64,000 nucleotides of DNA from Candidatus Sulfurimonas baltica. Its GTDB lineage: Bacteria > Campylobacterota > Campylobacteria > Campylobacterales > Sulfurimonadaceae. Position 1 is the stretch's first letter; every line of letters starts with the position of its first letter. Positions 1 to 64,000 of this stretch are shown here, one piece after another. The notes under the pieces were generated by a model that was given only the letters and a program-made list of their open reading frames with translations, had not been told where the DNA came from and did not search any database. The translations under genes and the position numbers were made by a program. The stretch is taken from the NCBI RefSeq assembly GCF_015265455.1, contig NZ_CP054492.1, positions 620,001 through 684,000 of the forward strand, in the 5' to 3' direction.

Positions 1-54
1 AAAGTTAAGTCTATAAACTCATGCATCAATATTTATAGGGTTGATAGTGACTAA
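1..54 (+). CDS. C-terminal end of an upstream gene (partial)
   Basis: Frame 1 is open from the first base to a TAA at 52-54 (last residues IYRVDSD), while the other two + frames close within the first 15 bases. It overlaps the next gene's GTG start by 8 nt, as is common inside polysaccharide operons. The fragment is too short to name; from context it would be another polysaccharide gene. Confidence 0.4.
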   Translation, partial: KVKSINSCINIYRVDSD

Positions 55-2143
55 ATTAAACCACTACATCAAAAAAATATTATCTATGTCAGCACAAGAA
101 TTGGTAAAAAAAGTTGTAAATAAGATAAATACAAAAGTAAAAGATAGTATCCAAAAATCAAAAGATTTAAATGGGAACACTCACATAGGTTCTGATGTAC
201 ACCTTATACAAACTAGCTATATAGATGTAAAAGAGTTAGACACTTCAAATATAGATATAAAAGTAGCTATATATTTGTCACAGATGTATTGTGAACATAA
301 ATTTGATTTGCTTGGAAGTGGTTGGGTTGAAAATAGCTATGCTTCAGTGGCTCTTGGTGTTGAAGGCTATACGTATGATATGAACATGCCTGCTCCAAAA
401 AGCATTAGTGCTGAGTATGAGCCAATAGACTGGCAAAAAGACTATAAAAGTGGCTATAGATGGAATGAAACTACTTGGTATAAAGATCAGAAAATCGGAC
501 ATAAACTAGGAAGTGATATAAAAGTGCCGTGGGAATTAGCAAGGTTTCAGCACTTGCCACAACTTGCCATTTTTTCTATAGTTGATGAGAGTTTAAAAGA
601 ACAAAATATCAAAGAGTTTAAATATCAAATATTAGATTTCATAGTAAACAATCCTCCTCGCATGGGAGTAAATTGGGCATGTACTATGGATGTGGGAATA
701 AGAGTTGCCAATATGCTTGTTGCATACGATATGTTTATGCAACTTGATTGTTTTGGGGTTTTAGATGATGAGTTTAAACAAACTTTCGCAAATAGTATTT
801 ATGGGCATGGCTTACATATTGTTGACAATTTAGAGTATAGTGAATTTGGAAGAAGCAATCATTATTTGAGTGACATATCTGGCTTATTATTTGTTTCAGC
901 ATACATGGAATCTAATGATGAGATAAATCAATGGTTAGCTTTTAGTATTCAAGAAGTAATTAATGAAATGGACTATGAGTTTTATGAAGATGGTGGAAAC
1001 TTTGAGAGTTCTACTAGCTATCATAGACTTAGTGGCGAACTTATGGTTTATTGTACTGCTTTGATATTGGGACTCAAAGAAGAAAAAGTAAAAGCATTGC
1101 AAAACTATAGCATCAAAGGGTGGAAAGTCAAACCGAAGCTGTTGCCATTAGATAAACAAGAATTCAAAATTAATAATTCTATATCCAAAATTGAATTACA
1201 ACAGTGGTACATCGATAGACTTTATAAAATAGGTAGATTTACTGTAGATATTACAAAGCAAAATGGAGATATACCACAGTTTGGAGATAATGATAGCGGT
1301 AGATTTTTTAGATTTAGTCCAAATGGAAAGTTTTTGACAAACAAAGAGGCAGTAGATAAATATCTTAATCTAAAAGGCTATGTAGAAAATGATGAACTTT
1401 TTTGGGATGAAAATATTTTAAACCATAGTACTTTTGTAAGTTGTTTTGGTGGAGCTTATGAAGATGCCATCTTTAACAATGATATGGCATTTGAAAAAAG
1501 TTTTATTAATGCTATAGCTGAACAAAAATTTGAACAAAAAGATATACCTTATAAAAATATTAAAAAAAATAGTTATAGTTTAGATGGTTTGAATCATGAA
1601 AATACTATAATTCATAATTCAAAATTAAATATTATAAATTCAAAATTAATAACTTACCCAGATAGTGGGATATTTATTTTTAAGGCAGATGATTTTTATT
1701 TGGCAGTTTGTGTTACCCCACTAGGACAAAAAAATAGCGGTGGTCATACACATAATGATAAATTAGGATATGAACTTTGGCTAGATGGAAAAGACATAGT
1801 AAAAGACCCAGGGACTTATCTCTATACACCTCTATCACATAGAAGAAATGAGTTTAGAAGTATAATAGCTCATAATGTGCCAATTGTAGAAAATATCGAG
1901 CAGAATAGTTGGAACCAGGGAAATATAGGACTTTTTTGCTTATTTAACGAATCAAAATGTTTTGTGAAAAATTTCGGAAGTAATTTTATAGAACTTGTTT
2001 TAGAATATAAAGATATAAAAATAGTTAGACGATTTGAAATTAATGAAAAAAAGGTACAAGTGATAGATAAGTGTAATAGAGTGTTTTATAAGAATAAATT
2101 TGGAATGTATTCAAATGGCTACGGGAAAGTGGAGAATGTATGA
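47..2143 (+). CDS. Heparinase II/III-family protein of a polysaccharide cluster
   Basis: About 698 aa, with no signal peptide. The N-terminal half is an alpha-helical toroid-like region (NHYLSDISG near residue 275, SSTSYHRLSGEL near 320). The C-terminal part has the heparinase II/III beta-sandwich hallmark GGHTHNDKLGYELW near 565, followed by a DPGTYLYT stretch. Members of this family without a secretion signal are common in O-antigen/capsule loci, where they may act on or modify the polymer. I chose GTG at 47 because GGG at 38-40 sits 6 nt upstream; a TTG at 41 is also in frame but lies directly on that GGG. Its end overlaps the next glycosyltransferase by 4 nt. The family call is firm; the substrate is unknown. 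Confidence 0.8.
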   Translation: MTKLNHYIKKILSMSAQELVKKVVNKINTKVKDSIQKSKDLNGNTHIGSDVHLIQTSYIDVKELDTSNIDIKVAIYLSQMYCEHKFDLLGSGWVENSYASVALGVEGYTYDMNMPAPKSISAEYEPIDWQKDYKSGYRWNETTWYKDQKIGHKLGSDIKVPWELARFQHLPQLAIFSIVDESLKEQNIKEFKYQILDFIVNNPPRMGVNWACTMDVGIRVANMLVAYDMFMQLDCFGVLDDEFKQTFANSIYGHGLHIVDNLEYSEFGRSNHYLSDISGLLFVSAYMESNDEINQWLAFSIQEVINEMDYEFYEDGGNFESSTSYHRLSGELMVYCTALILGLKEEKVKALQNYSIKGWKVKPKLLPLDKQEFKINNSISKIELQQWYIDRLYKIGRFTVDITKQNGDIPQFGDNDSGRFFRFSPNGKFLTNKEAVDKYLNLKGYVENDELFWDENILNHSTFVSCFGGAYEDAIFNNDMAFEKSFINAIAEQKFEQKDIPYKNIKKNSYSLDGLNHENTIIHNSKLNIINSKLITYPDSGIFIFKADDFYLAVCVTPLGQKNSGGHTHNDKLGYELWLDGKDIVKDPGTYLYTPLSHRRNEFRSIIAHNVPIVENIEQNSWNQGNIGLFCLFNESKCFVKNFGSNFIELVLEYKDIKIVRRFEINEKKVQVIDKCNRVFYKNKFGMYSNGYGKVENV

Positions 2144-3315
2144 AAAAAATATTGATAGTGTCATATAACTTCTATCCTGAGATAAATCCTAGATCATTTA
2201 GAACATTTGAATTGGCAAAATCACTTTCAAAAATTGGGCATAGCGTTGATATCGTAATTCCTAAAATAGATTTTGATTATGCAGAAATAGAAAAAAAATT
2301 TAATTTTAAGATTCATTTAATTGATGCAGGTTTTTTTTTAAATCCTTCTCAAAAAAATATTAAAACTAAATTGTATGCCGAGAAGGAAAGTAAGCATTTA
2401 AATTTAAAAAAAATTATAAAGCTTATTTTAAATTGTATCTATCTAGGAGGAAGAAGCTTTGAATACGCATTTACTCTTTTTAGATTCTTGAAAAATTTGC
2501 CAAATTCTTATGATATGATTATTTCTATTAGCTTTCCGATAAGTGTACATCTTGGAACAAGATGGTATTTAAGTGGATTGCATAATAAACCATTATCTGT
2601 AGCAGATTCAGGAGATCCTTTTTCTTTTAATCCTGAAATTAAGCCGAAATGTTTTTATTTTAAAATATTAGAAAAATATATTTTAAAACCTTTTGATTAT
2701 ATTGCTATTCCGACATCAGAAGCACTTGGTTTATATAAGTTTTTTAAAAGTGAAGATAAAATTAAAATTATTCCTCAAAGTTTTGATTACAAAAGCGTTA
2801 AAATAAAATCTTATAAAAAAAATAAAATCCCTACTTTTGGCTATGCTGGTATATTTTATAAAAATATTAGAAATCCGAAAACATTATTTGATTTTTTGCT
2901 TACTTTAAAAAATGTAGAATTTAAATTTATTATTTTTACAAATACAGAAAGTAAAGATAATATGGAGCTTATTCTAAAATATAAGAGTATACTCGGAGAT
3001 AAACTTGAAGTTCACCCTCTTCTTCCAAGAGAAGAATGTATTTATGAACTTAGTGGAATGGATTTTATTATCAATCAAGACAATATTAATTCAGAACAAA
3101 AACCAAGTAAAGTCATTGATTATATGGTAACCATGCGTCCTATTTTTAATTTTGACCAAAATCATTTTGACCAAAATAAATTATTGCAAATGTTTTGCAA
3201 TAATAAATGCAATACTTTTAAAATTAACGATGAATATCATAAGAAGTTGAAAAAATTTGATTCAGTACATGTGGCAAATCTTTTTCTTAAACTACTATAT
3301 AAAGATCTGGATTAA
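2140..3315 (+). CDS. Glycosyltransferase, GT4-like
   Basis: 391 aa with a GT-B style N-terminus (KKILIVSYNFYPEINPRS) and a C-terminal nucleotide-sugar domain. The C-terminal segment QKPSKVIDYMVTMRPIF is the usual (P)SK..(E/D)YM.. signature of family 4 glycosyltransferases. It should transfer a sugar to the lipid-linked repeat unit at the cytoplasmic face of the inner membrane. It starts inside the stop of the heparinase-like gene (ATGA overlap) and ends 2 nt before the polymerase-like gene, so it belongs to the same operon. Donor and acceptor cannot be read from sequence. Confidence 0.8.
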   Translation: MKKILIVSYNFYPEINPRSFRTFELAKSLSKIGHSVDIVIPKIDFDYAEIEKKFNFKIHLIDAGFFLNPSQKNIKTKLYAEKESKHLNLKKIIKLILNCIYLGGRSFEYAFTLFRFLKNLPNSYDMIISISFPISVHLGTRWYLSGLHNKPLSVADSGDPFSFNPEIKPKCFYFKILEKYILKPFDYIAIPTSEALGLYKFFKSEDKIKIIPQSFDYKSVKIKSYKKNKIPTFGYAGIFYKNIRNPKTLFDFLLTLKNVEFKFIIFTNTESKDNMELILKYKSILGDKLEVHPLLPREECIYELSGMDFIINQDNINSEQKPSKVIDYMVTMRPIFNFDQNHFDQNKLLQMFCNNKCNTFKINDEYHKKLKKFDSVHVANLFLKLLYKDLD

Positions 3316-3317
3316 TT

Positions 3318-4562
3318 ATGAACACTCAATCCAGATCTTTAGCTCCTAAAAATAAAAAATATTCAGAGATTTTAAATACTACTATAATAATACCAATAAC
3401 CTTTATTATAATAATTTTTTTGCCTTCTTTTCTTTATAAGTATGCAGAAGCATCGTCGATGCAGTTTGGCAATATGATGACGGTGCTTTTGTGCATTATA
3501 ATTGCTACTAAATATAATAATAAATTATATTTAAAAAAAAACAATGCTTTTTATATTGTCTTATTTATATTTATTGTATTTACTATAAGCTTGATTTCAT
3601 ATATAGAAAATAGCAATTTTATTTTTTTTCGTTTTTACTTTACTTTTTTATATTTAATATTTTTTATAATAGGTGCATTTATGTTCTCTAGATTAATTAC
3701 AAAGATAAATGAAAAAATATTTAATAAAACTATAGATTTTATTTTTTATATACTATTAATCGATGGGCTTTTTACCACATTTAAATATTATGTTAATGAA
3801 GGTAGTCGTTCATTGTTACTTTTCAATGAACCATCACACTATGCTTTGACTTTTTTGCCTATGCTATTATATCAATTATTAAAACATAGGGAAAACAAAC
3901 CAAGATTATTTTTACTTGTTTCTTTATCATTATTAATAGTAATTATTTTAAAAAATTTGACACTATTTGTTGGGTTAATATTTGCTATGATAATAATTTA
4001 TAATAAAAAAACAATATTGTTTACAATAGTAATGTTATTGCTAGCAGTAATACTTTTTTATAGTGAATTGAGTTATTTTACAAACAGATTGGACTTTTCA
4101 TCTGCTAATGATAATTTCTCTGTTTTAGTTTTTTTATCTGGTTGGGAAAGAGCGTATTTAAATTTACAGGACACCATGGGCCTAGGTGTTGGGCTAAATC
4201 AGTTAGGCTATGTTGGACAGCCTGGTGACTATATGTTAAGAATATATTCACTTCTATCAATATATTTAAATTTTAATGATGGTGGTACTACGGCATCAAA
4301 ATTCATATCTGAATTTGGGCTGTTTGCGGTTATTTTAATTTTAATTTTTTTAAGAAATGTAATCAAGTATGTTATAAGGTTGAGAAATAAGAATAATTTA
4401 TTTTCTTCATTTGAACTTTTTTTTTACTCTATCTATATTATGATGATGATTGAACTATTTGTTAGAGGAATTGGATATTTTACTGGGACAATATTTCTGC
4501 TTTTAAGTGGAATTTTTTATTTTCAAAATCAAAGAAGTACTAAAAATGCATGTATTAATTAA
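3318..4562 (+). CDS. Wzy-like O-antigen polymerase (multi-spanning membrane protein)
   Basis: 414 aa, extremely hydrophobic, with roughly ten predicted membrane segments and one larger polar loop around residues 255-330. That layout is typical of Wzy polymerases and O-antigen ligases, which share little sequence. Motif-like residues include FNEPSHYALTFLP near 170, resembling the E-P-S-H/S segment of many Wzy-like proteins. It sits among glycosyltransferases and would polymerise repeat units in the periplasm. Ligase (WaaL) function is the alternative; position inside the cluster favours polymerase. Confidence 0.7.
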   Translation: MNTQSRSLAPKNKKYSEILNTTIIIPITFIIIIFLPSFLYKYAEASSMQFGNMMTVLLCIIIATKYNNKLYLKKNNAFYIVLFIFIVFTISLISYIENSNFIFFRFYFTFLYLIFFIIGAFMFSRLITKINEKIFNKTIDFIFYILLIDGLFTTFKYYVNEGSRSLLLFNEPSHYALTFLPMLLYQLLKHRENKPRLFLLVSLSLLIVIILKNLTLFVGLIFAMIIIYNKKTILFTIVMLLLAVILFYSELSYFTNRLDFSSANDNFSVLVFLSGWERAYLNLQDTMGLGVGLNQLGYVGQPGDYMLRIYSLLSIYLNFNDGGTTASKFISEFGLFAVILILIFLRNVIKYVIRLRNKNNLFSSFELFFYSIYIMMMIELFVRGIGYFTGTIFLLLSGIFYFQNQRSTKNACIN

Positions 4563-5688
4563 TGCTATTGGTATTACAGATTCAGGTGGTATAACAGTAC
4601 TTGAAAATGTTTTAATTGAATGCAGTAATGATGAAGCAAATAGCTTTTATATTATATGCAATGATAATATAAATATAAATAGATTTTATATAAAATATTC
4701 TGGTGTAAAAAACTTTGAATTTAAAATTATAAAAAATAGAAGTTTTTTATATAGGTTGTATTATGAAAATATAGTATTTAATATGATTATTCAAAATAAC
4801 AATATAGACTTAGTTTATAATTTTTCTGGAACTGCACAGTTTTTCTTGAAAACACATCAGATTACAAAGGTGCATAACTTACTTTTTTACTCTAAAAAAA
4901 TAGGTAAAGTATATTTTGAAAAAAAAGAATATTTAAAATGGTTTAAGCAAATATTGCTAAAAAGGTTTGTTTTTCATAATATGTTAAAACGAACAAAATA
5001 TATAGAAGTTCAATCTTCTCATGTAAAAGAGTGTATATCTGATTTTTTAGATATTGGCAATAAAATGTTTTACATAAAGAGTGATATTGATGTGTCGAAT
5101 GATTTGTTTTCTAAACCAAAAGAATATGATTTTAGAAAAAAGATAAAATTTCTTTATATTGTGGGACCTCATTTTGAATATATTCATAAAAATTTTATAG
5201 ATTTTACAGATACAATGATTGAATTTTATAAATTAAATATAGATTTTGAAATAAATATTACTTTAACAAAAGAACAGTTAGATAATTCTTTTTTATGGGA
5301 TAGCTCTTTGAGCCTAAAAACAAACTTTTTAGGATATATAAATAAAGAAGAAGTAAATAATTTGTTTGTAGATAACACTATTTTAATTTCTACTTCTATA
5401 ATTGAGACTCTTGGACTGCATGTAGTAGAAGCTGTTCAAAATGGAATCTTAGTAATAGCTCCAAATGAAATATATAGTAAAATGGTTTATGGAGACGACT
5501 TTCTTACTTATGAATTATTTAATAAAGAGTCATTGTTAAGAGCAATAAAAGGTATTACTTTACAATGTAATAATAGTATTAAAGATATAATATTGAATAA
5601 TCAACGATATTTAATTGAAAATGAAAATAAAAAATGTAAATCAATAATAGAAATATTTGATGAAGTGATAAAGGATATAAATGTTTAA
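4546..5688 (+). CDS. Glycosyltransferase with EX7E motif
   Basis: 380 aa. The C-terminal domain holds ETLGLHVVE, an exact E-x7-E arrangement typical of GT4-type retaining transferases, followed by QNGILVIAP. The N-terminus (NAIGITDSGGITVLENVL) fits the acceptor-side Rossmann domain. I chose ATG at 4546 (protein MHVLINAIG) because an upstream in-frame ATG at 4507 lies deep in the polymerase gene. Even so, it overlaps the polymerase gene by 17 nt, and its own end overlaps the CapE-like gene by 8 nt, so translation is probably coupled. Confidence 0.75.
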   Translation: MHVLINAIGITDSGGITVLENVLIECSNDEANSFYIICNDNININRFYIKYSGVKNFEFKIIKNRSFLYRLYYENIVFNMIIQNNNIDLVYNFSGTAQFFLKTHQITKVHNLLFYSKKIGKVYFEKKEYLKWFKQILLKRFVFHNMLKRTKYIEVQSSHVKECISDFLDIGNKMFYIKSDIDVSNDLFSKPKEYDFRKKIKFLYIVGPHFEYIHKNFIDFTDTMIEFYKLNIDFEINITLTKEQLDNSFLWDSSLSLKTNFLGYINKEEVNNLFVDNTILISTSIIETLGLHVVEAVQNGILVIAPNEIYSKMVYGDDFLTYELFNKESLLRAIKGITLQCNNSIKDIILNNQRYLIENENKKCKSIIEIFDEVIKDINV

Positions 5689-6703
5689 AGATAAAGTGTT
5701 ACTAATTACAGGAGGGACTGGTTCATTTGGTAATGCCGTCCTTCGTAATTTTTTAGATACTGATATAAAAGAGATAAGAATTTTTTCCCGTGATGAATTA
5801 AAACAAGATGATATGCGTAAGAGATACAACAATGATAAACTTAAGTTTTATATTGGTGATGTTAGAGATGTTAACTCTTTGGAAGATGCTTTTAAAGGTG
5901 TTGACTTTATTTTTCATGCAGCTGCTTTAAAGCAGGTGCCTTCTTGTGAATTTTACCCTATGCAAGCAGTTCAGACAAATGTTATCGGCACAGAAAATGT
6001 TTTAAATGTTTCTATTAAATCTGGTGTCAGCAAAGTAATTGTACTCAGTACCGATAAAGCAGTTTATCCAATTAATGCTATGGGCATCAGTAAAGCCATG
6101 ATGGAAAAAGTAGCAGTTGCTAAGTCTAGAAATCTTGGCACAGAGACAACAATTTGCTGTACTAGATATGGAAATGTTATGGCTAGTCGCGGTTCTGTTA
6201 TACCTCTTTTTATAGAACAGATTAAAAAAAATGAAGAGATAACTATAACAGATCCAAATATGACAAGATTTATGATGAGTTTGGATGATGCTGTTGACTT
6301 AGTTATGTTCGCTTTTAAAAATGGAAAAAATGGAGATATCTTTGTACAAAAATCACCTGCTGCAACAATAGAGCTTTTAGCCAATACGTTAAAAAATATA
6401 TTAAACAAAAGTGAGCATGTGGTAAAGGTTATCGGCACAAGACATGGCGAAAAATTATATGAAACTCTTTTGACGAGAGAAGAGATGGTCCATGCTGTTG
6501 ACATGGATAAATATTACAGAATACCTGCAGATAATAGGGATTTAAACTATAACAAGTATTTTGAAGAAGGTGAAGTTATAACGGAAGCTTCAGACTATCA
6601 TTCGCACAATACTCACAGGTTAGATGAAGTTGAACTTAGAAAAATGCTTCTTTCGCTAAGAGAGATCAAGAGTGATTTAAAAGAGCTTGGAGTTATTTCA
6701 TGA
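5681..6703 (+). CDS. UDP-GlcNAc 4,6-dehydratase/5-epimerase, CapE/FnlA/WbjB type
   Basis: 340 aa short-chain dehydrogenase. The N-terminal TGGTGSFG binds NAD(P), and STDKAVYPINAMGISK carries the S/M/K catalytic triad of inverting UDP-GlcNAc 4,6-dehydratases (Met replaces the usual Tyr). In the known pathways this enzyme converts UDP-GlcNAc to a 4-keto-6-deoxy-L sugar, the first step to UDP-L-FucNAc or UDP-L-QuiNAc. The next two genes are the expected epimerase and reductase, at -4 and +1 nt spacing, so the trio forms a pathway cassette. The length matches the family. Symbol not assigned because capE, fnlA, wbjB and wbvB are used for different end products. Confidence 0.88.
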   Translation: MFKDKVLLITGGTGSFGNAVLRNFLDTDIKEIRIFSRDELKQDDMRKRYNNDKLKFYIGDVRDVNSLEDAFKGVDFIFHAAALKQVPSCEFYPMQAVQTNVIGTENVLNVSIKSGVSKVIVLSTDKAVYPINAMGISKAMMEKVAVAKSRNLGTETTICCTRYGNVMASRGSVIPLFIEQIKKNEEITITDPNMTRFMMSLDDAVDLVMFAFKNGKNGDIFVQKSPAATIELLANTLKNILNKSEHVVKVIGTRHGEKLYETLLTREEMVHAVDMDKYYRIPADNRDLNYNKYFEEGEVITEASDYHSHNTHRLDEVELRKMLLSLREIKSDLKELGVIS

Positions 6704-7821
6704 AAAAAGTAATGACTATAGTTGGTACTCGCCCGGAGATTATTAAGTTAAGCAGAGTTATTTCAGAACTTGAAAAATATACAGATCATATATTAGTGCA
6801 TACAGGACAAAATTACGATTATGAGCTGAATGAAGTGTTTTTTAATGAGATGGGTATAAAAAAACCAGACTATTTTTTAAATGCCGCCGCAGATAATGCT
6901 GCTGAGACTATTGCTAATGTCATTAGTAAATCAGACAAATTACTTGAAGAAGTTAAGCCAGATGCTGTTTTGCTTTATGGTGATACAAATAGTTGTCTTT
7001 CTGTGATTTCAGCTAAAAGAAGAAAAATACCTATTTTTCACATGGAAGCTGGAAACAGATGCTTTGATCAGAGAGTTCCAGAAGAGATAAATAGAAAAAT
7101 AGTTGACCAGCTTAGCGATATAAACATGACTTTAACAGAACATGCAAGAGGATATCTGATTTCAGAGGGAATAAGACCAGAAACTATTATTAAAACTGGT
7201 TCATCGATGCTTGAGGTTTTGGAGTATTATAAAAAAGATATAGAAAGTTCAAAAGTATTAGAAAATTTAAACTTGCAAAAGAAAGATTTTTTTATAGTTA
7301 GTGCTCATAGAGAAGAAAATGTAGATAGTGAACAAAACTTCAGTGATTTGTTAGACTCTTTAAATATTATGGCAACTACCTACAACAAGAGAATTATAGT
7401 TTCTACACACCCTAGAACTAGAAAAAAACTAGAATCTATTGAAACAAAAGATTTTAATCCATTGATAGAATTTATGAAACCGCTTGGTTTTTTCGACTAT
7501 ATTGCATTGCAGATGAATTCATTTTGTGCAATATCTGACAGCGGAACAATTACAGAAGAATCTTCTATATTGGGATTTCCAGCTATTACAATAAGACAAG
7601 CCCATGAAAGACCAGAAGGTATGGATGAGGGTACATTAATAATGTCCGGGTTGAAAAGTGATGATATTATTAATGCAATTAACATAGTTACTGAGCAGTT
7701 AAAAGAGGTGCCTATGCATATTGTTAAAGACTACGATACTAGTAACGTCTCAAAAAAAGTAGTAAGAATTATTATTAGTTATATAGATTACATAAATAGA
7801 ACAGTTTGGAAAAAGTATTAG
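6700..7821 (+). CDS. wecB: Non-hydrolysing UDP-N-acetylglucosamine 2-epimerase
   Basis: 373 aa, full length. Hallmarks are GTRPEIIKL at the N-terminus, HTGQNYD, HMEAGNRCFDQRVPEEINR near 115 and DSGTITEESSILGFP near 280, followed by RQAHERPEG. Family members epimerise C2 of UDP-HexNAc. Behind a CapE-like dehydratase the natural role is the 2-epimerisation step of UDP-L-FucNAc/L-QuiNAc synthesis (CapG/FnlC/WbjD role) rather than making UDP-ManNAc. It overlaps the dehydratase gene by 4 nt. Confidence 0.88.
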   Translation: MKKVMTIVGTRPEIIKLSRVISELEKYTDHILVHTGQNYDYELNEVFFNEMGIKKPDYFLNAAADNAAETIANVISKSDKLLEEVKPDAVLLYGDTNSCLSVISAKRRKIPIFHMEAGNRCFDQRVPEEINRKIVDQLSDINMTLTEHARGYLISEGIRPETIIKTGSSMLEVLEYYKKDIESSKVLENLNLQKKDFFIVSAHREENVDSEQNFSDLLDSLNIMATTYNKRIIVSTHPRTRKKLESIETKDFNPLIEFMKPLGFFDYIALQMNSFCAISDSGTITEESSILGFPAITIRQAHERPEGMDEGTLIMSGLKSDDIINAINIVTEQLKEVPMHIVKDYDTSNVSKKVVRIIISYIDYINRTVWKKY

Positions 7822-7822
7822 A

Positions 7823-8683
7823 ATGAAAAAAAAAGTTTTAATCTTAGGCTCAACTGGAATGCTAGGACATCAGGTTGTAAATTATTTTTTACAATTTGAA
7901 GAGTATGATGTTGTTGATATTGCATTTAGAAATAAATTTAGAGAAGAAACAATTGTTTTAGATGTAACCAACCAAAATATGCTTAGCAAGATTATTGTTG
8001 ATATTAATTCAGACTTTATTATTAACTGCATAGGTGTTCTAATTGGAGGTTCAAATGAAAGTATTTCAAATGCTATCTATATAAATTCATTTCTGCCTCA
8101 TAAATTAAAGGATATTGCTAAAACAATAGAAGCTAAATTAATACATATATCTACAGATTGTGTGTTTTCAGGTAAAAAAGGTGGGTATATTGAAAAAGAT
8201 GAAAGAGATGGACAAGATACTTATGCAAAAACCAAGGCATTAGGTGAAGTTATAGACAATACTAATGCTACTCTGAGAACATCTATTATTGGACCTGAAT
8301 TAAAAACGAATGGAGAAGGTTTATTTCATTGGTTTATGAATCAGTCCGGCTCAATAAATGGCTTTAACAAGGCTATTTGGTCTGGGGTTACAACACTAGA
8401 GCTAGCGCGTGTAGTTAAATGGGCTGTTGAAAATGATATAACAGGTCTTTATCATGTGACAAATAATAAGTCAATAAATAAAAACGAGTTGCTTAATTTA
8501 TTTAAAAAATATACAAAAAAAGATATTGATATTATTGCAGTTGACGGCAAGAAAGTTGATAAAAGTTTTATAGACACAAGAAAAGAGATTGACTATGCTA
8601 TCCCAAGCTATGACGAGATGGTAAAAGATATGGTCAATTTAATAAACAACAATAAATTGTATTCTCAATATGTAGCAGGTTAA
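7823..8683 (+). CDS. RmlD-like NAD(P)H sugar reductase
   Basis: 286 aa SDR. LGSTGMLGHQ is the dinucleotide-binding loop, ISTDCVFSG and YAKTK give the S/Y/K triad of RmlD-type 4-keto reductases. It is much shorter than CapF/FnlB (about 370 aa with a cupin tail), so it resembles WbvR, the reductase of the UDP-L-QuiNAc branch. This favours L-QuiNAc (or L-RhaNAc) over L-FucNAc as product; that is inference from length and family. It lies 1 nt after the epimerase gene. Confidence 0.78.
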   Translation: MKKKVLILGSTGMLGHQVVNYFLQFEEYDVVDIAFRNKFREETIVLDVTNQNMLSKIIVDINSDFIINCIGVLIGGSNESISNAIYINSFLPHKLKDIAKTIEAKLIHISTDCVFSGKKGGYIEKDERDGQDTYAKTKALGEVIDNTNATLRTSIIGPELKTNGEGLFHWFMNQSGSINGFNKAIWSGVTTLELARVVKWAVENDITGLYHVTNNKSINKNELLNLFKKYTKKDIDIIAVDGKKVDKSFIDTRKEIDYAIPSYDEMVKDMVNLINNNKLYSQYVAG

Positions 8684-8689
8684 TATAAA

Positions 8690-9901
8690 TTGAAAAAAAA
8701 AATATTGATAGTTACTGAGTACTTTTATCCAGAAGAGTTTAAAATTAATGAAATTGCTGTCGCTTGGAAAGAAAAAGGTTATGACGTAGATGTACTTACG
8801 CAGAATCCAACATATCCTTTTGGTGAAATTTACAAAGAGTATGAAAATAAGTGGTATAGCAAGGATAGCTATAATGGTATAAATATTTACAGGGTAAAAG
8901 CAGTTACTGGATATAAGAGTAGCTTGTTTAAAAAGCTTTTAAAATATTTCACTTTTATGATTTTAGGAAGTATAGTTAGTCTTAAAATCGGTAAAAAATA
9001 TGACTACGTTTTTGGCTTTGATATTGCTGCTTTAACTTGTATGGTTCCAGCTGTGATTCTTAAAAAAACTTATAAAAAAAATGTGACATTATGGGTGCAA
9101 GATGTTTGGCCTGATAGTGTATATGCCTATGGGTTTAAAAAAACAAAACTTTTAGAGTTTATATTAAATGGATTTGTGAAATTTGTTTATAGAAATAGTT
9201 CAAATTTTGCAATTTCTGCTAAAGGTTTTGAGAATAAGATTAAGCTATATCTGGATGATAGTAAAGAGATTCGATATTTGCCAAATTGGGCTGATGAATT
9301 TAATGAGGAGTTGGAGCCTTTTATATTTAGTGATGAAAAAAAAGTTCACTTTACTTTTGCTGGAAATGTAGGAAAAGTGCAAAACCTTGACAACATATTA
9401 CTAGCTTATGGCAATTTAGTAGATGATTTGATAGAGAAATCTCAGATAAATATAATAGGAGATGGCTCTCATTTAGAAAGCTTAAAGAAACTAGTTAAAG
9501 ATAAAGGTTTAAAAAATATTGTTTTCTGGGGAAGAAAACCAAGAGAAGAGATGTATAAATACTTTAAAGCAAGTGATTTTTTAATAGTGTCCTTGATAGA
9601 TAAACCAATATTTTCACTAACGGTTCCCGCTAAAACTCAAACATATATAGCTGCAAATAAACCATTGTTTGGAGTGATAAAAGGTGAAGCATCAGATATT
9701 ATAAAAGATAACAACTTGGGATTTTGTGCAGAACCTGAAAATATACAAGAGATTCAAAATACTTTTGAAAAAGCGATATATGCGAGTCCGCAAGAAATAG
9801 AAGAATTTACCAGAAATGGCGAAAAATTGACAAATACAATTTTTGACAAGGAAAAGATAATTTCTTCATTATTAAATTTATTAATTGGGAAAGAGAAATG
9901 A
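8690..9901 (+). CDS. Glycosyltransferase, WbuB-like (6-deoxy-L-HexNAc transferase family)
   Basis: 403 aa GT4 protein. The N-terminus (VTEYFYPEEFKINEIA) and NPTYPFGEIYKEYENKW are very close in style to WbuB/FnlD-type transferases, which typically follow the L-FucNAc/L-QuiNAc pathway genes. WVQDVWPDS near 137 and a C-terminal IAANKPLFGVI.GEAS segment also fit. The start is TTG at 8690, with AGG 8 nt upstream; no ATG alternative preserves the N-terminal strand. It overlaps the next gene by 4 nt. It is predicted to add the L-sugar made by the preceding trio. Confidence 0.82.
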   Translation: MKKKILIVTEYFYPEEFKINEIAVAWKEKGYDVDVLTQNPTYPFGEIYKEYENKWYSKDSYNGINIYRVKAVTGYKSSLFKKLLKYFTFMILGSIVSLKIGKKYDYVFGFDIAALTCMVPAVILKKTYKKNVTLWVQDVWPDSVYAYGFKKTKLLEFILNGFVKFVYRNSSNFAISAKGFENKIKLYLDDSKEIRYLPNWADEFNEELEPFIFSDEKKVHFTFAGNVGKVQNLDNILLAYGNLVDDLIEKSQINIIGDGSHLESLKKLVKDKGLKNIVFWGRKPREEMYKYFKASDFLIVSLIDKPIFSLTVPAKTQTYIAANKPLFGVIKGEASDIIKDNNLGFCAEPENIQEIQNTFEKAIYASPQEIEEFTRNGEKLTNTIFDKEKIISSLLNLLIGKEK

Positions 9902-10806
9902 AATTATTGCTAACAGGTTCAAATGGTTTTATAGGAAACTACTTTATAAGTAAATACGCTGCAAAATATGAAATAACAAAATTCTCATTTTTAAATGATG
10001 ATTTTAAAGCTTTACATGTAGAAGATGTAGATGTTGTGATTCATCTATCTGCTCTTGTTCATCAGATGGGTGGAGCCAGCAAAGAAGAGTATGAAAAAGT
10101 AAATGTGACTCAGACTTTGGAGTTAGCTAAAAAAGCCAAAGAGAGTGGAGTTAAACATTTTGTATTTATGAGTACAGTTAAGGTGTATGGGGAAGAGACA
10201 GATGTAGCTTATAACGAAAATAGTGTGTGTAATCCAGAAGATGAGTATGGAAAGAGTAAGTTAAAAGCAGAGCAAGAGTTACAAAAGCTAGAAGATGATA
10301 ATTTTAAAGTTTCGATTATAAGAACTCCTATCGTTTATGGGTATGGCGTTAAAGCAAATATTAAAAATCTTGTTAGTTTAGTACAGAAAGTTCCTGTTTT
10401 GCCGTTTGGTGGGATAGACAATAAGCGAAGTATGGTTTATATAGGAAATCTTTGTCATTTGATAGATTCAGTAGTTAGATTCCAAATCAAGTTTGGAATG
10501 ACGGATGTGGATGGAATGACGGATGTGAGTGGAATGACTTGTTCTGGTGTATTTTTAGCATCTGATGATAAGGCTATCTCTACTACAAAGCTGATAGAGC
10601 TTATTGCAAAAGAGTTAAATAAAAAAGTGTATTTACTAAAAATTCCATTATTTGAAACATTTCTGAAAGTTGTTAAGCCATCTTTTCATAAAAGACTTTA
10701 TGGGAGCTTAGGAATAGATAACAGACTTACGAAAGATATGTTAGATTTTAAAAATCTATATACAGTCGAAGATGGGATAAAGCATATGATACATGGTGAA
10801 TGTTAA
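9898..10806 (+). CDS. NAD-dependent 4-keto-sugar reductase/epimerase, WbpV-like, carrying an in-frame repeat insertion
   Basis: 302 aa SDR: GSNGFIGNYF at the N-terminus, HLSALVHQMGG, MSTVKVYGE and YGKSK (Tyr-Lys pair), then RSMVYIGNLC. These are features of WbpV/WreQ-type enzymes that reduce UDP-4-keto-6-deoxy-GlcNAc to a UDP-D-QuiNAc/FucNAc-type sugar. The WbpL-like and WbpM-like genes downstream supply the rest of that route. Residues about 194-214, between the NLCHLIDSVV helix and the GVFLASDD strand, are a foreign-looking GMTDVD/GMTDVS repeat (see the repeat entry). The insertion lies in a surface loop position, so activity may be kept. Confidence 0.8.
   Translation: MKLLLTGSNGFIGNYFISKYAAKYEITKFSFLNDDFKALHVEDVDVVIHLSALVHQMGGASKEEYEKVNVTQTLELAKKAKESGVKHFVFMSTVKVYGEETDVAYNENSVCNPEDEYGKSKLKAEQELQKLEDDNFKVSIIRTPIVYGYGVKANIKNLVSLVQKVPVLPFGGIDNKRSMVYIGNLCHLIDSVVRFQIKFGMTDVDGMTDVSGMTCSGVFLASDDKAISTTKLIELIAKELNKKVYLLKIPLFETFLKVVKPSFHKRLYGSLGIDNRLTKDMLDFKNLYTVEDGIKHMIHGEC
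10479..10540 (+). repeat. Palindrome plus 18-bp tandem repeat inserted in the wbpV-like gene
   Basis: An 8-bp perfect inverted repeat, ATTCCAAA (10479-10486) and TTTGGAAT (10492-10499), surrounds the loop TCAAG. Its right arm runs into an 18-bp tandem unit beginning GGAATGACGGATGTG at 10495 and 10513, with a partial third copy at 10531. The reading frame stays open through it. Such ATTCC/GGAATGAC palindromic units are known as dispersed intergenic repeats in several bacteria; I infer that one has landed inside a gene. Confidence 0.75.
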
Positions 10807-10836
10807 ATTTTAATTTATAAAAGATGCTAAATATGG

Positions 10837-10842
10837 TACAAT
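10837..10842 (+). promoter_or_regulatory. Likely -10 box of the Phd/RelE module
   Basis: TACAAT at 10837-10842 has a weak -35-like TTTATA at 10814-10819 (17-nt spacing). It lies 27 nt before the antitoxin ATG. It would give the module its own promoter inside the polysaccharide operon. Confidence 0.4.
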
Positions 10843-10868
10843 ATTAAATACTAAAAAAGGATTTGAGA

Positions 10869-11123
10869 ATGCAACCAATATTAGCAAACTATACAGCGAG
10901 CATAACAGAACTTAAAAAGTCTCCAACACAGTTACTAAAAGACGCGGGAAATGAAGCTGTAGCAATACTCAATCACAATGTGGCAAGTGCGTATTTGGTG
11001 CCAAGTGAGCTTTATGAAAAAATGATGGATATAATAGATGATTATTATTTGGCAAAAGAGGTTGAAGATAGATTGAGTTACAAAGAAGAAGATTTGATTG
11101 AAGTTAATATTAATGACCTATAA
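10869..11123 (+). CDS. Phd/YefM-type antitoxin
   Basis: 84 aa. The ITELKKSPTQLLKDAG..AVAILNHNVASAYLVPSELYEKM pattern is the Phd/YefM DNA-binding N-terminal domain, with an acidic C-terminal tail (EEDLIEVNINDL) that would wrap the toxin. I take ATG at 10869, which has AAAGGA at a normal distance; an in-frame TTG at 10863 lies on top of that site. It overlaps the RelE-like toxin gene by 11 nt. It should neutralise the toxin and repress its own promoter. It interrupts the order wbpV-wbpL. Confidence 0.85.
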   Translation: MQPILANYTASITELKKSPTQLLKDAGNEAVAILNHNVASAYLVPSELYEKMMDIIDDYYLAKEVEDRLSYKEEDLIEVNINDL

Positions 11124-11400
11124 ATTAAAATTTATCAAAGAATCAAATAAAGAATGGAACAAATTAACATCTACTATCAAAGAACAATTTCAAAAAAAGT
11201 TAAAAGAGCGATTGGAAAATCCAAAAGTTCCAAAAGATAAACTAAATGGCTATGAAAACATCTATAAAATAAAGCTTAGGAGTGTTGGGTATAGGCTGGC
11301 TTATGAAGTTAAAGATGATGAAATAGTAGTTTTAGTTTTAAGTGTAGGAAAAAGAGAAAACAATGCTATTTATTATAATTTGAAAGATAGAGTAGAATGA
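11113..11400 (+). CDS. RelE/StbE-type mRNA interferase toxin
   Basis: 95 aa, basic. YKLKFIKESNKEWNKL at the N-terminus, KLNGYENIYKIKLRSVGYRLAYEV in the middle and VLVLSVGKREN at the C-terminus are the classic RelE/StbE blocks. The known role is ribosome-dependent mRNA cleavage. ATG at 11113 lies inside the antitoxin gene; an upstream in-frame TTG at 11098 is less likely. Its stop overlaps the start of the WbpL-like gene by 4 nt, so the toxin is translationally coupled to the surface-sugar gene. Confidence 0.87.
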   Translation: MTYKLKFIKESNKEWNKLTSTIKEQFQKKLKERLENPKVPKDKLNGYENIYKIKLRSVGYRLAYEVKDDEIVVLVLSVGKRENNAIYYNLKDRVE

Positions 11401-12359
11401 TTTATTTTATACTTTTGTTAAGCTCATTTTTACTTACTTATTTTATAAAAAACTATGCCATAAAAAAATCATTTGTTGCAGAGGTGAACGATAGAAGTTC
11501 TCACACTGTACCAACTCCTCATGGCGGTGGTATAGCTATTGCAGTTACTTGGTTTATTGGTATATCGTATATGTATTATATAAACGATATAAATAGCTCT
11601 TTGTATTTTGCTTTAATGGTTGGTGTGGTTATATCAGTTGTTAGTTACCTTGATGATTTATATGAACTTAGTGCAAAGGTTAGATTAGTTGCACAAACTT
11701 TAGTTGCTCTTTTAGGGCTATACTTTTTAGGCGGACTTGGAAGTTTTGAGCTAGGTTTATTTTCAATAGATAATCAGTTATTTACAAATGTTTTTGCATT
11801 TTTTATGATAATCTGGTTTATAAATCTTTATAACTTTTTAGATGGCATAGATGGGTATGCCGGCGGTGAAGCTGTTTTTCTTGGAATTGCCGGATTTTTA
11901 CTTTTTGGTGGTAGCCACTTTTTGGTTTTGATTGTAGCGGTTTTAGGATTTTTAGTTTGGAACTGGCATAAGGCAAAGATTTTTATGGGTGATGTTGGAA
12001 GTACGCTTTTGGGTTACAATATTGCTGTCTTTACCATCTATTATGCAAATCAGGAAAGTTCTAATTTGTGGGTTTGGATAGTGCTTTTTGGAGTGTTTTG
12101 GTTTGATGCGACTTTGACGCTGTTTAGAAGATATAAAAACGGTGAGCAGTTAAGCCAAGCGCATAGAAAACATGCATACCAAAGATTAACACAAAGCGGA
12201 TGGGTTCATGACAGAGTTACTATTTTTTCAGTTTTAGTAAATATTGTATTGTTTTGTACTGTTTATTTTATCTCAAACATATTTGTTTCATTTGTCTTCT
12301 CATTGATTATTCTTTACATTGTTATGCGGTTTGTTGATAGCAAAAAAGCTTTTGAATAA
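11397..12359 (+). CDS. Undecaprenyl-phosphate glycosylphosphotransferase, WbpL/WecA family
   Basis: 320 aa polytopic membrane protein of the MraY/WecA family. Visible motifs are NDRSSHTVPTPHGGGIAI near 35, YLDDLYELSAKVR near 82, YNFLDGIDGYAGGE near 145, MGDVGSTLLGY near 198 and the cytoplasmic HRKHAYQRL loop near 258. It transfers a HexNAc-1-phosphate (D-QuiNAc/D-FucNAc in WbpL) from UDP to undecaprenyl phosphate, starting repeat-unit assembly on the inner leaflet. Downstream context with a WbpM-like enzyme supports a 6-deoxy-HexNAc substrate. It shares ATGA with the RelE-like toxin. Confidence 0.88.
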   Translation: MIYFILLLSSFLLTYFIKNYAIKKSFVAEVNDRSSHTVPTPHGGGIAIAVTWFIGISYMYYINDINSSLYFALMVGVVISVVSYLDDLYELSAKVRLVAQTLVALLGLYFLGGLGSFELGLFSIDNQLFTNVFAFFMIIWFINLYNFLDGIDGYAGGEAVFLGIAGFLLFGGSHFLVLIVAVLGFLVWNWHKAKIFMGDVGSTLLGYNIAVFTIYYANQESSNLWVWIVLFGVFWFDATLTLFRRYKNGEQLSQAHRKHAYQRLTQSGWVHDRVTIFSVLVNIVLFCTVYFISNIFVSFVFSLIILYIVMRFVDSKKAFE

Positions 12360-12370
12360 GTATGTAGTTA

Positions 12371-12390
12371 TATGTATGCTATAATACATA
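12371..12390 (+). promoter_or_regulatory. Extended -10 promoter with operator-like inverted repeat for the RHH/PIN module
   Basis: TATAAT at 12380-12385 is preceded by TGC (extended -10). The inverted repeat TATGTAT (12371-12377) / ATACATA (12384-12390) straddles it. A ribbon-helix-helix antitoxin is encoded 24 nt downstream, so an autorepression operator is the natural reading (inference). Confidence 0.55.
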
Positions 12391-12414
12391 TAATTAGATT
12401 GTGGGGTGGATATT

Positions 12415-12648
12415 ATGACAATAAGAAAAAATTTTTTACTTGATGATGAGATAGTAGAACATTTAAAAGAAATAGCGAGCAGAGAAAATATTACTCAGAC
12501 ACAAGTTGTTAAAGATTTGATAGAGGGGAGATATCAAGAGATTTCTATTGAGGAAAAATTGGAAGCACTTAATGCTTTTGCTGGAAGTGGTACAGGCCTT
12601 TATGGAGATTTGACAATCCAAGAGATTAAAGCGAATATGGATGTATAA
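12415..12648 (+). CDS. Ribbon-helix-helix antitoxin (CopG-like)
   Basis: 77 aa. The short strand IRKNFLLDDEIVEHLKEIASRENITQTQVVKDLIE fits a ribbon-helix-helix DNA-binding fold, followed by an acidic helical tail. I chose ATG at 12415, which follows GGGGTGGA by 4 nt; an in-frame GTG at 12406 falls within that ribosome site. It overlaps the PIN toxin gene by 8 nt. The operator-like palindrome over its -10 box suggests autoregulation. Partner and fold together support a VapB-like antitoxin. Confidence 0.8.
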   Translation: MTIRKNFLLDDEIVEHLKEIASRENITQTQVVKDLIEGRYQEISIEEKLEALNAFAGSGTGLYGDLTIQEIKANMDV

Positions 12649-13066
12649 AAAAGTTTTTATAGATGCTAATATCTTTATTGATATTAATGACAGGAACAGA
12701 AAAAGATATCAGGAAAGCTTGGATATATTGAAGTATTTGACACAAAATGGGATTGGGATATATACTAGCTGTGATTTAATAACAACTATTTACTATATCT
12801 TGGCAAAGGAAGATAAAGCAAATGCCTTGAGTGGGATTGAAAGAATAAATAAAATTTGTAAAGTCATAGAGTTTTCAAATAAAGAGATATCACTGACATG
12901 TCAATTGATGAATAAGGATAAAAACTATAAAGATTTAGAGGATACTCTTCAGTATATACTGGCTAAAAAATCAAAATGTGAGCTTATTATATCAAATGAT
13001 AAAAATTTTTACTCATCTGAAGTAGAGCTACTAAATACTGAGGAGTTTTGCGCAAAATACTTTTAA
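12641..13066 (+). CDS. PIN-domain ribonuclease toxin (VapC-like)
   Basis: 141 aa. The PIN acidic residues are visible: D in KKVFIDANIFIDIND at the N-terminus, a middle acidic residue, DLEDTLQYILAKKS near 98 and ISNDKNFYS near 118. The family are Mg-dependent RNases that cut tRNA or rRNA. It overlaps the antitoxin gene and is followed by a separate MNT/HEPN module with its own -10 box. Confidence 0.83.
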   Translation: MYKKVFIDANIFIDINDRNRKRYQESLDILKYLTQNGIGIYTSCDLITTIYYILAKEDKANALSGIERINKICKVIEFSNKEISLTCQLMNKDKNYKDLEDTLQYILAKKSKCELIISNDKNFYSSEVELLNTEEFCAKYF

Positions 13067-13093
13067 AAATTAAATTTGTTAAATTTTAATTTT

Positions 13094-13099
13094 TATAAT
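13094..13099 (+). promoter_or_regulatory. -10 box before the MNT/HEPN module
   Basis: A TATAAT hexamer lies 46 nt before the nucleotidyltransferase ATG, in a 78-nt AT-rich gap after the PIN gene. I see no good -35 at standard distance. Confidence 0.35.
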
Positions 13100-13144
13100 A
13101 TACTTCAACAAATTAAAACCAATGTGAAAAGCAGGTAAATAGTT

Positions 13145-13429
13145 ATGAGATTATCAAAAGAAGAGATAACGTTATTGAAAAATAAACTTTATGAAATATC
13201 TAGCGATGCAAGGTTGTATCTATTTGGGAGTAGAGTAGACGATACAAAGCGGGGTGGAGATATAGATTTGCTAATTTTATCTGATAAGTTAAGAAAAAAA
13301 GATTTACGAAAATTGAGACTTTCATTTTTTGAAAAGTTTGGTGAGCAGAAGATGGATATAATTATTGATGATGGGACATTTAAAAACCAATTTACTAAGC
13401 TTATATTTCAAAAGGCGGTATTGTTATGA
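13145..13429 (+). CDS. MNT-domain minimal nucleotidyltransferase antitoxin (MntA-like)
   Basis: 94 aa. RLYLFGSRVDDTKRGGDIDLL is the pol-beta nucleotidyltransferase core (GSx..DxD), with a third Asp in QKMDIIIDDG. MntA-type proteins inactivate their HEPN partner by AMPylation. It overlaps the HEPN gene by 4 nt, the standard order for MntA-HepT modules. Start ATG at 13145 follows a GCAGG ribosome site. Confidence 0.83.
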   Translation: MRLSKEEITLLKNKLYEISSDARLYLFGSRVDDTKRGGDIDLLILSDKLRKKDLRKLRLSFFEKFGEQKMDIIIDDGTFKNQFTKLIFQKAVLL

Positions 13430-13857
13430 TGAAAGATAAGTTAATACTGGATAAATCATTACTAAAAAAACAACTTGCATGGATTGAGATATCATATAAA
13501 GAGTGCCATTTAATAGGAAATAAAAAAAACTACTCTGTTGAGGAGTTTGGTAAATTTGAAACTTTATGTAGCAGATACAGCAGAGGAGTTGATTTTTTAA
13601 TAAGAAAAATATTTAGAACTTTGGATGAGTATGAGTTTGAAAATCAAGGTACATTGGTAGATGTTGTAAATAATGCTCATAAAAGAGGTTTATTTGAGGA
13701 TATAGAAGAACTTAGAATTATGAAAGATATTAGAAATACTATAGTTCATGAATATATTGAAGATAATTTAGTAGAAGTATTTGAAGAAGTTTTAGACTAC
13801 ACAGCCAAACTTATTGAAATAATAAATACTACACTGAATTATATGGACAAAATATGA
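13426..13857 (+). CDS. HEPN-domain RNase toxin (HepT-like)
   Basis: 143 aa, all helical. The HEPN catalytic motif Rx4H appears as RNTIVHEY near residue 105, followed by a helix rich in Glu. HepT proteins cleave tRNA 3' ends or other RNA and are held off by AMPylation by the MNT partner upstream. The ORF ends 16 nt before the WbpM-like gene, so this is the third toxin module inside the sugar cluster. Confidence 0.83.
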   Translation: MMKDKLILDKSLLKKQLAWIEISYKECHLIGNKKNYSVEEFGKFETLCSRYSRGVDFLIRKIFRTLDEYEFENQGTLVDVVNNAHKRGLFEDIEELRIMKDIRNTIVHEYIEDNLVEVFEEVLDYTAKLIEIINTTLNYMDKI

Positions 13858-13873
13858 AGATAGGTAAATACAA

Positions 13874-15625
13874 TTGATAAATATAGATAAACGAATATTA
13901 AATTTTTTGGTAATTATAATTTTTACCTTTGGCACATTTTGGTGGACTTTTTTTATATTTCACATACCATTTAACTTTAACCTTGTGCTTAGTGTTGTGG
14001 TTGTTCGTATGGTTGCATCAGCATTTATTTTTAATGACTACTCACTCTCGTGGTCAAAGGCTTCTCAAAAAACATTTATTATAAAAAGTTTTGTGTATAT
14101 CTCTGCATTTTTTGTCTATTTCCCTATTTTTTATGGTGAGGTTAGATTTTCATTTTTAGCTTCTGAGCTTTTTTTATATCTCTTTGCAATAAACTTTACT
14201 ATGTATTTTTACTACTACCTAATTAACAGGAGCCAGATTGCAAAAACAAAATCAGTTGTTATCTATGGTGCTGGAAGAGCTGGCATAAAGCTAGAATCAG
14301 AATTTATAAATACTGCATATAAAGTTAAATATTTTGTTGATGATGATAAAATAATTCAAAACCGCTCAATTGATGCGATTAGAGTGATATCAAAACAAAA
14401 ACTAAAAGAGAAGATTGGCGATGATAAATTTGACTTATTAGTTATTGCAATACCATCGGCATCACAAAATAGGATAAAACAGATTTACGATAATCTATCT
14501 AAATACTTTAAAACTATACAGATTTTGCCATCAATGGATGAGATTTTAGACACTAAAGATTTTGCTATGCAGCTAAAAAATGTATCGGTAGAAGATTTAC
14601 TCGCACGCCACCCTCAGGATTTGGACAAAAGTAAAATATCGTCTTTTATAAAAGGTAAAACCGTTCTTGTAACCGGTGCCGGCGGAAGTATTGGGAGTGA
14701 GATATGCAGACAGTGTCAAAAGTTTGGAGCCAAAAAGTTAATACTGCTAGATCATAGTGAATATAACCTCTATGCTATAGAGCAGGAGTTGCAAAAAATT
14801 GAAACTATCCCTGTAATGCAAAGTGTTGTTAATAAAGAATTTTTAGATGAAACATTTAAGACTTATAAACCAGAGATAGTTATACATGCAGCTGCCTATA
14901 AGCATGTCCCTTTGGTTGAGGCAAACATATACGAAGGAATCTTAAATAATGTTGTTGGAACTAAAAACGTTATAGATGTATCTATAAAATATGGTGTGCA
15001 AAAATTTGTGATGATTTCTACAGACAAGGCAGTACGTCCAACTAATGTCATGGGGACAACAAAGCGTATATGTGAGCTTTATGCCCAAAACGTAGTTTCT
15101 TTAGAAAATTCAAATGGCAACGGCACAGATATTGTTGCAGTTAGATTTGGTAATGTACTTGGAAGCAGCGGCAGTGTTATACCAAAGTTTAAATCTCAAA
15201 TAGAAAATGGACAAAACATAACGGTAACACATCCTGATATAACAAGATACTTCATGCTTATTCCAGAGGCATGTGAGTTGGTTCTTCAAGCTGGTGCTAT
15301 TGGAACGGGTGGAGAGATCTTTATACTTGATATGGGAGAGCCTATAAAGATAGTTGATTTGGCTAAAAAAATGATAGAGCTAAGTGGACGAGAAGGGATC
15401 GAAATTGAATTCTCAGGGCTTCGTCCAGGTGAAAAACTCTATGAGGAGTTACTTATAGACGATACTGACTGTAAAACTGATTATGAGTCTATCACTGTTG
15501 CAAAACCGACACTTTACGATATAGATAAGTTAAACAGAGATATTGAAGAGTTGCTTACATGTAAAGATAAATTAGCAAAACTAAAGGAAATTGTTCCCGA
15601 GTTTAATCATCAAAAGAATGCATAA
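13874..15625 (+). CDS. Membrane-bound UDP-GlcNAc 4,6-dehydratase, WbpM/FlaA1/PglF family
   Basis: 583 aa. It has four N-terminal membrane segments (first ~120 residues), a CoA-binding-like Rossmann domain (VIYGAGRAG near 133), and a C-terminal SDR domain starting with VTGAGGSIGSEICRQ near 265. STDKAVRPTNVMGTTK carries the SMK catalytic triad, and GLRPGEKLYEELL is the family tail motif. It makes UDP-4-keto-6-deoxy-GlcNAc for D-QuiNAc/D-FucNAc, feeding the WbpV-like reductase and WbpL-like transferase. The start is TTG at 13874. A diverged copy of its last 15 codons lies at 17209-17259. Confidence 0.9.
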   Translation: MINIDKRILNFLVIIIFTFGTFWWTFFIFHIPFNFNLVLSVVVVRMVASAFIFNDYSLSWSKASQKTFIIKSFVYISAFFVYFPIFYGEVRFSFLASELFLYLFAINFTMYFYYYLINRSQIAKTKSVVIYGAGRAGIKLESEFINTAYKVKYFVDDDKIIQNRSIDAIRVISKQKLKEKIGDDKFDLLVIAIPSASQNRIKQIYDNLSKYFKTIQILPSMDEILDTKDFAMQLKNVSVEDLLARHPQDLDKSKISSFIKGKTVLVTGAGGSIGSEICRQCQKFGAKKLILLDHSEYNLYAIEQELQKIETIPVMQSVVNKEFLDETFKTYKPEIVIHAAAYKHVPLVEANIYEGILNNVVGTKNVIDVSIKYGVQKFVMISTDKAVRPTNVMGTTKRICELYAQNVVSLENSNGNGTDIVAVRFGNVLGSSGSVIPKFKSQIENGQNITVTHPDITRYFMLIPEACELVLQAGAIGTGGEIFILDMGEPIKIVDLAKKMIELSGREGIEIEFSGLRPGEKLYEELLIDDTDCKTDYESITVAKPTLYDIDKLNRDIEELLTCKDKLAKLKEIVPEFNHQKNA

Positions 15626-15687
15626 TTTTTATTTGGTATAGATAATATTTAAGCTACAATAATACTATTAATTATAAAAGAGCTAAT

Positions 15688-16002
15688 ATGTTAGATATAA
15701 ACTTATCATCACCTATTTCTATAATGAATGAACTAAAACAAAAATTTAAGGACAAAAGACTGTTTTTAAATCTTACACAAGAGGGATTGGCCACTAGAAG
15801 TGCGGTTAGTCTTGGTAGTTTAAAAAGATTTGAAAGTAGTGGTCAAATCTCACTAGAGTCTTTACTGAAATTAGCTTTAGTTTTAGAGTGTTTGGATGAT
15901 TTCCAACAAATTGCACTACAAAAAAAGCAAACAATTAACTCTATAGATGATTTATATAAAGAAAAAAAACAAAAGCTTCCCAAAAAAGGCAGAATCAAAT
16001 GA
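15688..16002 (+). CDS. HipB-like XRE-family antitoxin
   Basis: 104 aa with a helix-turn-helix near residues 22-75 (RLFLNLTQEGLATRSAVSLGSLKRFE) and a Lys-rich tail. It starts at ATG 15688; a TACAAT -10-like box lies at 15655-15660. It overlaps the HipA-like gene by 4 nt (ATGA), the usual hipBA arrangement. It should bind its own promoter and HipA. Confidence 0.82.
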   Translation: MLDINLSSPISIMNELKQKFKDKRLFLNLTQEGLATRSAVSLGSLKRFESSGQISLESLLKLALVLECLDDFQQIALQKKQTINSIDDLYKEKKQKLPKKGRIK

Positions 16003-17213
16003 ATATAAAAACTATAGATATTTTTTTAAATCAATTTGATAAGAAGCTAAATGTTGGAAGATTAGCATATAAAGATAAAACTATATATTTTGAGTATAGT
16101 AAAGATTTTTTAGATACTGGACTTGAAATATCTCCATATAAACTACCGCTAAAAAATGGTGTATTTGTTTGTGAGGATAAAATTTTTGAAGGACTTTATG
16201 GAGTATTTGGAGATAGTTTACCAGATGGTTGGGGTAGACTTCTTTTAGATAGATATTTTTTAAAGCAAGGTTTTAGGTACAACGATATCACACCGCTTGA
16301 TAGATTAAGCAATATAGGAAAATATGGCACAGGGGCACTGAGTTACGAGCCTGTAATTGAGAACATTGTACTGCAGAGAGAAAATATAAGCTTAGATAGA
16401 TTGGCACAAAGTTCACAAGAGATTTTGCAAGGTAGTAGCGAAGATATGTTAGAAGAATTATTGCTACTGGGAGGATCATCAGCGGGGGCTAGGCCAAAAG
16501 CTATGATACAGTTAAATGATGAAGATAAAATCATACATGGTTCCCAAAGTCTGCATTGTGGTTTTGCTCACTGGATGGTAAAATTTGCTTCAAGTAGTGA
16601 TAGTGCGGATATTGGCAGTATTGAGTATGCATATAGCCTTATGGCTAGGGATGCCAAAATAGATATGAGTAATACAAAACTATTACGCGGCACAAAAAAT
16701 AGTTATTTTGCAATAAAAAGATTTGATAGGATTGGTGACAACAGGGTTCATCTTCATTCTGTATCTGGTTTGACTCATAGTGATTTTAGGTTTCCAACAC
16801 TTGACTATGATGATTTACTTACTTTGACTTTACATTTGACAAAAGATATTAATGAGCAGATAAAAATGTTCAGGTTAGCTTGCTTTAACTTATTTGCTCA
16901 CAATCGTGATGACCATGCAAAAAATTTCTCATTTTTAATGGATAGTGATGGTAGATGGAGATTAAGCCCCGCTTACGATTTAACTTTTTCGTATGGTCCA
17001 GGTGGTGAACATAGCACAACTTATCTAGGTGAGGGAAAAAATCCTACAAGTGAGTATCTGCTAAAGCTGGCTAAAAAACATAATATAAAAAATGCAAAAG
17101 AGATAGTTGATGAGATAAAATCAGTTGTAAATAATTTTACTATATATGCCAATATAGCTGGAGTTTCTAAACACTCAATAAAAATGATTTGTCAGGCCAT
17201 TATAGTTATCTAA
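15999..17213 (+). CDS. HipA-like serine/threonine kinase toxin
   Basis: 404 aa. The HipA N-terminal subdomain ends around FEGLYGVFGDSLPDGWGR. The kinase part has the Gly/Ser-rich loop LGGSSAGARPKA near 157, the catalytic HNRDDHAKNFSF near 304 and SPAYDLTFSYGP with the metal-binding Asp. Known HipA kinases phosphorylate aminoacyl-tRNA synthetases and cause growth arrest. All key residues are present. It ends inside a relic of a wbpM 3' end, so the module marks a recombination junction. Confidence 0.88.
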   Translation: MNIKTIDIFLNQFDKKLNVGRLAYKDKTIYFEYSKDFLDTGLEISPYKLPLKNGVFVCEDKIFEGLYGVFGDSLPDGWGRLLLDRYFLKQGFRYNDITPLDRLSNIGKYGTGALSYEPVIENIVLQRENISLDRLAQSSQEILQGSSEDMLEELLLLGGSSAGARPKAMIQLNDEDKIIHGSQSLHCGFAHWMVKFASSSDSADIGSIEYAYSLMARDAKIDMSNTKLLRGTKNSYFAIKRFDRIGDNRVHLHSVSGLTHSDFRFPTLDYDDLLTLTLHLTKDINEQIKMFRLACFNLFAHNRDDHAKNFSFLMDSDGRWRLSPAYDLTFSYGPGGEHSTTYLGEGKNPTSEYLLKLAKKHNIKNAKEIVDEIKSVVNNFTIYANIAGVSKHSIKMICQAIIVI

Positions 17214-17259
17214 ACTTAAAGAGCTAGTACCCGAGTTTAATCATCAGGCAAATATTTAA
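17209..17259 (+). pseudogene. Relic of the 3' end of a second wbpM-like allele
   Basis: Read in frame from 17209 it gives SKLKELVPEFNHQANI and a stop, matching the WbpM-like C-terminus (LKEIVPEFNHQKNA). The 16-nt block CCCGAGTTTAATCATC is identical, while the flanking codons have diverged. An in-frame TAG lies just upstream, so only the tail remains. It looks like the remnant left when the cluster end was replaced together with hipBA. Confidence 0.75.
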
Positions 17260-17275
17260 AAATAAAATATGACAA

Positions 17276-17316
17276 TTTGCAATATAATTGCAAAATATTA
17301 AATTTTATTATATACT
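17276..17316 (+). promoter_or_regulatory. Sigma-70 promoter with inverted repeat upstream of the ComEA-like gene
   Basis: TTGCAA (17288-17293), 17 nt, TATACT (17311-17316). A perfect inverted repeat TTTGCAAT / ATTGCAAA (17276-17283, 17287-17294; 3-nt spacer) covers the -35 box and could be an operator. GGGG precedes the start codon at 17345. Confidence 0.55.
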
Positions 17317-17344
17317 GCTCTAAAATAAAAACAAAGGGGTTAAA

Positions 17345-17590
17345 ATGAAAATTTTAGCAATGATTTTTCTTGGAGCAAGTTTATTGTTTGGAGCTGTTGA
17401 TATAAACAGTGCGAATCAAAAAGAGCTTAGTAGCATTAATGGAATTGGTGCTAAAAAAGCCGATGCAATTATTGAGTATAGAACTGCTAATTGTTTTAAA
17501 AACATAGATGAGCTTGTGAATATAAAAGGTATTGGATTAAAGACGGTTGAAAAGAATAGGGCAAACTTGACTGCAAGTGAGTGTAAATAG
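17345..17590 (+). CDS. ComEA-like helix-hairpin-helix DNA-binding protein
   Basis: 81 aa. A signal peptide (KILAMIFLGASLLFGA) is followed by two helix-hairpin-helix units, INGIGAKKADAIIEY and IKGIGLKTVEKNRANL. This is the single-domain exported ComEA form found in Gram-negatives, which binds incoming DNA in the periplasm during transformation. Two Cys (ANCF and the C-terminal SECK) could form a disulfide. It has its own promoter and lies between two HipA modules, downstream of the wbpM relic. Confidence 0.85.
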   Translation: MKILAMIFLGASLLFGAVDINSANQKELSSINGIGAKKADAIIEYRTANCFKNIDELVNIKGIGLKTVEKNRANLTASECK

Positions 17591-17609
17591 TAGTTAATGA
17601 CAATAATAC

Positions 17610-17638
17610 TTTTCATTTTATGAATATTTAACTATAAT
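17610..17638 (+). promoter_or_regulatory. Promoter of the second HipA module
   Basis: TTTTCA (17610-17615), 17 nt, TATAAT (17633-17638). AGGAAG lies 5 nt before the ATG at 17669. Confidence 0.45.
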
Positions 17639-17668
17639 GGTAAGTAGATTTATCATTAGGAAGATTAT

Positions 17669-18874
17669 ATGAATGTACTGCTTAGTAATGAAAGAATAGG
17701 TGAGCTCTTTTTTGATGATAAAAAACGGGAGTATGGCTTTAATTATATAAAACAAAGCGCCCCTATCTCTCTAACTATGCCATATAGACAATCTACATAT
17801 ATATGGCAGCACTCTCTTCATCCAATATTTGAAATGAATTTACCAGAAGGTTATTTATTTGAAATATTTAAAAATTACCTCTCCAAAGAGTACGGATATA
17901 TAAATGATTTTTTAGTTTTTTCATATTTAGCACCAAATATAGAAAGTAGATTGACTTTTGAAAGTGAGTTTGACAAACGTTTATTTGATGGTATTGATAT
18001 TGAAGAAATTTTAAATAATGATAGTGAAAATACATTTCATAAGCTACTAAAAATTTTTTTAGAGAAAAATGCAATATCAGGAGTTCAACCAAAAACATTA
18101 GCACTTATAAAAGATAAGGAGAGTCTTGTCTTAAAAGAGTATATAGTGAAAACTTGGGGTGATGAGTATCCTTATTTGGCTGAAAATGAATACTTCTGTA
18201 TGAAAGCAGTTAAATATAGTGGAGTTGCTGTTCCTAATATAGAGCTGTCAAAGAACAAAAAGTTTTTATTGGTTGAAAAGTTTAATTATGACAAAAAAAA
18301 TGGTGAGTATTTAGGTTTTGAAGAGGTACTTGTACTTTTAGGAAAAAATAGAGATAAAAAATATAGTGGCAGTTATGAACAGATAGCTAAAACTATTTAT
18401 GCTGTTTCAACAGACAGAGAAACTTCTATGAGCCAATTGTACAAAACGATTGTTATGAGTTATCTCCTTAAAAATGGAGATGCACATTTGAAAAACTTCG
18501 GAGTTCTTTATGATAATGAATTTAAGAGCATTAATTTTGCACCGGCTTACGATATAGTAAATACTACCGCATATATTTTTAAAGATAAACCTGCTTTAAC
18601 TATGTTTGGAAAAAAGATTTGGTTTGGAAAAAATGAACTCATTAAATTTGGGACTAATCATTGTTATTTGTCATTAAATAATGCAACACTATTATACAAA
18701 GAGTGTAAAAATGCTTTATTGCAGATTATTGAAGAACTAGAAGAATATAAAATTAAAAATAAGATATTTGATAATATAGCTACTAAAATGATAGATGCTT
18801 GGAAGTTATCACTTAATGAAAAAAGTTACAAGGAGATTCCTGTTGAAATTATTCGAAATTGGACAAATGATTAA
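17669..18874 (+). CDS. Second HipA-like kinase toxin, encoded upstream of its HipB
   Basis: 401 aa. The N-terminal HipS/Couple_hipA-like part (RIGELFFDD.., SLTMPYRQS, FEMNLPEGYLFE) leads into a kinase domain. The kinase domain has SGVQPKTLALI near 145, the catalytic NGDAHLKNFGVLY near 269 and APAYDIVNT. The gene order HipA-HipB is the reverse of the classical hipBA operon and of the copy at 15.7 kb. Sequence similarity to the first HipA copy is low, so this is an independent acquisition rather than a duplication. Confidence 0.85.
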   Translation: MNVLLSNERIGELFFDDKKREYGFNYIKQSAPISLTMPYRQSTYIWQHSLHPIFEMNLPEGYLFEIFKNYLSKEYGYINDFLVFSYLAPNIESRLTFESEFDKRLFDGIDIEEILNNDSENTFHKLLKIFLEKNAISGVQPKTLALIKDKESLVLKEYIVKTWGDEYPYLAENEYFCMKAVKYSGVAVPNIELSKNKKFLLVEKFNYDKKNGEYLGFEEVLVLLGKNRDKKYSGSYEQIAKTIYAVSTDRETSMSQLYKTIVMSYLLKNGDAHLKNFGVLYDNEFKSINFAPAYDIVNTTAYIFKDKPALTMFGKKIWFGKNELIKFGTNHCYLSLNNATLLYKECKNALLQIIEELEEYKIKNKIFDNIATKMIDAWKLSLNEKSYKEIPVEIIRNWTND

Positions 18875-19088
18875 AGAACTAAGAAAAGAGAAAGGTATAA
18901 CTCAAGAGCAATTGGCAAAAAATTCTGCTATATCTAGAGTTACTCTCGGCAAGCTTGAAAGAGGCCAAATGGGATCTGTGTCTATTAAAACTTTAGATAT
19001 TATACTAAATGCTTTAGATTATGAGATAGATTTTAGTAAGAAAGATAAATATAGTTTTGGACTGCCGACTCTTGACGAATTTAAGTAG
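18843..19088 (+). CDS. HipB-like XRE-family antitoxin (downstream partner)
   Basis: 81 aa helix-turn-helix protein (IKELRKEKGITQEQLAKNSAISRVTLGKLERG). The start is TTG at 18843, preceded by AAGGAG with 7-nt spacing; an upstream in-frame ATG at 18795 lacks such a site and adds unrelated residues. It overlaps the end of the HipA-like gene by 32 nt. The tail FGLPTLDEF may be the segment that contacts the kinase (inference). Confidence 0.83.
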   Translation: MKLFEIGQMIKELRKEKGITQEQLAKNSAISRVTLGKLERGQMGSVSIKTLDIILNALDYEIDFSKKDKYSFGLPTLDEFK

Positions 19089-19149
19089 TTTTGCATACAA
19101 ACTTAACTATAATTGCAACTAAATAACAAATTATAATTTTAGGATTTGC

Positions 19150-20643
19150 ATGCAAGATAATCAACAAAATATACAGAGATATGAAGAAGATGAGATAGAT
19201 TTAAGAGAACTGTTTAGAACTCTTATGAAAAACAGAATTAAAATTGTGCTTATTACTTTTTTTATTACAATCGGCGCAGTTATTTATGCCTATATGCTAC
19301 CAGAGGTTTATGAAGTAAAATCAAATATTCAGATTGGACAGATAAACCAAGAGTTAATAACAGAGCCGGAAACGCTTGTTAAAACTCTAAATTTGGTTTT
19401 TAATGTAGAAGATAAAATTTCAGCAAAAGAGAAATTTACCTCAGAGGTTTTCAGCATAGATACGAATAAAAAGTTGAAAAACTTTATAGAGATAATAACA
19501 AAAGCAATTTCAAATGAAGAAGCATTAAAAAAGAACAAAGAAGTTGTTACGTATATCGAAGATTTATATCAACCAAAAATAGAGCAATATATAATAAATA
19601 CTAAAAACAGCATAACAGACGCACAAAGAGATATATCTAATATAGAAAATTTTGAAATTAAAAATATACAACGACAAATTGAGTTGCTAAAAACTCAAAG
19701 GATTGTAGAAATTGATGCCAAGATAGCAAAGTTAATGAACCAAGATATAAAAAAGTTAGAACAACAAATTGAGTTGCTAAAAACCCAAAGGATTGTAGAC
19801 ATTGATGCAAAGATAGCAAAGTTACTCAATCAAGATATAAAAAAGTTAGAGCAACAAATTGAATTGCTAAAAACCCAAAGGATTGTAGAAATTGATAAGA
19901 AAATAGATTTTTATAATAATATTAAATTAAAAACAGTTGAGTCAAAGATTCAATTTCAGACTAATAAATTAAAAGAGTATACTGAATCAGTTAATGCATT
20001 GTATGAAAATAATAAATTAAATGATAATACATCAACAGTGATTTCATCTCTTCAAATGGTGAATTATCAAAATTTAATTTTAAATTCTCAAAATAAAATA
20101 GAAGACTTAAAAATAGAAAAAGAGATAATTACAAATGAAACAATAGACAATTTAGAGATAGAGAAAAAAAATATTTTAGACATCACTATAAAAGATATAG
20201 AATTACGTATAGAGAATATAAAGAATATTGATATAGCTAATCTTGAAAAAGAGAAGAGAAATATTTTAGACATCACTATAAAAGATATAGAGTTAAGTAT
20301 AGTGAATATTAAAAATATTGATATAGCTAAGCTTGAAAAAGAGAAGAGAAATATCAGTAATGAGACAATAAGAAAATTACAGCACCAAATTGATGTAGAT
20401 TTGGTTACAAAAAAAATAAAATTAGAAGAAAAAATCAATCAGCTTCAATTTAGCCTCTCAAAAAATTATATAAATAACTCTAGAGTTGTTGGAGACTATA
20501 TAGTTAAAGATTATCCAATAGCGCCTAAGAAAAAGCTGATTGTAGTCGTTGCCTTTGTAACAGGACTTATTTTATCTATCTTCTTGGTGTTTTTTATGGA
20601 GTTTATTAAGGGCTTTAAAGAAGAAGAGAACCCAGGGAGTTAA
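19150..20643 (+). CDS. Wzz-type chain-length determinant protein with long repeat-built coiled coil
   Basis: 497 aa polysaccharide co-polymerase. It has an N-terminal membrane helix (about 27-47) followed by the Wzz-type motif PEVYEVKSNIQIG. A very long periplasmic helical region follows, then DYPIAPKKKLIVVVAFVTG with the second membrane helix near 465-485 and the proline-rich Wzz entry. The periplasmic part contains two sets of 30-residue repeats. It regulates O-antigen chain length with the Wzy-like polymerase. A TATAAT at 19108-19113 may give it its own promoter. Just after its stop, an IS256-type element has separated it from a terminator. Confidence 0.87.
   Translation: MQDNQQNIQRYEEDEIDLRELFRTLMKNRIKIVLITFFITIGAVIYAYMLPEVYEVKSNIQIGQINQELITEPETLVKTLNLVFNVEDKISAKEKFTSEVFSIDTNKKLKNFIEIITKAISNEEALKKNKEVVTYIEDLYQPKIEQYIINTKNSITDAQRDISNIENFEIKNIQRQIELLKTQRIVEIDAKIAKLMNQDIKKLEQQIELLKTQRIVDIDAKIAKLLNQDIKKLEQQIELLKTQRIVEIDKKIDFYNNIKLKTVESKIQFQTNKLKEYTESVNALYENNKLNDNTSTVISSLQMVNYQNLILNSQNKIEDLKIEKEIITNETIDNLEIEKKNILDITIKDIELRIENIKNIDIANLEKEKRNILDITIKDIELSIVNIKNIDIAKLEKEKRNISNETIRKLQHQIDVDLVTKKIKLEEKINQLQFSLSKNYINNSRVVGDYIVKDYPIAPKKKLIVVVAFVTGLILSIFLVFFMEFIKGFKEEENPGS
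19671..20350 (+). repeat. Two sets of 90-bp tandem repeats inside the wzz-like gene
   Basis: Set one begins at 19671, 19761 and 19851 (third copy partial) and encodes IELLKTQRIVEIDAKIAKL plus a linker. Set two begins at 20171 and 20261 and encodes NILDITIKDIELRIENIKN plus a linker. Both have exactly a 30-codon period and near-identical nucleotide copies. They lie in the predicted coiled coil. Confidence 0.9.
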
Positions 20644-20656
20644 ATAGTGTAAAAGA

Positions 20657-21999
20657 GGGACTGTAAATAATTCTGTGTCAATAAGATAAAATATTGAATA
20701 CAGAAGGAAGTACAGATGAAAATAGAAATAGATGTTGCGGATTTTGCAGAGAAAATAAAATCAGGTAAAGGTTTGTCAGGCAAAGATGGAGCTTTGACAG
20801 ATTTAGTTAGACAGATTACAGAGATGACCTTACAAGCAGAGCTAGAATCTCATCTAGCTCAAGACCTCCAAAAGAACCGTAAAAATGGTTATATGTCAAA
20901 AACCATGAGAACCGAACATGGCGAGTTCGAGCTAGAAACCCCAAGAGACCGTAACGGTAGTTTCGAGCCTCAAATCGTAAAAAAAAGCCAGACGTATTTA
21001 TCAGATGAGATAGAAAAAAAGATGCTTTCTCTCTTTAGCTTGGGAAGCAGCTACTCTCAGATTAGTGAACACATAGAAGATATCTATGGCGTGCACTTCT
21101 CCAAGCCAGCTATTACAACTGTTACCGATAAACTAATACCTATGCTTGAAGAGTGGAAAATAAGACCGCTAGACGCCATATATCCGTTTATATATTTGGA
21201 CGCCATTCACTATAAAGTGAGAGAAGACGGTCACTATGTGTCAAAGGCTTTTTATACCGTACTCGGCATAAACCTTGAAGGTAAAAAAGAGATATTAGGA
21301 TTATATCTCAATGAAAGTGAAGGTGCTAAGTTCTGGCTGCAGGTGCTTACAGACTTACAGAACCGTGGAGTGCAAGATATACTCATCGCTTCCGTTGATG
21401 GGCTAAAGGGCTTTCCTGAAGCCATAAATGCTGTCTTTCCAGAGACTGAAGTGCAACTCTGCATAGTCCATCAAATACGCAACAGCGTTAAATACATTGC
21501 ATCTAAAGATCAGAAAATATTCGTAGGTGAACTTAAAAGTGTTTACCAGGCTTTCACAAAAGAAGAAGCTGAACTGGCATTAGATAAACTTGAGTCAAAA
21601 TGGGGCAAAAAATACCCTATTGTATTTGAATCTTGGAGAAATAAGTGGGATAATTTATCTAACTATTTTAAGTATCCAGAGCCTATTAGACGCATTATCT
21701 ACACTACCAATATCATTGAATCCATACATCGCCAATTTAGAACATTGACAAAGACAAAAGGAGCCTTCCCAAATGATAATAGCCTATTAAAATTACTGTT
21801 TGCTGGAATAAGAAACGCTGAGAAAAAATGGACTATGCCGATACATAATTGGAGCCTCACAATCTCTCAACTCAATATATTTTTTAAGGAGAGATTAAAA
21901 GACGCTTTAGGATTAGGTCTGTAAAATGCCATTGGCTAGCATTTTTATGATACAATTTTAAGAGAAATTAGGTGTTGACACAGAATTTATTACACTCCC
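20657..21999 (+). mobile_element. IS256-family insertion sequence, complete, with 8-bp target duplication
   Basis: Terminal inverted repeats of 27 bp lie at 20657-20683 (beginning GGGACTGTAA) and 21973-21999 (reverse strand beginning GGGAGTGTAA), both ending in the ATTCTGTGTCAA core. The direct repeat GTAAAAGA flanks the element at 20649-20656 and 22000-22007. It carries one intact transposase. The ends and target duplication look fresh, so the insertion is probably recent. It sits between the convergent wzz-like and glutathionylspermidine-synthase-like genes. Confidence 0.92.
20716..21924 (+). CDS. IS256-family (Mutator-type) transposase
   Basis: 402 aa, normal length for the family. The DDE residues are recognisable: D in YLDAIHYKVREDG near 158, D in ASVDGLKGFPEAI near 226 with the CIVHQIRNS block after it, and E in YTTNIIESIHRQFR near 336. 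It has no frameshift, so it is likely active. The start is ATG at 20716 after AGAAGGAAG. Confidence 0.94.
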   Translation: MKIEIDVADFAEKIKSGKGLSGKDGALTDLVRQITEMTLQAELESHLAQDLQKNRKNGYMSKTMRTEHGEFELETPRDRNGSFEPQIVKKSQTYLSDEIEKKMLSLFSLGSSYSQISEHIEDIYGVHFSKPAITTVTDKLIPMLEEWKIRPLDAIYPFIYLDAIHYKVREDGHYVSKAFYTVLGINLEGKKEILGLYLNESEGAKFWLQVLTDLQNRGVQDILIASVDGLKGFPEAINAVFPETEVQLCIVHQIRNSVKYIASKDQKIFVGELKSVYQAFTKEEAELALDKLESKWGKKYPIVFESWRNKWDNLSNYFKYPEPIRRIIYTTNIIESIHRQFRTLTKTKGAFPNDNSLLKLLFAGIRNAEKKWTMPIHNWSLTISQLNIFFKERLKDALGLGL

Positions 22000-22024
22000 G
22001 TAAAAGAGATAGTATCTCTTTTAC
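22000..22024. terminator. Bidirectional terminator hairpin at the IS right edge
   Basis: Arms GTAAAAGAGATA (22000-22011) and TATCTCTTTTAC (22013-22024) pair perfectly around a single G. The left arm includes the 8-bp target duplication of the IS, so insertion occurred at the hairpin edge and re-created it on this side. The A-rich left arm gives a U-run for - strand transcripts and the T-rich right arm one for + strand transcripts. Confidence 0.7.
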
Positions 22025-23199
22025 TTAATACAATGTCCAACAAATTTACTCATATTATCCATTATCTCTGAGCCTTTTCTAAAGCTCACTCCACAAGCTT
22101 CATAAGCGAAGAAAACTCCTGCCTGATATTTGGAACCATTTTCATCTTTGTTAAAATCAACATACTCCTGATAAACTTTTTTGTAGTTGTCGTACGGGCC
22201 GTTTATTTGTTCTAGTATAGCTCCATCAGAAGAAACTATCTTTATATTTGCTCCCTCTCTGCCAAAAACAGTTTTTGCTACATGTAGAGTATTTTTTAGT
22301 GGTTCAAAAGAAGTTTTTAACAGATATGGAGAGTCAGGGAACAGGTCATACAATATTTTCAACATACCTTTTGACTGAAAGAGCAGGGTATATGCAGGGT
22401 TTAATATAATCGCCTTTTGATTTTGCATTATATCTGTTAAAATAGTTGCAAGCTCCGGTTCATCATGTGCTATATCTTCCCAAGGGTAGAGTTTAAACCA
22501 ATACTCGTATTGATTGTCATCTGCATCGAATATCCCGTCTTTATCAAATCTAACATTACTTAGATACTCAAAACCAGTGTTGAATCCTGCATCAGTTGCA
22601 ATCTGTTGAAGTAGCCTTGTTGTAGCCTCTTCTTCATCATTACCCTCAACGCTTGAGAAAAGAACTTTCCACCCATCATATCTCTCATCAAAATTTTCAA
22701 TATCATCAAAAAGAGTAACCAATCTTTTAAAGTTATCTTTTATTGCATCATAAACATTGTTAAACTGCTTATCTTCATCCATATTGTTTTGTTTTAGCAG
22801 TGCCCATTGAAGCAGGGCAGTCTCAAAAAGTGATGTTGGAGTATCTGCATTAAACTCTATAAGCTTGATTGGTTTGCTATCCAATCCACCTGCCAAATCA
22901 AATCTACCGTAAATATGCCAGTGAACATCATTTTCCCAACTCTTTTTTATTGCATCTATTAGATTAAAAGGGATTCCAAGCTCAAAAAAAAGTTTATTCT
23001 CTATGACATGCTCTGCCGCTTCAACATACATGTCATATATCTCATTTGCGGCTTCATAATAGGCGTCTGCTTCGTTTTGTGAAATTACAACCAACTCATT
23101 ATTTACATATTTACTACCATCTTTGTCAGTGTGCCAGCTAAACCCAATCTCTTCTAATGTTTTATCTTCTAGCGGATTTATTTTTTGTATCTTAATCAC
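22021..23199 (-). CDS. Glutathionylspermidine synthase-family ATP-grasp protein (YgiC-like)
   Basis: 392 aa, normal for the YgiC/YjfC family. Visible blocks include GRFDLAGG.DSKPIKLIEFNADTPTS near 100-125 and KTVFGREGANIKIVS near 330, part of the ATP-grasp site. E. coli YgiC has the synthetase fold, but its exact substrate is unclear. The preceding gene is a small lipoprotein with 2 nt between them, mirroring the ygiB-ygiC pair. It ends in the terminator hairpin at 22000-22024. Confidence 0.85.
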   Translation of the reverse strand: MIKIQKINPLEDKTLEEIGFSWHTDKDGSKYVNNELVVISQNEADAYYEAANEIYDMYVEAAEHVIENKLFFELGIPFNLIDAIKKSWENDVHWHIYGRFDLAGGLDSKPIKLIEFNADTPTSLFETALLQWALLKQNNMDEDKQFNNVYDAIKDNFKRLVTLFDDIENFDERYDGWKVLFSSVEGNDEEEATTRLLQQIATDAGFNTGFEYLSNVRFDKDGIFDADDNQYEYWFKLYPWEDIAHDEPELATILTDIMQNQKAIILNPAYTLLFQSKGMLKILYDLFPDSPYLLKTSFEPLKNTLHVAKTVFGREGANIKIVSSDGAILEQINGPYDNYKKVYQEYVDFNKDENGSKYQAGVFFAYEACGVSFRKGSEIMDNMSKFVGHCIK

Positions 23200-23201
23200 T
23201 A

Positions 23202-23780
23202 TCAGCCACCATAACTTGTACTGCTATAAGATGAAGTTCTACTAGAACCGCCAAAAAAGCTTTTTTTAGCTGATGTTCCTGCCCTTGATGCTTGTCCGGC
23301 TGCAGAACGGCTATAGGCACTTTTATTGACTGAACTTGAGCGATTGGCAAAGTTTTTGTTGTTCATTAGAGCATTCCCAATCATGTTTCCCATCAGTGAG
23401 CCCGCAGCAACAGCCAAGATAGTTCCAGCCAAGCCCATCCCCGCACTTCCATTATTGCCAGAAACAGTCTCAGATGTTCCATCTTGAACTTTTTTATACT
23501 CTTGCTCTGCTAATGCTTTCATTTCTGCTTCATTCATAAAACGCTCAACTGTATTGCCGTTTTCATCTTTCTCACGAATAATTGCTCTATTTGGCCCCTC
23601 TGTCGGCATCTCCTCAACAACAATATATTTGCCATTAGTTTGTTGTTCTATAACCAAATAGCGGTTTTGTTGCTTCTGCTGAGGAGCTTCACAGCCACTC
23701 AGAATGCTCATCATAATTATGCCGGCACTACCGAGTGCAACGCCTCTTGAAATAGTGGAGATATGTTTATTGCTAGACAT
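23202..23780 (-). CDS. UPF0323-type lipoprotein
   Basis: 192 aa. The N-terminal signal ends in a lipobox, SILSGC at about residues 25-30. The middle (NRYLVIEQQTNGKYIVVEEMPTE) is strand-rich and the C-terminus is rich in Ser, Gly and Arg with a GSLMGNMIGNALM stretch. It resembles the UPF0323 lipoproteins known from Campylobacter and Helicobacter. It is co-transcribed with the YgiC-like gene. The function is not known. Confidence 0.78.
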   Translation of the reverse strand: MSSNKHISTISRGVALGSAGIIMMSILSGCEAPQQKQQNRYLVIEQQTNGKYIVVEEMPTEGPNRAIIREKDENGNTVERFMNEAEMKALAEQEYKKVQDGTSETVSGNNGSAGMGLAGTILAVAAGSLMGNMIGNALMNNKNFANRSSSVNKSAYSRSAAGQASRAGTSAKKSFFGGSSRTSSYSSTSYGG

Positions 23781-23813
23781 TTTGTGTCTCTGTGTATTGA
23801 GCTTTGCTTGTTC

Positions 23814-24257
23814 TCATTTAATTAAATCCTTTTTATTTAATAGTATTGTTTTTTTAAGTTCATGATCATAAAATGTTATTTCAGTTCTTCCCTCGTAGTA
23901 AATATCACCGTAAAATGTGAATTTTTTATCTTTAAGAGTTGAGTTCTTTTTCATAAACAAAGCCTCACCAAGAGCATAGCCTACGGGTTCAAAAAGTGTT
24001 AATAGGGAAAGAACAAATAAAGAGCCTAGAACAGCTACACTTATTTTATTGTTGTTTACATATATGACAATAAAACCTGTAATGACAGATAAAATTAGAA
24101 AAATATATATATTTTGATTGTCGGCAAATAAAATATTGTAATATAAATCAATCTCATAAAAATCTATATAATTAAGTTTGATACCCAAAAATATAAAAAA
24201 GTCTAAAAAGAACGTGAAAAACATACCTGTTAAAAGTGCTTGTATAACCTTACTCAT
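23814..24257 (-). CDS. Hypothetical membrane protein
   Basis: 147 aa with four predicted membrane helices: about residues 8-28, 47-63, 70-88 and a weaker one near 90. The C-terminal cytoplasmic or periplasmic part (KFTFYGDIYYEGRTEITFYDHELKK) is strand-like. It overlaps the Sua5-like gene by 4 nt and is probably co-transcribed with carB. I do not recognise a family. Confidence 0.6.
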   Translation of the reverse strand: MSKVIQALLTGMFFTFFLDFFIFLGIKLNYIDFYEIDLYYNILFADNQNIYIFLILSVITGFIVIYVNNNKISVAVLGSLFVLSLLTLFEPVGYALGEALFMKKNSTLKDKKFTFYGDIYYEGRTEITFYDHELKKTILLNKKDLIK

Positions 24258-24685
24258 CTCATCCGCCTCATCTTGAATTTGTTTATTTTAATAAGAGTTG
24301 ATGAACTGTTCTCGTTTAGACCACCCCTATCCTCTATTATTATATCAGCTTTTGATTCACAAAAAACTCTGTCAAATTTTTTTTGGGACTCGTTTGCGGA
24401 AGTTGAATAGTTCCACGATAAATCTCTTAGTATTTGTGAGTTTAATTGAGAAGCGGCAACTCTGAATGCCCTGTTTTTGACTATAAAGGTTGTTTTTTTT
24501 GAACGGCGAACAAGATTTTTTTTATTCTGAGGAACTCTGTTTTTATTTAGCAAAAAATTGTAAAAATCTTTGTAAACTTTAATAAAAGGTTTTGCAGTTG
24601 GGCGAGACTTTATCTCATAAAGTTTGTCTGAATCTTGAGACAGAAAACCGACGGTTGTGTCGGTTTGTGCTAGAATAACAGGCAC
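24254..24685 (-). CDS. Short Sua5/YciO/YrdC-family protein
   Basis: 143 aa from GTG at 24685. AQTDTTVGFLSQD near the N-terminus, YEIKSRP (K-x-R) and YSTSANESQKKFD (S-x-N) match the YrdC fold nucleotide-binding residues. It is shorter than TsaC (about 185 aa), as is typical of the Campylobacterota version. The GTG begins right after the carB stop. A longer reading from ATG at 24727 would overlap carB by 40 nt and add residues not expected in the family. The role may be in threonylcarbamoyl-AMP synthesis for tRNA t6A, but a full-length TsaC elsewhere is possible. Confidence 0.7.
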   Translation of the reverse strand: MPVILAQTDTTVGFLSQDSDKLYEIKSRPTAKPFIKVYKDFYNFLLNKNRVPQNKKNLVRRSKKTTFIVKNRAFRVAASQLNSQILRDLSWNYSTSANESQKKFDRVFCESKADIIIEDRGGLNENSSSTLIKINKFKMRRMR

Positions 24686-24687
24686 TG

Positions 24688-27600
24688 CTAAGCTAGAAAA
24701 TCTTGCAGTGCTTTCGCATTTGACCATGAGTCGTCTTTCATCTCGTCGAGTGCTAAAATCAATGCTCTTGCAGCACTTAAAGTTGTAAAATAAGGGATAT
24801 TTCTTTTAAGTACCTCTTGGCGGATAACTACTGCATCTTTTTTAGAAGTGTTGTTATCTGAAGTATTTATAGCCATTTGAATTGCATCGTTTTTCATGCT
24901 GTCTTCAATGTTTGGACGACCTTCAGAAATCTTGAGAACAACTTCGCATGGGACTCCTGACTCTTCAATAATTGCTTGAGTCCCTTTTGTCGCAACAAGT
25001 TTAAACCCATGTTTGTGCAAGCCGACCGCTATCTCAGGTGCATGCATTTTGTCTGTATCAACAAAAGAGAGAAAGCATGTTCCGCTTGTAGGTATTTTGT
25101 TTCCTGCAGATAGTTGAGCTTTTGCAAAACTAATTCCAAAACTAGAACTTATTCCCATAACTTCGCCTGTTGATTTCATCTCAGGACTAAGGACTAAGTC
25201 TGCCCCATAAAGTTTATGGAAAGGAAAAACAGCCTCTTTAACAGAGATATGGTTTTTTAATTTTGGTTTTAAGAGACCGTTTACTTCTTGAACAACATCA
25301 TATTTATCATAATACTCTAGTGCACTTCTAAGAGTTTCTCCAACCATTACGCGTGTTGCAACTTTTGCCAACGGCATTCCCGTCGCTTTTGAAACAAAAG
25401 GGACGGTTCTTGAAGCTCTAGGATTTACCTCTATAAGGTAAATATCATCTTTGTAGATTGCATACTGAACATTCATAAGACCAACAACACCAAGACCAAG
25501 AGCAATAGTTTTTGTCTGCTGTTCAACTTTTTCAATCATCTCAAGGGATAGATTTACCGGTGGAAGTGAGCAGGCACTGTCTCCAGAGTGAATTCCAGCC
25601 TCTTCTATATGTTGCATAACTGAACCTATGTAAACATCAGTTCCGTCACAGATAGCATCAACATCAAGTTCTATAGCTTGGTCTAAAAATTTATCGATAA
25701 GAACAGGCGCATTGTTTGATACAGAGACTGCCAAATCCATATACTGTTTAAGTTCATCCTCGCTGTAAACAATTCTCATACCGCGACCGCCAAGAACAAA
25801 AGATGGACGGACTAGAACAGGGTAGCCAAGTCTTTGTGCTATAACATAAGACTCCTCTTTGGTTCTAGCTAACCCGTTCTCCGGCTGTTTAAGCCCATGT
25901 TTGATTACAAAGTTAGAAAATTGCTCTCTGTCTTCCGCCAAGTCAATTACTGCAGAAGGGGTTCCTGCAATATTAGCACCTATTTTTGTCAGTGCATCTG
26001 CAAGTTTAAGTGGCGTCTGCCCGCCAAAGTGGACTATAATTCCATCTGGTTTTTCATTTTCAACAACTGCTCTTACATGTTCAAAATCTATTGGTTCAAA
26101 GTAGAGTACATCTGAAGTATCATAATCAGTTGAGACAGTTTCAGGATTACAGTTGTACATAATACACTCAATATCCATCTCTTTAAGTGCGAAAGCTGCA
26201 TGAACACAACAGTAGTCAAACTCAATACCTTGACCGATTCTGTTTGGACCACCGCCTAAAATAAGAACCTTTTTCTTATCACTTACTCTGTTTTTTACAT
26301 TTGGGAGTTTTGTGATATTTGTAGTTGAGTATAGATATGGAGTAAGTGCTTCAAACTCAGCAGCACATGTATCAACTTCGTTATATTCAAAGTTTACATG
26401 TAGAGTTTTTCTTGCATTGTAAACATCATCTTCACTAACGTTTTGGTTTGAGTTCTTAGCTATAAGTTGTGATATTCTTTTATCTGAAAAACCGTCGACC
26501 TTCATGCTTCTCATAAATTCCGCATCAAATAAAATTTTATCTGTGATGGTACTCTCAGCTTTTATCATCTCTTCTAATTGGTATAAGAACCATGGATCTA
26601 TCTGACATGTGTCAAACATCTCCTCAACGCTCATCCCGCGACGAAAACCCTCGGCAACATATAGGATTCTATCTGCATTTGGACGACGGATTTCATGTTT
26701 AACAAAATCAAAATCAGCATCAATCTCATTGAAGCCACATAAATCTGTCTCAAGTGAACAGAGAGCTTTTTGAATTGACTCTTTGAAAGTACGTCCAATT
26801 GCCATAACTTCACCAACAGACTTCATGCTTGTGCTAAGTGTATTTTCTGCTTCAGGAAATTTTTCAAATGTAAAACGTGGAATCTTTGTAACAACATAAT
26901 CAATTACTGGCTCAAATGATGCCGGAGTTCCTGTAATATCGTTAGTAATCTCATCAAGAGTAAAACCGACAGCCAAGAGAGTAGCTACTTTTGCAATAGG
27001 GTAACCGGTCGCCTTAGAGGCAAGAGCAGATGAGCGAGAAACACGAGGGTTCATCTCAATTACAATCATTCTCCCTGTCTTAGGGTCAATTGAGAATTGA
27101 ACATTACTTCCGCCGGTATCAACACCAACTTCTCTTAAGATATCAAAAGATGCATTACGCATTCTTTGGTACTCTTTGTCCGTTAATGTAAGTGCAGGAG
27201 CTACTGTAATACTGTCACCTGTGTGAACACCCATAGGGTCAAAGTTTTCAATAGCACATACAATAATACAGTTGTCCGCTTTATCGCGGATAACCTCCAT
27301 CTCGTACTCTTTCCAGCCAAGAAGAGACTCTTCAATCAGGATTTCTGTAACTGGTGACTCATCTAGACCGCGAGCTGCAAGTTTTTTGAACTCATCCATG
27401 TTGTAAGCAACACCACTTCCTCCACCGGCTAAAGTAAATGAAGCACGGATTATAATAGGAAAACCAATTGTATCGGCAGCTTTAAGTGCATCGTCCATAT
27501 TGTATGCATACATTGAAAATGGTAAATCCATTCCAATTTTAATCATCGCATCTTTAAATGCCAAGCGGTCTTCGCCCTTATGTATAGCTTCAGGTGTTGC

Positions 27601-27945
27601 ACCTAAAAACTCTATTCCATCTAGCATCCCTTTTTCATACATGCTAGTAGCTACATTTAGTGCAGTCTGTCCACCCATTGTCGGAAGAATAGCATCTACT
27701 TTTTCATCTCTGATAATTTTAGCAATTACATCTTCTTTGATTGGTTCAATGTAGGTTCTGTCAGCAAACTCAGGATCTGTCATAATAGTGGCAGGATTAG
27801 AGTTTATGAGGACTACGCGGTAACCAAGCTCTTTTAGAGTTTTAACAGCCTGAGTTCCTGAGTAGTCAAATTCACAAGCTTGACCAATGATGATTGGACC
27901 AGAGCCAATAAGTAAAATAGTTTTTATATCTGTGCGTTTTGGCAT
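24688..27945 (-). CDS. carB: Carbamoyl-phosphate synthase large subunit
   Basis: 1085 aa, full length. It has two homologous ATP-grasp halves: [18 protein letters not shown] at the start of the first and [18 protein letters not shown] near 565 of the second. [19 protein letters not shown] and [17 protein letters not shown] mark the paired active sites, and the C-terminal MGS-like allosteric domain includes KLVATKGT. It makes carbamoyl phosphate for pyrimidines and arginine in the cytosol, with CarA encoded elsewhere. A TATAAT on the - strand (27983-27988) lies 38 nt before the start. Confidence 0.96.
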
Positions 27946-28015
27946 TTTTTACCCTTAATATTTGTGCATGAAAAATTTGCATATTATAGGTAAAAAGCAC
28001 TTAAGATTTGATGAG

Positions 28016-28777
28016 TTATTTGACTTTTTTTATCATGTGGAAATAGTTTGGATCATTAGCTTTATAGTAAGGCTCAATTACGGCATTTTGATAGCCCTGT
28101 GATTTTGTTACAGACAATACTGTCCCGACTTTTAACCCCTTGAAAAAAATCTCATCAAGTCCAGAGGTCACAACTTCGTCACCCTCTTTTACAGAAAACC
28201 AGGCCGGAATAAATCTTACTACTAAGTTTTCTCCACTATTGCCATGTGCGATGCCTGGTGCTTTTTCTTCACCGACATAAACCGCATAGGAGCTTTTAAT
28301 ATCTCTGTTTAAAAGACCAAGTGCCCTGTTGTCCTGTGAGACAACTATCCCTGCGACAAGTTCTTTATATGTAAGTCCGTATATTTTAGAGGAGTTGTAA
28401 TCAGGTATCTCTAGCCAGACTCTATTTAGATCTGCAAATTTTTGATATGAAATTGTTCTTACAAGTTGCACACTTGGGTCTGTTTTTAGTTTAGAATTAT
28501 TTAGGGCAAAAAGATCATTTACCTCGGATGCGAGTTGCTGCATAACCAGATGATTATTTTCGTATTTATGAAGTTTCTCTTCTAATAAAGATATCTGTTG
28601 AGCTTGAAAAAAATGTTGTACTATCAATTTTTCTACAGACTCTATGCTGTTGTGGTAGCTAGATTTAATAATGTTTAAGGCTGAAATAAATGGCGCTTGA
28701 ATAATATTTGTATAATATAGTGCACCCATTAGGAGTGCAATAAAGATCAATAAAAAGCTAAAAAGCCCCTTATTCAT
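28016..28777 (-). CDS. mreC: Rod shape-determining protein MreC
   Basis: 253 aa. One N-terminal membrane helix (about 4-23) is followed by a coiled coil (about 40-80) and a beta-rich periplasmic domain (YKELVAGIVVSQDNRALGLLNRD, SGLDEIFFKGLKVG). MreC links cytoplasmic MreB to the periplasmic cell-wall machinery. It overlaps mreB by 8 nt as the last gene of the fabZ-lpxA-clpX-mreB-mreC run. No mreD follows; carB is next instead. Confidence 0.93.
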   Translation of the reverse strand: MNKGLFSFLLIFIALLMGALYYTNIIQAPFISALNIIKSSYHNSIESVEKLIVQHFFQAQQISLLEEKLHKYENNHLVMQQLASEVNDLFALNNSKLKTDPSVQLVRTISYQKFADLNRVWLEIPDYNSSKIYGLTYKELVAGIVVSQDNRALGLLNRDIKSSYAVYVGEEKAPGIAHGNSGENLVVRFIPAWFSVKEGDEVVTSGLDEIFFKGLKVGTVLSVTKSQGYQNAVIEPYYKANDPNYFHMIKKVK

Positions 28778-29810
28778 TGTCGAAAAGTTCTTGCAGTAAA
28801 TCTATCTCTTCAAGAGCGCGCCCCGTTCCTCTAGCTACTGCTAAAAGTGGCTCATCTGCAACATATACAGGTATTCTGATTATATCTGATAAGAATTTAT
28901 CAAGTTGACGAATAAGTGCGCCGCCACCAGTTAAAATGATTCCATTGCTTACAATGTCTCCTGCTAAATCAGGCGGCATTTGCTCTAAAACGTCGCGAAG
29001 AGCCTCTCCAATCTCTTTAAGAGGCTCTCTCATAGCTTCTCTTGCATCTTCGCTTGTAAGTTCAACTGAACTTAAAAGACCCTCAACCTGATCACGACCA
29101 GTAACAGTCATTTTTAAATCTGTATCTAAAGCTACAGCAGTTCCTATAGCGATTTTAATCTCTTCAGCAGCTCTTTCACCAATTAAAAGATTATACTTTT
29201 TTCTAACATAGTTTACTATAGCCTGATCTATTTTATCACCGGCTGTGCGGATTGATTTTGAGAGAACAAGCCCACCAAGGGAAACAACACCTATCTCTGT
29301 TGTCCCTCCACCGATATCTACTACCAAGTTACCTTTTGGCTCTCTAATCTCTATCCCTGCACCAATTGCTGCTGCCATAGGCTCTTCAATAAGAAATACC
29401 TGTCTTGCACCTGCGCTTAAAGCAGATTCACGAACAGCTTTTCTTTCAACTTGAGTTAGTCCGTAAGGAACACATATTATAATGCGGGGACTAATAAGGC
29501 TTGTTCTTCCATGAGCTTTTTCAATGAATTTTCTAATCATTTTTTCAGTCATATCAAAATCGGCAATAACCCCATCACGCATTGGACGAATTGCTTTGAT
29601 GTTTCCAGGTGTCTTGCCGACCATGTTCTTTGCTTCTTGTCCTACAGCCAAGACTCTCTGGTGACCATATTTCTCCGTTTTAACAGCAACAACAGACGGC
29701 TCATTTATTATAATGCCTCTTCCTTTTGCTATTACAATCGTATTTGCAGTTCCTAAGTCTATAGATAAATCATTTGAAAAAAGTCCAATTAGTTTGTTAA
29801 AAATCATCAC
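28770..29810 (-). CDS. mreB: Rod shape-determining actin homologue MreB
   Basis: 346 aa. Actin-fold nucleotide motifs are clear: IDLGTANTIVIAKG at the N-terminus, VVDIGGGTTEIGVV near 165 and ILTGGGALIRQL near 290. It polymerises at the inner membrane and directs lateral wall synthesis. It starts 6 nt after the clpX stop, in the same - strand operon. Confidence 0.96.
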   Translation of the reverse strand: MMIFNKLIGLFSNDLSIDLGTANTIVIAKGRGIIINEPSVVAVKTEKYGHQRVLAVGQEAKNMVGKTPGNIKAIRPMRDGVIADFDMTEKMIRKFIEKAHGRTSLISPRIIICVPYGLTQVERKAVRESALSAGARQVFLIEEPMAAAIGAGIEIREPKGNLVVDIGGGTTEIGVVSLGGLVLSKSIRTAGDKIDQAIVNYVRKKYNLLIGERAAEEIKIAIGTAVALDTDLKMTVTGRDQVEGLLSSVELTSEDAREAMREPLKEIGEALRDVLEQMPPDLAGDIVSNGIILTGGGALIRQLDKFLSDIIRIPVYVADEPLLAVARGTGRALEEIDLLQELFDNE

Positions 29811-29816
29811 GTTACC

Positions 29817-31061
29817 TTATGCTGTCTGTTTAGACTGTTTTTTGATATACATAGGTGCTTCACCATCATCAATTACAGCTTTTGTTATTAAAACTTCATA
29901 CCCACCGTACTCTGGAAGTTCATACATGATATCTATCATATTTTCTTCCAAAATCGCGCGCAAACCACGAGCCCCTGTTTTTCTTTTTATAGACTTTTTG
30001 GCAATTGCTTTTAGTGCATCTTCCTCAAAGTTTAGCTCGACATCATCGATTGAAAACAGTTTTTTATATTGTTTTATTAGAGAATTTTTTGGTTCAGTCA
30101 AAATACGAACCATATCTTCCTCTGTTATTTCGTTAAGAGATGCAATTATCGGAAGTCGTCCAACTAGTTCTGGAATAAGCCCATAGTTAACCAAATCGTC
30201 AGGCTCAACCATATCGAAAGTGATTTTTTTCTCATCTTTAGTTTTTTTCTCTTGGTTGAAACCTAAAACATTTTCACCCTGTTTTTTCTTTATGATTTCA
30301 CCAAGACCATCAAAAGCCCCACCGCATATAAAAAGAATACCTGTTGTGTCCATAGCTATAAAATCTTGATTTGGATGTTTTCTCCCGCCCTTTGGTGGGA
30401 TGTTTACAACGGCACCCTCTATGATTTTAAGAAGTGCTTGTTGAACGCCTTCTCCGGAAACGTCTCTTGTTATTGAACGATTTTCACTCATACGAGAAAT
30501 TTTGTCTACTTCATCAATAAATACAATTCCCTGCTGTGCTTTTTCTACATCACCGTCTGCTGCTTGTATAAGTTTTGTTAAAATATTTTCAACATCTTCT
30601 CCTACATAACCAGCTTCAGTAAGACTTGTAGCATCAGCTATGGCAATAGGAACATTCAAAACTCTAGCAATTGTTTGAGCCATAAGAGTTTTTCCGCTTC
30701 CTGTTGGTCCAATAAGAAGTACATTAGACTTTGCAATTTCTGTATCGTCATCACTTGTTTTGTCTATTTTAAATATTCTTTTATAATGATTGTAGACGGC
30801 TACACTGATAAGCTTTCTTGCACGTTCTTGGCCTATTACATAATCACCTAAAAAGTTATTCAGCTCTTTTGGCGTCATAAGTTTTGTAACAGCATCGACT
30901 AGTTCACAGTTTTTTGAAGAAGCAGACTCTACATCATCTCCAAACATAATCTTGTATGCTGAAACAACACAATTTTTACATATATATACACCGTTTCCGG
31001 CTATTAGAGGGTTCTCTTCACTCTCTTTTGCATCACAAAAGCTACATGCTCTATGAATCAT
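29817..31061 (-). CDS. clpX: ATP-dependent Clp protease ATP-binding subunit ClpX
   Basis: 414 aa. The N-terminal zinc-binding domain has two CxxC pairs (CSFC, CKNC). The AAA+ core has GPTGSGKT (Walker A, near 116) and [10 protein letters not shown] (Walker B, near 178). The pore-loop and sensor regions are followed by [15 protein letters not shown]. It unfolds substrates for ClpP. The start overlaps the lpxA stop by 4 nt. Confidence 0.96.
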
Positions 31062-31843
31062 ACTTTTTTCCTCTCATATGGGATTCCTCTTTTTGTTTTA
31101 ATTACAAAATCACACAAGTCATTTACATAATGGTTTTTTGTATTTTCAAGTAACTCATTAGCTACATCTTTTAGTGGTTTTCCTGATTCAAACAGCTCTC
31201 TATATGCTGATTTAAGTTCATTTATATCTTCACGGTTAAGATGGCGTCTTAAGCCATTTAAATTTAGACCTCTTAAATTGGCACGGTTACCTTCGGCCAT
31301 ACAAAATGGCGGTACATCCTGAGCAAGTGCAGAAGCTCCTCCAATCATAGCATAGTCTCCAATATGAACGAACTGATGAACCGGAGTCATTCCTCCGATT
31401 ACGGCATAGTCTCCCATCTCTACATGTCCGGCTAAAGTTGCAGCATTGGCTAAAATACAGTGGTTTCCTATGATTACATCATGTCCGATATGAACATATC
31501 CCATAAAAAGATTATGTGAGCCGATAATAGTTTTACCGCCTCCACCTTTTGTTCCAGGGTTGAAAAGTGTGAATTCTCTGATTTTATTACTGTCGCCGAT
31601 TATAAGCTCAACATCTTCACCGTCGAATTTCAAATCTTGTGGAATTGACCCAATAACCGCATTTGAAAATATATGGTTATTTTTACCAATAGTCGTTTTT
31701 CCGCATATAGATGTACTTTGTTCTATTTTGGTTCCATCACCAATAGTCGCTTGTGATGAAATAAAGCAAAAAGGCCCTATCTCAACATCTTTACCTATAA
31801 CCGCGCCATCTTCGATGACTGCAAGAGGAGAAATTTTACTCAA
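31058..31843 (-). CDS. lpxA: UDP-N-acetylglucosamine O-acyltransferase LpxA
   Basis: 261 aa left-handed beta-helix protein with many hexapeptide repeats ([19 protein letters not shown] onward). The catalytic His region is [16 protein letters not shown], followed by [12 protein letters not shown]. The C-terminus is helical. It catalyses the first step of lipid A synthesis from UDP-GlcNAc and hydroxyacyl-ACP. It lies 11 nt after fabZ. Confidence 0.95.
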
Positions 31844-31854
31844 ATCTTTGCCTT

Positions 31855-32304
31855 TTATTTATCTACAATCATAGCTTTTAATTCAGCTTGTGAAACTAAA
31901 ATATTATCAACATAAGCTTTGCCGTCGAGCATCCAGATAGCGCCTTTGTTCTTTATGACATTTATGCGGTATTCAAGTCTGTCGCCTGGCTTAACGGGAG
32001 CACGAAATTTTGCTTTATCAATACTCATAAAATATACAACTTTATTTGCAGCCTCTTCCTCTGTCATGTCTCCCATGCTTTTAAATGCAAGTATTCCACC
32101 AGCTTGAGCCATACCCTCTAGTATCATTACACCTGGATATATTGGGTGACCAGGGAAATGCCCTTGAAAAACATTGTCACCGATAGTTACATTTTTAAAC
32201 CCAATTAGAGACTCGTTTTCTTTTATATCAGTAACTCTGTCTAGTAGTAAAAATGGGTAACGGTGAGGTATAATTTTTTGAATTTCAGTAACATCCATAA
32301 TCAT
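31855..32304 (-). CDS. fabZ: (3R)-hydroxyacyl-ACP dehydratase FabZ
   Basis: 149 aa hot-dog fold. [13 protein letters not shown] is at the N-terminus and [22 protein letters not shown] carries the catalytic His and Glu. It dehydrates hydroxyacyl-ACP in fatty-acid synthesis and shares hydroxyacyl-ACP with LpxA downstream. First gene of the - strand operon. The ribosome site before the ATG at 32304 is weak, and a second in-frame ATG follows two codons later. Confidence 0.95.
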
Positions 32305-32352
32305 AAGTTAGGAGCCTTTATAATAATTTTGGCTATTTTACCTAAAAATATA

Positions 32353-33435
32353 TTAGATTATGATTAGTTTTTCTCTGACATCTTCGTAAGTTTTTGCATC
32401 AAGCATAATGGTGAGTTTGGTTTTAGGAATTTTTTCAATAATAACAATAAGAGTTAAGTCGTAATTTGTAGATGTGAGCGTGTTTCTAAACTTTAATTCT
32501 TCATTGATATTTGGCTGATTGAATATCAACTCATTTATTGTTTTGTACTCATATCCACATGTAGAGTTGAAAAATTCCAGAGTAACAAATCTTATCTCTT
32601 CACGGCTAAAGTAGTGAATATTTTCAAATTCAAACTCTATATTTCCTTGTGCTTTTTTTCTTGGCAAAGTCGAATAAGATAAAGCATATGCAGGGACGAT
32701 TTCACTCTTACCGGAGATAACTTTAAAACTGAATTGGCGGTAGTTTAAAAATTTCTCTTTTATTATTTTATACTCTACTTTTTTATCTTCGAGTTGCATC
32801 CTGTCTCTATACATTTCAACTCTCTCCTCAATAGAAGCAGGGAGAATTTTGTTTGAGACACAAGAGAACATCTCATCCATTAAACGCCCCTGTTGGTCTC
32901 TTTGCATGGTTAGTCCAAAGATGCATCCACAGTAGTCTTGTCGGTAAAGCATTTGCTCTTTTGTGACTCGGCTTTGATCTTGTGTACCACCGCCTGAACG
33001 GTAATCGACAGCTATAAATTCAACTCCGTATTTTTCGTAAAAAGCATCACCGCTTCGTTTAAGTTGTTCTTGAGATTTTAAAGGACTGACAAGTAGTGTT
33101 GTGGTTACTTTTGTTTCGCCAAGATCAAGGGCTTTTTTAGCACTTACATCAAAACGTTTATCAAAGCATACTTCACATCTGGCACCTTTTTCAGGTTCAT
33201 TTTCTAATCCTCGAACTGCTATCATCCAAGCTTCAAAATCATATTCACCTTCAATTAAATCAATACCGAGTATTTTACAAGAACGCTGTACATCTAAAAA
33301 GCGTAGCTGATACTCAGAGTAGGGGTGAATGTTTGGGTCATAAAAAAAGCCGGTAAGTTTTTCACCTGGATAATCACGTTGTAGCTTTTGTAAAAAAAAG
33401 TGTGAGTCTACACTGCAACAAATATGTACTAAAAT
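32353..33435 (-). CDS. queH: Epoxyqueuosine reductase QueH, apparently initiating at ATT
   Basis: 360 aa if started at ATT (33435). The N-terminus then reads LVHICCSVDSHFF, and the CC pair, RCEVCFDKR and QDYCGCIFG supply the conserved Cys of QueH that bind iron-sulfur and metal. It reduces epoxyqueuosine to queuosine in tRNA. No NTG codon exists between the upstream in-frame TAA (33450-33448) and the first ATG at 33225. Starting at that ATG would delete the essential first Cys pair. AAGGAG (33447-33442) sits 6 nt before the ATT at 33435; another ATT at 33438 is only 3 nt away. A C-terminal extension beyond the core domain is normal in this lineage. Confidence 0.85.
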   Translation of the reverse strand: MLVHICCSVDSHFFLQKLQRDYPGEKLTGFFYDPNIHPYSEYQLRFLDVQRSCKILGIDLIEGEYDFEAWMIAVRGLENEPEKGARCEVCFDKRFDVSAKKALDLGETKVTTTLLVSPLKSQEQLKRSGDAFYEKYGVEFIAVDYRSGGGTQDQSRVTKEQMLYRQDYCGCIFGLTMQRDQQGRLMDEMFSCVSNKILPASIEERVEMYRDRMQLEDKKVEYKIIKEKFLNYRQFSFKVISGKSEIVPAYALSYSTLPRKKAQGNIEFEFENIHYFSREEIRFVTLEFFNSTCGYEYKTINELIFNQPNINEELKFRNTLTSTNYDLTLIVIIEKIPKTKLTIMLDAKTYEDVREKLIII

Positions 33436-33456
33436 AATATTCTCCTTTTAGCTTTC

Positions 33457-35253
33457 TTACCAGCTTATTTTTTTATCAGAACCATCTTTTTTCAAAAAGA
33501 GTTCCTTGTAAACACCTTCAGGAATCATTGAGTACTCCTGTGATGTTTTAACATCTATAAATACAACTTGAGTATGTCCGTCGTATCTACTTTTATTTAT
33601 TATTTTAGCATGAAGTTCCGCTTCATAGAGCTTTTCAAGTTCCTTGCTTGTTGCTATTAGCTCATTCTCCTCTTCGGCTATAAGTTCAGCTGTAATTTTT
33701 AATTTTTCAGCTTCATTTTTATATTGTTCCACCCTTATCACATCGGTTCTATTGGGTGCTTTTTCAGCTTTTGTAGCAATAATGACTCTTTTTTGAAACA
33801 CTTTTATTCTGTCTAGTTGTTTAGTGTGTTCAGATAAGCTTTTTTCGTATTCTTGCTTGATTTCTGCAAGTAAAGTTTTTTTAGTGTTCATCTCCCGCTT
33901 AAGAGCTTGTGTTTTTTCATGATATGACTCTATCTTGTCGGGGTTTATTATCAGCTTGTTGTGTTGACCGGATATAGTATGAATCTCAATCGATTCAGAT
34001 GCTATAATAGTTGTATTTGACGTAAGTTCTTCAACAATAACTCTTTTTCCTATTATCTCCCCACCAAGCATTTTTTTTACATGTACATCATCTGCTTTAA
34101 CTGTTCCATTCTCTAAAATCTCAATCTGTGCAGTTTTTGCTATAAGGTTACCGCGGTGGAGGTGTATTTTTGCATTCTCAACAGCCTCTAGCTGTGAATT
34201 TCTATGTGTCTGTTCCCCTACACTTAAATCAGTTGCTTTTACTTTAGCATATGAGCCTACAGTGCCGTCTACATGTAGCTCTTTTACATCTATGCTTACT
34301 CCACTTCCAACAGCATCATCTGAACTGTTTTTATTGTTTATATTTATAGATATATCTTTATCTTCTCCTGTGCTTATGGAGCCGGTATTGCGAAAAGAGG
34401 CAGAGTTTATGGATACTTCCTTAGATATAGAGATTACATCAGACTCTTTTTTTACATAACCGTTCACTTTTGAGTAGTATTTGATGGAGTTTTCATCCTC
34501 TATAGCTTCAATAGTTTCTTTATCGGATCTGTAGTGTGAAAATTCAACTTTTGGCTCGCTTACTGTAATCTGATTGCCGTTGCAGCTTCTTCCATGCAGA
34601 CATTTTTTTGGCTTTATATACTCAAAAATAAGTTCATTAATATCAACACCCTCAATAAATTTCTTTTCATTTTTTTCATAATGTAAAATAATTGAATCAT
34701 CAACTGCAAATACGGCTCCCGGAGAACTCGCTATGGTGATTCTTAAATCTTTTTGAAGCGGTTTATTGCATTTCACTACCTTAGAGAGTTTAATCAGCAC
34801 AGAGTTAAGGGTCCCCTCAAAGTGCCCAATAAGCAATCCTAATCGCAATTTTCTTCGGTTTATCTCTTTTTTTAAAAGTTTTGCCAAATTGTCATCGCAA
34901 GGGAAAATAGACCCCTTTTTAAAAGTTGCAACAACTTTGCTTTTTGCTTTGTTTAAAGCTATTTCGATTTTTATATTTTCAAAAAATTTATTTTGCATAT
35001 AAGGTCTTAACTTGATTTTATACTCTTGTTTTACAAAAAGCGAATTGGATCTTAGCGTCTCTTCGTCAAATATTTTTTCAAGTGGCTCTTCTATAATGGT
35101 CCAATCTTTATGTTTTACAGATTGAATAAGTGTTTGTACTCCAAGCAAATCAAAATCTACATCGTTTTGTTTGATGTTTCTATCTTTTGCAACTTCATTT
35201 ATTGTATTAATTATATTAAATGAAATTTTGGTTACAGGGGTGAAAATAAGCAC
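33457..35253 (-). CDS. FapA/DUF342-family protein (flagellar assembly protein A-like)
   Basis: 598 aa. The N-terminal third has mixed structure, residues about 250-460 form a glycine- and valine-rich beta-helix (VDGTVGSYAKVKATDLSVG, GGEIIGKRVIVEELTS) of the DUF342/polymer-forming type, and about 470-560 is coiled coil. FapA-like proteins are linked to flagellar assembly or polarity in Vibrio and Campylobacterota, but the molecular role is uncertain. It stands alone between queH and a hypothetical gene. Confidence 0.78.
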   Translation of the reverse strand: MLIFTPVTKISFNIINTINEVAKDRNIKQNDVDFDLLGVQTLIQSVKHKDWTIIEEPLEKIFDEETLRSNSLFVKQEYKIKLRPYMQNKFFENIKIEIALNKAKSKVVATFKKGSIFPCDDNLAKLLKKEINRRKLRLGLLIGHFEGTLNSVLIKLSKVVKCNKPLQKDLRITIASSPGAVFAVDDSIILHYEKNEKKFIEGVDINELIFEYIKPKKCLHGRSCNGNQITVSEPKVEFSHYRSDKETIEAIEDENSIKYYSKVNGYVKKESDVISISKEVSINSASFRNTGSISTGEDKDISININNKNSSDDAVGSGVSIDVKELHVDGTVGSYAKVKATDLSVGEQTHRNSQLEAVENAKIHLHRGNLIAKTAQIEILENGTVKADDVHVKKMLGGEIIGKRVIVEELTSNTTIIASESIEIHTISGQHNKLIINPDKIESYHEKTQALKREMNTKKTLLAEIKQEYEKSLSEHTKQLDRIKVFQKRVIIATKAEKAPNRTDVIRVEQYKNEAEKLKITAELIAEEENELIATSKELEKLYEAELHAKIINKSRYDGHTQVVFIDVKTSQEYSMIPEGVYKELFLKKDGSDKKISW

Positions 35254-35334
35254 TTATGTGAGCCTTAATCTAGAATTTGCCTATTTTAGTTTGTAGGTTC
35301 TTAATATATGCTTTTGTATTGTTGTTTAGGGAAA

Positions 35335-35736
35335 TTATTTTAATGTTTTTCTAAATAGGTGGTAGTTTTCTTTTTCGAGCATCTCTTGCATGTACTTTTT
35401 TACACATTTTTTACAATTTATCCATATTCCTGATGGAAGTTTTATCTCAAGTTTTTTCTTCTCTTTAAGCTTGATTATTTTTTTAGGAGACAAAACTTTT
35501 GTAACTGGTGTAAAGTCTATATCTGTCAGGTCAATATCGCTTTTATAGTAAATTGTCTGTTGCTTGAATTTGCCCCATCCCGGAATACCATCTTCAGTAT
35601 AAGGTACTTCATAGCCGTCTTTAAAAGTTACCATTATTTTGTAATAACTATCTTCAAAAACCTGCGACACTTTTCCAGCGCCAAAAATAATTCCGTAAAG
35701 TTCATCTTTTACTTTTACATCATCAAAATAAGCCAT
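35335..35736 (-). CDS. Hypothetical protein
   Basis: 133 aa with no signal peptide or membrane segment. The first half is strand-rich (YGIIFGAGKVSQVFEDSYYKI, then VTFKDGYEVPYTEDGIPGW). It has a basic middle (KKIIKLKEKKK) and a CKKC pair near residue 113 that might bind a metal. I do not recognise a family. The ribosome site AAAGGAAA precedes the ATG. Confidence 0.6.
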   Translation of the reverse strand: MAYFDDVKVKDELYGIIFGAGKVSQVFEDSYYKIMVTFKDGYEVPYTEDGIPGWGKFKQQTIYYKSDIDLTDIDFTPVTKVLSPKKIIKLKEKKKLEIKLPSGIWINCKKCVKKYMQEMLEKENYHLFRKTLK

Positions 35737-35838
35737 CTATTTTCCTTTGTTTATTTGGGTGAAAAATTTTATATTATTAAGATTACATTGGTATTACGAA
35801 GATTGAAAGTTAGTTACATGTAGCGCAGGTTGTTTGGT

Positions 35839-35861
35839 TCTCCTCGGATATACCAAGGAGA
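35839..35861 (-). terminator. Hairpin after ppiB
   Basis: TCTCCTCGG (35839-35847) and CCAAGGAGA (35853-35861) pair with one mismatch around a 5-nt loop, starting 10 nt beyond the ppiB stop. There is no strong T-run on the - strand side, so it may be a weak terminator or a 3'-end stabiliser. Confidence 0.4.
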
Positions 35862-35871
35862 TTTTGCTAAT

Positions 35872-36375
35872 TTATTTAGTTTCGAGAACTTCTATTGAGT
35901 TGATTGCATCTTGTCCGGCAATGCTGTCAAGAACTGCAAAGCTATCTTCATCATCTTTTTCAATTGCTCCAAAAACAGTATGAACACCATCTAAGTGAGG
36001 AGTTGGTACAAAAGTAATGAAAAATTGACTTCCACCAGTATTTGGTCCGGCGTGAGCCATTGAGAGAGTTCCTCTTCTATGAATAGATACGTTTTGTGCA
36101 GTTTCACATGGGATAGCCCAGTCTGGTCCGCCAGTTCCAGTTCCAGTAGGACAACCGCCTTGAGCCATAAAACCAGGGATTACACGGTGAAAATTAAGGT
36201 CGTTGTAAAAACCAGTATTTGCCAAATGTGCAAAGTTTGCAACAGTATTTGGTGCTTCTTCTGGAAAAAGTTTTATCCAGATATCACCTTTGCTCGTTGA
36301 TACTTTTGCCCATTGAAGTTTGCTTAATTCATCAGCACTTAAGTCGTAAGTTTTTAATTGTGTTCTTCCAAACAT
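35872..36375 (-). CDS. ppiB: Cyclophilin-type peptidyl-prolyl isomerase
   Basis: 167 aa. [35 protein letters not shown] and HTVFGAIE are the cyclophilin active-site blocks. No signal peptide, so cytoplasmic: it speeds proline cis-trans isomerisation. Preceded by a gap of about 140 nt from the divergent sensor kinase. Confidence 0.93.
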
Positions 36376-36518
36376 TTTTCTACCTTTTAGAAATATTTTT
36401 TGAAATTATAGTGTAAGTTTATCAATATATAAAATTACTCCTGATGATATTGTTCTAAATGCAATTGAATTATCTAATATTTGCATGTCAAGTAAAAAAA
36501 TCAGTGTATAATTTTGCC

Positions 36519-37736
36519 ATGACAATTAAAGCACTATTTAAAAACATAACAATAAAACAAGCCAATATATTTACAATTTTAGTTCTGTTTTTTCTTACTA
36601 TGATGTTTGTTGGACTTCTTGTAGAAGAGATGTATGAGGATTATGAAAGTTTATATGAGCAAAATATTTTAGTTAAAGTCGATAGTGGTGATAACAGCGA
36701 GTTGCTCAATCAAAAACAAAAGTCATTAAAATCATTTTTTATAAAAATTGTTTTGGTTATTGTTACTCTCTCTTTCATACTTTTTGCTATATTTCTGGGA
36801 TTAAATAATATATTTAATAGACTTTTGCAAAGGGATACTCAAACTTTTTTAGATTTTTTTGAAAACGCAGCACAAAGAGATCAGGTGATAAATCCAAATA
36901 TGATTTTTTTTAAAGATTTCAAGGTAATGATAGGGTACGCTAATGATATGGTGGAAAAAATCAGTGAACAGAAATATGCCCTTATGGATATGAACCTTGA
37001 CTTAGAAGAGAGGGTCAAGAGAAAAACAAGAGATTTGCAAATAATAAATAAAAATCTCGAAAAAGAAAAAATCTTTTCGCAGGAGTTATTAAAATCACAA
37101 AAAGAGTTTTTAAAATATGCAGTTCACGAGACGAATACTCCTTTAAGCGTTATATTGACAAGTATTGAACTTTATGTCATGAAAAATAAAAAAGATAGAC
37201 AACTCTCAAAAATAGAAGCAGCAGTAAAAAATATTTTTAGTATATATGATGATTTAAGCTATTTGGTTAAAAAAGATCAAGTCGAGTATCCAAAAGTTGT
37301 GATAAATATTAAAAATTACCTCTCTGGCAGAATAGATTTTTTTACAGAAGTAGCGGAACTATCTAGAATTAGTTTTAACTACAATCCTCCTGCTGAAGAG
37401 TTGCATATATATTTTAATGAAACAAAACTTCAGCGAATTATAGATAACACAATAACAAATGCAATCAAATATACTCTTGCAAATAAAGAGGTACATGTAA
37501 GCTTAAATAAAAATGGTTCACATGTAGAGTTCTCTATGGGAAGTCATTCCAAAGCCATTAAAGATACAAATAAAGTTTTTGATGCTTACTATAGAGAAGA
37601 GGAGAATAGAGACGGTTTTGGTTTAGGCTTGCAATTGGTCCGAACTATTTGTGATGAAGAGGGGGTTGAGATTGAAGTTAGCTCAGATGACTCTTTTACA
37701 AGCTTTAGCTATAAGTTTAAAATGATGGGTGCGTAA
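36519..37736 (+). CDS. Membrane sensor histidine kinase
   Basis: 405 aa from ATG 36519. There are two membrane helices (about 15-36 and 77-97), a coiled linker, the H-box YAVHETNTPLSVILTS (His near 209), N-box DNTITNAIKYT and G-box GFGLGLQLVRTICDEEG. It phosphorylates the regulator encoded next (1-nt overlap, TAATG). An in-frame ATG at 36459 exists, but the extra residues look non-coding. TATAAT at 36507-36512 would place the transcription start at or next to the ATG, suggesting a leaderless mRNA. Position before the acetate genes suggests it controls them (inference). Confidence 0.87.
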   Translation: MTIKALFKNITIKQANIFTILVLFFLTMMFVGLLVEEMYEDYESLYEQNILVKVDSGDNSELLNQKQKSLKSFFIKIVLVIVTLSFILFAIFLGLNNIFNRLLQRDTQTFLDFFENAAQRDQVINPNMIFFKDFKVMIGYANDMVEKISEQKYALMDMNLDLEERVKRKTRDLQIINKNLEKEKIFSQELLKSQKEFLKYAVHETNTPLSVILTSIELYVMKNKKDRQLSKIEAAVKNIFSIYDDLSYLVKKDQVEYPKVVINIKNYLSGRIDFFTEVAELSRISFNYNPPAEELHIYFNETKLQRIIDNTITNAIKYTLANKEVHVSLNKNGSHVEFSMGSHSKAIKDTNKVFDAYYREEENRDGFGLGLQLVRTICDEEGVEIEVSSDDSFTSFSYKFKMMGA

Positions 37737-38392
37737 TGAAGATACTTTTACTAGAAGATGAGGTGATGCTCAATGAATCTATATGCGAGTATTTAGAGTC
37801 CCAAGGACACTTGGTCGAGACATATTTTGATGGGCTAGAAGCATATGAGAACATAAAAAAGAACTCTTATGATTTACTGATTTTAGATATCAATGTTCCG
37901 GGAATGGATGGGCTTAGTTTTTTAGAAAATATTCATGCACTTAAAATACATGTACAGACAATATATATTAGCGCTTTAGTGGATATAGAGGATATATCCC
38001 GTGCTTATGATTTGGGTTGTTATGACTACTTGAAAAAGCCGTTTCATCTAAAAGAGTTGTCATTAAGAGTAGACAGAGTTAAACTCTCCAGCGATATTCC
38101 AAGAGTTCATCTTAGGCTTTCAAAAAATTACAGCTATGACCAAGAGCACAGCACCCTTCTTTTTAATGGAGAGTATCAAACTTTAAGTAAAAGACAATCT
38201 CAAATAATTGATCTTTTATCAAGAAATAGAGGTATGGTAGTTGATTTTGAGCAGTTTCAGATATATGTTTGGGATGAGCAAATAGTAGATAACGCTACCA
38301 TAAGAGCTGAAATAAACAGGCTTAAGAAGTTTCTAAAAGAAGAGGTCATATTAAATGTTCGCGGTATGGGGTATATGATAGAGAAGCCTTGA
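37736..38392 (+). CDS. OmpR-family response regulator
   Basis: 218 aa. The receiver domain has an ED pair (LLLEDEVMLNE), phospho-acceptor Asp in LILDINVPGMDG, S in YISAL (Thr/Ser switch) and K in KKPF. A C-terminal winged helix follows (SKRQSQIIDLLSRN...VRGMGYMIEKP). It is the partner of the kinase upstream. The next operon (porin, DUF485, ActP, Acs) begins 204 nt downstream and is the likely target. Confidence 0.9.
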   Translation: MKILLLEDEVMLNESICEYLESQGHLVETYFDGLEAYENIKKNSYDLLILDINVPGMDGLSFLENIHALKIHVQTIYISALVDIEDISRAYDLGCYDYLKKPFHLKELSLRVDRVKLSSDIPRVHLRLSKNYSYDQEHSTLLFNGEYQTLSKRQSQIIDLLSRNRGMVVDFEQFQIYVWDEQIVDNATIRAEINRLKKFLKEEVILNVRGMGYMIEKP

Positions 38393-38596
38393 CCGCCCGG
38401 CAGCGAGCTAGAACTATTTAAAACATAAATAAAAATATCTTATATAAGGTTTATTAAATATAGACCTTTATATGCTACAAATCTACACACAATTCACAAA
38501 TTTTAAATTTATATAATAATTTCTTTGCATTGCTACACTCATGCTATTCTCTTATCTTAAGATTGTAATGTTTAAAAATGCAGAGAAGGAAAATAT

Positions 38597-39970
38597 ATGA
38601 AAAAACAGTTACTTTTTAGTGCTATTACAGCAGGACTTATTTGTTCAGTTAACGTTCAAGCAGCTGAAGACTTAAGTACTATGTTTAGTGAAGGTAAGAC
38701 AAGCGGTCAAGTAAGAATGTTCTACGTTGATAGAGAATATCAAGGAAGTTCAGGAACAAACAACCAACGTAATTCAATGGCTGTTGGTGGTCATTTAAAG
38801 TTTGAAACGGCTGATTATAATGGTCTTAATTTTGCAACTGCTGTTTATACAACTAATGATATAAACTTATTTGATTATTCAGACAATGCATCTGAAGATT
38901 CTCTTAAAAAAGATCCAACTCTTTTAGGGCCAGATGGCTCTTACTCAATTTTAGGTGAAGCTTATGTAGGTTACAAAAGAGGTAACACTTCATTTAAATA
39001 TGGTCGTATGTCATTTGACTCTGCGATGATGGGTGGCGATGATGCAAGAATGTTGAAAAACTTGTTTCAAGGTTATGTTTTAACTAATAAAGATATTACT
39101 AATGTAAATATCCAGTTAGCTCACATAACTAAATTTGCTCAAGGTACATTTGGTAATGTTTATGGTGCAGGCGGAATATTAGGAGCAACATCAGGTTATT
39201 CAGCTCATGATGCTACAAGTCAAGTTGGCAGTTTTAAAAATATGGGTGAGTATGCTGTTGGAAAAAACACTAACGGTGTTACATCTTTAATGGCTACATA
39301 TAAAAATGGTAATTTTAAAGCAAAAATCGGTGATGACTATGCACACGATTTATATAATACAATCTACGCAGATGCTTCAATCTCATGGACATGTTTATTT
39401 AGTGACAAAGTAAAGCCTTTTTTTGCTGCGCAAGCTATTAAGCAAAACAGTGTTGGTGATAAGTTGATGAAAGATTCAGGTTTGGGTGGAAACGGTGAAA
39501 TTGATTCTTCTTACTGGGCTGGTAAGTTTGGTGCGAAGGCTGGCGGATTTACAGGTTATGTTGCATACTCTACAACAGGCAAAAACAGTGCAACAGACAG
39601 CTCTTATAAAAATGCAATTATTACTCAATTTGGTGGTATGCCGGCATTTACTCAGGGTATGGTAACGCGTCATCAGTTTTTAGCCGGTACAGACACTACA
39701 AAATTTGGAGCTTCTTACAGTTTTAAAGAGATGGGAACAAATGCTTCATTGGCTGGTTATTATGCATCATTTGATATGGATGCAAATTCTGGTTATGGTG
39801 GAACAAGAACAGCTACTGAAGCAGGTTTTGATGCTATATACTATCCTGCATCTGTTAAAAACCTTCAATTACGTTTTCGTGGAAATTTTCCAAGAGACTT
39901 CGCTGGTTCTGATGCAACAACTACGACCGGTTGGAACGAGTATCGTCTAATCGCAAACTATAATTTCTAA
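38597..39970 (+). CDS. OprD-like outer-membrane porin
   Basis: 457 aa. The signal peptide is cut near AAGLICSVNVQAA. The rest is alternating strands with aromatic girdle residues, ending in YRLIANYNF, a C-terminal Phe typical of barrel proteins. The family is the Campylobacterota OprD-type major porin. Position before DUF485-ActP suggests a role in uptake of short organic acids such as acetate (inference). AAGGA lies 8 nt before the ATG; the 204-nt upstream gap should hold the regulated promoter. Confidence 0.87.
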   Translation: MKKQLLFSAITAGLICSVNVQAAEDLSTMFSEGKTSGQVRMFYVDREYQGSSGTNNQRNSMAVGGHLKFETADYNGLNFATAVYTTNDINLFDYSDNASEDSLKKDPTLLGPDGSYSILGEAYVGYKRGNTSFKYGRMSFDSAMMGGDDARMLKNLFQGYVLTNKDITNVNIQLAHITKFAQGTFGNVYGAGGILGATSGYSAHDATSQVGSFKNMGEYAVGKNTNGVTSLMATYKNGNFKAKIGDDYAHDLYNTIYADASISWTCLFSDKVKPFFAAQAIKQNSVGDKLMKDSGLGGNGEIDSSYWAGKFGAKAGGFTGYVAYSTTGKNSATDSSYKNAIITQFGGMPAFTQGMVTRHQFLAGTDTTKFGASYSFKEMGTNASLAGYYASFDMDANSGYGGTRTATEAGFDAIYYPASVKNLQLRFRGNFPRDFAGSDATTTTGWNEYRLIANYNF

Positions 39971-39981
39971 AGGAAATAAGT

Positions 39982-40296
39982 ATGAAAAAAGAACTTGTTG
40001 AACAAATCAAGGCAAATCCTGATTATCAGACTCTAGTTAAAGCTAGATCTGGTTTCGCGATTAAACTATCAATAGCTATGCTTGTTGTGTATTTCACATT
40101 TATATTAACAATCGCATTCAACCCAGCTGCTCTTGGAGCTCCTTTATCAGCTGACTCAGTTACAACAATCGGTATTCCGATAGGTATGGCTGTTATCGTA
40201 TTTGCCTTTATATTAACAGGTATTTATACTAAACGTGCAAACAGTGAATTTGATGATTTAAATAATAAAATCAAAAATTCTATAAAGGAAAACTAG
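39982..40296 (+). CDS. DUF485 membrane protein (YjcH-like)
   Basis: 104 aa with two membrane helices (about 28-48 and 64-84) and the DUF485 N-terminal block ANPDYQTLVKARSGFA. In E. coli the homologue yjcH lies between acs and actP. Here it is 11 nt after the porin gene and 0 nt before actP. The role is probably accessory to the acetate symporter. Confidence 0.9.
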   Translation: MKKELVEQIKANPDYQTLVKARSGFAIKLSIAMLVVYFTFILTIAFNPAALGAPLSADSVTTIGIPIGMAVIVFAFILTGIYTKRANSEFDDLNNKIKNSIKEN

Positions 40297-41961
40297 ATGA
40301 ATAGAATTTTTTTATTTTTAATACTAGGTACTATTGCAGTTTTTGCTTCTGGTGCTATAGAGGGTGAGATACAAAAACAGTCACTTAATATGTCTGCAAT
40401 CGTAATGTTCTTACTATTTGTCGGCGGTACTTTAGGTATTACTTACTGGGCAGCTAAACGTACAAAATCTGCAAAAGATTTTTATACTGCTGGTGGTGGA
40501 ATTACAGGTTTTCAAAATGGTATGGCAATCGCTGGTGACTACATGTCAGCTGCGTCATTCTTAGGAATATCTGGTCTTGTTTACCTTAAAGGTTACGATG
40601 GACTAATCTACTCTATCGGTTTTTTAGTTGGTTGGCCAATTATCCTTTTTATGATTGCTGAGCCTCTTAGAAACTTAGGTAAATATACTTTTGCTGATGT
40701 TGCTTCATACAGACTTCGTCAAGGTCCAATCCGTACTTTAGCGGCTTCTGGTTCTATCGCAACTGTTATTCTTTACCTAATCGCTCAAATGGTTGGTTCT
40801 GGTAAACTTATCCAGCTTCTATTTGGTCTTCAGTATGAAGTAGCGGTTATTCTTGTTGGTGTATTGATGGTTTTATATGTAACTTTTGGTGGTATGCTTG
40901 CAACTACTTGGGTACAAATAGTAAAAGCATTCTTATTACTTTCAGGTGCAACATTTATGGCAATCGCTGTTATGGCACACTATGACTTTAGTTTTGGTGC
41001 TCTGTTTGCTCATGCTACAGAACTTAAAGGTATTGAAATTATGAGTCCGGGTGGACTAGTTTCTGATCCTGTTTCGGCAATATCTCTTGCAGTCGCTCTA
41101 ATGTTTGGTACAGCTGGTCTTCCACACATTTTAATGAGATTTTTTACAGTTGCTGATGCTAAAGAGGCTCGTAAATCAGTTTTCTATGCAACAGGTTTTA
41201 TCGGTTATTTCTATATTTTAACTTTTATTATCGGTTTTGGCGCAATTGTTATGGTTTTTCAAAACCCACAATATTTAGATTTAGCTAAACAAGCTATTAG
41301 CGGTGGTTCTCCAATTCTTGGTGGAAACAATATGGCTGCAATTCACTTATCACATGCAGTTGGTGGTGATTTCTTCCTAGGCTTTATATCAGCTGTTGCA
41401 TTTGCAACTATTTTAGCTGTTGTATCTGGTCTTACTCTTGCTGGTGCATCTGCAATAAGTCATGACTTATATGCATCTGTTATCATGAAGGGTAAAGTTG
41501 ATGGTATCAAAGAGATGAAAGTATCTAAAATAGCTACTATTATTCTTGGAATTATTGCTATCATTATGGGTATTATGTTTGAAAAACAAAATATTGCATT
41601 CGTTGTTGGTCTTGCTTTTGCTATCGCTGCATCTGCTAACTTCCCAATTTTATTCCTTTCTATGTATTGGAAAAAATTAACTACACGTGGTGCTGTAATT
41701 GGTGGTTCTTTAGGTCTTGCAACAGCAGTACTATTAGTTATATTAGGTCCAATCGTATGGGTACAAATTTTAGGAAATGCTGAAGCAATTTTCCCTTATA
41801 AATACCCAGCATTGTTCTCTGTAACTGCGGCATTTGTTGGTATCTGGTTCTTTTCTATTACAGATAGCTCACATGATGCAGAAAAAGAGAGAGAAGCTTT
41901 TGAAGCTCAATATATCAGAAGTCAAACTGGTATTGGTGCAGAAGGCGCTAGTGATCATTAA
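40297..41961 (+). CDS. actP: Cation/acetate symporter
   Basis: 554 aa, SSS family, about 13 membrane helices after a cleavable-looking N-terminus. Characteristic blocks are [21 protein letters not shown] near 66, [18 protein letters not shown] near 274 and [17 protein letters not shown] near 370. It imports acetate with Na+ or H+. It follows DUF485 directly, as in acs-yjcH-actP operons. Confidence 0.93.
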
Positions 41962-42020
41962 TAGTCCGCGAAGGAAGAGTAATCTCCCTAGCTTCGCTTG
42001 GGCCGCTGAGGCCACTGAAG

Positions 42021-42040
42021 TTAGCCTCTTTTGAGGCTAA
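42021..42040 (+). promoter_or_regulatory. Stable hairpin between actP and the DUF294 gene
   Basis: TTAGCCTC (42021-42028) and GAGGCTAA (42033-42040) pair perfectly around TTTT. No T-run follows on + (TTAAATATG), so it is more likely an mRNA stabiliser or attenuator than a simple terminator. A second imperfect dyad (GCGAAG / CTTCGC, about 41968-41997) lies just upstream. Confidence 0.5.
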
Positions 42041-42065
42041 TTAAATATGTGGGGTTGATTTTATT

Positions 42066-43880
42066 ATGAGTATTTTAGACCAGAGAAAACTTATTGAGTC
42101 TATTCATCCATTTGAATTGTTAAGTTCTACTACTTTAGACAATCTTATGAAAAAAATTGATATAGCATATTATCCTAAAGACACACTTCTAATCTCAAAA
42201 AACCTCCCATCTATTGCATTTTATATAATCATTAAAGGTTCAGTTGCTGAATTTATAGATGATGAGCTTCACAACGTCTACAGCGCAGGTGATAGTTTTG
42301 ATGCTGATGCACTAATATATGACAAAAGTGAAGGTAAATTTATAGTAGATGAAGATTTGGTTTGTTACGAGATAAAAAAAGAAGATTTTATCGATTTAAT
42401 GCAAAACAAAAAAGTCCAAGGTTACTTTTTACAAAACTTTGTGACCCGTCATCAACATTTAAAAGATTATGATGCACAGAGTGATTTGACGCCATTTTTA
42501 ATGTCAAAAGTATCAGATATGTTTTTACATACTGCTTGTATAGTAGATAAGAGTGAAACCATATATGATTCTGTAGTTAAAATGAAAGAGTTAAAGACAA
42601 GCGTTGTTATAGTCGAAGATAGCTCTGTATGCTATGTTGTTAACGATACAGACATCAGAGATAAAGTCATACTTGGCGGTATAGATGTTCATAGTCCTAT
42701 TGGTATAATAGCTTCCAACACTGTTATTAGCATAGATGTAAATGACTTTTTATTTAATGCTCTTTTGCTTATTACACACAATGAAATAAAAAGAGTTGTA
42801 GTAATGGAAGATGGAAAAATTAAAGGTGTTTTAGAACAGCTTGATTTATTGAGTTATTTCGCTAACCACTCCCATTTGGTTGCAGTACAGATAGATAAAG
42901 CTAAGAGTGTAGATGACCTTAAAAATATTCAAAATGATTTAAAAAATCTTTTAATAGTTTTGCATTCAAAAGGTGTTAAAGTACGCTATATCACCAAACT
43001 TGTCTCAACACTAAATATTAAGATATATAAAAAAGTTTTTGGCATGTGTTTGGATAAGTCTCTTCACGATAAATGTGCTTTAATCGTAATGGGTTCAGAG
43101 GGAAGAGAAGAGCAGAGTGTTAAAACAGACCAAGATAATGCACTTATTGTAAAAGATGGTGTTGATGTTGAACTTTTTCGAGAACCAATGATAAAGTTAA
43201 ACCATTATTTACTTGAACTTGGTTTTCCAATATGCCTGGGCAATGTAATGGTTAGCAATGAATTTTGGAGAAGAGATGTAAGTGGCTACAAGTCTCTTAT
43301 TGATCAGTGGATTACAAGTTTAAGCGAGGAAGGTTTACAGCAATTGAGCATATTTTTAGATGCTAAGTGTGTTGCTGGAAATAATGACTTGTTAGGTGAA
43401 CTCACAGATTACCTTCATCATAGTTTTCACTCTCGTGATGATGTTTTGGCGCATCTGGCAAAAGCTGTTTTGAGTTTTGAAACACCTTTGTCTCTTTTTT
43501 CAAGTTTCGTATTAGAGAAGAGCCATAACAATAAACTTGACTTAAAAAAAGGCGGTATTTTCGCACTAGTTCACGGTATAAGAACATTGGCTCTTCAATA
43601 TGAGATCCATGAGACTAGCACTATAATGAGAATAAAGGAGTTAAACAATAGAGGTGTAATTGATAAAAATTTTGCAACAGAGTTGATGGAGAGTTTTGAC
43701 ACATTATCATCTATTCGTCTAAAAGCGATGCTAGAGGCGAAAAGCTTAGAGGAGAGTAACTATATAAATCCTAAAAATCTGCAAAAAATCCAGATGGATT
43801 TACTCAAAGATAGTTTTAAAGTTATAAATAAGTTCAAAAAATTTATGAGCTTTCATTTTCATTTAAATATGGTCGGATGA
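42066..43880 (+). CDS. cNMP-binding / CBS / DUF294 nucleotidyltransferase-like regulator
   Basis: 604 aa with domains in order: cyclic-nucleotide-binding fold (about 15-125), a CBS pair (about 150-275), a DUF294 nucleotidyltransferase-like domain with VMGSEGREEQSVKTDQDNA near 346 (GS..DxD) and a helical DUF294_C. Such proteins often sit beside acs/actP and DnaQ-like genes in Proteobacteria and Campylobacterota and are suspected to act like GlnD-type sensors. It overlaps the exonuclease gene by 4 nt. The exact reaction is unknown. Confidence 0.87.
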   Translation: MSILDQRKLIESIHPFELLSSTTLDNLMKKIDIAYYPKDTLLISKNLPSIAFYIIIKGSVAEFIDDELHNVYSAGDSFDADALIYDKSEGKFIVDEDLVCYEIKKEDFIDLMQNKKVQGYFLQNFVTRHQHLKDYDAQSDLTPFLMSKVSDMFLHTACIVDKSETIYDSVVKMKELKTSVVIVEDSSVCYVVNDTDIRDKVILGGIDVHSPIGIIASNTVISIDVNDFLFNALLLITHNEIKRVVVMEDGKIKGVLEQLDLLSYFANHSHLVAVQIDKAKSVDDLKNIQNDLKNLLIVLHSKGVKVRYITKLVSTLNIKIYKKVFGMCLDKSLHDKCALIVMGSEGREEQSVKTDQDNALIVKDGVDVELFREPMIKLNHYLLELGFPICLGNVMVSNEFWRRDVSGYKSLIDQWITSLSEEGLQQLSIFLDAKCVAGNNDLLGELTDYLHHSFHSRDDVLAHLAKAVLSFETPLSLFSSFVLEKSHNNKLDLKKGGIFALVHGIRTLALQYEIHETSTIMRIKELNNRGVIDKNFATELMESFDTLSSIRLKAMLEAKSLEESNYINPKNLQKIQMDLLKDSFKVINKFKKFMSFHFHLNMVG

Positions 43881-44503
43881 TGTTATATTCTCTTTTTGAT
43901 AACTACAAGAGGAAGCGAAACCTGGCAAAATTAAAGGATAATGGCTTTTCATATCTTTTTGATAAAGATGAGAGTGGTGAGTATGTTGTTTTCGATACGG
44001 AGACAACAGGTTTAAACCCAAAAGAGGATGAAATCCTATCTATTGGTGCAGTTAAGATAAAAGATAATAAAATACTGACATCACAAACTTTTGAGGTGTA
44101 TGTTAAAAATTCTAAAAAGATAAGTTCTAAAAGTATAGAGATTCATAAAATCAGACCATGTGATTTAGAAAATGCTAGAAACAGCAAAGATGCGGTTAAA
44201 GAATTTTTAGAGTTTATAGGTTCACGTCCTCTTATAGGTTACTATTTAGAGTTTGATGTAAGTATGATTAATAAGTATGTAAAGCCAATCCTTGGAATTA
44301 CTTTACCAAATGAGATGATTGAGGTTTCCGAGATATATTTCAATCAGAAAATTACTTTGATACCTCAAGGAAATATTGATTTACGCTTCGATACAATACT
44401 AAAAAATTGTTCGTTGCCAAACATGGGTTCGCATAACGCAGTTAACGATGCTATTATGACTGCCATGATTTATTTAAAATTAACACAAAACAAAGGAAAA
44501 TAG
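43877..44503 (+). CDS. DnaQ-like 3'-5' exonuclease
   Basis: 208 aa DEDDh exonuclease. YVVFDTETTGLNPKEDEILSIGAV holds the first D and E (near 39), YYLEFDVSMINKYV the second D, and SHNAVNDAIMTA the H and last D. It resembles the DNA polymerase III epsilon fold, but in this context it travels with the DUF294 gene (4-nt overlap) and acs (0-nt gap). The true substrate may be a nucleotide signal or RNA rather than mismatched DNA (inference). Confidence 0.87.
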   Translation: MMLYSLFDNYKRKRNLAKLKDNGFSYLFDKDESGEYVVFDTETTGLNPKEDEILSIGAVKIKDNKILTSQTFEVYVKNSKKISSKSIEIHKIRPCDLENARNSKDAVKEFLEFIGSRPLIGYYLEFDVSMINKYVKPILGITLPNEMIEVSEIYFNQKITLIPQGNIDLRFDTILKNCSLPNMGSHNAVNDAIMTAMIYLKLTQNKGK

Positions 44504-46453
44504 ATGTCAAAACAAGTTTTTAAACCAAATAAAGAGTTCTCTAAAAATGCACGCATAAAAAACATGTGTGAATACCAAGATTTACAGGATTTTGCAGCTG
44601 AAGATTATGAGGGTTTTTGGGGTTCATATGCTAAAGAGAAATTAGAGTGGATTGAGCCGTTTACTAATGTGTTGGATGAGAGTAATGCTCCATTTGTTAA
44701 GTGGTTTGACGGTGGAAAACTAAATGTTTCTTCACAATGTATTGACCGTCACTTAGATTCTCGTAAAAACAAAGCAGCTATCATATTTGAAGGCGACAGA
44801 GGCGACAAACAAATCATAACTTACCTTGAGTTATATTACAATGTAAATAAATTAGCGAATCTTTTAAAAGAGGACTTTGGTGTTCAAAAAGGTGATAGAG
44901 TTGTTATTTATATGCCAATGATTCCTGAAGCTGCTTATGCGATGCTTGCATGTGCAAGAATAGGTGCAATTCACTCTATTGTTTTTGGTGGATTTTCTTC
45001 TGAAGCACTTAAAGATAGAATCGAAGATGCTGAGGCAAAAGTTGTAATTACTGCAGATGGAGCATATAGAAAAACTAAACCTTATATGTTAAAGCCAGTT
45101 GTCGATGCAGCTATTGATGAAAACTCACCAGTAAAAAAAGTTTTAGTTGTTGAGAGAAATAACGAAGATGTTACGTGGGTGGCTGGAAGAGATTACTCAT
45201 ATAATGAACTTATAAAAAATAAATCAGGTGTATGTGAGCCTGAGGTTATGGATGCTGAAGACCCTTTATTCTTACTATACACGTCTGGTTCTACAGGTAA
45301 GCCAAAAGGTGTTCAGCACAACAGTGCAGGGTATATTCTTTGGGCTCAAATGACTATGGAATGGGTATTTGATGTAAAAGAGAACGATACTTACTGGTGT
45401 ACTGCCGATGTTGGTTGGATTACTGGTCATACTTACATAGTATATGGACCACTTGCAATGGGTGCTACAACTGTAATGTTTGAGGGTGTTATTACTCACC
45501 CTGATGCTGGACGTCCTTGGAAAATGGTTGAAGAGCACAGAATTAACCAGTTCTATACAGCTCCAACTGCTATACGTGTGCTTCATAAGATGGGTGAGCA
45601 TGAGCCTGCTAAATATGATCTGTCTAGCTTAAAAGTTTTAGGAACTGTTGGTGAGCCAATTGATCCTCCTGCTTGGAAATGGTACTATGAAGAAGTTGGT
45701 GCTTCTAAGTGTGCTATAGTTGATACGTACTGGCAGACTGAGACAGGTGGACATGTAGTATCACCACTTCCGGGTGCTACACCGATTAAAGCAGGATGTG
45801 CAACACTACCACTACCAGGAATTATGGCTGAAATTTTAGATCCTGCAACAGGTGAATTAGCTGAACCAGGTGAAACAGGATACATGTGTATAACTCGTCC
45901 TTGGCCTTCTCAAATTCGCGGTGTTTGGGGTGACCCAGAGAGATATATTAAATCATATTTCGGTGATGTAAAAAAAGATGGCAAAGCTGTTTATTTTACA
46001 GGTGACGGAGCACGTTATGATGAGGATGGCTACATCACAATCACAGGCCGTACAGATGATGTTATTAATGTTTCAGGACATAGAATGGGAACAGCTGAAG
46101 TTGAAGCTGCAATCAAAAAGCATCCTAACGTAGCTGAGGTAGCAGTTGTAGGTAAACCACACGATATAAAAGGTGAGGGTATCTTTGCTTATATTGTGTT
46201 AAAGTCAGACAAAGGTGTTGCTGATGAGGTTGAAGAAGTTAAGGCAATTAATAAAGTTATTCAAAAAGAGATAGGTAATATTGCTCTTTGTGATGACATG
46301 GTATTTGCTCCAGGACTTCCTAAAACTCGTTCAGGTAAAATCATGAGAAGAATTCTACGTGCTATTGCGAAAGGCGAAGAGATTACTCAAGATATTTCAA
46401 CACTTGAAGATCCAAGTATTGTTGAAACAATATCAACTATGGTGAATAAATAG
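44504..46453 (+). CDS. acs: Acetyl-coenzyme A synthetase
   Basis: 649 aa, full length. [14 protein letters not shown] is the AMP/ATP loop near 263, [10 protein letters not shown] near 407 is the acyl-adenylate site and [20 protein letters not shown] near 512 the hinge. [12 protein letters not shown] carries the regulatory Lys that is acetylated in known Acs. It converts acetate to acetyl-CoA. It is the last gene of the porin-DUF485-actP-DUF294-exonuclease-acs run and is followed by a hairpin. Confidence 0.95.
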
Positions 46454-46464
46454 ATATTATTTAG

Positions 46465-46492
46465 TTACATGTAGGGAATAACCTACATGTAA
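46465..46492 (+). terminator. Hairpin after acs
   Basis: TTACATGTAGG (46465-46475) and CCTACATGTAA (46482-46492) form an 11-bp perfect stem with a 6-nt loop. It is followed by AAAA rather than T, so termination may rely on other factors. It contains the frequent TACATGTA octamer twice. Confidence 0.55.
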
Positions 46493-46498
46493 AAATGA

Positions 46499-46504
46499 TA
46501 TAAT
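46499..46504 (+). promoter_or_regulatory. -10 box of pyrF
   Basis: TATAAT lies 27 nt before the pyrF ATG and immediately after the acs hairpin. No clear -35 is seen; the hairpin occupies that position. Confidence 0.4.
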
Positions 46505-46531
46505 TTCATAATTAAACAACAAAGAGTTATT

Positions 46532-47215
46532 ATGGAATTATGTGTTGCCCTCGACTTACCCACAAAACAAGAAAATTTAGATTTAATCCACAAAATAAAA
46601 GATTATGATGTTTGGCTAAAAGTTGGACTTCGTACATATATTCGTGATGGTGAAGACTTTTTACTTGCTATTAAAAAAATAAACCCTGATTTTAAAATAT
46701 TTTTAGACTTGAAACTTTATGATATTCCTAATACCATGGCCGATGCAGCAGAGTCTATTATGGGGCTTGGAGTTGATATGTTTAATATTCATGCAAGTGC
46801 TGGAAAACGTGCTATGAAAGAGGTTATGGAGAGAATTAGCTCATATGAAAACAGACCGATAGTTTTGGCAGTAACGGCACTTACATCTTTTTCAGAAGAA
46901 GAGTTTTGTGAAGTGTATGAAAAAAGTATTGCTACGAAGGCTGACCAATTCGCAAAAGATGCTTATGATAGTGGTTTAGATGGAGTAGTGTGTTCAGCTT
47001 ATGAGAGTGAATCTATTAAAAATATTACAAGTAAAGAGTTTATGACTTTAACTCCTGGAATCCGACCTTTCGGTGAGGATGCAGGTGACCAGCAAAGAGT
47101 AGCAGATGTTGAGTTTGCTCTAAATGCACAAGTAGATTTTATTGTGGTTGGTAGACCTATTTATAGAGCCCAAAATCCTGCAACAGTAGTAGAAAAGATT
47201 TTAAAAAAGCTCTAA
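46532..47215 (+). CDS. pyrF: Orotidine 5'-phosphate decarboxylase
   Basis: 227 aa TIM barrel. CVALDLPTKQ, LKVGLRTY, FLDLKLYDIPNTMADA (catalytic D-K-D) and TPGIRPFGEDAGDQQRVA plus VGRPIYRA complete the active site. It catalyses the last step of UMP synthesis. It converges with the peptidase gene downstream; the two stop codons overlap by 4 nt. Confidence 0.95.
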   Translation: MELCVALDLPTKQENLDLIHKIKDYDVWLKVGLRTYIRDGEDFLLAIKKINPDFKIFLDLKLYDIPNTMADAAESIMGLGVDMFNIHASAGKRAMKEVMERISSYENRPIVLAVTALTSFSEEEFCEVYEKSIATKADQFAKDAYDSGLDGVVCSAYESESIKNITSKEFMTLTPGIRPFGEDAGDQQRVADVEFALNAQVDFIVVGRPIYRAQNPATVVEKILKKL

Positions 47216-47844
47216 CTTTCTTTTATTACCCTTTGCATTAATTCTTTAAATTTTGGATGCTCTTTGTCCAATTTCATTAAAATATTATTTTTATTGATTT
47301 TATAAGTTCCTGTTGAATTAATAAAGATATCTGCTTTGAGATCTACTCTAGTGTTTAAATCTAAGATTTTAAAACTAAGATTATCAAGAATCAATGGCGG
47401 CTTGTTCTTTGATTCAAAATAACTAAGAACCATATGGTACTGCCCAGTATATTTTTCATAAGCAGTAGTTATAAAAAGTTTATCTTTAGAAAAACCAAGT
47501 TTTAAAAGTGTAAAGTACTTTATAATGGCGTAGTCCTCACAGTCGCCATAACCACAAGTCAAAAACTCTTTAGGAGTTTCCCAATAGTCACTTTTGTTAT
47601 GATTTACCATGTCAGATTTTGTAGGTAATTGATTTAAATAAAAATTTACTCTGTCTAACCGTTTTTGGATAGGCAGTTTTTTTAATGATTCTATAGTCTC
47701 AGTATAATCAAGTGCTCTATTCTTAGCAACTTGCCCTGAGTGTTTTTTTATATTGTTTAGTTCATACTTTGTAAAATTAGGATAGTTTGAGGCATAAACA
47801 ATGGTACATGTAAAAAAAAATGATTTAAAAATTTTAATATTCAT
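47212..47844 (-). CDS. Transglutaminase-like cysteine peptidase (LapG/BTLCP family)
   Basis: 210 aa. The signal peptide (IKIFKSFFFTCTIVYA) is followed by the papain-like catalytic core: C in LTCGYGDCEDYAIIKYFTLL near 120, H in GQYHMVLSYF near 154 and D in LILDNLSFKI near 170. LapG-type enzymes cleave surface adhesins in the periplasm under c-di-GMP control. It has a tandem paralogue upstream at 47901-48524. Confidence 0.85.
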   Translation of the reverse strand: MNIKIFKSFFFTCTIVYASNYPNFTKYELNNIKKHSGQVAKNRALDYTETIESLKKLPIQKRLDRVNFYLNQLPTKSDMVNHNKSDYWETPKEFLTCGYGDCEDYAIIKYFTLLKLGFSKDKLFITTAYEKYTGQYHMVLSYFESKNKPPLILDNLSFKILDLNTRVDLKADIFINSTGTYKINKNNILMKLDKEHPKFKELMQRVIKES

Positions 47845-47900
47845 TAAGCCTCCATTAATTGAGTAATCATATGCAACAATAGTTCCATAAAATTACGATT

Positions 47901-48524
47901 TTATTTTTTATTTTTTATTTTTTCTTTGAGGTTGTCATATTGTTTAAAATTATTAGCAATTTTTGTTAGTTTATACTCTTTATCTATCTTGTAAACACCA
48001 CTTGAATTGATAAATATGTCTGCCTCTAAATCTACTCTTTTTTCTATGTCTAAGATTTTAAAACTAAGATTATCTAAAATAAGTGGTGGCTTATTCTTAT
48101 CTTTAAAATAACTAAGAACCATATGGTAGCCCCCATAGTATTTTTCGCGTACTGTAGTGAGAAATAATTTTTCTTCTTTAAATCCTAGTTTTAATAGTGT
48201 GAAGTATTTGATTATTACATAATCTTCGCAATCTCCATAACCAGTAATTAAAAATTCTTTTGGAGTTGACCAGTAATCTTCTTGCTTTTGAGTTATTGCG
48301 TCATATTGTGGTAAAAGTTTGTTTAAATAAAAATTTACTTGTATTAATTGTTTAGATTTTGGATATTTTTTGAAGAGTGCAATACTTTGTTCATAGTCAA
48401 TAATTCTGTTTTTAGAAATAGAGCCTGATTTTTTTTCTATATTATGTAACTCTTGAATTGTAAAGTTAGGATAGTCCGAAGCATTAATTATGGAAAAAAA
48501 GAACACAAATATAAATATTTTGAT
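47901..48524 (-). CDS. Tandem paralogue, LapG/BTLCP-family cysteine peptidase, with no normal start codon
   Basis: About 207 aa if read from ATC at 48524. The core (LITGYGDCEDYVIIKYFTLL, GGYHMVLSYF, LILDNLSFKI) is intact and closely similar to its neighbour, indicating tandem duplication. The first conventional start is GTG at 48506, which leaves only about nine residues before the mature part and no workable signal peptide. GAGGAG (48535-48530) stands 5 nt before ATC. In the neighbour the aligned position of GTA (48530-48528) is ATG. It may start at ATC or be weakly expressed. Confidence 0.75.
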   Translation of the reverse strand: MKIFIFVFFFSIINASDYPNFTIQELHNIEKKSGSISKNRIIDYEQSIALFKKYPKSKQLIQVNFYLNKLLPQYDAITQKQEDYWSTPKEFLITGYGDCEDYVIIKYFTLLKLGFKEEKLFLTTVREKYYGGYHMVLSYFKDKNKPPLILDNLSFKILDIEKRVDLEADIFINSSGVYKIDKEYKLTKIANNFKQYDNLKEKIKNKK

Positions 48525-48653
48525 ATTTACTCCTCATATAAACAATACTGAAATTATACACTCTTTGTATAAAAATATTTCTACATGTAATCTTAAAATT
48601 ATATAATTAAGCTAATTGTTATAAATATATGATTATAATCACGGTCTTCAAAT

Positions 48654-48743
48654 GGACGAGTGGGTGAGCGGCTGAAACCACATCCCTGCTAAGGATGCGT
48701 ACGGGTAACTGTACCGAGAGTTCGAACCTCTCCTCGTCCACCA
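48654..48743 (+). tRNA. tRNA-Ser (anticodon GCT)
   Basis: 90 nt with encoded CCA (48741-48743). The acceptor stem GGACGAG/CTCGTCC pairs fully, the anticodon stem CATCC/GGATG (48681-48697) has GCT at 48688-48690, the variable arm is long (class II) and the T-loop contains GTTCGAACC-like sequence. The discriminator base reads A rather than the G usual for tRNA-Ser. A TATAAT lies at 48634-48639. Accessory genes start immediately downstream, so the tRNA 3' end is the likely integration site. Confidence 0.95.
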
Positions 48744-48798
48744 CTTGAAGACCCTCAAAATAGGCATTCTTAAAACTCTCATAATTAATTAATCACTT

Positions 48799-48819
48799 AA
48801 AGACGACAAAAAGACGACA
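48799..48819 (+). repeat. Direct repeat pair near the tRNA (possible integrase arm sites)
   Basis: AAAGACGACA occurs at 48799-48808 and 48810-48819, one helical turn apart, about 55 nt past the tRNA. Closely spaced direct repeats next to a tRNA often mark arm-type binding sites of tyrosine integrases. No integrase gene is in the window, so this remains a guess. Confidence 0.35.
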
Positions 48820-48988
48820 TATTCTATATTCAAACTATACAACATTATTTATCATTTAGGTATGAATATATTGGGATTTCATACGAGAAACAGAGATGAA
48901 TAACAAAAATTAAATAAATCTATTAAGAAAGATTTTTACTATATTTTAGATAGACTTATTATAATAATTTAAAGTGAGTGCAGTTTAT

Positions 48989-51691
48989 ATGAACGAAGCC
49001 AAAACAAGAACTAATTTAATTAATGATGAGTTAAGCAAGTGCGGGTGGAATGTTCAAGATATTACGAAAGTAATTGAAGAGTATGTCATTGAACTTGATG
49101 ATGACTTGCCACCATTTTTTGATAGAACTAAAAGATTTGTAGATTATGCTCTTAAAAATAAAGCTGGACAAATCATAGCTATCGTTGAAGCTAAAAGAGA
49201 AAATAAATCTGTTGGAAGTGCTAAGACACAAGCAGAGTATTATGTTCGTAGAATAAAAAATGTTCAAGGCTTTGCTCCATTTGTTTATATCACTAACGGG
49301 CTTGAAATAGAATTTTGGGATAGTGAAAATTTTCCTATACGAAAAGTCCTCTCATATCATTCATTGGACGATTTAGAAACTTACAGAAAACGCAACGAGA
49401 ACAATATAAAATTATCTCCTGAATTACTCAATAAAGATATAGCAGGAAGATACTATCAAGTAAATGCTATTACTAAATCACTTGAAACCCTAAACAATAA
49501 ACACAGAAGTATTTTATGGGTAATGGCTACGGGAACGGGTAAGACAAGAACGATTATCTCCCTTGTAGATATTTTACTTCGTCAAGGCTACATTAAAAGA
49601 GTTTTATTCTTAGCAGATAGAAGAGAATTAGCTCGTCAAGCTATGGACAACTTCAAAGAGCATTTACCAAATCAATCACGAGAACGCATAGAAGCTGATA
49701 GTTTTGAAAAAGATAAAAGACTGTATGTATCAACTTATCAAACTATGATGAGCTTACTCAAAAAGACGGAGATATCACAAGGCTTTTTTGATTTAATCAT
49801 AGCGGACGAAAGTCATAGAAGTATTTACAACTACTATGGACAACTATTTTTAAAGTTTGATGCCATAAAGTTAGGTCTTACAGCTACCCCAGTTGATTTT
49901 ATAGATAGAGATACATTTCAGTTTTTTGGAACAGATAGAGGCAATCCAACTTTTGCTTACACCTACGAAGAAGCTATAAAAGACGACTTCTTATCTGATT
50001 ACGAAGTTATGAGTGTTCAAACGAAGTTCCAAGAAGAGGGAATTAAATTTACTCTCCTTTCAAAAGAAGAACAAGAAAAGTTAAGAAACAGCGGATACAT
50101 AGAGGAAGATATAAACTATGAGGGTTCAGCCATTGAGAAGATGGTTATCAATGATGACACGAACAGAAAAATTCTCACTACTTTTATGGAAAACTGCTAC
50201 ATACACCCAATATCAAACCTACCATCAAAAACGATTATCTTCGCAGTGAGCAAAAAACACGCTTATAGATTAGAGACACTCTTTAACGAACTATTTCCAC
50301 AGTATCACTCAAAGGTGGCTAAGGTAATCGTTTCGGAGCTAAACAATACAGAAGAGCTTATCAAAGAGTTTAGAGATGTAAATAGTGGCTTCAATATAGC
50401 TATATCAGTTGATATGCTTGATACTGGAATAGATGTTCCAAGTATTATGAACCTTGTGTTTGCTAAGCCAGTTTTCTCTCGTGCTAAATTTTGGCAAATG
50501 ATAGGAAGAGGAACAAGACTTTATGACGAAGAGTTTTTAAAAGAGAAATTCGTAATCTTTGACTTTTGGGGTAATTTTGATTACTTCAATGAAAATCCTG
50601 AGGGGTTTGAGCCAAGTGAGCAAATAAGTCTCAATAGAAAACTTTTTAATGAAAATATGATAATGTTAAAATCACTTCAAGGTGAAGAGTTTGAACATAT
50701 CAAGCAAGAGATAAAATCTCAAATAGAAGCACTTCCAAGAGAGGACTTCTTCATTAAATCAAAAGCTTCGCTTCTAAGTAAAGTGAATAACGATTTTTAC
50801 AACAATCTAAGAGACAACCTTATGGCTCTTGGAAACATTTCTGAGCTTGTAGATAGACTTGAAGTGAAAGAACCGCAAGAACTACAATTTCGCATAAAAG
50901 TGAAAAAACTTCAAAATGTAAAAATCAAAGAAGACACTAAACTTATTGAAAAATATATCAATAGCATTTTAGTAGATATTGAAAAGCTTCGTATCAACAA
51001 AAGTATATCCGCTGTCAATACTCATAGTGAGCTTTTAGACAAAGCAAGCGAGGGGCGATACTGGTATGAGATGGATTTTACATCTACCAATGAGATAACA
51101 GACATCATCGCACCGCTTATGAAGTATAAATCAAGAGCTGAGATAGTTGTAGGGCATTTCGATTTAGAGGATTTTATAGATACCACTAAGATAAAAAGCG
51201 TGAAACCGCTTCATAGCAGTGTTGAGCTAAAAGCTTATGAAGAGCACATACGAAAAACCATTCAAAAGATGGTAAATGAAAGCCCGACATTACAACAGTT
51301 GTTTGTTGGAGCTACACTAAGCGATGAAGAGATAGAACTACTCAAAAATGAGCTACTCAAAGAAGATATAGAGGTAGAAAAGCTTAGTGAGATATACGAG
51401 TGTAAGTCATATGACTTGGTTGAGATATTTAAAGCCATTATAAACAAGAAAGAGTATAAACTTCCGCATCTTTTAGATAACTTTCTTCGTAATCATAAAC
51501 TCACATCTTCACAGATAGATTTTATAAAAGCTATAAGGCATTATGTGGAAGAGAAACACGACATAAATAGAAAAGATTTAATGACAAATCCATTCACAAA
51601 GTTCCATAAAATGGGAATAATGGGAATGTTTCAAGGCTCACTTATGAATGAGCTGGTAGAGATAATTGACGATAAGGCAGATGTTAAATGA
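48989..51691 (+). CDS. hsdR: Type I restriction enzyme, R subunit
   Basis: About 900 aa, EcoEI-like. The N-terminal PD-(D/E)xK nuclease site is RFVDYAL..IIAIVEAKRE (near 45-70). The helicase motor has ATGTGKT (Walker A, near 181), IIADESHRS (DExH), LTATPV and IGRGTRLY (motif VI). It cuts DNA after translocation when the HsdS site is unmethylated. ATG at 48989 is preferred; an in-frame GTG at 48974 is the alternative. It overlaps hsdS by 4 nt. First gene of the defence operon. Confidence 0.92.
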   Translation: MNEAKTRTNLINDELSKCGWNVQDITKVIEEYVIELDDDLPPFFDRTKRFVDYALKNKAGQIIAIVEAKRENKSVGSAKTQAEYYVRRIKNVQGFAPFVYITNGLEIEFWDSENFPIRKVLSYHSLDDLETYRKRNENNIKLSPELLNKDIAGRYYQVNAITKSLETLNNKHRSILWVMATGTGKTRTIISLVDILLRQGYIKRVLFLADRRELARQAMDNFKEHLPNQSRERIEADSFEKDKRLYVSTYQTMMSLLKKTEISQGFFDLIIADESHRSIYNYYGQLFLKFDAIKLGLTATPVDFIDRDTFQFFGTDRGNPTFAYTYEEAIKDDFLSDYEVMSVQTKFQEEGIKFTLLSKEEQEKLRNSGYIEEDINYEGSAIEKMVINDDTNRKILTTFMENCYIHPISNLPSKTIIFAVSKKHAYRLETLFNELFPQYHSKVAKVIVSELNNTEELIKEFRDVNSGFNIAISVDMLDTGIDVPSIMNLVFAKPVFSRAKFWQMIGRGTRLYDEEFLKEKFVIFDFWGNFDYFNENPEGFEPSEQISLNRKLFNENMIMLKSLQGEEFEHIKQEIKSQIEALPREDFFIKSKASLLSKVNNDFYNNLRDNLMALGNISELVDRLEVKEPQELQFRIKVKKLQNVKIKEDTKLIEKYINSILVDIEKLRINKSISAVNTHSELLDKASEGRYWYEMDFTSTNEITDIIAPLMKYKSRAEIVVGHFDLEDFIDTTKIKSVKPLHSSVELKAYEEHIRKTIQKMVNESPTLQQLFVGATLSDEEIELLKNELLKEDIEVEKLSEIYECKSYDLVEIFKAIINKKEYKLPHLLDNFLRNHKLTSSQIDFIKAIRHYVEEKHDINRKDLMTNPFTKFHKMGIMGMFQGSLMNELVEIIDDKADVK

Positions 51692-52827
51692 TAGGAAAAG
51701 TTCCTAATGGGTGGAGAGTTGAGAAACTTGAAAATCTTTGTGATGTATCTACGGGCAAAAAAGATGCTAATCACGGTGTAGAAAATGGACAATATTTGTT
51801 TTTTACTTGTGCCGCCAAACCAATAAAGAGTAATACATATAGTTTTGAAGGAAAGTCAATCATTCTTGCTGGAAATGGTGCTAATGTTGGATTAGCATTG
51901 TATTATGATGGTAAGTTTGAGGCTTATCAAAGAACTTATATTCTCAATAATTTCACAGAAAATTCAAGATACATATTTTACAATTTAAAACGATACTGGA
52001 TTGTTCATAACGAAAGTAAGCAGTTTGGTTCTGCTACAAACTATATCAAAATGGATAACATAACGAAATATCCAATTCTAATTCCACCACTCCAAAAACA
52101 AGAGAAGATAGTAAAAGTTCTTGATATTAGCTCTGCTTTGATAGAGAAACAAAAAGAGCTTATAGCGAAGTATGATTTGTTTTTAAAATCAAAGTTTATA
52201 GAGATGTTTGGCGATCCTATTAAAAATCCTATGGGGTGGAAGATTGAAAAACTTGATAAATTTACTACTCTTGTATCAAGTGGTTCTACTCCAAAAGGTG
52301 GGCAAAGTTCTTATTTAGATGAGGGAGAAATAAGATTTATCCGAAGTCAAAATGTTAGAATGAATGAAATGGATTATGACGGTATTTATTATATTTCAGA
52401 AGAAGTTTATACTAAAATGAAAAGAAGCCAAGTCAAATTTAATGATGTATTATTAAATATTACGGGTGCTTCAATCGGCAGAACAGCTATTTACAAAGAT
52501 ACTACAAGAGCAAATGTAAATCAACACGTTTGTATCATTAGACTTACTGAACAGTTAAATAATGAATATCTTAGCTTTATGATTTCTACTGATAGTTTTC
52601 AAAATCAAATTATTTCCAATCAATCTGGGGCTACAAGAGAAGCCTTAAATTATACTCAGATTAAAAAGTTCAATATTCCATATCCACCAATATTACTACA
52701 AAATAAATTTGCTTCAATCGTTGAAAAAACAGAGAAAATAAAAGAGCAAGAAGTTAAAAAGTTAGAGCACTTGGAAGTTTTACATAATAGCCTTATGGAT
52801 AAAGCTTTTAAAGGTAAGGTCTCATAA
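51688..52827 (+). CDS. hsdS: Type I restriction-modification, specificity subunit
   Basis: 379 aa with the usual two target-recognition domains. Conserved segments are IPNGWRVEKLENLC-like at the start, IPPLQKQEKIVKVLDISSALIEKQK (coiled dimer helix, near 135-155), a second TRD starting MGWKIEKLDKFTTLVSSGSTP, and the C-terminal helix IVEKTEKIKEQEVKKLEHLE. It directs HsdM and HsdR to a bipartite target. Its stop is followed with no gap by the CD-NTase-like gene, an unusual place for such a gene. Confidence 0.92.
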   Translation: MIGKVPNGWRVEKLENLCDVSTGKKDANHGVENGQYLFFTCAAKPIKSNTYSFEGKSIILAGNGANVGLALYYDGKFEAYQRTYILNNFTENSRYIFYNLKRYWIVHNESKQFGSATNYIKMDNITKYPILIPPLQKQEKIVKVLDISSALIEKQKELIAKYDLFLKSKFIEMFGDPIKNPMGWKIEKLDKFTTLVSSGSTPKGGQSSYLDEGEIRFIRSQNVRMNEMDYDGIYYISEEVYTKMKRSQVKFNDVLLNITGASIGRTAIYKDTTRANVNQHVCIIRLTEQLNNEYLSFMISTDSFQNQIISNQSGATREALNYTQIKKFNIPYPPILLQNKFASIVEKTEKIKEQEVKKLEHLEVLHNSLMDKAFKGKVS

Positions 52828-53697
52828 ATGGGTGTAGCAGAAAAATTTCAGAATTTTTGTTCAAATATACGAATTTCAGATACAAATGTTTCAAATATTT
52901 CGTATCGATATAAGCAAATTACTAAACGATTAAATACTGATTTTTATGTTAGCACATCAGAAACAAACCATAGTTTATATGTAGGTTCATATGGAAGAGA
53001 TACAGAAATTCATATCAGTGATATAGATATGCTTTTTATATTGCCGTATGATGTTTATGTTCAATATGATAATTATAAAGGTAATGGGCAATCAGCCTTA
53101 CTACAAGCAGTAAAAAACTCTATACAAAAAACATATAACTCATATATAAAAGCTGATGGACAAGTAGTTAAAGTTGATTTTACTGATGGCATAAATTTTG
53201 AGATTGTTCCTTGCTTCATTAACACAGATAAAAGTTATACTTACCCTGACAGCAACAATGGAGGCTCTTGGAAAACTACCAACCCAAAACCTGAAATAGA
53301 AGAAATAAGACAAGCAAATATTTTATATAACAAAAATTTAAAGCAGTTATGTCGTATGGCAAGAGCTTGGAAAGATAAATGGGATGTTCCAATGGGAGGA
53401 TTACTAATTGACACATTGGCATACAACTTTATAAAAACTTGGGAAAACAAAGATAAATCATTCTTGTATTATGACTTTATGACAAGAGATTTTTTAAAAT
53501 ATTTGAAAGAACAAAATGAAAACCAAAGCTATTGGTTGGCAGTTGGTAGTAATCAATATGTATGGCGAACAGGCAAATTTGAATATAAAGCCTTACAATG
53601 CTATAACATAGCAATAAAAGCAATAGATTATGATACTAATGGAAATGAATATTCAGCAAATGAAAAATGGAGAGAAATTTATGGCACTAAATTCTAA
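52828..53697 (+). CDS. CD-NTase-like (SMODS) nucleotidyltransferase of a CBASS-type system
   Basis: 289 aa. VGSYGRDTEIHISDIDMLF near residues 52-70 is the GS..DxD core of the cGAS/DncV-like nucleotidyltransferases, and VKVDFTDG near 115 supplies the third Asp. The helical C-terminal half has LCRMARAWKDKW and GGLLIDTLAYNF, the SMODS nucleotidyltransferase core pattern. Known family members make cyclic oligonucleotides on phage infection that switch on an effector. The gene directly downstream encodes a SLATT-type two-helix membrane protein, a known effector class. It starts at the base after the hsdS stop. No Cap2/Cap3 ubiquitin-like ancillary genes are present. Confidence 0.87.
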   Translation: MGVAEKFQNFCSNIRISDTNVSNISYRYKQITKRLNTDFYVSTSETNHSLYVGSYGRDTEIHISDIDMLFILPYDVYVQYDNYKGNGQSALLQAVKNSIQKTYNSYIKADGQVVKVDFTDGINFEIVPCFINTDKSYTYPDSNNGGSWKTTNPKPEIEEIRQANILYNKNLKQLCRMARAWKDKWDVPMGGLLIDTLAYNFIKTWENKDKSFLYYDFMTRDFLKYLKEQNENQSYWLAVGSNQYVWRTGKFEYKALQCYNIAIKAIDYDTNGNEYSANEKWREIYGTKF

Positions 53698-54247
53698 TAT
53701 GGAAGTTTTAGAGGCTCAGATAAGAGAACTTTTTGGGCGAACAGTATGGACGCATAAAACACAAGAAAAATGTGCGGATATACTAAATGCGAGAAATCAT
53801 ACTATTAAAATTATTCAGATTGTCTTATCGGCATTAACTACAACTGGTATATTGATTACAGTTTTTGGAGATAATGATGTAGTTGGAATTATATCTGCGA
53901 TTATTTCAACAACTCTACTTATTTTAACAACCTATATAAAAAATTATAATTTAGGACAAATAGCTCAAAAACATTCTGATGCCGCAATAAAATTATGGAA
54001 CATTAGAGAAAAATATTTATCACTTTTAACAGATATTAAAATTAATGCTATGACAGAAGCACAAATTCGAGAGCAAAGAGACATATTACAAAAAGAGCTT
54101 TTTACTGTTTATAAAGGTGCTGAAAGAACAATTAATAAAGCTTATGATGAAGCTTCCAAAGCATTGAAACAAAATGAAGAGCTAACTTTTAGTGATGAAG
54201 AGATAGATAATTTCTTGCCTGATAAGCTTAGAAAAGGTGGGAAATAG
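53681..54247 (+). CDS. SLATT-domain two-helix membrane effector
   Basis: 188 aa. There are two adjacent membrane helices (about 38-58, IKIIQIVLSALTTTGILITVF-like, and 62-82) flanked by long helices, with LGQIAQKHSDAAIKLWNIREKYLSLL as the SLATT-like cytosolic part. SLATT proteins are predicted pore-forming effectors paired with CD-NTases. ATG at 53681 follows GGAGAG by 6 nt and overlaps the NTase gene by 17 nt. The C-terminus is acidic. Assignment rests on layout plus neighbour. Confidence 0.82.
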   Translation: MALNSNMEVLEAQIRELFGRTVWTHKTQEKCADILNARNHTIKIIQIVLSALTTTGILITVFGDNDVVGIISAIISTTLLILTTYIKNYNLGQIAQKHSDAAIKLWNIREKYLSLLTDIKINAMTEAQIREQRDILQKELFTVYKGAERTINKAYDEASKALKQNEELTFSDEEIDNFLPDKLRKGGK

Positions 54248-55245
54248 TGGCGATATTTAAACTCGATAATGATAATTTTAAAAAAATAGAGCAAACGCAA
54301 TTCTCTAACGAGGGTATATTAGAAAGACAACATATTCAAAATGCTCTTAAAAAGCAGATAGATGTCATAGCTCCTGATATATTGATTATTTCAGAAGAGT
54401 TTTCCGAATGGAGCGATAGCAAACGAAGAATAGATTTACTTGGTATAGATAAAGATGGAAATATAGTTGTAATCGAACTCAAACGCACTGAAACTGGTGA
54501 GCATATGGATTTACAAGCTATACGATATGCTTCAATGGTTTCAACACTTACCTTTGTTAGAGCAGTAGAGATTTTTAGCAAGTATCTTATTTCAATAGAG
54601 AGTGAATTAAATGCCGAAGATGAGCTGTTAAGTTTTATTGGAGACAATAAAGATAATTTTGCTTCGGATGTTAGAATTATTTTGGTTTCAAGTGATTTTT
54701 CCAAAGAGCTTACAACATCTGTAATGTGGCTCAATGAAAGAGACTTAGATATTCGCTGTTATAGGCTTATACCTTATAAACATAATGAAGATATTTTGAT
54801 AGATGTTCAACAGATAATCCCACTACCTGAGGCAGAGAGCTATCAAGTAAAAGTAAGAGAGCAAAAAGAAGAGCGAAGAGAAGTGCTAAGAGGAGCAAGA
54901 GACAATACAAAGTATAACTTCAATGGAGAAGTTGGTCTTGGAAAAAGAGGTATTGTCCGTAGTGTATGGCTAAAATATATAAAAGATAATCAAGGTATCT
55001 CTTATGAAAAATTAACACAAGATTTTCCAAGTGATATAAGAGGACGATTATTTGTTGAAATCGAAACTGCTCTTGAACAACAAAGAAGAGATGGTAATGG
55101 CTTGGCAAGATACTTTGTTGAAGACGATGAACTACTACAAATTGGGGATAAAAAATATACTATTTCTAACCAATGGGGAAAAGGTAATATTGAAAAGTTT
55201 TTAGAGTATGTGGGTAGATTAGGTTATGAGATTGAAGAGATTTAA
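54247..55245 (+). CDS. NucS/DUF91-like PD-(D/E)xK nuclease
   Basis: 332 aa. RRIDLLGIDKDGNIVVIELKR near 60-80 is the PD-(D/E)xK core (D..ExK) of the NucS/DUF91 kind, followed by the helical MDLQAIRYASMVS. The C-terminal part (about 230-332) looks like a separate domain. Such proteins are often carried in restriction and defence loci. GTG at 54247 overlaps the SLATT stop by 1 nt, so it is coupled to the CBASS-like pair. It might be a second effector or part of the restriction system. Confidence 0.75.
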   Translation: MAIFKLDNDNFKKIEQTQFSNEGILERQHIQNALKKQIDVIAPDILIISEEFSEWSDSKRRIDLLGIDKDGNIVVIELKRTETGEHMDLQAIRYASMVSTLTFVRAVEIFSKYLISIESELNAEDELLSFIGDNKDNFASDVRIILVSSDFSKELTTSVMWLNERDLDIRCYRLIPYKHNEDILIDVQQIIPLPEAESYQVKVREQKEERREVLRGARDNTKYNFNGEVGLGKRGIVRSVWLKYIKDNQGISYEKLTQDFPSDIRGRLFVEIETALEQQRRDGNGLARYFVEDDELLQIGDKKYTISNQWGKGNIEKFLEYVGRLGYEIEEI

Positions 55246-55259
55246 AAGGAAATTGTGAA

Positions 55260-56246
55260 ATGAATGAAACAAGCATACTAATATATCAAAGCGATGATGG
55301 TAAAACAAAGTTAGAAACACGACTTGAAAATGAAACAGTGTGGCTTTCCCAAGAGCAAATGGGTGAGCTTTTTCAAAAAGCCCGTTCTACTATCAATGAA
55401 CATATTAAAAATATATATGCCGAAAATGAGTTAGAAGAAGATGCAACTATGAAGAAATTCGGAATATCCGAATTTGCTAAAAAGCCTACTAACTTTTATA
55501 ATTTAGACGTGATTATTTCAGTTGGATACAGAGTGAAATCACTTCAAGGCACAAAGTTTCGTCAATGGGCTACCACAAGGCTCAAAGAATACATAGTAAA
55601 AGGTTTTACTATGAATGACGAAATGCTTAAAGAAGTTGGCGGTGGAACTTATTTTGATGAACTACTTGCTCGTATTAGAGATATCCGTTCATCTGAAAAA
55701 GTTTTTTATAGAAAAGTCTTAGATATTTATGAAACAAGCATTGATTATGACGCAAAAGCGGAAACTTCTATAACTTTTTTTAAAACTATCCAAAATAAAA
55801 TGCACTTCGCTGCTCACGGTCATACTGCTGCTGAAATTATTTTTCAAAGAGCAGATGCGACCGAGCAAAATATGGGGCTAACTACATTTAAAGGTGCAAA
55901 GCCAAATAAGCAAGAGATACAAATCGCTAAGAACTACTTAAATGAAGAAGAGCTAAATATTTTAAACCGTATTGTTTCAGCTTACTTGGAACTCGCAGAA
56001 CTTCAAGCTTTAAACCGCAAACCAATGTATATGAAAGATTGGATAGAGAGACTTGATGAGTTTTTAAAAATGAGTGGAAATGAAATATTAACTCATAAAG
56101 GTTCTCGTGGTCATACGCAAGCAATAGAAAAAGCAAAAGCAGAATATGAACTCTATAAAGAACAAACAAAAAATGAATTATCAAGAGTTGAGAAAGATTT
56201 TATAGAGCATATCGAGAGCTCTCAAAAAGAGATAAAAGGAAAATAA
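55260..56246 (+). CDS. RhuM-family protein
   Basis: 328 aa. The N-terminal helix-turn-helix (WLSQEQMGELFQKARSTINEH), the middle YNLDVIISVGYRVKSLQGTKFR and the C-terminal THKGSRGHTQAIEKAKAEYE are typical of RhuM/virulence RhuM proteins, which commonly accompany type I restriction loci. The function is not known; Fic-like or regulatory roles have been suggested. It lies 14 nt after the nuclease gene and 0 nt before hsdM. Confidence 0.85.
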   Translation: MNETSILIYQSDDGKTKLETRLENETVWLSQEQMGELFQKARSTINEHIKNIYAENELEEDATMKKFGISEFAKKPTNFYNLDVIISVGYRVKSLQGTKFRQWATTRLKEYIVKGFTMNDEMLKEVGGGTYFDELLARIRDIRSSEKVFYRKVLDIYETSIDYDAKAETSITFFKTIQNKMHFAAHGHTAAEIIFQRADATEQNMGLTTFKGAKPNKQEIQIAKNYLNEEELNILNRIVSAYLELAELQALNRKPMYMKDWIERLDEFLKMSGNEILTHKGSRGHTQAIEKAKAEYELYKEQTKNELSRVEKDFIEHIESSQKEIKGK

Positions 56247-57719
56247 GTGTTCATAAGAAGCGAAGTAAAAAGTAAAATCGACAGTATTTGGAACAAGTTT
56301 TGGAGTGGCGGTATCGCCAATCCGCTTAATGCGATAGAGCAGATAACAGCACTTATATTTTTAAAAATGCTGAGTGAAAAAGATACGCAAAAAATATCAC
56401 AAGCTTCATTTACTGGAGAAGACTATGTGTCTATCTTTGAAAATGACAAACAAGCTAAGTGGGATAACTTCAAAGAGTTAGATAGTGTGAGTATGCTGAA
56501 TACAGTTCGAGATGTGGCATTTCCTTTTATCAAAAAATACAACGAGGGAAGCGAGTTTAACAAATCACTTAAAGACTTAGCTTTTATCATTACAAAGCCA
56601 TCACTACTAAGCGAAACAGTTGAAGCCCTTGAAGAGGTTTTTAGTATCCTTGAAGAGGACGATAAAGGCTTTATGGATAGCTTAGGGGATATGTATGAGT
56701 ATCTTTTATCTGAGATAAGTTCAAGTGGTAAAAATGGACAGTTTAGAACTCCAAGACACATAATAAAAATGATTACTCAGCTTGTTAATCCACAAATTGG
56801 CGAAAGAGTATTTGACCCAAGTGTAGGAACAGCAGGATTTTTAGTAAGTGCTTATACTCATATGCTTCAACCATACACAGAAAAAGAGGGAAGATTAGGA
56901 GCTAATCTAACTGATAGCAACTTATGGGATAAGCTCTCAAATGATACATTCTTTGGTAATGACAGCGATATATCTATGATACGAATATCTATGATGAATA
57001 TGATGCTTCACGATATAGAAAATCCACATATAAAACAAGTTGATACACTTGGAAAAGGCTACACTGAAAAAGACAAGTATCAAGTCGTTTTAGCTAATCC
57101 GCCATTCAAAGGGAGTATTGATAAAGAGGACAAAAGTGAAGATTTTAGTATCTCTTCTACTAAAACAGAGCTTCTTTTTGTGGATTTAATCACAAGGGTT
57201 TTAGATATTGGTGGTCGTTGTGGTGTTATCATTCCCGATGGTGTTTTATTTGGTAGTTCTAATGCTCATAAGACCCTCAGAAAGAACCTCTTAGAGAACA
57301 ATGAGCTAAAAGCTGTTATATCTATGCCAAGTGGTGTATTTAAACCATATGCGGGAGTATCAACAGCAGTTTTAGTTTTTGTAAAAGGTGGCTCAACTGA
57401 TAAAGTTTGGTTCTACGATATGGAAGCAGACGGATACAGTTTAGACGACAAGAGAAACAAAATCGAGCAAAACGATATTCCAAATATTATAGAAAAATAT
57501 AAACAAAAAGACACTGCCGAATATAAATCTACGAAAAAGCACTTTTTTATTGATGTCGCTGATATAGTAGCAAACGATTATGATTTATCTATCAATCGCT
57601 ATAAAACTATTGAATATGAAGAGATTGAATATCCACCTACTAATGAGATTTTAGGGGATATCGAAGCACTTTCAGTGAGTATCAATAGTGATTTACAAGA
57701 GTTGAAGCAACTCTTATAG
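56247..57719 (+). CDS. hsdM: Type I DNA adenine methyltransferase, M subunit
   Basis: 490 aa. The N-terminal HsdM helical domain is followed by FDPSVGTAGFLVSAYTHM (SAM motif I) and VVLANPPFKGS (NPPF catalytic motif). GTG at 56247 comes right after the RhuM stop. It methylates the HsdS target. In most loci hsdM precedes or adjoins hsdS; here it is last, about 3.4 kb away. Confidence 0.93.
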   Translation: MFIRSEVKSKIDSIWNKFWSGGIANPLNAIEQITALIFLKMLSEKDTQKISQASFTGEDYVSIFENDKQAKWDNFKELDSVSMLNTVRDVAFPFIKKYNEGSEFNKSLKDLAFIITKPSLLSETVEALEEVFSILEEDDKGFMDSLGDMYEYLLSEISSSGKNGQFRTPRHIIKMITQLVNPQIGERVFDPSVGTAGFLVSAYTHMLQPYTEKEGRLGANLTDSNLWDKLSNDTFFGNDSDISMIRISMMNMMLHDIENPHIKQVDTLGKGYTEKDKYQVVLANPPFKGSIDKEDKSEDFSISSTKTELLFVDLITRVLDIGGRCGVIIPDGVLFGSSNAHKTLRKNLLENNELKAVISMPSGVFKPYAGVSTAVLVFVKGGSTDKVWFYDMEADGYSLDDKRNKIEQNDIPNIIEKYKQKDTAEYKSTKKHFFIDVADIVANDYDLSINRYKTIEYEEIEYPPTNEILGDIEALSVSINSDLQELKQLL

Positions 57720-58217
57720 TAAATATACACTATTAATTTAGGAGCGGTGATTTATGAAACATCAGTCGCTAACGCTCTTTTACGCAATAATTCATTGAAA
57801 AAAAGACATTTTTAATAAATTATTAGAAAAAGCTTGTGTTATGGATGATTTATTGGTATAATATCATTAACATAAGCAAGATTTATACATTTAAGAAGAT
57901 TTTAAGATTTCTTACGCTACAATTCTCCTTACAATAAAACATTCTTCCCCCAACGATAAAAACTTTAATTGTGAAGTTTTCTATCCGAACCAAGAAATGT
58001 AACTCATTATTATCACTATTTAAAAATTGCCCGTAGCAATTTCTAATCAGTATATATATCAAGATTTAAAATAAAATTATTGATTATATTTAAGTGGAAA
58101 GTTCATAACCCACTATAAACCCTGTCTGATTAACTGCAAAAAATGTATTTTGAAACACATTTAAAAACCTATCTTTCTGTATCTACCATTATCAAAGTTA
58201 AAAAAAAAGGCTTGATT
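57720..58217 (+). other. 498-nt gap without a clear gene; promoter and hairpins
   Basis: The gap holds a TTGTGT-17-TATAAT promoter (57834-57862) far upstream of the methylase start. It also holds a 7-bp hairpin AAATTGC/GCAATTT with loop CCGTA (58024-58042) and a GAGCG..CGCTC dyad around 57742-57778. A 14-residue ORF (57754-57798, MKHQSLTLFYAIIH) has GGAG upstream but no other support. A small RNA or a long regulated leader is possible. Confidence 0.4.
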
Positions 58218-59108
58218 ATGAAAAAGCAGTCATTAAACAGCTCACAGACTAAAAAAACAACAACAACACTAATGCAATGGGTAGGAGGCAAAGTAAGACT
58301 TGCTGACAAACTTGTTGAAACACTACCTGAAACTTACAACAACTACTTTGAACCTTTTATCGGTGCTGGCTCTTTGTTCTTCAAAGAAGTTCCTGAAAAT
58401 GGTTATATAAGTGATATGAACTATGAGCTTATTAATTGCTATAAAATTATTCAGTCTAATGTCGAAGAATTAATTGTTGATTTAGGAAAACACGAATTTA
58501 ACCTTGATTACTATATGAGGATTAGAAGTCTTGACAGAGATTTAGAGGTATTCAATAAACTAACTGATATTGAAAGAGGCAGTAGATTTTTGTATTTAAT
58601 GAAAGGAGGCTATAACGGACTTTGGAGAGTTAATCAAAAGAACCAAAATAATGTAGCTTGGAATAAAAAGACTGATTTAGAGTTTGACTATGACTATATA
58701 AGAGAAGCCAGCAAAAAGCTTCAAAATACGGTTATAGAGCATAAAGATTTTATGTGCATCAAGGATAATATTCAAAAAGGCGACTTTTGTTATTTTGATA
58801 GTCCATATGACAATTCAACAAATGAAAAATCTTATACAAAGGAGGGGTTTGGAGTTAAAGAACAAGAGCAGCTGAAAGAGTTGTGTGATTATATCGACAG
58901 CATAGGAGCTTATTTCTTACTATCTAATAGTTGCACCGAAAGAACTTTAAACTTATATAGTAAATATAGGATTGAATACATAAGTATGAAACAGAATATT
59001 AGCTCTAATAAGGATAAGCGAGTGAATACAACAGAAATATTAGTAAGTAATTACACTAATCAAAGAGCAGTAAATAATCAAATCAATAATGTGGAGGTGG
59101 CAATTTAA
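58218..59108 (+). CDS. Orphan D12-class N6-adenine DNA methyltransferase (Dam-like)
   Basis: 296 aa. MQWVGGKVRLADKL and NYFEPFIGAGSLFFKE form the SAM site (FxGxG) of the D12 class. The catalytic motif IV reads DSPY instead of DPPY (FCYFDSPYDNSTNE near 194). ATG at 58218 follows AAAAGG and matches the family start; an in-frame ATG at 58143 adds unrelated residues. There is no cognate nuclease next to it, so it probably protects or regulates the mobile element. The substitution may reduce activity or be tolerated. Confidence 0.85.
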   Translation: MKKQSLNSSQTKKTTTTLMQWVGGKVRLADKLVETLPETYNNYFEPFIGAGSLFFKEVPENGYISDMNYELINCYKIIQSNVEELIVDLGKHEFNLDYYMRIRSLDRDLEVFNKLTDIERGSRFLYLMKGGYNGLWRVNQKNQNNVAWNKKTDLEFDYDYIREASKKLQNTVIEHKDFMCIKDNIQKGDFCYFDSPYDNSTNEKSYTKEGFGVKEQEQLKELCDYIDSIGAYFLLSNSCTERTLNLYSKYRIEYISMKQNISSNKDKRVNTTEILVSNYTNQRAVNNQINNVEVAI

Positions 59109-59138
59109 AAAAGAAATCTACATTTAATATAGTTTTAC

Positions 59139-59197
59139 TTGACATTGGTTTAAGTTTAGGTTAAGATTACATTAAGTTAAATTTAAGTTTAGCTTAA
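59139..59197 (+). promoter_or_regulatory. Strong promoter with two operator-like direct repeats
   Basis: TTGACA (59139-59144), 17 nt, TAAGAT (59162-59167). TTTAAGTTTAGGTTAA (59149-59164) and TTTAAGTTTAGCTTAA (59182-59197) repeat with a 33-bp period, one overlapping the -10 box and one around the start of transcription. This suggests a repressor binding on one face of the DNA. Confidence 0.6.
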
Positions 59198-59216
59198 AAA
59201 ATAAAAAGGATATAAA

Positions 59217-59447
59217 ATGAAGAACTGGTCTGAAACATATTTCACAAGAATTAAGCTGACAAAAAAGCAACATAAAGAAAATAATGTTTGGTTTGAAAAA
59301 ACCATTAATAATTTAGAAGATAATAGACTATTGAAAGTGCCAACATTAGGAAAATTTTTTAATAAACAAGGTAAAGAAACAGACGGATATGGTAATTTGA
59401 AATATGATTATTTTGTAGCTGACTTTTCAAACATAAAGGTATCATAA
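59217..59447 (+). CDS. Small hypothetical protein of the mobile element
   Basis: 76 aa, charged. Two Trp (NWSETYF, NVWFEK) and a strand-like end (GYGNLKYDYFVADF). No family recognised. It is driven by the strong promoter at 59139. AAAAGGA lies 7 nt before the ATG. Its stop overlaps the next ORF (TAATG). Confidence 0.6.
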   Translation: MKNWSETYFTRIKLTKKQHKENNVWFEKTINNLEDNRLLKVPTLGKFFNKQGKETDGYGNLKYDYFVADFSNIKVS

Positions 59448-59665
59448 TGACAGAGGCACAAATAGAAGAGTATGATTATTATAAATGAGCATTAATTGAA
59501 GCACGAGCGTTTAAGATTGATTTAGAAAAAAAATTAATAGAGACAGAAGAAGATATTGATACTTTTATAGAAGAAATGAATAGTATTGTCAGTGAAGATA
59601 AAGATAGGATTTATTATCCAAATATTCCATTTAGACCATATTGAAGAAAAAATCACAATAAATAG
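59447..59665 (+). pseudogene. Small coding frame interrupted by two in-frame TGA codons
   Basis: ATG at 59447 overlaps the previous stop. TGA at 59486-59488 comes after 13 codons, then an uninterrupted, clearly protein-like stretch (ALIEARAFKIDLEKKL, ETEEDIDTFIEEMNS) of 51 codons leads to a second TGA at 59642-59644 and TAG at 59663-59665. Both TGA fall where Trp would fit (YYK-x-ALIE, FRPY-x-RKN). It is either a gene broken by TGG-to-TGA changes or one that needs readthrough. Neighbouring genes use TGG for Trp, so the element as a whole is not recoded. Confidence 0.5.
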
Positions 59666-59846
59666 CTTAAAAATAAAGAAAACTTAAATTCTTTTTAAAA
59701 AGAGAATTCCCATAGATAGGGGTTTTTTGGCTAATTTTTTGTAGTTAAATCATAAAATAGCTTTTAAATAGCTTAAATAAAAAAGAAATTTGATAAAAAG
59801 TTTTATAATAATTTAATCTATACAAAATATAGAAAATATAAAAAGA

Positions 59847-59867
59847 CCTGAGATACGGCAAAGGAAT
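59847..59867 (+). promoter_or_regulatory. Leader motif copy 1 with ribosome site
   Basis: CCTGAGATACGGCAAAGGAA ends in a ribosome site 5 nt before the ATG at 59871. A near copy, differing only by four transitions over 21 nt, precedes the gene at 61668. A shared translational control element is possible. Confidence 0.5.
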
Positions 59868-59870
59868 AAA

Positions 59871-60611
59871 ATGGAAGATTTAAAACAAGAAGCTAAAAAA
59901 GTTGATATAAAAATGTCTAATGCGAATATAGCACCAGTTGAAAAAGAGAATATATTTGATTTACTTGCCATTGAAGAGCAAGAAAATGAGCAAGCTTTTT
60001 TAAGTCATACAATAATTGCAAAAATCAGTGGTTATAGATTGAGCAGAGACGAGAACGACAGAGTAATAAAATGCCAAATCCAGAACAAAATGATTGATAA
60101 AGATACGGGAGCATTAATTAATTTTACCTTTACACTCAATGCCGAAGCAGGAATTATCAAAGAGAGTGAAGTTAAGGGAATGGTTGGTAAAACAATCAAA
60201 ACAGTTGACATTGTAAGATATACAGACATAAATAAAAATTCTATGGGGCAAGAGATTTCACGAGAGCATAGATACGGCGGTCAATGGGCAAATATGATTG
60301 TAATTCCAAATTCTAATGTAGAAAGCTATGAGTTAAATACTTTTGTAGATATTGAACTAACAAGTGTATCTAATGCTCTTAAAAAAGGAAACCCGACTGG
60401 CGACGTAAAACTTATATCAATAAAAACAGAAAATGATGGCAGTGTAAAAACATTTGAGTGCAAATTGAAGCACAATAAAATCGGAAAGAAACTTGATAAA
60501 GCTATGTTCAAACCAGTCCTGGGAAGAAAAATCAGAATAAATAAAATGACTGATAACCGTATCAATGGAACAACTTATTTTTCAACAGAAGATATGCCTG
60601 CATTAGCATAA
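59871..60611 (+). CDS. Hypothetical protein of the mobile element
   Basis: 246 aa, soluble. The first 45 residues are charged and probably disordered; the rest is strand-rich (FLSHTIIAKISGYRLSRDEN, LINFTFTLNAEAG, FVDIELTSVSNALKKG), perhaps an OB-like or beta-barrel fold. No family recognised. The leader motif at 59847 and a strong ribosome site suggest good expression. A role in DNA handling of the element is possible but not shown. Confidence 0.65.
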   Translation: MEDLKQEAKKVDIKMSNANIAPVEKENIFDLLAIEEQENEQAFLSHTIIAKISGYRLSRDENDRVIKCQIQNKMIDKDTGALINFTFTLNAEAGIIKESEVKGMVGKTIKTVDIVRYTDINKNSMGQEISREHRYGGQWANMIVIPNSNVESYELNTFVDIELTSVSNALKKGNPTGDVKLISIKTENDGSVKTFECKLKHNKIGKKLDKAMFKPVLGRKIRINKMTDNRINGTTYFSTEDMPALA

Positions 60612-60648
60612 AGTTTATATATGTTCTAAATATAAAAAGGTTGATAAA

Positions 60649-60966
60649 ATGAAAATAAACTATACACAACTTTCTCTAAATATAAATAAAAAATTGAAAG
60701 TTGATTTGAAAGAATTATTAAGAAAAGACACAAAATATAGTTCAATAAAAGATTTACTAAAAAGTGAAATAAAAAACTTTATTTATGAGAATGAGTTTTA
60801 TAAAAAAAGTGCAGATTACAACAAAATAAACGAAGAATTAATGAATGTTGAAATACTAAAAAAATATAAAAATAAGTTGCTTGAAATAACGAAGGAAGAT
60901 AATGAATTTTTTAATATGAAAGAAATAATTCTATATATAATAAAGAATTATGTAGATAAGAAATAG
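60649..60966 (+). CDS. Small helical hypothetical protein
   Basis: 105 aa, Lys-rich and helical (LNINKKLKVDLKELLRKDTKYSSIKDLLKSE). The first 45 residues could be a ribbon-helix-helix-type DNA-binding unit (short strand, then two helices), but this is only a guess. AAGG lies before the ATG. It sits between the 246-aa protein and the ArdA-like genes. Confidence 0.55.
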   Translation: MKINYTQLSLNINKKLKVDLKELLRKDTKYSSIKDLLKSEIKNFIYENEFYKKSADYNKINEELMNVEILKKYKNKLLEITKEDNEFFNMKEIILYIIKNYVDKK

Positions 60967-60992
60967 AAATTTTAAAAATATTTATAATGTAA

Positions 60993-61094
60993 ATGTTTGA
61001 CGTAAAAATTAAATATTTTTGTAAGAAATTTAGCGAAACAATGAAGAAGAAAATTAAAAAAAATAGGCAAATAGCCAAAAGGAATTATCAATGA
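60993..61094 (+). CDS. Possible tiny basic ORF coupled to ardA
   Basis: 33 aa, MFDVKIKYFCKK at the start and Lys/Arg-rich throughout. Its stop overlaps the ardA start by 4 nt (ATGA), typical of coupled genes. No ribosome site is obvious, so it may be chance. Confidence 0.3.
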   Translation: MFDVKIKYFCKKFSETMKKKIKKNRQIAKRNYQ

Positions 61095-61627
61095 TTACTA
61101 TTTATATTAGAGAACACGGAACACATAACAGAGGTTGGAGTTTTGATTTCAATGCAGATTTAAATAACTATACAAGTTCTGAAAGTTTATTGGAAGATTT
61201 ATACGAATATACAAGAGAGAAAATTGAAGCAAATGGTTTAACATATGAAGACGAAATGGAAGAGTGGCTGATTACTGATTGGGAAATTGACAACAGTGAT
61301 TTTAATATGCAGTTTGACGAATATTTTAATCTTGATAAGTTGATAGAAATAAATGCAAAAATGAATGAATTAAACGAAACAGAAATTAAATTAGTGAGTG
61401 CTTTAATGAATAACGGAAGCACATTTCAAGAAGCTATTGAGAGTTATGAAGACACTTACTATTTTGAGGGAACACTTGAAGATTGGGCTTATGAAATGGT
61501 TGAAGAAGGTTTGTTCGGTAATATAAACGAAAAATTAATGTTTTATATTGACTATCAAAAACTTGCGAGAGATTTAAGCTATGAGGGCTATGTGGAAGAT
61601 AATAATATATCTTTTTGTATGAATTAA
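61091..61627 (+). CDS. ardA: ArdA-family antirestriction protein
   Basis: 178 aa, strongly acidic, as expected for a DNA mimic. EEWLITDWEIDNSDF near 57-72, TLEDWAYEMVEEGLFGNINEKL near 130-150 and FYIDYQKLARDLSYEGYV near 153-170 match ArdA domains 1-3. ArdA binds and blocks type I restriction enzymes so that incoming mobile DNA survives. A type I system lies 4 kb upstream in the same accessory block. AAAAGGA precedes the ATG by 8 nt. Confidence 0.83.
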   Translation: MITIYIREHGTHNRGWSFDFNADLNNYTSSESLLEDLYEYTREKIEANGLTYEDEMEEWLITDWEIDNSDFNMQFDEYFNLDKLIEINAKMNELNETEIKLVSALMNNGSTFQEAIESYEDTYYFEGTLEDWAYEMVEEGLFGNINEKLMFYIDYQKLARDLSYEGYVEDNNISFCMN

Positions 61628-61642
61628 AAAATAAAATAAAGG

Positions 61643-61663
61643 CCCGAAATATGGCAAAGGAAC
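61643..61663 (+). promoter_or_regulatory. Leader motif copy 2 with ribosome site
   Basis: CCCGAAATATGGCAAAGGAA, near-identical to the motif at 59847, ends just before the ATG at 61668. Confidence 0.5.
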
Positions 61664-61667
61664 AATT

Positions 61668-62153
61668 ATGAATAGTCAAAAATTTTATGATATGGTTGAA
61701 ACGCTAATTACAGAGAATATGCGAACATATAGTTTAATATTAGGTGATCAAACAATTATGCTGGCAGAAGCAGAAGCATTAGAAGAAGAATTCAATACTG
61801 GCGAATTTACATTAAAAGATTTAAAACATAAATTAGAAATTAACCTTATTACTAATCAAGAATATGCAGAAAAAGCATACGGAGTTGAAGAAAGCAGATT
61901 TAAAGAGCTTGAATTAATATCATATGATTTGTGTTTAGAGCTTAAATGGTGTTTAGAACACAATGACGAGCTTGATACTTACAAAATGGATTTGAAAGAA
62001 TTTTGCACCTATATGATAAGCGAAGTAAATATATTTGGAGACGTAAATGAGAAAGTTTTAAACTTCATAGATTATAACCGTGTATGGGATAGTTTATTGA
62101 GATTTGAATACAGCGAAATTCCAAAAGTAGGATATGTATATACCTCAATATAG
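61668..62153 (+). CDS. Divergent second ArdA-like protein
   Basis: 161 aa, acidic. The C-terminal third (DLKEFCTYMISEVNIFGDVNEK and VLNFIDYNRVWDSLLRF) aligns with the end of the ArdA next to it (TLEDWAYEMVEEGLFGNINEK, LMFYIDYQKLARDLSY), while the N-terminal two thirds have no clear match. It could be an ArdA relative aimed at a different restriction enzyme or a different defence protein. It is preceded by the conserved leader motif. Confidence 0.65.
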   Translation: MNSQKFYDMVETLITENMRTYSLILGDQTIMLAEAEALEEEFNTGEFTLKDLKHKLEINLITNQEYAEKAYGVEESRFKELELISYDLCLELKWCLEHNDELDTYKMDLKEFCTYMISEVNIFGDVNEKVLNFIDYNRVWDSLLRFEYSEIPKVGYVYTSI

Positions 62154-62457
62154 GGTATATCTATTAAGAAAAGGAATGAGAAACTTATTATTAAAACAAT
62201 TAAATCACATACACAATATTCTAAGAAATAATGGAATTATGAAAGGATATTTTTTTGAATGTGATTATAAAGAATTAGAACATAAAATACTTGAATATCA
62301 AATTTTAAGCAGTAAATTAATTATAGAAATTGAGAATTTTTTTATTAATTCACTTGAAAAAGAAATCAAGTTCTGGTCCAGTGAAGATATATTAAATACA
62401 CATAGTGAATATATTGAATATTTAAAAGATTGTAAAAATAATTTTATGATTATATAA
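62134..62457 (+). CDS. Hypothetical small helical protein
   Basis: 107 aa from ATG 62134; a shorter start at 62176 (MRNLLLKQLNH) is also possible because AAAAGGA abuts it. Helical with amphipathic segments (YKELEHKILEYQILSSKLIIEIENFF). No family recognised. It overlaps the divergent ArdA-like gene by 20 nt in the longer reading. Confidence 0.5.
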   Translation: MYIPQYRVYLLRKGMRNLLLKQLNHIHNILRNNGIMKGYFFECDYKELEHKILEYQILSSKLIIEIENFFINSLEKEIKFWSSEDILNTHSEYIEYLKDCKNNFMII

Positions 62458-62468
62458 AGGAAAAAATA

Positions 62469-62801
62469 ATGTCAGCGATAATAGATAGATATATAATAAA
62501 TAATGTTGAATATGACAGAAGAGTTAAATTGACAGTAGAAGACAAAAAAGAGATTAAAACAGTTTATAAAGAGGGTATATTCTCTCAAAGAGAATTAGCA
62601 GAAATTTATAATGTAAGCAGAAGAAGTATTCAATTTGCGATTTCCACTGATAAATTAAAAGCAAATAAACAAAGACGTGCAGAAAGAGGCGGAAGTAAGC
62701 AATATTATAATAAAGAACAAAATTCTCAAACTCAAAGAGAACATAGAAAATATAAGAAAGAACTCTTAGCTTGTGGTATTGAACTAACAAGAGTTGCTTA
62801 A
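62469..62801 (+). CDS. Helix-turn-helix protein
   Basis: 110 aa. LTVEDKKEIKTVYKEGIFSQRELAEIYNVSRRSIQFAI near 22-58 is a resolvase/Sigma-70-region-4-like HTH. A basic Gln/Lys-rich tail follows (ERGGSKQYYNKEQ). This type is common in phage and plasmid modules and may regulate the element. AAAGGAAA precedes the ATG. Confidence 0.7.
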   Translation: MSAIIDRYIINNVEYDRRVKLTVEDKKEIKTVYKEGIFSQRELAEIYNVSRRSIQFAISTDKLKANKQRRAERGGSKQYYNKEQNSQTQREHRKYKKELLACGIELTRVA

Positions 62802-62821
62802 ATCATATTAAAGGGTTTTTG

Positions 62822-64000
62822 ATGGCGAATAAAGAAGAAGAGTTTATAACAACGGACCGTTTATACGAGGCTGGATATTTCAATAAAAAAGGTTATTTAA
62901 ACAAAAGTCTAATATCAAAAATTAGTTTTTTTTCAATTATAATCAGCTTTATTTTTTTTAATTATATTGGAATATCTGGATACTATCTATTCTTAAAAGA
63001 AATTACTTTTAATGAATTTATTAATTATAGTTTTCAAGAAGAATTTATTGCAAACTCTGCTGTATGGTGGTTTGAAAAAGCGAAAAATATTTTAGTGGAT
63101 AAAAACATAACATTTATATTTATTAATTTAATTTCTATAATGCTACCTATCATTTTTATATTTAAATGGATTAATAGTATTAGAAAAAAAGCAGAAGTTC
63201 AATCACGATTAGCCTCAAATAATTTAAACCAATATTTTTTATATAAGAATGATAAAAAAAACAACAGTTTTACTTTTAAATTAATAAAGGGAGAAACAGT
63301 AAATTTTGACGGCTTCAATAATATAAAAAATAAAGAAAATTTATGTCAATTTTTTGGATATTCAAGTATGGAAGCAAAAAGAGTAGAAGACAATAAAGTA
63401 ATAATCGTGTTTAGTAATAAATTCCCAGCAATTGATAATGAAGAGGTAAAGGAATTGAATAAAAATATAGAACAATACGCAATGGCAGGATATATGACAT
63501 TAGGTTATAGCAATATAAGCGATGAAGGTGCTATTGAAAAGAAAGTTGGAAATTTATTTATTAAATATTTACCATTAAGTGATTTAAACATTCATATAAA
63601 ATTGATTGGAGCGAGCGGGTTCGGAAAAAGTGTGAATTTTGCAACATTTTTACGAAACTTTATAAATTCATTTAATGAAATTGACACTTTATTTATACAC
63701 GATTTTAAAGGTATTGAAAGTTCAAGAATAGAAAAATTTATAGAACAATCAAGCCAAAAAGAAGAGCTTGAAAAAAGAATTATTTCTTCAACAACAATAG
63801 ATGAGTTAGAAGATATTTTAGTGAAATTGAAAGTAGTTTACGAATATAGAAGAGTAGTTATGAGTGAAAATAATTGGCTAAATTATAAAGGTGGAAAAAT
63901 TATTGTAATGATAGACGAATACAATATTGGTATGTCAGCATTAGAAAGCAAAAATAAATTTGAAAGGAAGAAAGGCGAACAAGTCGAAAGAATGATAAAA
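62822..64000 (+). CDS. FtsK/TcpA-like DNA translocase or conjugative coupling protein (partial, runs off the window)
   Basis: 393 codons visible and open to the window edge. There are two N-terminal membrane helices (about 36-58 and 98-118), then a strand-rich region, then the motor: LIGASGFGKS (Walker A near 262), LFIHDFKG near 293 and IIVMIDEYN (Walker B near 365). Two membrane helices plus an FtsK-type ATPase is the design of TcpA-like coupling proteins in conjugative elements. This is the best evidence that the tRNA-proximal block is a transferable element. The 3' end is missing. Confidence 0.8.
   Translation, partial: MANKEEEFITTDRLYEAGYFNKKGYLNKSLISKISFFSIIISFIFFNYIGISGYYLFLKEITFNEFINYSFQEEFIANSAVWWFEKAKNILVDKNITFIFINLISIMLPIIFIFKWINSIRKKAEVQSRLASNNLNQYFLYKNDKKNNSFTFKLIKGETVNFDGFNNIKNKENLCQFFGYSSMEAKRVEDNKVIIVFSNKFPAIDNEEVKELNKNIEQYAMAGYMTLGYSNISDEGAIEKKVGNLFIKYLPLSDLNIHIKLIGASGFGKSVNFATFLRNFINSFNEIDTLFIHDFKGIESSRIEKFIEQSSQKEELEKRIISSTTIDELEDILVKLKVVYEYRRVVMSENNWLNYKGGKIIVMIDEYNIGMSALESKNKFERKKGEQVERMIK

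Follow-up and report, generated by a model that had tools for sequence, protein, structure and literature searches.

A CGTC-Tagged REP Unit in Frame in a Loop of a Sugar Epimerase-Like Gene of Candidatus Sulfurimonas baltica

How does a palindrome followed by a tandem array come to lie, in frame, within the gene of a sugar epimerase/reductase-like enzyme? The question is raised by a stretch of 64,000 nucleotides (the window; G000:C1:620001-684000) of the reference genome of Candidatus Sulfurimonas baltica (G000, also designated WIN; 2,737,757 bases in one contig). The initial annotation described a perfect 8-bp inverted repeat and a 2.5-copy 18-bp tandem array that add about 21 residues to the enzyme without breaking the frame. 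Both elements are present where they were placed, at 10479–10486/10492–10499 and 10494–10538, and ORF 9898–10806 runs across them with no stop. The interpretation offered with them is largely supported. The unit itself begins two bases before the proposed start at 10479, and the gain is real but amounts to a net 18 residues, since 24 residues stand where 41 of 50 homologous rows have six. The features are the following.

9898–10806, + strand: 302-aa NAD-dependent sugar epimerase/reductase-like gene, from the ORF, a PF01370 match (E 2.3e-22) and fold matches
10477–10548, + strand: whole loop of 24 residues (194–217) in place of the modal 6-residue loop, delimited by the loop columns and the DNA of empty and filled sites
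10477–10503, + strand: CGTC-tagged REP unit, AGATTCCAAATCAAGTTTGGAATGACG, with the in-frame peptide RFQIKFGMT (codons 194–202)
10479–10486, + strand: left arm of the stem, 8 bp, perfect inverted repeat
10492–10499, + strand: right arm of the stem, 8 bp, perfect inverted repeat
10500–10503, − strand: CGTC tag (GACG on the + strand), from the sequence, the tag being defined in the available text of PMC3733652
10494–10538, + strand: tandem array with a period of 18 bp (right arm, tag and spacer), present in 2.5 copies, with the peptide GMTDVD GMTDVS GMT

The stem arms lie 5 nt apart, GACG abuts the right arm, and the element measures 27 bp as a unit and 62 bp with the array, which blurs the right border of the insert. 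By the sequence of its tag, stem and loop the unit fits the CGTC-tagged REPs, which the accessible text of Di Nocera, De Gregorio and Rocco (2013, PMC3733652) defines by that tag, a stem of 8–9 bp and a loop of 4–5 nt.

The nearest named relatives of the host gene belong to Sulfurimonas and other Campylobacterota, and the surrounding ORFs resemble, by eye, a polysaccharide locus. An AlphaFold2 model of the protein (mean pLDDT 84.5, built from 13 sequences) matched UDP-glucose 4-epimerases, dTDP-glucose 4,6-dehydratase and RmlD/RMD, so that the predicted fold is that of an extended short-chain dehydrogenase/reductase (SDR). In the model, the REP-coded residues 194–198 prolong helix 182–198, residues 202–215 have a pLDDT below 50, and strand 218–220 comes next. 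The same locus holds, by eye, small ORFs like a YefM/RelE-type pair and a PIN-type protein (10869–11400 and 12641–13066). Further on, a 497-aa ORF (19150–20643) with the look of a Wzz-type chain-length protein, also by eye, carries two 90-bp tandem arrays (19670–19896 and 20160–20354; 2.5 and 2.2 copies); because 90 is a multiple of three, this coiled-coil-like region can vary in length in frame. It is directly followed by a 402-aa ORF (20716–21924) that by eye resembles an IS256/mutator-type transposase.

Taken alone, the palindrome is not strong evidence. Perfect inverted repeats of 8 bp with a 3–8-nt loop are common in the window, numbering 31 compared with 11–24 in ten first-order Markov shuffles; TTTGGAATGACGG has 4 matches there at ≤2 mismatches against 1.03 expected, a number reached in 3 of 100 shuffles; and the mRNA of 10473–10545 has an ordinary fold, no better than that of shuffled sequences (z −1.03). 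The core of the repeat is single copy within these 64 kb, and the array (TRF score 76, 92% matches) ranks third by score among 66 window rows.

Proof is supplied by the genomic copies, for which the initial annotation had proposed a search. A 28-mer spanning 10477–10504, AGATTCCAAATCAAGTTTGGAATGACGG, has 42 matches in the genome at ≤3 mismatches and none for the reversed control; a degenerate core gives 99 at ≤2 mismatches (control 1) and a stricter pattern 95 (control 0). A looser pattern, applied to 45 stretches around matches (232,561 bases), yielded 110 units; the chromosome holds about 100 copies. Stem pairing is complete (8/8 positions) in 92 of the 110, extends over seven positions in 14 and over fewer in 4. 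Among 42 distinct units the stem covaries: paired cells reach 94.3% versus 78.6% when shuffled and at most 48.8% when slid, and double changes number 75 versus 25.0 in shuffles; two of the five covariation measures are unremarkable against shuffles (pair types 415/500, both-side changes 30/500). The columns ending in TGAC are conserved at 90% or more across the same 42 units, and the unpaired tail at the untagged end is short, CT or CTA. The abundance of perfect inverted repeats in this AT-rich window gives some color to a chance palindrome beside a chance tandem repeat, or to an assembly error, but the 42 copies against a control of 0, together with the same insert in the genome of a sister species (G032), refute both, and we give them practically no weight.

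The units commonly form inverted pairs: the CGTC tags lie inside in 49 pairs (within 250 bp) and outside in 4 (within 60 bp), a count in which some clustered units are entered twice and two pairs from inside priA are included. The bases preceding intergenic units vary. The inner region of the pairs often carries tandem copies of right arm, tag and spacer, and these arrays seem to form locally, on the spot, because the spacer differs between loci. One region (G000:C1 ~2482250–2489000; L019, L020, L131, L132) is a dense REP cluster of several kb with long 22-bp arrays. Many intergenic pairs (e.g., L027, L029, L030) are flanked by imperfect ~30-bp outer inverted repeats resembling TTAATTGAACTCTCTGATTAATTCATAAACT, and by eye suggest a larger MITE-like element with the pair at its center.

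Is the long loop a property of the enzyme family? Homologues of the epimerase were matched in 37 of 120 genus genomes, and 53 rows were aligned: the window, 14 loci from genome contigs and 38 from genus genomes. L079 and L080 (31% and 29% identity) were kept outside the alignment, and L118, which duplicates the locus L175, was removed. L078, L117 and L170 stop short of the loop and enter as zero-length rows; they are absent from the 49-row tree, as is L168, a short second copy in G086 with a loop of 6. The alignment bears out the insertion that the initial annotation had proposed, as the loop has exactly 6 residues in 41 of the 50 loop-spanning rows (G006 is an example) and 11–36 in the other 9; the long loop is not common to the family. 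Since L065/L093, L066/L097, L069/L098 and L072/L109 are identical outside the loop, these 50 rows represent 46 distinct proteins, 38 with six residues and 8 longer. Six of the 8 long loops contain a window-type REP, one contains another palindrome and one nothing recognized:

WIN and G032: unit plus 18-bp array, stem AAA/TTT, loops of 24 and 30 residues
G093: single unit, stem AAA/TTT, loop of 12 residues
G086 (and its twin record L065): single unit, stem CGG/CCG
G021: two units, stem GTG/CAC
G101: unit plus 21-bp array, stem GGG/CCC
L076: another palindrome bearing the tag, judged by eye
L114/G064: no element recognized

In the six distinct proteins with a window-type REP, the unit starts at an identical codon boundary, with one orientation and phase, and the codon before it ends in TT each time. 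A filling unit need not have the stem type that prevails locally: the in-gene stem of G086 differs from the 29 other units listed in that genome, and the in-gene type accounts for 3 of 44 units listed in G101 and 2 of 7 in G093. As a separate observation, L072 and L109 (G113) carry a different palindrome-derived peptide, GLPRSARND, in frame in another loop, after GEETS.

On a tree of 49 rows built with the loop masked, filled loops are scattered over several lineages. WIN and G032 are sisters (100/96), and filled rows stand beside empty ones in G093 with G089 (98/89) and L076 with L077 (99/90). The filled state requires 7 changes, at least 4 of them forced by starred branches, when L076 and L114/G064 are scored as filled although untied to the window REP type. 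Of 200 bootstrap trees, 0% show a single origin. Support is weak for 16 of the 42 inner branches, and the filled label shows no significant clustering on the tree (58/500 shuffles as low). It could be argued that one ancient insertion in the enzyme family was followed by many losses or by short-tract exchange, the stems being altered by paired mutation or template switching. The identical boundary, orientation and phase of all six units speak for such a history, as does the AAA/TTT stem in three of the six; indeed, this stem, common to WIN, G032 and G093, together with the shared placement, allows descent from one insertion through losses or exchange. Against it, the modal length of exactly 6 residues, seen in 41 of the 50 loop-spanning rows, would demand that every loss be precise, and filled rows have empty neighbors in both pairs named above. 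We regard this history as unlikely. Repeated insertion seems, from these sequences, more likely than exact losses restoring six residues each time, and the similar repeats at the same spot in relatives are probably separate insertions.

Units inside genes are few. Among the 110 units of the own genome, 6 lie within ORFs of at least 100 aa and one more overlaps an ORF edge. One of the six is in the epimerase, four are in priA and one is at residues 4–13 of a 496-aa ORF, where it may precede the true start. Clearly internal units thus number 5 of 110 and occur in only two genes, epimerase and priA, both of which are filled again in other species. The priA units sit between the DNA-binding and helicase parts of the protein, and no unit is present in the PriA of the sister G032, which is 96% identical where the two proteins align. 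A search for priA matched 102 of the 120 genus genomes; 51 rows were aligned (48 genus, 3 outside) and 50 linkers read, the frame of G021 priA being broken at the linker. Window-type units were recognized by script in 8 of the 50 linkers (G000, G016, G062, G065, G075, G100, G115, G139), a share that is not a frequency because the rows were partly chosen for long frames, and the linkers of G004, G103 and G120 hold a different repeat, around GTCATTGCGAGCG. On the PriA tree, which has long outgroup branches and for which the decayed unit of G086 and the 16 rows of the class "other inverted repeat" were assigned by eye, the REP label requires six changes, all forced by starred branches. The priA linkers of G016 (L142), G075 (L179) and G065 (L176) also carry in-frame 18- or 21-bp arrays beside the REP units; that of G016 has five RVVxDDG-like repeats.

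In G062, where 98 distinct units were read among 135 counted (C10:71569 and two C11 places left out), at least 7 fall within ORFs of 100 aa or more. Three of these, at residue 7, probably precede the true start; the four internal units are in:

PriA
a protein resembling lipid A acyltransferases, in which the peptide is FQIKFGMT and the array has four steps of 18 bp
a glycosyltransferase-like protein (PMT_2 match below its cut-off)
another epimerase, with the insert before strand YRIYNIGN, in the same fold loop by eye

The constant position, orientation and phase of the epimerase units are the best hint, in these sequences, of target preference. A CGTC REP mover might pick this sequence, and sites like the priA linker, in fixed orientation, with protein tolerance acting as a second filter; this proposal shares most steps with the explanation preferred below and differs in why the same spot fills. 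It would account for six units at one boundary, each after a TT-ending codon, and for the refilling elsewhere of the only two genes of the own genome with clearly internal units. No target word emerged, and the bases before the intergenic units vary; a short loop and tolerance alone could fix one position, and the several unlike palindromes in priA linkers fit tolerance better. We consider target preference a tentative and less likely proposal.

The initial annotation's suggestion that the number of 18-bp copies varies holds between sister species, with an extra unit in G032 relative to the 2.5 copies of WIN. Eight in-gene arrays were taken as independent (the epimerase of WIN/G032 and that of G101; priA of G016, G075 and G065; three G062 genes), hand-picked and including a G062 epimerase array of two copies only, and the period is 18 or 21 in all eight. 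The 14 intergenic array loci have 27 spacings of 18–26 bp, mostly 20–23, of which 10 are multiples of three; one array is counted twice in this tally, and distances of 57 and 42 are omitted. All spacings are multiples of three in 3 of the 14 intergenic loci versus 8 of 8 in genes (one-sided Fisher p 0.0005). Such a contrast is the prediction of a reading-frame filter and is silent on function.

Outside the insert, WIN and G032 differ over 278 codons with a dN of 0.071 and a dS of 0.324, which suggests that the host enzyme stayed under purifying selection; the gene looks alive. Inside it, the 24 aligned codons contain 7 non-synonymous and 0 synonymous changes, an alignment-dependent count in which the peptide appears free of any sign of constraint. 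These values bear on the idea of a useful insert, whereby a variable array in a polysaccharide gene would serve as a contingency locus and tune the enzyme or its partners. The unequal lengths of the loop arrays in WIN, G032 and G101 would suit it, and so would the further arrays of G062, in its epimerase gene and in those resembling a lipid A acyltransferase and a glycosyltransferase. The array was rejected as an on/off switch, because with in-gene periods of 18 or 21 the frame is always kept; moreover, 41 of the 50 homologue rows do without an insert, the peptide seems unconstrained between WIN and G032, and the same pattern occurs in the replication-restart gene priA. We consider a useful insert improbable.

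The data presented above have led us to propose, with a probability of roughly 70%, an in-frame REP insertion followed by local duplication of its tail, with a tolerated peptide and with refilling of the same codon boundary in other lineages. A CGTC-tagged REP would have entered the helix–strand loop of an extended-SDR sugar enzyme, in frame, before WIN and G032 split. Local duplication of its outer part (right arm, tag and spacer) in 18-bp steps would have followed, and within the gene survival would have been restricted to duplication steps that preserve the frame. Given continued purifying selection on the enzyme, the extra peptide is most likely a passenger that the protein tolerates. In other lineages, similar units with different stems would have filled the identical codon boundary. 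We infer that the insert peptide is made, that it is near-neutral and that each filled site arose by its own insertion.

According to the available text of PMC3733652, CGTC REPs seem to have no transposase of their own. No Y1_Tnp match was obtained in the own genome in a profile search limited to PF01797, and across the 120 genus genomes Y1 presence shows no association with REP number: it was found in 11 of 18 genomes with at least 10 REPs versus 49 of the 102 others (p 0.44), and in 10 of 14 with 20 or more (p 0.15). It is possible, and we advance it as a conjecture, that these REPs move by a site- and orientation-preferring process with no need of Y1, repeatedly entering a few Sulfurimonas loops (the sugar SDR helix–strand loop and the PriA linker), and that duplication of their ends there gives rise to repeats of 6 or 7 residues. 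If so, site-preferring CGTC REPs would continually supply free-living bacteria with new protein loops. Filling at the identical nucleotide in several lineages, together with empty relatives, makes target choice testable against mere tolerance; for priA the empty sister, with the 96% identity given above, serves for comparison. Natural enzymes with loops of 6–36 residues would reveal the effect of the REP-coded peptide on the protein.

No paper on the epimerase insertion was found in the literature searched, subscription journals lying mostly outside its coverage. The accessible text of PMC3733652 lists Sulfurovum and does not contain Sulfurimonas, and Sulfurimonas gotlandica is named in a table row in the consulted part of PMC12306157. 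In its available text, PMC3733652 reports CGTC REPs within genes, many of them for replication and repair, and different REPs at roughly one site in recB of two Xanthomonas, and suggests that inserts in linkers or loops are possibly neutral. The statement of the initial annotation that translated elements are rare should be tempered in this light: intragenic REPs have been published for several species, and here one loop is filled in several lineages. Its parallel with Rickettsia palindromic elements (RPEs) is apt, as the superfamily described in PMC3733652 includes RPE-4 and RPE-6 of Rickettsia conorii.

Among known systems, the GTAG REPs with RAYT (Y1) are alike in short palindromes, inverted pairs and high copy number, but their tag differs from the CGTC found here and the own genome has no PF01797 match, which places the unit outside that group. 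Bacterial MITEs are resembled only by the intergenic pairs with their outer ~30-bp inverted repeats, seen by eye; the window copy has no outer terminal inverted repeats, and its flanks match homologue coding sequence. Rickettsia elements share an in-frame palindromic repeat read as peptide in an otherwise normal, conserved gene (PMC2229807, PMC3733652, as far as their available texts go). RPEs of the long type measure 105–146 bp in the review PMC2229807, compared with the 27-bp unit here, and by size the unit is not one of them; RPE-4 and RPE-6 are nearer to it, because both are CGTC REPs. The RPE-bearing guanylate kinase described in the available part of that review is reported to be translated and active, with altered substrate affinity, which by analogy supports tolerance of the window insert. 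The closest likeness, going by the accessible text of PMC3733652, is to the CGTC REPs, with which the window repeat shares the CGTC tag, 8-bp stem, 5-nt loop and high copy number, and with which it also has in common mostly extragenic inverted pairs and some in-frame genic units. As for the dedicated transposase that those REPs seem to lack, the search here, limited to PF01797, gave no match. That text gives the short unpaired tail as mostly CCA, whereas the Sulfurimonas units have CT(A), and words the mostly head-to-head pairs as having the tags outside, which, if taken literally, differs from the tags-inside majority here in frequency and not in a defining trait. Compared with the REPs described there, local tail arrays are frequent in Sulfurimonas, and several lineages of the genus have a unit at one and the same codon boundary. 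An intragenic REP is of an already known kind; what is apparently new is the recurrence at one nucleotide position and the translation of the tail arrays.
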